A stretch of DNA of 10,000 bases from Magnetospirillum sp. (GTDB taxonomy: Bacteria; Pseudomonadota; Alphaproteobacteria; Rhodospirillales; Magnetospirillaceae): positions 1-10,000 of the forward strand of contig JAIWOG010000214.1 of assembly GCA_020217035.1 (NCBI GenBank), in the 5' to 3' direction. Shown here in pieces: positions 1 through 10,000 of this stretch. Every line of letters begins with the position of its first letter. Position 1 is the first letter of the stretch. A program made the translations under genes and the position numbers. Below the pieces are notes generated by a model, which saw only the letters and a list, made by a program, of their open reading frames with translations, ran no database searches and had not been told where the DNA came from.

Positions 1-258
1 CATACCGGCAGCGATGGCGGCGGAATTGCGGTGCTGATAGCCGATCTGAAGCAGGGTGTTCATGTTGGTCCAGGCTGTGTCCGCCTGAACCTCGGCCAAT
101 TCCGCAGCTTGGCCATCAGTTGCAGCCAGAGCTTCCTGAAGCCGCACCATGGCCTGGTTGTAAGCGTCCAGGTGGGCCATGGCCTTCCGATGGGCTTCGT
201 CGGCCTGCTGGTTGTGATAGGCGATGGCCTGGACGGCGCCGGGGGTGATGTTGTTCAT
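1..258 (-). CDS. Hypothetical helical protein, C-terminus outside window
   Basis: The first 86 codons of a minus-strand gene are present; the rest lies beyond base 1. The ATG at 258 follows the stop of the 379-aa gene by 3 bases, and a GGGGAGGG Shine-Dalgarno overlaps that stop, so the two are co-translated. The product starts MNNITPGAVQAIAYHNQQ and is rich in Ala, Gln and Glu. It looks almost wholly alpha-helical, with a probable coiled coil at about residues 15-65 and no signal peptide or membrane segment. I do not recognise the family. Its place at the end of the rep-nuclease gene string makes it part of the accessory element. The reading frame is well supported by spacing and ribosome-binding site; the function is unknown. 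Confidence 0.65.
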   Translation of the reverse strand, partial: MNNITPGAVQAIAYHNQQADEAHRKAMAHLDAYNQAMVRLQEALAATDGQAAELAEVQADTAWTNMNTLLQIGYQHRNSAAIAAGM

Positions 259-261
259 GGC

Positions 262-1401
262 TCAGCCCTCCCCAAGAATTTCGACGGACACGCGGTCGGC
301 CTCGGCCACGCTCATCTTTGCCTGATCCCAAGCGGAACCGGCCACCGCCTCGGCAATCATGCGGGCGCTGCCGGCGGCGATACCGGCTAACAACTTGCTG
401 GCGCGGTCCGCCTGGAAAACGAACGAAGCGATCTTCCAGCGCGGCTCATTCATCAGCGGTCGCCACGGTTCGTGGCCATACACCACCTTGGCCTCGCCAT
501 CGATGCCAACCCGGATGATCAGGTCGGATTCTCCCTTCTCCCCGGTGATGAAACTGCTGCGGGTCGGAGCATCCAGCCAGCGCAGGCGGATCAGCCGGTC
601 ACCGGGCATGCCTCCGACATTGACATGCACGTCGGACACCACCGACCAGCGGCGACGATGACAACGCTCCCGGCTGTCGTCGGACACCTGGTTGCGATAG
701 GCGTCGTCCAGCCCCCGACCGGTCTTCATGTCACCGGCCTTTGCCAAGAAGCCGATGGCTTCCAGCCGAGCGGCATCCTGCAGCGCCGGCACCGCATAGA
801 TACGGCTCAGGCTGGCCTTCATGTCATTATCGTTCTCAGTCGGCTGGAACACCCTGCTGGCGCGGACCTCGCCACTGTAGGACAGCGCTTCCAGCTTGCG
901 GCGACCGTCCGCCATCGGCGTTTCACGCAACAGCAGCCAGCGCGGCTTGTCGGCATAGGCCGCCATCCAGCGGATTTGCCACAACACCTTGTCGTCGAGA
1001 AGCTGATACCTGTTGATGATCTCGGCCCGGCTTTCGACCTTGCGCAGACCTTCGCCCAGCACACGGGCGGCCTGGCGCAGGCGGCCATAGGTGACCACAT
1101 GCTTTTTCCCGTCGCGATCCTGGACCGAAACAGCCGTTCCAGCGCTATCGGTGCGCGGATCGAGCGCCGCCCCGGCTTCGGCGAACGGCTTCAAAGCCGC
1201 TTCCAACTCGCGCACGTACCAACGTTCCAAAGCATCGTCGAACTTGACGCTGCCGGCCTTGGTCCCCAACTGCGCCGCGTAATCGGTCGCCCAGCGCGGA
1301 ACCTTGCCATCGGGCCATTGACCGACCTTGCGACGATGCACCACGTCGGTCAGGACGATTTCAACATGACCGGGGCGGGATGAAGTGATGGGACTGGCCA
1401 T
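262..1401 (-). CDS. Hypothetical 379-aa accessory protein
   Basis: This is a complete 379-residue ORF with normal residue composition. It starts at an ATG 3 bases after the stop of the 76-aa gene; a G-rich stretch over that stop can serve as the ribosome-binding site. It has no signal peptide or membrane span. Residues about 50-150 look helical (FDDALERWYVRELEAALKPF; LRQAARVLGEGLRKVESRAE). Residues about 150-260 contain Trp/Arg-rich stretches (WQIRWMAAYADKPRWLLL), and about 265-330 look beta-rich (LIIRVGIDGEAKVVYGHEPW). I do not recognise a catalytic motif or family. Position in the rep-led gene string suggests a plasmid or integrative-element accessory function, which is context only. The opposite strand has a long open frame here, but it is His/Gln/Pro-rich and looks like an antisense shadow. 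Confidence 0.7.
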   Translation of the reverse strand: MASPITSSRPGHVEIVLTDVVHRRKVGQWPDGKVPRWATDYAAQLGTKAGSVKFDDALERWYVRELEAALKPFAEAGAALDPRTDSAGTAVSVQDRDGKKHVVTYGRLRQAARVLGEGLRKVESRAEIINRYQLLDDKVLWQIRWMAAYADKPRWLLLRETPMADGRRKLEALSYSGEVRASRVFQPTENDNDMKASLSRIYAVPALQDAARLEAIGFLAKAGDMKTGRGLDDAYRNQVSDDSRERCHRRRWSVVSDVHVNVGGMPGDRLIRLRWLDAPTRSSFITGEKGESDLIIRVGIDGEAKVVYGHEPWRPLMNEPRWKIASFVFQADRASKLLAGIAAGSARMIAEAVAGSAWDQAKMSVAEADRVSVEILGEG

Positions 1402-1404
1402 GGT

Positions 1405-1635
1405 TCAGCCCCCCCCGTGTTGCGATTGAAGGGCGTCGGCGAGTTCAGTGGCCTTGGCCGCGACCCAACGGGCAGCAGCGACAGCATCGGCCGGCTTGAT
1501 CTGCACACGGTCGGGGCCGTCAAACAGAAAACGTTCTTCTGTCAGCAGGATCATTGCCACGCTGTCGGTGATCACATTGCTGCGCGAGAAGCCGAAGCGC
1601 TCCAACTGGATTTCAATTTTTTCAAGAGTGGTCAT
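1405..1635 (-). CDS. Small hypothetical protein (76 aa)
   Basis: The start is taken as the ATG at 1635, preceded by GGAGGATGTGACC, a good Shine-Dalgarno. The product begins MTTLEKIEIQLERFGFSRSN and is a compact acidic protein. A predicted strand-rich first half (VAMILLTEERFLFDG) is followed by a helix near residues 48-72 and a Gly-rich tail. No known domain is recognised. The frame is open upstream as far as an ATG at 1875 that overlaps the nuclease stop codon as ATGA, giving a possible 156-aa form. The extra 80 residues are basic, Pro/Arg-rich and cross a strong dyad, so I prefer the short form. The 379-aa gene follows after 3 bases. Confidence 0.6.
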   Translation of the reverse strand: MTTLEKIEIQLERFGFSRSNVITDSVAMILLTEERFLFDGPDRVQIKPADAVAAARWVAAKATELADALQSQHGGG

Positions 1636-1769
1636 GGTCACATCCTCCATCTGGATCAGGGCGGCATCGCTGGTGAGCGGCGCACCTTTTCCTCGTCGTA
1701 AAATCAGGGGGGCAAAGGCATGGATCGGGGGCTGGGCGGGGTAGCTCCCAAAACCCGCAGGGCGCGAAG

Positions 1770-1789
1770 CGAACCGCTTGCGGTTTTTT
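1770..1789 (+). terminator. Rho-independent terminator-like hairpin (plus strand)
   Basis: AACCG, loop CTTG and CGGTT are followed directly by TTTT. CTTG is a known stabilising tetraloop. Read on the plus strand this has the form of an intrinsic terminator, although no plus-strand gene ends here. It may stop antisense transcription or be half of a bidirectional structure. Confidence 0.45.
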
Positions 1790-1845
1790 GGGGCATCCCG
1801 GCCCCCGACGACGGGCGCAGCCCGGCGCTTGTCCATTGCCGACGC

Positions 1846-1866
1846 GGGGCGGAACGCCCCTTTCTT
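1846..1866 (+). terminator. GC-rich hairpin with T-rich tail, just after the nuclease stop
   Basis: GGGGC-GGAAC-GCCCC is followed on the plus strand by TTTCTT. On the minus strand the same stem lies about 12 bases past the nuclease stop with no T-tract. There it could stabilise or attenuate the mRNA rather than end it. No plus-strand gene is present to need a terminator. Confidence 0.3.
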
Positions 1867-1871
1867 GATCG

Positions 1872-2327
1872 TCATGGCGCCCCACCTGGGGCGCACCACC
1901 CTTGCTTTCTCCCCCCCTCATAGGGTTTGGCCAATCCGGCGCCGATCAGCTGGGCGGCGATGTCGGTTCCATCGGCCAAGCTCACCCTGGCCAGCAGGCG
2001 GCCATAGCGATCCCGGCCCAACTCGGACAGCACCACAGGAACCCCACGGGGAAGGAGACGACGAGCAAAAGCACTGGCTTGGCCGGCCTTCTCCCGCTCG
2101 GCCGCGCATTGGGCCAGGTCGCCTTTTTCCGGGGTGTCGAAGTGCCGCGCCCGCACCTTCTCGCCCTGCGGCGCCCCGGCATGAATGATCTGGTAGGTGT
2201 CGCCGTCGATGACGAACAAAATTTTTCCGTCAATCGACTGCGCATAAGCCGTTGAAAAACCAGACACTAGCGCCAAAACGAAGCACAGGACCGGCCATGT
2301 TTTGGTGATCGCGATCATGCTTTTCAT
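1872..2327 (-). CDS. Secreted staphylococcal-nuclease-type thermonuclease
   Basis: 151 aa. Residues 1-29 form a Sec signal peptide (basic start, hydrophobic core WPVLCFVLALVSGF, AYA cleavage site), so the enzyme should act in the periplasm or outside the cell. The mature part is an SNase (TNase) fold. VIDGDTYQI supplies Asp41 and Asp43. VRARHFDTPEK matches the RLLLVDTPE segment, giving Arg59, Asp64, Thr65 and Glu67. DRYGRLLARV supplies Arg110, the equivalent of the second catalytic arginine, and IGAGLAKPY is the conserved C-terminal element. All catalytic positions of Ca-dependent nucleases seem present. The family is known to cleave DNA and RNA. The ATG overlaps the rep stop as ATGA and is preceded by GGGAGGCGG, so translation is coupled to rep. 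SNase genes are common on alphaproteobacterial plasmids and conjugative elements. The frame is open upstream into rep, but the signal peptide fixes the start. Confidence 0.85.
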   Translation of the reverse strand: MKSMIAITKTWPVLCFVLALVSGFSTAYAQSIDGKILFVIDGDTYQIIHAGAPQGEKVRARHFDTPEKGDLAQCAAEREKAGQASAFARRLLPRGVPVVLSELGRDRYGRLLARVSLADGTDIAAQLIGAGLAKPYEGGRKQGWCAPGGAP

Positions 2328-3574
2328 GACCGCCTCCCGCGTCCACCCCGCCCCGAGGCAAGCCCCGGCGCCCGCCGCGACGCCCGCATGGCCTGCAAGG
2401 TCGCCTCGGGGGCCGGCGCCTGGCGCCGGTTCCGGCCCAGGATGCCCGACAGGTACTGTGCCCCGCTCTCGCGTATCTGGCCACCGCGCCGCATCAGCGC
2501 GGTTTCCAGCACGGCCAGGGCGGCGATGAGGCCCCAACGCTTGCGCCACGCCCGCCACACATGCGGCCACAGGGTCGGGGCGTAGGTGCGCTGTAGGCGA
2601 TCCGCCAGCGCCAAGGCGTCCTCGGTTGTTTCCGGCGGCGCTTCCGTCGCCGCCACGTCGGGCAGGAACGTCTTGATCAGCTCCAGCGCCAACGGTTCCG
2701 CCACCCCGTCGCCAGCCGCTTTCATCTCGGCCGGCTTCGCATGCTCGTTCCTGCCGAGCAACGTACATACCTCCCCTGATTGGGGGGAGGTCGGCACCCC
2801 CGCCGCACCAGCGTCGCAGCGTTCCCCCATGGCTTCGGGTTCGGGGGTGACGGGAGGGCGCCGTCCAGGCGTCCGCTTTTCCAACCTGGGGGCCGGCAAC
2901 GTAGACGATGTATGGGGGTATAGATTCTCTATACACCCCGAAGGGTGCTTAGATTTTGTACCCTCCCCCCTTCGCATCCACAAGATGCGGTCCGCTTCTT
3001 TCAAAATCCCTTCCAGGCGATAGGTGTTCGCCTCGTTGCGGGCATAGCCGCGCCGGTTTTCGATGACCACCAGCATGCCGAGATCGCGCAACTTGGCCTC
3101 AGCCGCCCGCTGGGTGGACGGCCGCACGTTCGCCCGGTTCTCAAGCTCGGAACGATAGGCGGCGAATTCACCGCTGCCCCCGGCCAGGAACAACAAGGCG
3201 TCGATCAGGCAGACCTCGGCGTCGGTCCAGGCGAATTGGGTCGCCAGCTTCCATGGCCAGCGCTTCCGCGCATGGGCAGACCTATACTTTTGAACCATAC
3301 GCCGCGACGGCCCGCGCTGGCGCCGGGGCGCCCCGGCGGCGCCTTGGTCACAAACGGCGGGACCATGATCCGCCTCCGAGGCGACGTAACGCCCCAAAGG
3401 CGCGTTGATCAGCTGCGGGGCGTGCTTGCGCCGCGCCTCCATGATCGCGGCGTCCAGCGCCGCCTGATGGCGATCCGCCGACGGCGGAACAACGGGCGGC
3501 ATCGACGACCTGGTTGCCGACGATGCCGAAAAGCTGGCCAAATACATGGCCCGCATGTGCTCAGGAATGCTCAT
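2324..3574 (-). CDS. repC: RepC-like plasmid replication initiator
   Basis: 416 aa from the ATG at 3574, which has GGAGGGG 3 bases upstream; the frame opens further to 3640 without a good site. Residues about 118-190 form a winged helix: a helix with LIDALLFLAGG, a recognition helix near RPSTQRAAEAKLRDLGML and a wing ending ANTYRL. Residues about 205-295 are a Pro/Gly-rich linker. Residues about 330-385 (WRKRWGLIAALAVLETAL, then GGQIRESGAQYLSGIL) resemble the C-terminal block of RepC proteins, where Ala-rich helices lead into a SPGGYLR-like motif. RepC is known to bind an origin inside its own gene and start replication of repABC and repC-only plasmids in alphaproteobacteria. The upstream antisense RNA and structured leader fit this. 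No repA or repB is in the window. The alternative is another wHTH replication protein. Symbol given by resemblance, not by search. Confidence 0.65.
   Translation of the reverse strand: MSIPEHMRAMYLASFSASSATRSSMPPVVPPSADRHQAALDAAIMEARRKHAPQLINAPLGRYVASEADHGPAVCDQGAAGAPRRQRGPSRRMVQKYRSAHARKRWPWKLATQFAWTDAEVCLIDALLFLAGGSGEFAAYRSELENRANVRPSTQRAAEAKLRDLGMLVVIENRRGYARNEANTYRLEGILKEADRILWMRRGEGTKSKHPSGCIENLYPHTSSTLPAPRLEKRTPGRRPPVTPEPEAMGERCDAGAAGVPTSPQSGEVCTLLGRNEHAKPAEMKAAGDGVAEPLALELIKTFLPDVAATEAPPETTEDALALADRLQRTYAPTLWPHVWRAWRKRWGLIAALAVLETALMRRGGQIRESGAQYLSGILGRNRRQAPAPEATLQAMRASRRAPGLASGRGGRGRRS
2769..2791. repeat. 8-bp inverted repeat in rep linker
   Basis: ACCTCCCC and GGGGAGGT are separated by about 7 bases in the region encoding the disordered rep linker. 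On the minus strand the second arm reads as a Shine-Dalgarno just before an ATG in the nuclease frame. The protein from that ATG would be Gly/Arg-rich and I do not believe it is made. The dyad could be part of the rep origin region. Confidence 0.35.
2905..3010. other. Candidate replication origin inside the rep gene
   Basis: This stretch of the interdomain linker is clearly richer in A/T than the flanking gene. It holds the dyad TATAGA-TTC-TCTATA (2919-2933), extended by G-C pairs to about 2914-2938, and a second weaker inverted repeat AGGGT...ACCCT near 2942-2964. In repABC plasmids oriV is known to lie within the repC coding sequence, at a dyad next to an AT-rich stretch. By analogy this is the best oriV candidate here. 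Confidence 0.35.
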
Positions 3575-3575
3575 A

Positions 3576-3595
3576 CGCCCCTCCGAGGAGGGCAT
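3576..3595 (-). promoter_or_regulatory. Hairpin sequestering the rep ribosome-binding site
   Basis: On the minus strand CCCTC (3592-3588), loop CTCG and GAGGG (3583-3579) form a tight hairpin, extended by a few more pairs towards the start codon. The second arm is the rep Shine-Dalgarno. Closed, it would block ribosome entry; repC leaders of repABC plasmids are known to have such an inhibitory element, favoured when the ctRNA binds. Confidence 0.5.
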
Positions 3596-3631
3596 GGACC
3601 GCGACAGAAAAAGGGACGTGTTAACCCGTTC

Positions 3632-3650
3632 GGAAAACACATGGTTTTCC
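3632..3650. repeat. Perfect 7-bp inverted repeat in rep leader
   Basis: GGAAAAC-ACATG-GTTTTCC lies between the antisense-RNA promoter (3652-3681) and the rep start, immediately upstream of the -35 box. It may be an operator for the antisense promoter, a leader hairpin, or an initiator-binding site. No T-tract follows on the minus strand. Confidence 0.5.
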
Positions 3651-3651
3651 G

Positions 3652-3681
3652 TTGACAGTGCGGCCTGAGCTGGGCTAGAAA
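3652..3681 (+). promoter_or_regulatory. Sigma-70-type promoter of the antisense RNA
   Basis: TTGACA (3652-3657), an 18-base spacer and TAGAAA (3676-3681) on the plus strand. The perfect -35 box is the strongest in the window. It faces away from rep and would start RNA near 3688. Nothing protein-coding lies downstream before a strong terminator at 3718-3749. Confidence 0.65.
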
Positions 3682-3719
3682 AGTCGTCGCCAAACTGACT
3701 TCTAGCCTTACGGCTCAGG
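3664..3719 (-). promoter_or_regulatory. Large stem-loop in the rep leader mRNA
   Basis: Two nested perfect inverted repeats: CCTGAGC (3664-3670) with GCTCAGG (3713-3719), and GGCTAGAA (3673-3680) with TTCTAGCC (3700-3707). They enclose a 19-base loop. In the rep transcript this gives a 15-bp stem with a small internal loop. The antisense RNA begins inside the loop, so its 5' end is complementary to the exposed loop, as expected for a kissing-type contact. Confidence 0.55.
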
Positions 3720-3750
3720 TCGCTAATCCTCAGGGTTAGCGGCCTTTTTA
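3688..3750 (+). ncRNA. Antisense ctRNA-like RNA opposite the rep leader
   Basis: A predicted transcript of about 62 nt from the TTGACA/TAGAAA promoter to the intrinsic terminator at 3718-3749. It is encoded opposite the rep leader and fully complementary to it if rep mRNA starts upstream of 3750. Size, polarity, terminator and position match the ctRNA (incA) of repABC plasmids, known to pair with the repC leader and reduce repC expression, setting copy number and incompatibility. The identification rests on architecture, not on a sequence match I could run. An alternative is an unrelated small RNA acting in trans. Confidence 0.6.
3718..3749 (+). terminator. Rho-independent terminator of the antisense RNA
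   Basis: CGCTAATCC (3721-3729), loop TCA and GGGTTAGCG (3733-3741) pair with one T-G wobble. The stem extends outward by GGT/GCC to 12 bp and is followed by TTTTT (3745-3749). This is a textbook intrinsic terminator on the plus strand. Confidence 0.8.
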
Positions 3751-3803
3751 CTTATGTCTTAGGGATATCCACGCCTTTCCATCACAAGCGTACCCTTGCA
3801 GGG

Positions 3804-3857
3804 CGCCATCCGGTTGTGCTAACACAACCACGGATTCGACTGGCTTAAATGATGGCG
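3804..3857. repeat. Nested inverted repeats at the tRNA-Glu 3' flank
   Basis: GGTTGTG (3812-3818) and CACAACC (3823-3829) form a perfect 7-bp hairpin with loop CTAA. Outside it CGCCATC (3804-3810) pairs with GATGGCG (3851-3857), which includes the encoded CCA end of the tRNA. No T-tract follows on the minus strand, so this is not an obvious tRNA terminator. It could be a processing structure or a recombinase-binding site at an att junction. Confidence 0.4.
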
Positions 3858-3928
3858 TCCCCAAGGGGATTCGAACCCCTGTTACCGCCGTGAGAGGGCG
3901 GTGTCCTAGGCCTCTAGACGATGGGGAC
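3853..3928 (-). tRNA. tRNA-Glu (anticodon CTC)
   Basis: The minus strand folds as a full cloverleaf of 76 nt. The acceptor GTCCCCA pairs with TGGGGAC, the discriminator is G and CCA is encoded. The anticodon stem CCGCC/GGCGG encloses loop CTCTCAC, so the anticodon is CTC, which reads GAG. The T arm is CAGGGGTTCGAATCCCCTT-like with an intact TTCGAAT loop. The gene starts 20 bases after the stop of the JAMM protease gene. Its 3' end faces the accessory region, the usual orientation for a tRNA used as an integration site. Confidence 0.95.
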
Positions 3929-3947
3929 GTCTGGGCGCGAGGCGGGC

Positions 3948-3977
3948 TTTATGCCTGATCCTCGGGTGCCGAGGCAA
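3948..3977 (-). promoter_or_regulatory. Possible promoter of tRNA-Glu
   Basis: On the minus strand TTGCCT (3977-3972), an 18-base spacer and CATAAA (3953-3948) could start RNA near 3941, about 13 bases before the mature tRNA. It overlaps the end of the protease gene. Both boxes are imperfect; read-through from the upstream operon is also possible. Confidence 0.35.
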
Positions 3978-4419
3978 GGGCTAATTTTGCCTTTGGCGTC
4001 CGGATGGGAACCGGGCGGAACTGGCCGCGCTTTTCGTCCAGGCGATGCGCCAGGGTTTGGATGGCCTGGCCGTCCAGCACGCCAATGATCAACCAGGCCA
4101 GTTCCGGTTCGTGGGCCATGGCGCGGTCGGTGGCGCTGGGGTCGGCGGTGCCGTCAGTGTGGGAATGGTAATGGCCGACGATGCGGTCCTTGGTGCCGCT
4201 GTCGCGCAGTTCCTTTTCCACCGCGATGCGGATGGCGGGGTCCAACTCGAAACGGTCTTCGGTGGTGGCCAGCAAATTGCCCGCCGGCACCACCCGGGTG
4301 ACACGGATCAACTGGCCCTTGCCACGGCCGATGATCAGGCCGCAGGCTTCCGCCGGAAAAGCCGCTTCGGCGGAATCGACCATCTGCTTGGTCAGCTTGG
4401 CGTCGATTTGCAGGATCAT
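3949..4419 (-). CDS. JAMM/JAB (Mov34/MPN) family metalloprotease
   Basis: 156 aa, with one JAB1/MPN domain over about residues 3-115. The zinc-binding JAMM signature is complete: Glu24 in FPAEACGLIIG, then His85-Ser-His87 in HYHSH, seven residues, Ser95, two residues and Asp98. The family cleaves isopeptide or peptide bonds after ubiquitin-like proteins. Bacterial members of this size are known to release ThiS/MoaD-like sulfur carriers or act in cysteine biosynthesis. No ubiquitin-like protein or E1-like partner is adjacent, so the substrate is unknown. The C-terminal 40 residues are a variable basic/Ala-rich tail. It is cytoplasmic, with no signal peptide. Its ATG overlaps the stop of the upstream membrane-protein gene as ATGA, so the two are coupled, and tRNA-Glu follows 20 bases later. 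Confidence 0.85.
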   Translation of the reverse strand: MILQIDAKLTKQMVDSAEAAFPAEACGLIIGRGKGQLIRVTRVVPAGNLLATTEDRFELDPAIRIAVEKELRDSGTKDRIVGHYHSHTDGTADPSATDRAMAHEPELAWLIIGVLDGQAIQTLAHRLDEKRGQFRPVPIRTPKAKLALASAPEDQA

Positions 4420-4739
4420 CGCGGGGCCGGCGCTTCGGGGGTAAGGACGAAGCTGCCCGAGACGGCGCCCGAGGCAGGGTCAAGAACGACGAAGCGTTCA
4501 GGGCCGGGGCCGGTCAGCCGCAGCACAACCCGTTCGGCGGCCACCAGCACCTGCTCGACCCGGCTGCCGGCTGGAACCGGCACCGCGACGGCGCCGAAAT
4601 CTTCCGTCACCGCCACTGGGGCGGACTTGGTTTTCGTGGCCAATTTCCCGGCCTGGGAGTACAACCCCCAGCCCAACAGGGCCAGTCCCGCGATCAGCAG
4701 GACGCCCATGAACGCCACCAGGGCCTTGATCGCTTTCAT
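4416..4739 (-). CDS. Small one-pass membrane protein (DUF6476-like)
   Basis: 107 aa from the ATG at 4739. That start puts KAIK directly before a single transmembrane helix (residues about 5-27, ALVAFMGVLLIAGLALLGWG), giving a typical signal anchor. An in-frame ATG at 4778 would add 13 residues. The rest is a small beta-rich domain (VTEDFGAVAVPVPAGSRVEQ; RFVVLDPASGAVSGSFVL), most likely periplasmic. The layout recalls the short DUF6476 proteins of alphaproteobacteria, which I recall being found beside pseudouridine synthase genes; I offer that only tentatively. It overlaps the JAMM protease gene by ATGA and is divergent from rluD. The role is unknown. Confidence 0.75.
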   Translation of the reverse strand: MKAIKALVAFMGVLLIAGLALLGWGLYSQAGKLATKTKSAPVAVTEDFGAVAVPVPAGSRVEQVLVAAERVVLRLTGPGPERFVVLDPASGAVSGSFVLTPEAPAPR

Positions 4740-4756
4740 GCCTTCGGATTCAATCC
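4728..4756 (+). promoter_or_regulatory. Possible rluD promoter
   Basis: TTGATC, a 17-base spacer and TTCAAT on the plus strand, overlapping the start of the divergent membrane-protein gene. Each box matches four of six consensus bases. The intergenic gap is only 50 bases, so some overlap of promoter and gene is expected. Confidence 0.3.
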
Positions 4757-4789
4757 TATTGTGAACATCAAGACGCAAAGACCGACATC

Positions 4790-5773
4790 GTGACCGATCC
4801 CGCCGACACCATCCTGACCCCAGCCCCGGTCACCGCCGAGGAAGCGGGACTGCGCCTGGACAAATGGTTGTCGTCACGCCTGCCCGAATTGTCGCGCACC
4901 CGCATCAAGGGGTTGATCGACGACGGCCGGGTCGGCCTGATCGGGCAGACCATAACGGACGCATCGGCGCGGGTCAAACCCGGCCAGGACTTCGTCGTCG
5001 CCGTCCCCCCCGACCGCCCCGCCGACCCAGTGCCCCAGGACATCCCGCTGTCCATCGCCTACGAGGACGACGACCTGATCGTCGTCGACAAGCCGGCGGG
5101 ATTGGTGGTGCACCCGGCCCCCGGCAGCCCCGATCAAACACTGGTCAACGCGCTGCTGGCGCATTGCGGCGAGTCGTTGTCGGGCATCGGCGGCGTCAAG
5201 CGCCCTGGCATCGTCCATCGCATCGACAAGGACACCAGCGGTCTGTTGGTAGTGGCCAAGAACGACCGCGCCCATCACGGCCTGGCCGAGCAATTCGCCA
5301 TCCATTCCCTGGAACGGGTCTATCGCGCCCTGGTCTGGGGGACCCCGATCCCCCGAGAGGGCGAGATCACCGGCAACATCGGTCGCTCGCCCCAGGACCG
5401 CAAGAAGATGGCCATCGTCAGCCATGGCGGCAAGCCGGCCCTGACCCGCTATCGAGTGCTGAAAAGCTTCGCCGGCGGCGCCGTGTCGCTGGTGGAATGC
5501 CGGCTGGCCACCGGGCGCACCCACCAGATTCGCGTCCACATGACCTCGATCGGCCACCCTTTGGTCGGCGACCAGGTCTATGGCCGCACGCGCACCGCCA
5601 AACAGAAGGCGCTGCCCGACGACGCCCGCCAGGCATTGACCAGCTTCCCGCGTCAGGCATTGCATGCATCCGTACTCGGGTTTAACCATCCTATTTCTGG
5701 GGTCATGCTGCGATTTGAAAGCCCTATACCCATTGATATCAATGAGTTGGTTTCCTATCTAGAGCCTGTATGA
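4790..5773 (+). CDS. rluD: 23S rRNA pseudouridine synthase RluD
   Basis: 327 aa, the same size as E. coli RluD. An S4 RNA-binding domain covers about residues 18-75 (LRLDKWLSSRLPELSRTRIK). The RluA-type catalytic domain covers about 88-315: YEDDDLIVVDKPAGLVVHP, then HRIDKDTSGLLVVAK with catalytic Asp146, RVYRALVWG, and the RTHQIRVHM motif at 243-251. RluD converts uridines 1911, 1915 and 1917 in helix 69 of 23S rRNA to pseudouridine and is needed for normal 50S assembly. The start is GTG at 4790; the Shine-Dalgarno is weak, and no other in-frame start lies close by. rpoH follows 136 bases later. The last 30 codons are much richer in A/T than the body. It could be a RluD-like paralogue such as RluC, but length and S4 domain favour RluD. 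Confidence 0.9.
   Translation: MTDPADTILTPAPVTAEEAGLRLDKWLSSRLPELSRTRIKGLIDDGRVGLIGQTITDASARVKPGQDFVVAVPPDRPADPVPQDIPLSIAYEDDDLIVVDKPAGLVVHPAPGSPDQTLVNALLAHCGESLSGIGGVKRPGIVHRIDKDTSGLLVVAKNDRAHHGLAEQFAIHSLERVYRALVWGTPIPREGEITGNIGRSPQDRKKMAIVSHGGKPALTRYRVLKSFAGGAVSLVECRLATGRTHQIRVHMTSIGHPLVGDQVYGRTRTAKQKALPDDARQALTSFPRQALHASVLGFNHPISGVMLRFESPIPIDINELVSYLEPV
5731..5744. repeat. 14-bp perfect palindrome at the 3' end of rluD
   Basis: CATTGATATCAATG is a perfect palindrome within codons for the RluD C-terminus, in an AT-rich stretch (about 5688-5790) leading into the rpoH leader. It is operator-like in form; chance within AT-rich coding DNA is not excluded. Confidence 0.35.
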
Positions 5774-5909
5774 TTTTTCATTATACTTGAGCGCCCAACT
5801 CTGGCATTCTCCTTCTCAGGCAGATGTGATACCACTTGAGCTGAAGCTTGGAAGGTGGCGGCCCGGATGGGAGGACCCTGGCCGCGATCTCGAGACGAGG
5901 AGACGAGAG
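5774..5909 (+). promoter_or_regulatory. rpoH upstream region with structured leader
   Basis: 136 bases between rluD and rpoH. TATACT at 5782-5787 could be a -10 box, but no good -35 lies 16-18 bases before it. Downstream, GCGGCC (5858-5863) pairs with GGCCGC (5880-5885) around a small inner GGG/CCC pairing. Then ATCTC (5887-5891) pairs with GAGAT (5907-5911), enclosing the AGGAG ribosome-binding site (5898-5902) and covering the first two bases of the start codon. The second hairpin is weak enough to melt on heating. Confidence 0.4.
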
Positions 5910-6776
5910 ATGACGGCCATATCCAGCACCCTGAACCTGGCGCCCGAGGGAAACCTGTCACGCTATCTTCAGGAAATCCGCAAGTTCCCCATGCTGGCCC
6001 CGGACGAGGAATACCAGCTGGCCAAGCGCTACCACGAGCACGGCGACCTTGACGCCGCCGACCGGTTGATCACCAGCCATCTGCGTCTGGTGGCCAAGAT
6101 CGCCATGGGCTATCGCGGCTATGGCCTGCCCTTGGGCGAACTGATTTCCGAAGGCAATGTGGGCATGATGCAGGCGGTCAAGCGCTTTGACCCCGATCGC
6201 GGCTTCCGCCTGGCGACTTACGCCATGTGGTGGATCCGGGCCGCCGTGCAGGAATACATCCTGCATTCGTGGTCGCTGGTGAAGATGGGCACCACGGCGG
6301 CGCAAAAGAAGCTGTTCTTCAACCTGCGCAAGCTGAAGGGCCAGATGCAGGCCATGGACGAAGGCGACCTGCCGCAGGAAACCGTGACCTCCATCGCCAC
6401 CAAGCTGAACGTGTCGGAAACCGAAGTGGTGAACATGAACCGCCGCTTGGCCAGCCCCGACCATTCGCTGAACGCGCCGGTGCGCATGGATGGCGAGGGC
6501 GAGTGGCAGGATTGGCTGGTGGACGACCGCGACGACCAGGAAACCGAACTGGCCGACCGCCAGGAACGCGGCATCCGCAACCAGATGCTAAGCACCGCCC
6601 TGGACACCCTGAACGAGCGCGAACGGTCGATCCTGAGCCAGCGGCGTCTGCGCGACGACCCGGCCACCTTGGAAGACTTGTCGCAGCAATACGGCATCAG
6701 CCGCGAACGGGTGCGCCAGATCGAGGTCCGGGCTTTCGAGAAACTGCAAAAAGTGATTCGCGGCGCTTCCGCCTGA
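5910..6776 (+). CDS. rpoH: RNA polymerase heat-shock sigma factor RpoH (sigma-32)
   Basis: 288 aa. The ATG at 5910 has AGGAG 7 bases upstream and gives the normal N-terminus (LSRYLQEIRKFPMLAPDEE). Region 2 runs from about 50 to 120, with LISEGNVGMMQAVKRFDPDR and the -10-recognition helix LATYAMWWIRAAVQEYIL. The RpoH box QKKLFFNLR at 132-140 is diagnostic. Region 4.2 is the helix-turn-helix at about 253-281 (TLEDLSQQYGISRERVRQIE). RpoH directs RNA polymerase to chaperone and protease promoters in heat shock. Synteny rluD-rpoH is common in alphaproteobacteria. Many of these bacteria carry two rpoH genes; which one this is cannot be told here. It ends 58 bases before a convergent small gene, with a strong stem-loop between. 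Confidence 0.95.
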   Translation: MTAISSTLNLAPEGNLSRYLQEIRKFPMLAPDEEYQLAKRYHEHGDLDAADRLITSHLRLVAKIAMGYRGYGLPLGELISEGNVGMMQAVKRFDPDRGFRLATYAMWWIRAAVQEYILHSWSLVKMGTTAAQKKLFFNLRKLKGQMQAMDEGDLPQETVTSIATKLNVSETEVVNMNRRLASPDHSLNAPVRMDGEGEWQDWLVDDRDDQETELADRQERGIRNQMLSTALDTLNERERSILSQRRLRDDPATLEDLSQQYGISRERVRQIEVRAFEKLQKVIRGASA

Positions 6777-6782
6777 CGCGCC

Positions 6783-6817
6783 AAGGGGACGGGGCCGATG
6801 GACCGCCCCGTCCCCTT
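6783..6817. terminator. Bidirectional terminator between rpoH and the convergent operon
   Basis: AAGGGGACGGGGC (6783-6795) and GCCCCGTCCCCTT (6805-6817) form a perfect 13-bp stem with a 9-base loop. It begins 7 bases after the rpoH stop and ends 17 bases before the stop of the minus-strand 60-aa gene. The T-tracts are short on both sides (TT), so termination relies on the very stable stem. Confidence 0.7.
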
Positions 6818-6833
6818 CGTCGCAAGGATGCGG

Positions 6834-7016
6834 TCAGGGTTTGACCTTGCGGTTGCCCTTCACCGCTTCCAGACACTCGGCGAACAGGTCCAAATATTCC
6901 TTGCGGTTGTAAGGAACCCCCGATTCCGGGTACCGCCATTCCAGTTCACGCACGTCTTGGGTCAGGCGATAAGCCACCAGTTCGGCGCTGTCGCCATCCA
7001 ATTCCATATCGGCCAT
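6834..7016 (-). CDS. Small acidic hypothetical protein (60 aa)
   Basis: 60 residues starting MADMELDGDSAELVAYRLTQ. The ATG at 7016 has AGGA about 7 bases upstream. It lies 26 bases after the stop of the secreted-protein gene, as third gene of a minus-strand operon. It looks like a compact helical protein with a Trp-Arg-Tyr-Pro segment (ELEWRYPESGVPYNRKEYLD) and a basic tail, without signal peptide or membrane span, so it is probably cytoplasmic. The family is not recognised. Ribosome-binding site, spacing and terminator placement all support a real gene. Confidence 0.7.
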   Translation of the reverse strand: MADMELDGDSAELVAYRLTQDVRELEWRYPESGVPYNRKEYLDLFAECLEAVKGNRKVKP

Positions 7017-7042
7017 GATGGTGTCCTTGGTTCTTGATGGTT

Positions 7043-7855
7043 TCAGTTGATGGCCGCCGAAGTGGCGCCGGTCATGCGGAAATACTCGATCCAGAATTCC
7101 CGCAAGTCCCTGATGGTGGTGTCGGCCAGGACCGGGCGATTCTTGCGGTCCCAGTGATTGATCTTGAAGGAGTGCACCACCACCCCCTCCAGACGCGGCA
7201 CCAGATCCAGTTCGGCGGCCTTGGTCAGCAGCTTGTCGCGAGAGCGGGGATCCAAGGTGGCGTCCGGGGTGGGCGCCAGGTCGGCCAGCCTTCCCTCGAT
7301 CATGTCAGAAGCCAGAACCAGGCCGACCATCTGCCCGCGAAACATGCGCCCCACATCGGCGATGGTGGCGACGATCGCCGATTGCGGCGCTTGCGGCAGG
7401 CGGTTCTTTTCGTGCACGGCCGCCGCCACCGCGGCCTTGGCCTCGGCCTCGAAGACCGGGGTGTCGGTGCGCAAGTCCTGGGAACTGGCCGGCTTGCTGA
7501 AAAACGAGGCCGCGCCCTGCGGAACGCCGGGCCTGCAATCGTCGAACAGCACCTGACTGGAGCCGACCGATTCGCGAATGGTGGCAACGCGCAGACGCTG
7601 ACCTTGTTCCAACATGCCCAGCGCCTTGTCCAGGGCGGCTTCGGCGTCCTTGCGATCCTGGGCGTTGGTCACCGGCAGGGTGCGGTCGATCAACAAGGTC
7701 ACCACCTTGGGATTTTCAACCTTATAGAATTTGCAGAACTTGCCGTCCTCGCGCACCGGGGGCGCCGCTTCGGCCTGCCTGCCGGAAGCAGCCTGGGCAG
7801 GGACGGCAAGACCCAACAGCATGCCCGTCAGGACGACGGCGATTGACCGGATCAT
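7043..7855 (-). CDS. Secreted protein with von Willebrand A-like core
   Basis: 270 aa. Residues 1-22 are a Sec signal peptide (RSIAVVLTGMLLGLAVPAQA, cut before Ala23), so the mature protein is periplasmic. KVVTLLIDRTLPVT at about 50-64 looks like the first strand and metal-site loop of a vWA (Rossmann-like) domain, followed by a helix (DAEAALDKALGML) and strand (RLRVATI). GLVLASDMIEG at about 178-188 resembles the later strand-Asp element. The usual metal site DxSxS is only partly kept (Asp57-Arg-Thr59). Cys41 and Cys107 could form a disulfide. It overlaps the upstream membrane-protein gene by ATGA, so the two should work together at the inner membrane. The vWA assignment is by pattern only; the exact role is unknown. 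Confidence 0.8.
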   Translation of the reverse strand: MIRSIAVVLTGMLLGLAVPAQAASGRQAEAAPPVREDGKFCKFYKVENPKVVTLLIDRTLPVTNAQDRKDAEAALDKALGMLEQGQRLRVATIRESVGSSQVLFDDCRPGVPQGAASFFSKPASSQDLRTDTPVFEAEAKAAVAAAVHEKNRLPQAPQSAIVATIADVGRMFRGQMVGLVLASDMIEGRLADLAPTPDATLDPRSRDKLLTKAAELDLVPRLEGVVVHSFKINHWDRKNRPVLADTTIRDLREFWIEYFRMTGATSAAIN

Positions 7856-9069
7856 GACAATTCTCCACCGAATTCCTTGCGCATTTCATCCTTCAAGCGG
7901 TTGATGCGGTCGACGCCGAAAACCGGCGGCACCGGCTGCGACGTCCGCTTGCTGCGGTTGCCGTCCTGATACGAGGTCAAACGTTCGGCCAGCACGCTAA
8001 GCGCCATCTCGACCATGGGACGACGGCCCTTCAGATTGTTTTCCATCTTGTTCTTCAGTTGGGCGATTTCATATTCGACCCGCTGGTTGTCCAGGTTCAG
8101 GCGGCGCTGGCGGTCGTCGAAGGTGTCGATCAGCTTTTGCCGCGCCTGCGAGAACTGGCTTTCCAAATCATGGAAGACCTTGCGGGCCTTGTCGCATTCC
8201 CGGGTCAGGCGCTGATAGTCGGGATTGCGGTCATGGTGGAAGATGGACACCACGCAGCCGGCGACGAAGACCGCGCTGTTAACCGCCAAGAAGAACATTC
8301 CGGCCTGGGACGCGTCGGCTTGGGGCCGGCCATAGAACTCGATGCCGACGAATTGCTGGCGCAACGAGTAAATGGTGACGATCAGGGCCACGGACAGCCC
8401 CACCAGCATCACCACCATCAGCCAGAACAACCAACGGCTGCCGCTGAAGATCTGCGGCTGACGCAAGGTGCGCCCCAGAGTATGGGCGAAGTAAACCATG
8501 ATCCCCGAAAGCGCCAAGGCGACGACCATCGAGGTGAAGGTGGATTCCCTGAAGATGGCCTTCACCGCCGGAATGTTGATCGGCAGTTCGGCGCCAAAGA
8601 TCATGATGAAGAACAGCAGATAGGTCACCGACCCCATGTAGCTTTGCAGCGGGCGGTCGCCTTCGGCCTGACGGATGCTTTTCAGCTGTTCGTCCAGGTT
8701 GTCCAGCTTGTCCTTGGCGTGGCGGAAAGTGGCGCCGCGCGGGCCGACGTTTTCCGCCAGCGCGTCCTCGGCGGCGCGACGCTCGGCCAGCAAGTTCTCG
8801 CGTTCGCCGCTATAGGCGGCGGCGCGTTCCTTCAGCCCCGTCAACTGGGCGCCCAATTCGTCCAGCTCGATATCCGCGTCCTTCATATAGGCGGTGATGT
8901 CGGTCTGGGTGCGGCTGATGATGTTCAGTTGATAGCCGGTGAACACGGCGGCCCCGGCCTCGGGCTCGCCGGCCAGGGCGTCGGCCTCGCCACGGCGGTA
9001 ATCCGCCACCGAGTCCTTACGCGTAAAGGTTTGATAATAGTGCAGTGTACGACCAATTCCGCCAAACAT
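7852..9069 (-). CDS. Four-TM membrane protein with coiled coils
   Basis: 405 aa. Order of parts: a soluble N-terminus with a long charged coiled coil (about residues 60-135); TM helices at about 146-166, 179-198, 213-235 and 257-276; a second coiled coil (about 285-345, ECDKARKVFHDLESQFSQAR); and a polar tail ending with PVPPVFGVDRINRLKDEM. With four spans, both coiled coils should be on the same side, probably cytoplasmic. No enzymatic motif is visible and I do not recognise the family. The ATG at 9069 follows GGGGCTTGGCGTC. It is first gene of the operon with the secreted vWA-like protein and the 60-aa protein, and divergent from a second coiled-coil membrane protein. A scaffold in an envelope complex is the natural inference. 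Confidence 0.8.
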   Translation of the reverse strand: MFGGIGRTLHYYQTFTRKDSVADYRRGEADALAGEPEAGAAVFTGYQLNIISRTQTDITAYMKDADIELDELGAQLTGLKERAAAYSGERENLLAERRAAEDALAENVGPRGATFRHAKDKLDNLDEQLKSIRQAEGDRPLQSYMGSVTYLLFFIMIFGAELPINIPAVKAIFRESTFTSMVVALALSGIMVYFAHTLGRTLRQPQIFSGSRWLFWLMVVMLVGLSVALIVTIYSLRQQFVGIEFYGRPQADASQAGMFFLAVNSAVFVAGCVVSIFHHDRNPDYQRLTRECDKARKVFHDLESQFSQARQKLIDTFDDRQRRLNLDNQRVEYEIAQLKNKMENNLKGRRPMVEMALSVLAERLTSYQDGNRSKRTSQPVPPVFGVDRINRLKDEMRKEFGGELS

Positions 9070-9108
9070 GACGCCAAGCCCCTACCTTAGCCGTGCCTAT
9101 TGTTACGA

Positions 9109-9137
9109 TAGATACACGGTATTATGGTGCATGTGAA
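9109..9137 (-). promoter_or_regulatory. Possible promoter of the membrane/secreted operon
   Basis: On the minus strand TTCACA (9137-9132), a 17-base spacer and TATCTA (9114-9109) would start RNA near 9102, 33 bases before the ATG. The -35 box lies inside the left arm of the 12-bp inverted repeat, so a protein bound there would block or alter this promoter. The -10 box is a weak match; CATAAT nearby is an alternative. Confidence 0.4.
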
Positions 9138-9201
9138 CATTTTTCCATGTATTTTTCAGACATACGCCTACTTTTTGTATGCATACCATTTCACATGCAC
9201 C
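9126..9201. promoter_or_regulatory. 12-bp inverted repeat flanking the divergent intergenic region
   Basis: GGTGCATGTGAA (9126-9137) and TTCACATGCACC (9190-9201) are perfect reverse complements 52 bases apart. Between them lie the palindrome GTATGCATAC (9177-9186) and related CATGTAT and ACATACG words, in AT-rich DNA unlike its GC-rich surroundings. Arms this far apart suggest two operator half-regions for one regulator controlling both directions, rather than a simple hairpin. Confidence 0.6.
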
Positions 9202-9217
9202 CTTTGGGCGACACCGC

Positions 9218-10000
9218 ATGAGCAATTCCGCCGTAACCGTCATTTCACCGCCCGGTCGGTCCCGGGCACCGTCGCCCGGAGTCTGGGGCCGCTTCATGTC
9301 GTGGCTTTTCCCCAATCCGGCGGACCCGACACAACAGCGCCTGGAAGCTTTGGAGGTCATCTCAAGCCGCACATGGTTGCCCTCGCCGCTGCGCCAAGAA
9401 ATCAGCCGCTCGGTGACCCAGGGCCGGATGGTCCAGTCGTTACGGGACAGCGCTTCGCCCAATATCGATCCCTGGGACGTGGAACGCGTCGCCTCGGGCT
9501 GGCAGACGGAAGCCGACGGGTTGATCCACAAGGCCCGCTTCGTCGCCGTCCTCAGCGGCATTGCGGAAATCTTGCTGTTCGCCGCCTTCGTGGCGCTGAC
9601 GCTATACGTCGTCGGCGATTACGTCTTCCCCCCGGGCGAAGCCGTCGACAACAGGATCAAGAAGATCCTGCCCCATGAGTGGCGGGTCGAGGAAAGGCCC
9701 AACTTGTCCGACATGTTCGTCGCCACGCTGCGCCTGTGCGCATTGGCGGCGGCGGCCACCTTGTCCATGGTTCTGGCCATTCAATTGTTCTGGTCGCGCG
9801 GCCCGCGCCGCTGGGGAATGGTGTTCGCCATCAGCGTCTCGGCCCCGGCCATCGTCGTCTTTTCGGCGCTCAGCTACACCATGGCGCACCAGATCAACCT
9901 GTACCACCAATCGGTCCTGGAGCGCGAAGCCGCCGAAGCCCATTTGGTCGAACTGCAAGCGCAAAAGCGCCAGGCGGAAGCGGAACTCGTGGTCGAAGCC
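9218..10000 (+). CDS. Multi-TM coiled-coil membrane protein, C-terminus outside window
   Basis: The first 261 codons of a plus-strand gene with no stop before the right edge. The ATG at 9218 has no clear Shine-Dalgarno; another in-frame ATG lies near 9296, so the start is uncertain. The N-terminal 100 residues are soluble (LEALEVISSRTWLPSPLRQE; DPWDVERVASGWQTEADGLI). TM helices follow at about 108-133, 167-192 and 198-221. From about 230 a charged coiled coil begins (QSVLEREAAEAHLVELQAQK) and continues past the edge. The build, helices plus Ala/Glu-rich coil, resembles the divergent four-TM protein in layout, although no clear sequence repeat between them is visible. The family is unknown. 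It is probably a partner in the same envelope complex. Confidence 0.75.
   Translation, partial: MSNSAVTVISPPGRSRAPSPGVWGRFMSWLFPNPADPTQQRLEALEVISSRTWLPSPLRQEISRSVTQGRMVQSLRDSASPNIDPWDVERVASGWQTEADGLIHKARFVAVLSGIAEILLFAAFVALTLYVVGDYVFPPGEAVDNRIKKILPHEWRVEERPNLSDMFVATLRLCALAAAATLSMVLAIQLFWSRGPRRWGMVFAISVSAPAIVVFSALSYTMAHQINLYHQSVLEREAAEAHLVELQAQKRQAEAELVVEA

Follow-up and report, generated by a model that had tools for sequence, protein, structure and literature searches.

We asked why a gene resembling a plasmid replication gene lies directly beside a tRNA gene in a 10,000-nt stretch of Magnetospirillum sp. DNA (the window; contig JAIWOG010000214.1). An earlier note had read the locus as a repC-only replicon that the chromosome had captured or that could still leave it. 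We consider it very probable that the window carries one end of an integrative and conjugative element (ICE) with a plasmid-type replicon inside attL, made up of a rep initiator, its control by an antisense RNA and an origin within rep.

The element and its insertion site

Judged from its sequence, the window holds the tRNA-proximal attL end of an ICE whose family occurs in Magnetospirillum and relatives. The element occupies positions 1-3867 and continues through three further pieces of the same genome (C303, C302 and C301), which gives 31,567 nt between its ends, assuming that the pieces abut. It sits at the 3′ end of tRNA-Glu(CTC) (3853-3928, minus strand, the same as rep), which is kept intact, and has 15-bp core repeats with inverted arms on both sides. 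The attL core CCCTTGGGGACGCCA (3853-3867, minus strand) has a single further copy in the four pieces, at the element's far end (G000:C301:2286). The left-end arm has the motif CAGTCGAATCC (3832-3842, minus strand), for which most relatives have CGCCGAATC; its orientation is opposite to that of the right-end arm GATTCGG. The target end recurs imperfectly and in inverted orientation at 3801-3811 (minus strand; GGATGGCGCCC), in a sequence that tends to track the target among relatives. In a related genome (G012) the 12 bases that follow an unoccupied tRNA-Glu equal those on the outer side of the far core, and in G007 the DNA next to this tRNA has a 76% match to 103 nt of the far flank. A pattern guess for the far end had pointed to one place in C296, but the far end was instead found by reading the neighbouring pieces. 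Upstream of rep we found tRNA-Glu and chromosomal genes and, as the earlier note had stated, no repA or repB. Its further view that the tRNA gene takes their place has to be given up, as the tRNA is the integration target and related copies lie behind tRNA-Ala, tRNA-Arg and other tRNA-Glu genes. The stretch with tRNA-Glu and a JAB gene (3949-4419) was matched in 13 of 13 genomes of the genus, the window genome included; in G010 the contig terminates inside the tRNA. As a possible part of a defence system, this JAB gene was set aside despite PADLOC matches (best E 2.1e-06).

The gene content was that of an ICE. Att repeats were accompanied by an integrase (the 15-bp cores and a large serine recombinase, PF00239/PF07508), and a relaxase (PF03432), together with a NikA-like protein, was accompanied by type IV secretion genes; the relaxase was recognized by Pfam, the VirB/TraG-type transfer blocks by DNA colinearity with annotated pMSR-1 genes. 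Within the window, an SNase-family nuclease of 151 aa (1872-2327, minus strand) lies beside rep, as it does in relatives too (of the 18 loci searched, 11 had a match and 7 had none). Two further element ORFs on the minus strand are found at 1405-1899 (true start probably ∼1635) and at 262-1401 (379 aa, with a marginal PADLOC match to DruK, E 0.0033). Among viral contigs, 10 stretches fitted a pattern and none was a relative. Protein-database searching returned the same 13 proteins again and, separately, two proteins without a name.

A sister element is present integrated and is also on record as a circle. The circular record is pMSR-1 of M. gryphiswaldense (NC_009353.1), which matches the integrated copy in two blocks at 99.96 and 99.99% identity; the integrated copy has two 18-bp att cores and the circle has one. 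Rep, SNase, the RNA unit, the att core, the serine recombinase and VirB genes are common to pMSR-1 and the window element. pMSR-1 differs from the latter in being recorded as a plasmid, while also present integrated, and in being short of ∼11 kb of its integrated copy. The missing DNA includes the region matching the relaxase of the window genome; pMSR-1 may therefore have arisen by deletion, or repeats may have been collapsed during assembly. The pMSR-1 tyrosine recombinase was rejected as the integrase since an IS91-type transposase gene follows it and since a second MSR-1 copy (copy B) and an element in UT-4 have no PF00589 match; both of these have a large serine recombinase. In copy B there was no core repeat at the right end as printed, and in UT-4 the core repeat is 12-13 bp, read by eye (a 14-base search found none). 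Thus the att repeats, the unoccupied site and the circular sister support the part of the earlier reading that concerns mobility, but the replicon is not an isolated one: it belongs to a conjugative ICE, of which it forms the replication end.

The rep gene and a candidate origin

The rep-like gene (2324-3574, minus strand) encodes a 416-aa product from an ATG at 3574 that is preceded by a Shine-Dalgarno-like GGAGGGG; an alternative GTG at 3640 would extend the ORF (2324-3640) to 438 aa. The product has a predicted winged helix and a conserved C-terminal block (W..R.G..AALAVLE..I...YLxGIL), and its homologues are found on two circular plasmid records, pMSR-1 and the QH-2 plasmid. Ten proteins were scanned from each of these plasmids (pMSR-1 has 39 annotated genes, QH-2 has 34), and no other Rep family was found among them. 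We infer that rep encodes a stand-alone initiator.

Is this initiator a RepC protein? The window protein alone had no Pfam or NCBIfam match at E ≤ 1, and none of 12 family members matched Pfam RP-C (PF03428) or RP-C_C (PF11800) at this threshold or reached the curated cut-off; a distant homologue from QH-2 matched RP-C_C at E 0.012, under the cut-off. Profile-profile comparison with eight RepC sequences gave a weak similarity, from Prob 13 for the close family to Prob 60 with distant members added. With two RP-C-positive relatives the values were Prob 13 to 92 (92 with distant members), and with three further RP-C-positive proteins the close family scored Prob 1. In each of six comparisons, 0 of 59 column shuffles attained the real score. 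Kinship with RepC is suggested by these weak scores together with the same type of control RNA that precedes an RP-C-positive protein (see below). Of the RepC-like product proposed earlier, the initiator-like stand-alone gene with its predicted winged helix remains, while the RepC profiles to which the note had appealed did not recognize it.

The origin probably lies inside rep, at a conserved palindrome. A perfect 7-bp palindrome (GTATAGA-GAA-TCTATAC on the rep strand, 2918-2934) coincides with an A+T peak at about nt 600 of the gene. All 8 of 8 close relatives have a palindrome at the corresponding position; its arms come in four sequences and are compensated. Synonymous shuffles of six genes recreated it in 11, 0, 10, 5, 0 and 32 of 2000 cases. 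Ten RP-C-positive genes that were scanned had no shared palindrome site.

A predicted antisense RNA unit opposite the rep leader

We then considered the strand opposite the rep leader, where the earlier note had placed a promoter-RNA-terminator unit. This layout is present, and 13 loci share the ctRNA-like unit (3652-3755, plus strand), which shows compensatory changes among them. It consists of a −35 element TTGACA (3652-3657), an 18-nt spacer, a −10 element TAGAAA (3676-3681) and a terminator with a 13-pair hairpin (3717-3745) and a T run, from which an RNA of ∼60 nt is predicted (∼3687-3749). Neither a strict promoter pattern nor a promoter scan reported a promoter at the unit, and a terminator scan of 2000-4500 found two terminators compared to 2.2 in shuffles. 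Alone, promoter and terminator are thus within the chance level; we judge them to be above it because the unit is conserved. With a covariance model of the unit, 8 of 99 genomes gave strong matches, 13 in all (65.9-118.1 bits), seven of which are training loci or their twin. The next match had 38.7 bits; anything weaker than 39 bits was regarded as chance (some match at E ≤ 0.01 occurs in 37 of the 99 genomes), and only the 13 of at least 65.9 bits were used as copies. They comprise all seven window-type loci of the genus that include the upstream region, and six loci in another genus. TTGACA is invariant and its spacing near-fixed in all seven training loci and all six further loci. Over the 13 sequences, 10 pairs changed on both sides, compared to a mean of 5.3 in shuffled alignments, of which 0 of 500 attained 10.

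On the rep strand, the leader could form a long target hairpin (3664-3719, minus strand; loop GUUUGGCGAC) with compensatory changes among relatives, and a second, candidate hairpin read by eye (CCCTCC/GGAGGG, 3578-3592, minus strand) would be able to mask the rep Shine-Dalgarno sequence. Since the −10 element lies inside the 5′ arm of the leader hairpin, the antisense RNA may be without that hairpin. The leader may also be read as an attenuator (AAAAAGG pairing with CCUUUUU), but translational control is preferred because the downstream stem is weak. We infer that the small antisense RNA restrains rep.

The gene below the unit varies. At 6 of the 13 loci the window-type gene is absent, and one of these has a protein above the Pfam RepC cut-off, flanked by the antisense unit and SNase; four have other helix-turn-helix-type proteins and one, G050a in another genus, has no ORF of more than 200 aa behind the RNA. 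Conversely, rep homologues of G027, G070 and QH-2 had no RNA-model match at E ≤ 1; G070 has an antisense promoter match of its own and a hairpin read by eye that the terminator scan did not report. The Rfam model ctRNA_p42d (RF00489), which the earlier note had named as a check, did not match in the window at E ≤ 5 or in 3600-3800 at E ≤ 10. Its 11 matches in the same genome, the window locus not among them, were discarded, as each of 14 control genomes gave matches of this kind (15-32 bits) too and the best of the 11 resembles a plain terminator. The unit would act like a repC/ctRNA replicon, yet membership in RepC is unsupported by both Pfam RP-C and Rfam ctRNA_p42d.

Alternative readings, a proposed mechanism and known systems

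That Rep is nevertheless a true member of the RepC family, diverged past the reach of profiles, is a real possibility, although we lean against it. The profile-profile matches are rightly placed and, with distant members, reach Prob 60 and 92, and the control unit is shared with an RP-C protein; the absence of any RP-C or RP-C_C match in the 12 members and the low values of the close family alone (Prob 13 and Prob 1) speak against it. It is unlikely that the 416-aa protein is no initiator and serves the ICE as a winged-helix regulator or excision factor under antisense-RNA control. ICEs are known to have winged-helix excision factors and regulators. One is named in PMC11963761, and our protein resembles only wHTH proteins, with no Rep-family match. 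However, its homologues reside on circular plasmid records with no other Rep among the 20 proteins scanned, an RP-C protein substitutes for it at the same control unit, the palindrome sits at the A+T peak within the gene, and the protein is large with a conserved C-terminal block.

We also find it improbable that the replication unit is a relic of a former plasmid, now silent in the chromosome. Rep is truncated in MSR-1 copy C, and no ORF of more than 200 aa follows the RNA in G050a, but the window has intact parts, the element has both its ends, and there is conservation of the RNA pairs, the palindrome and the att arms. Quite improbable, in our view, is that the plus-strand unit merely ends a longer transcript or is a palindrome to which a protein binds. 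Its −10 sequence (TAGAAA/TAAGAA) deviates from the MSR-1 consensus TATaaT given in the portion of PMC9549626 consulted, the regional terminator count does not exceed that of shuffles, and terminators and palindromes are conserved as DNA sites as well. Yet the invariant, almost fixedly spaced TTGACA, the compensatory changes in the hairpin opposite the rep leader and the same layout in repC plasmids (PMC10194956, in part) argue for a discrete antisense RNA.

In the preferred reading of an ICE with its own replicon, the ∼60-nt RNA would begin to pair with rep mRNA at the loop of the conserved hairpin, and the pairing would lower rep translation or transcription read-through. While the element is integrated, directly downstream of a tRNA gene, this repression would keep rep from firing in the chromosome; after excision, replication from the putative origin in rep would prevent loss of the circle both during and after conjugation. 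More tentatively, and with less than even confidence, we propose a family of ICEs with a portable end cassette (att arms, the inverted copy of the target 3′ end, antisense RNA with structured leader, and an exchangeable initiator with an internal origin). Such a cassette might move among tRNA genes and swap its initiator (window type, RP-C or another helix-turn-helix type) while retaining the control RNA, which would act as a safety catch behind a strong tRNA promoter.

An ICE and an antisense-RNA-controlled plasmid replicon, usually separate, would be united in one compact cassette, in which the control RNA is kept while the gene beneath it changes. The cassette is testable and occurs in a tractable model genus. 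The recorded plasmid pMSR-1 can be reread as the circular state of an ICE. In the 4,365,796-bp MSR-1 assembly the antisense start is predicted near 2,531,375 and the end near 2,531,312 (minus strand), with a second copy near 2,010,504; coordinates differ in the 4,155,740-bp assembly (PMC5920173). Further predictions are that the palindrome within rep serves as origin and that tRNA ends are where the serine recombinase acts.

Finally, we compared the locus with known systems. Like the repC-family plasmids with ctRNA described in the consulted part of PMC10194956 (e.g. the repC module of pSmeLPU88b), where each cloned module sustained replication, it has a stand-alone initiator of ∼400 aa, an antisense RNA opposite the leader and no repAB; unlike them it fails Pfam RP-C and Rfam ctRNA_p42d and sits in an ICE at a tRNA. 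With repABC plasmids (R. etli p42d, PMC3155836) it shares a ctRNA ahead of the initiator gene and an origin, here putative, within that gene in an A+T-rich stretch, but repA/repB are missing and a palindrome at a shared place marks this stretch. In the modular Pseudomonas replicons REx-C/REx-R, from another host group, different Rep genes are likewise joined to a control module that includes a putative antisense RNA (PMC5304414, in the excerpt used), whereas the window module is bound to an ICE attachment site. Streptococcal ICEs with large serine integrases have, in the sections of PMC4701971 consulted, such a recombinase and direct repeats at their ends as well. Their targets are rumA, mutT, traG and hsdM, and tRNA 3′ ends are given there as targets of tyrosine integrases, whereas the window element, with its large serine recombinase, ends at a tRNA 3′ end.

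An ICE bounded by the end of a tRNA-Glu gene

The earlier note described a stand-alone initiator under antisense-RNA control next to a tRNA gene, captured in the chromosome or able to leave it. All three parts of this layout are present in the window: the rep open reading frame on the minus strand at 2324-3640, which encodes 416 aa when read from the ATG at 3574, tRNA-Glu(CTC) on the same strand at 3853-3928 and, between the two, a promoter-terminator unit on the plus strand. Three neighbouring pieces of the genome (C303, C302 and C301; pieces are ∼10 kb in size) extend the window leftwards and are colinear both with pMSR-1, a Magnetospirillum gryphiswaldense plasmid, and with its chromosomal copy; at the C304/C303 junction the homologue of the pMSR-1 gene at 2554-2862 reads through unbroken. 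The far end of the element lies at C301:2286. Its core, CCCTTGGGGACGCCA, is identical to the tRNA-Glu end, and the arm in front of it is that of pMSR-1. The window and C301 each contain this core a single time, C302 and C303 lack it, and the element measures 31,567 nt. Its genes encode a relaxase (PF03432 and TraI_middle), NikA-like, Toprim, zeta-toxin-like and DUF2786 proteins and a large serine recombinase, and there are blocks colinear with the pMSR-1 VirB/TraG region. The gene for the zeta-toxin-like kinase lies at L034 7427-8002, and a similar gene is found at 9389-9979 of L151, a stretch from another genus.

pMSR-1 aligns with positions 2531191-2577966 of the 4,365,796-bp chromosome taken as the MSR-1 assembly (G008) in two blocks of 99.96 and 99.99% identity. 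The 18-bp sequence ATCCCTTCCGGGACACCA stands at either edge of the integrated copy (2531191 and 2577967) and a single time in the circle, there inside 13-bp inverted arms when read by eye. Sequence comparison shows an ICE, its ends and a circular sister record. Near 19950 the plasmid (L025) lacks ∼11 kb of the integrated copy (G008:C1:2551142-2562121), including the region that matches the relaxase of the window genome; the plasmid may be a shortened derivative, or repeats may have collapsed in its assembly. An excerpt of PMC5920173 gives MSR-1 as one contig of 4,155,740 bp, and the main text does not contain the word 'plasmid'.

The tRNA-Glu/JAB stretch was matched in 13/13 genomes of the genus, that of the window included, and the rep end at none of the 12 other loci, two of which (G009, G010) stop directly past or within the tRNA. 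A tRNA-Glu was detected at 11 of these 12; the anticodon is TTC in G009 and CTC in the other 10. In G012 the tRNA is followed by GACGCCA-AGCGAATCAATG, the 12 bases also found after the far core of the window's element. In G007, 103 nt of the far flank match at 76% beside the tRNA. Two other elements have less clear-cut ends: the repeat of the UT-4 element comprises 12-13 bases (read by eye), and the right end of a further MSR-1 copy (copy B) showed no core in the sequence examined. In both of these, the large serine recombinase alone matches PF07508 or PF00589; this enzyme would integrate and excise the element. tRNA ends are generally uncommon as targets of large serine integrases. An excerpt of PMC4701971 assigns the 3' ends of tRNA genes to the tyrosine enzymes, and gives rumA, mutT, traG and hsdM as sites of the serine enzymes.

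The terminal bases of the target recur as an inverted copy inside the left ends of the elements (3801-3811 in the window), and this copy tends to vary as the target does. Summed across 13 loci, the match came to 113, compared to 65.8 for shuffled letters (sd 3.9, maximum 77 of 500), and swapping partners among loci reached 113 in 9/5000 trials. Several loci share targets and therefore do not represent 13 independent cases; at mosc1, mosc2 and G046a the locus's own match is weak (6), below some matches to other loci.

The rep gene, its relation to RepC and a candidate origin

The rep protein matched no Pfam or NCBIfam family at E<=1. A search of ∼5.8 billion proteins (7994 candidates scored) found 13 relatives; the six with a source name are all 'hypothetical protein', and an organism is given for three, each time Magnetospirillum. 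Among 72,556 plasmid records, tblastn matched rep in pMSR-1 (69% identity) and a Magnetospira QH-2 plasmid (27%); PLSDB types pMSR-1 as rep_cluster_1792 and does not give the responsible gene. Homologues occur in 10 of 99 genomes (own and relatives), and a seven-member profile matched 12/317 genomes of the order. Directly upstream of rep at four close loci lies a tRNA gene on the same strand (Glu in the window, Ala in MSR-1 copy C and UT-4, Arg in M. moscoviense). The distant G070 locus (24% identity) has tRNA-Met upstream and, as in the window, an SNase gene after rep. In MSR-1 copy C (L029 8566-9519) rep stands behind an intact tRNA-Ala, is cut at ∼330 aa and the rest of pMSR-1 is matched only in scattered places; it looks like a decaying copy.

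The product had been called RepC-like, and direct RepC profile tests fail. Profile-profile comparison with eight RepC proteins (a set that keeps L051 and L061, both without a normal C-terminus) gave Prob 13 for the close family and 60 once distant members were added, the alignments falling on the winged helix or the C-terminal block. Against two relatives positive for the Pfam RepC family (RP-C) the close family gave 13 and the enlarged one 92; three other RP-C-positive proteins gave Prob 1. In six such comparisons the real score was reached by 0/59 column shuffles and not by the reversed alignment.

The rep protein would initiate replication, and a candidate origin element lies within its coding sequence. 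A+T content peaks near nt 475-650 in all six rep genes profiled (one also at 225), and in 8/8 close relatives the same place carries a palindrome (window 2918-2934) whose arms, perfect over 6-7 bp, flank a 3-nt loop and come in four different sequences; sequence comparison shows this palindrome to be conserved, with compensated arms. Synonymous-codon shuffles rebuilt a palindrome at the site in 11, 0, 10, 5, 0 and 32 of 2000 trials in six genes. Three distant relatives have AT-rich palindromes near the matching place (positioned by eye), and several rep genes have further palindromes at other, unshared places. Ten RP-C-positive genes scanned showed no shared site of this kind; they held single palindromes, one at nt 592 and an AT-rich one at 926. 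An excerpt of PMC3155836 places an origin within repC, in an A+T-rich stretch.

A conserved control RNA

The promoter scan and a strict promoter pattern found nothing at the control RNA unit of the window, and the region has 2 terminators compared to 2.2 in shuffles; because of this, the unit alone is not beyond chance. Aligned upstream regions, except that of G027, which lacks the unit, share an invariant TTGACA, a terminator and a -10-like TAAGAA/TAGAAA. In the sense direction a long hairpin (window loop GUUUGGCGAC) comes first; after it stand another hairpin, a stretch rich in U and a hairpin at the Shine-Dalgarno sequence. The UUGGCG loop may resemble IncI-type antisense targets. Over seven sequences 95.7% of cells pair (slid versions <=49.5%), and in 6 pairs both partners have changed, a number reached by 3/500 shuffles. 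Compared with shuffles, the predicted RNA has a more stable fold, with z -4.98 for the window and values between -2.3 and -4.7 for four other sequences.

A covariance model gave 13 strong genome matches, seven at known rep loci and six new ones in genus g7; at E<=1 it matched none of the G070, QH-2, G097, G027 and G014 loci. In the 13-sequence alignment, which was fitted to the model and is biased towards it, two-sided changes affect 10 pairs and 24 cells, compared to 5.3 and 7.9 in shuffles; 0/500 shuffles reached either number, and sliding by one gave <=7 and <=10. Sequence comparison shows the RNA unit to be conserved, and the RNA would repress rep. The G070 locus, where the covariance model gives no match (L017 2848-2960, upstream of rep, tRNA-Met), has its own antisense TTGACA-17-GATAAT, with a hairpin before a T run by eye.

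Different genes beneath the same RNA

Behind the new g7 matches stand other genes: in G046a a 392-aa protein above the RP-C cut-off, followed by SNase; in G048, behind tRNA-Glu(CTC), a 381-aa helix-turn-helix protein, with the neighbours of the window (JAB, pseudouridine-synthase, sigma-70-type); and in G050b, G046b and G047 ORFs of 216-219 aa. The two scanned, G050b and G046b, give helix-turn-helix matches below the cut-off; an SNase match follows two of these three ORFs, and tRNA-Glu(TTC) precedes the one in G050b. G050a (L152) keeps the antisense unit (3991-4094), and no ORF >200 aa follows. Of five members of the window family compared, P0009 is the one that the N-termini of these proteins resemble, at 35-46% over 52-101 Ala-rich residues (low-complexity filter off). 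In another genus (L151 3778-5278), the same chromosomal tRNA-Glu site holds an element with the same control RNA and a different protein behind it.

The literature covered (titles and abstract openings, few subscription journals) held no account of these elements or of an ICE with an antisense-RNA-controlled initiator. In the passages covered, PMC10470508 uses 'PMSR-1' with another meaning and PMC7860042 lacks the words 'conjugative' and 'integrative'. Stand-alone repC replicons with ctRNA are described in an excerpt of PMC10194956, and the modularity that part of PMC5304414 reports for Pseudomonas replicons matches the control RNA with different genes beneath it seen here.
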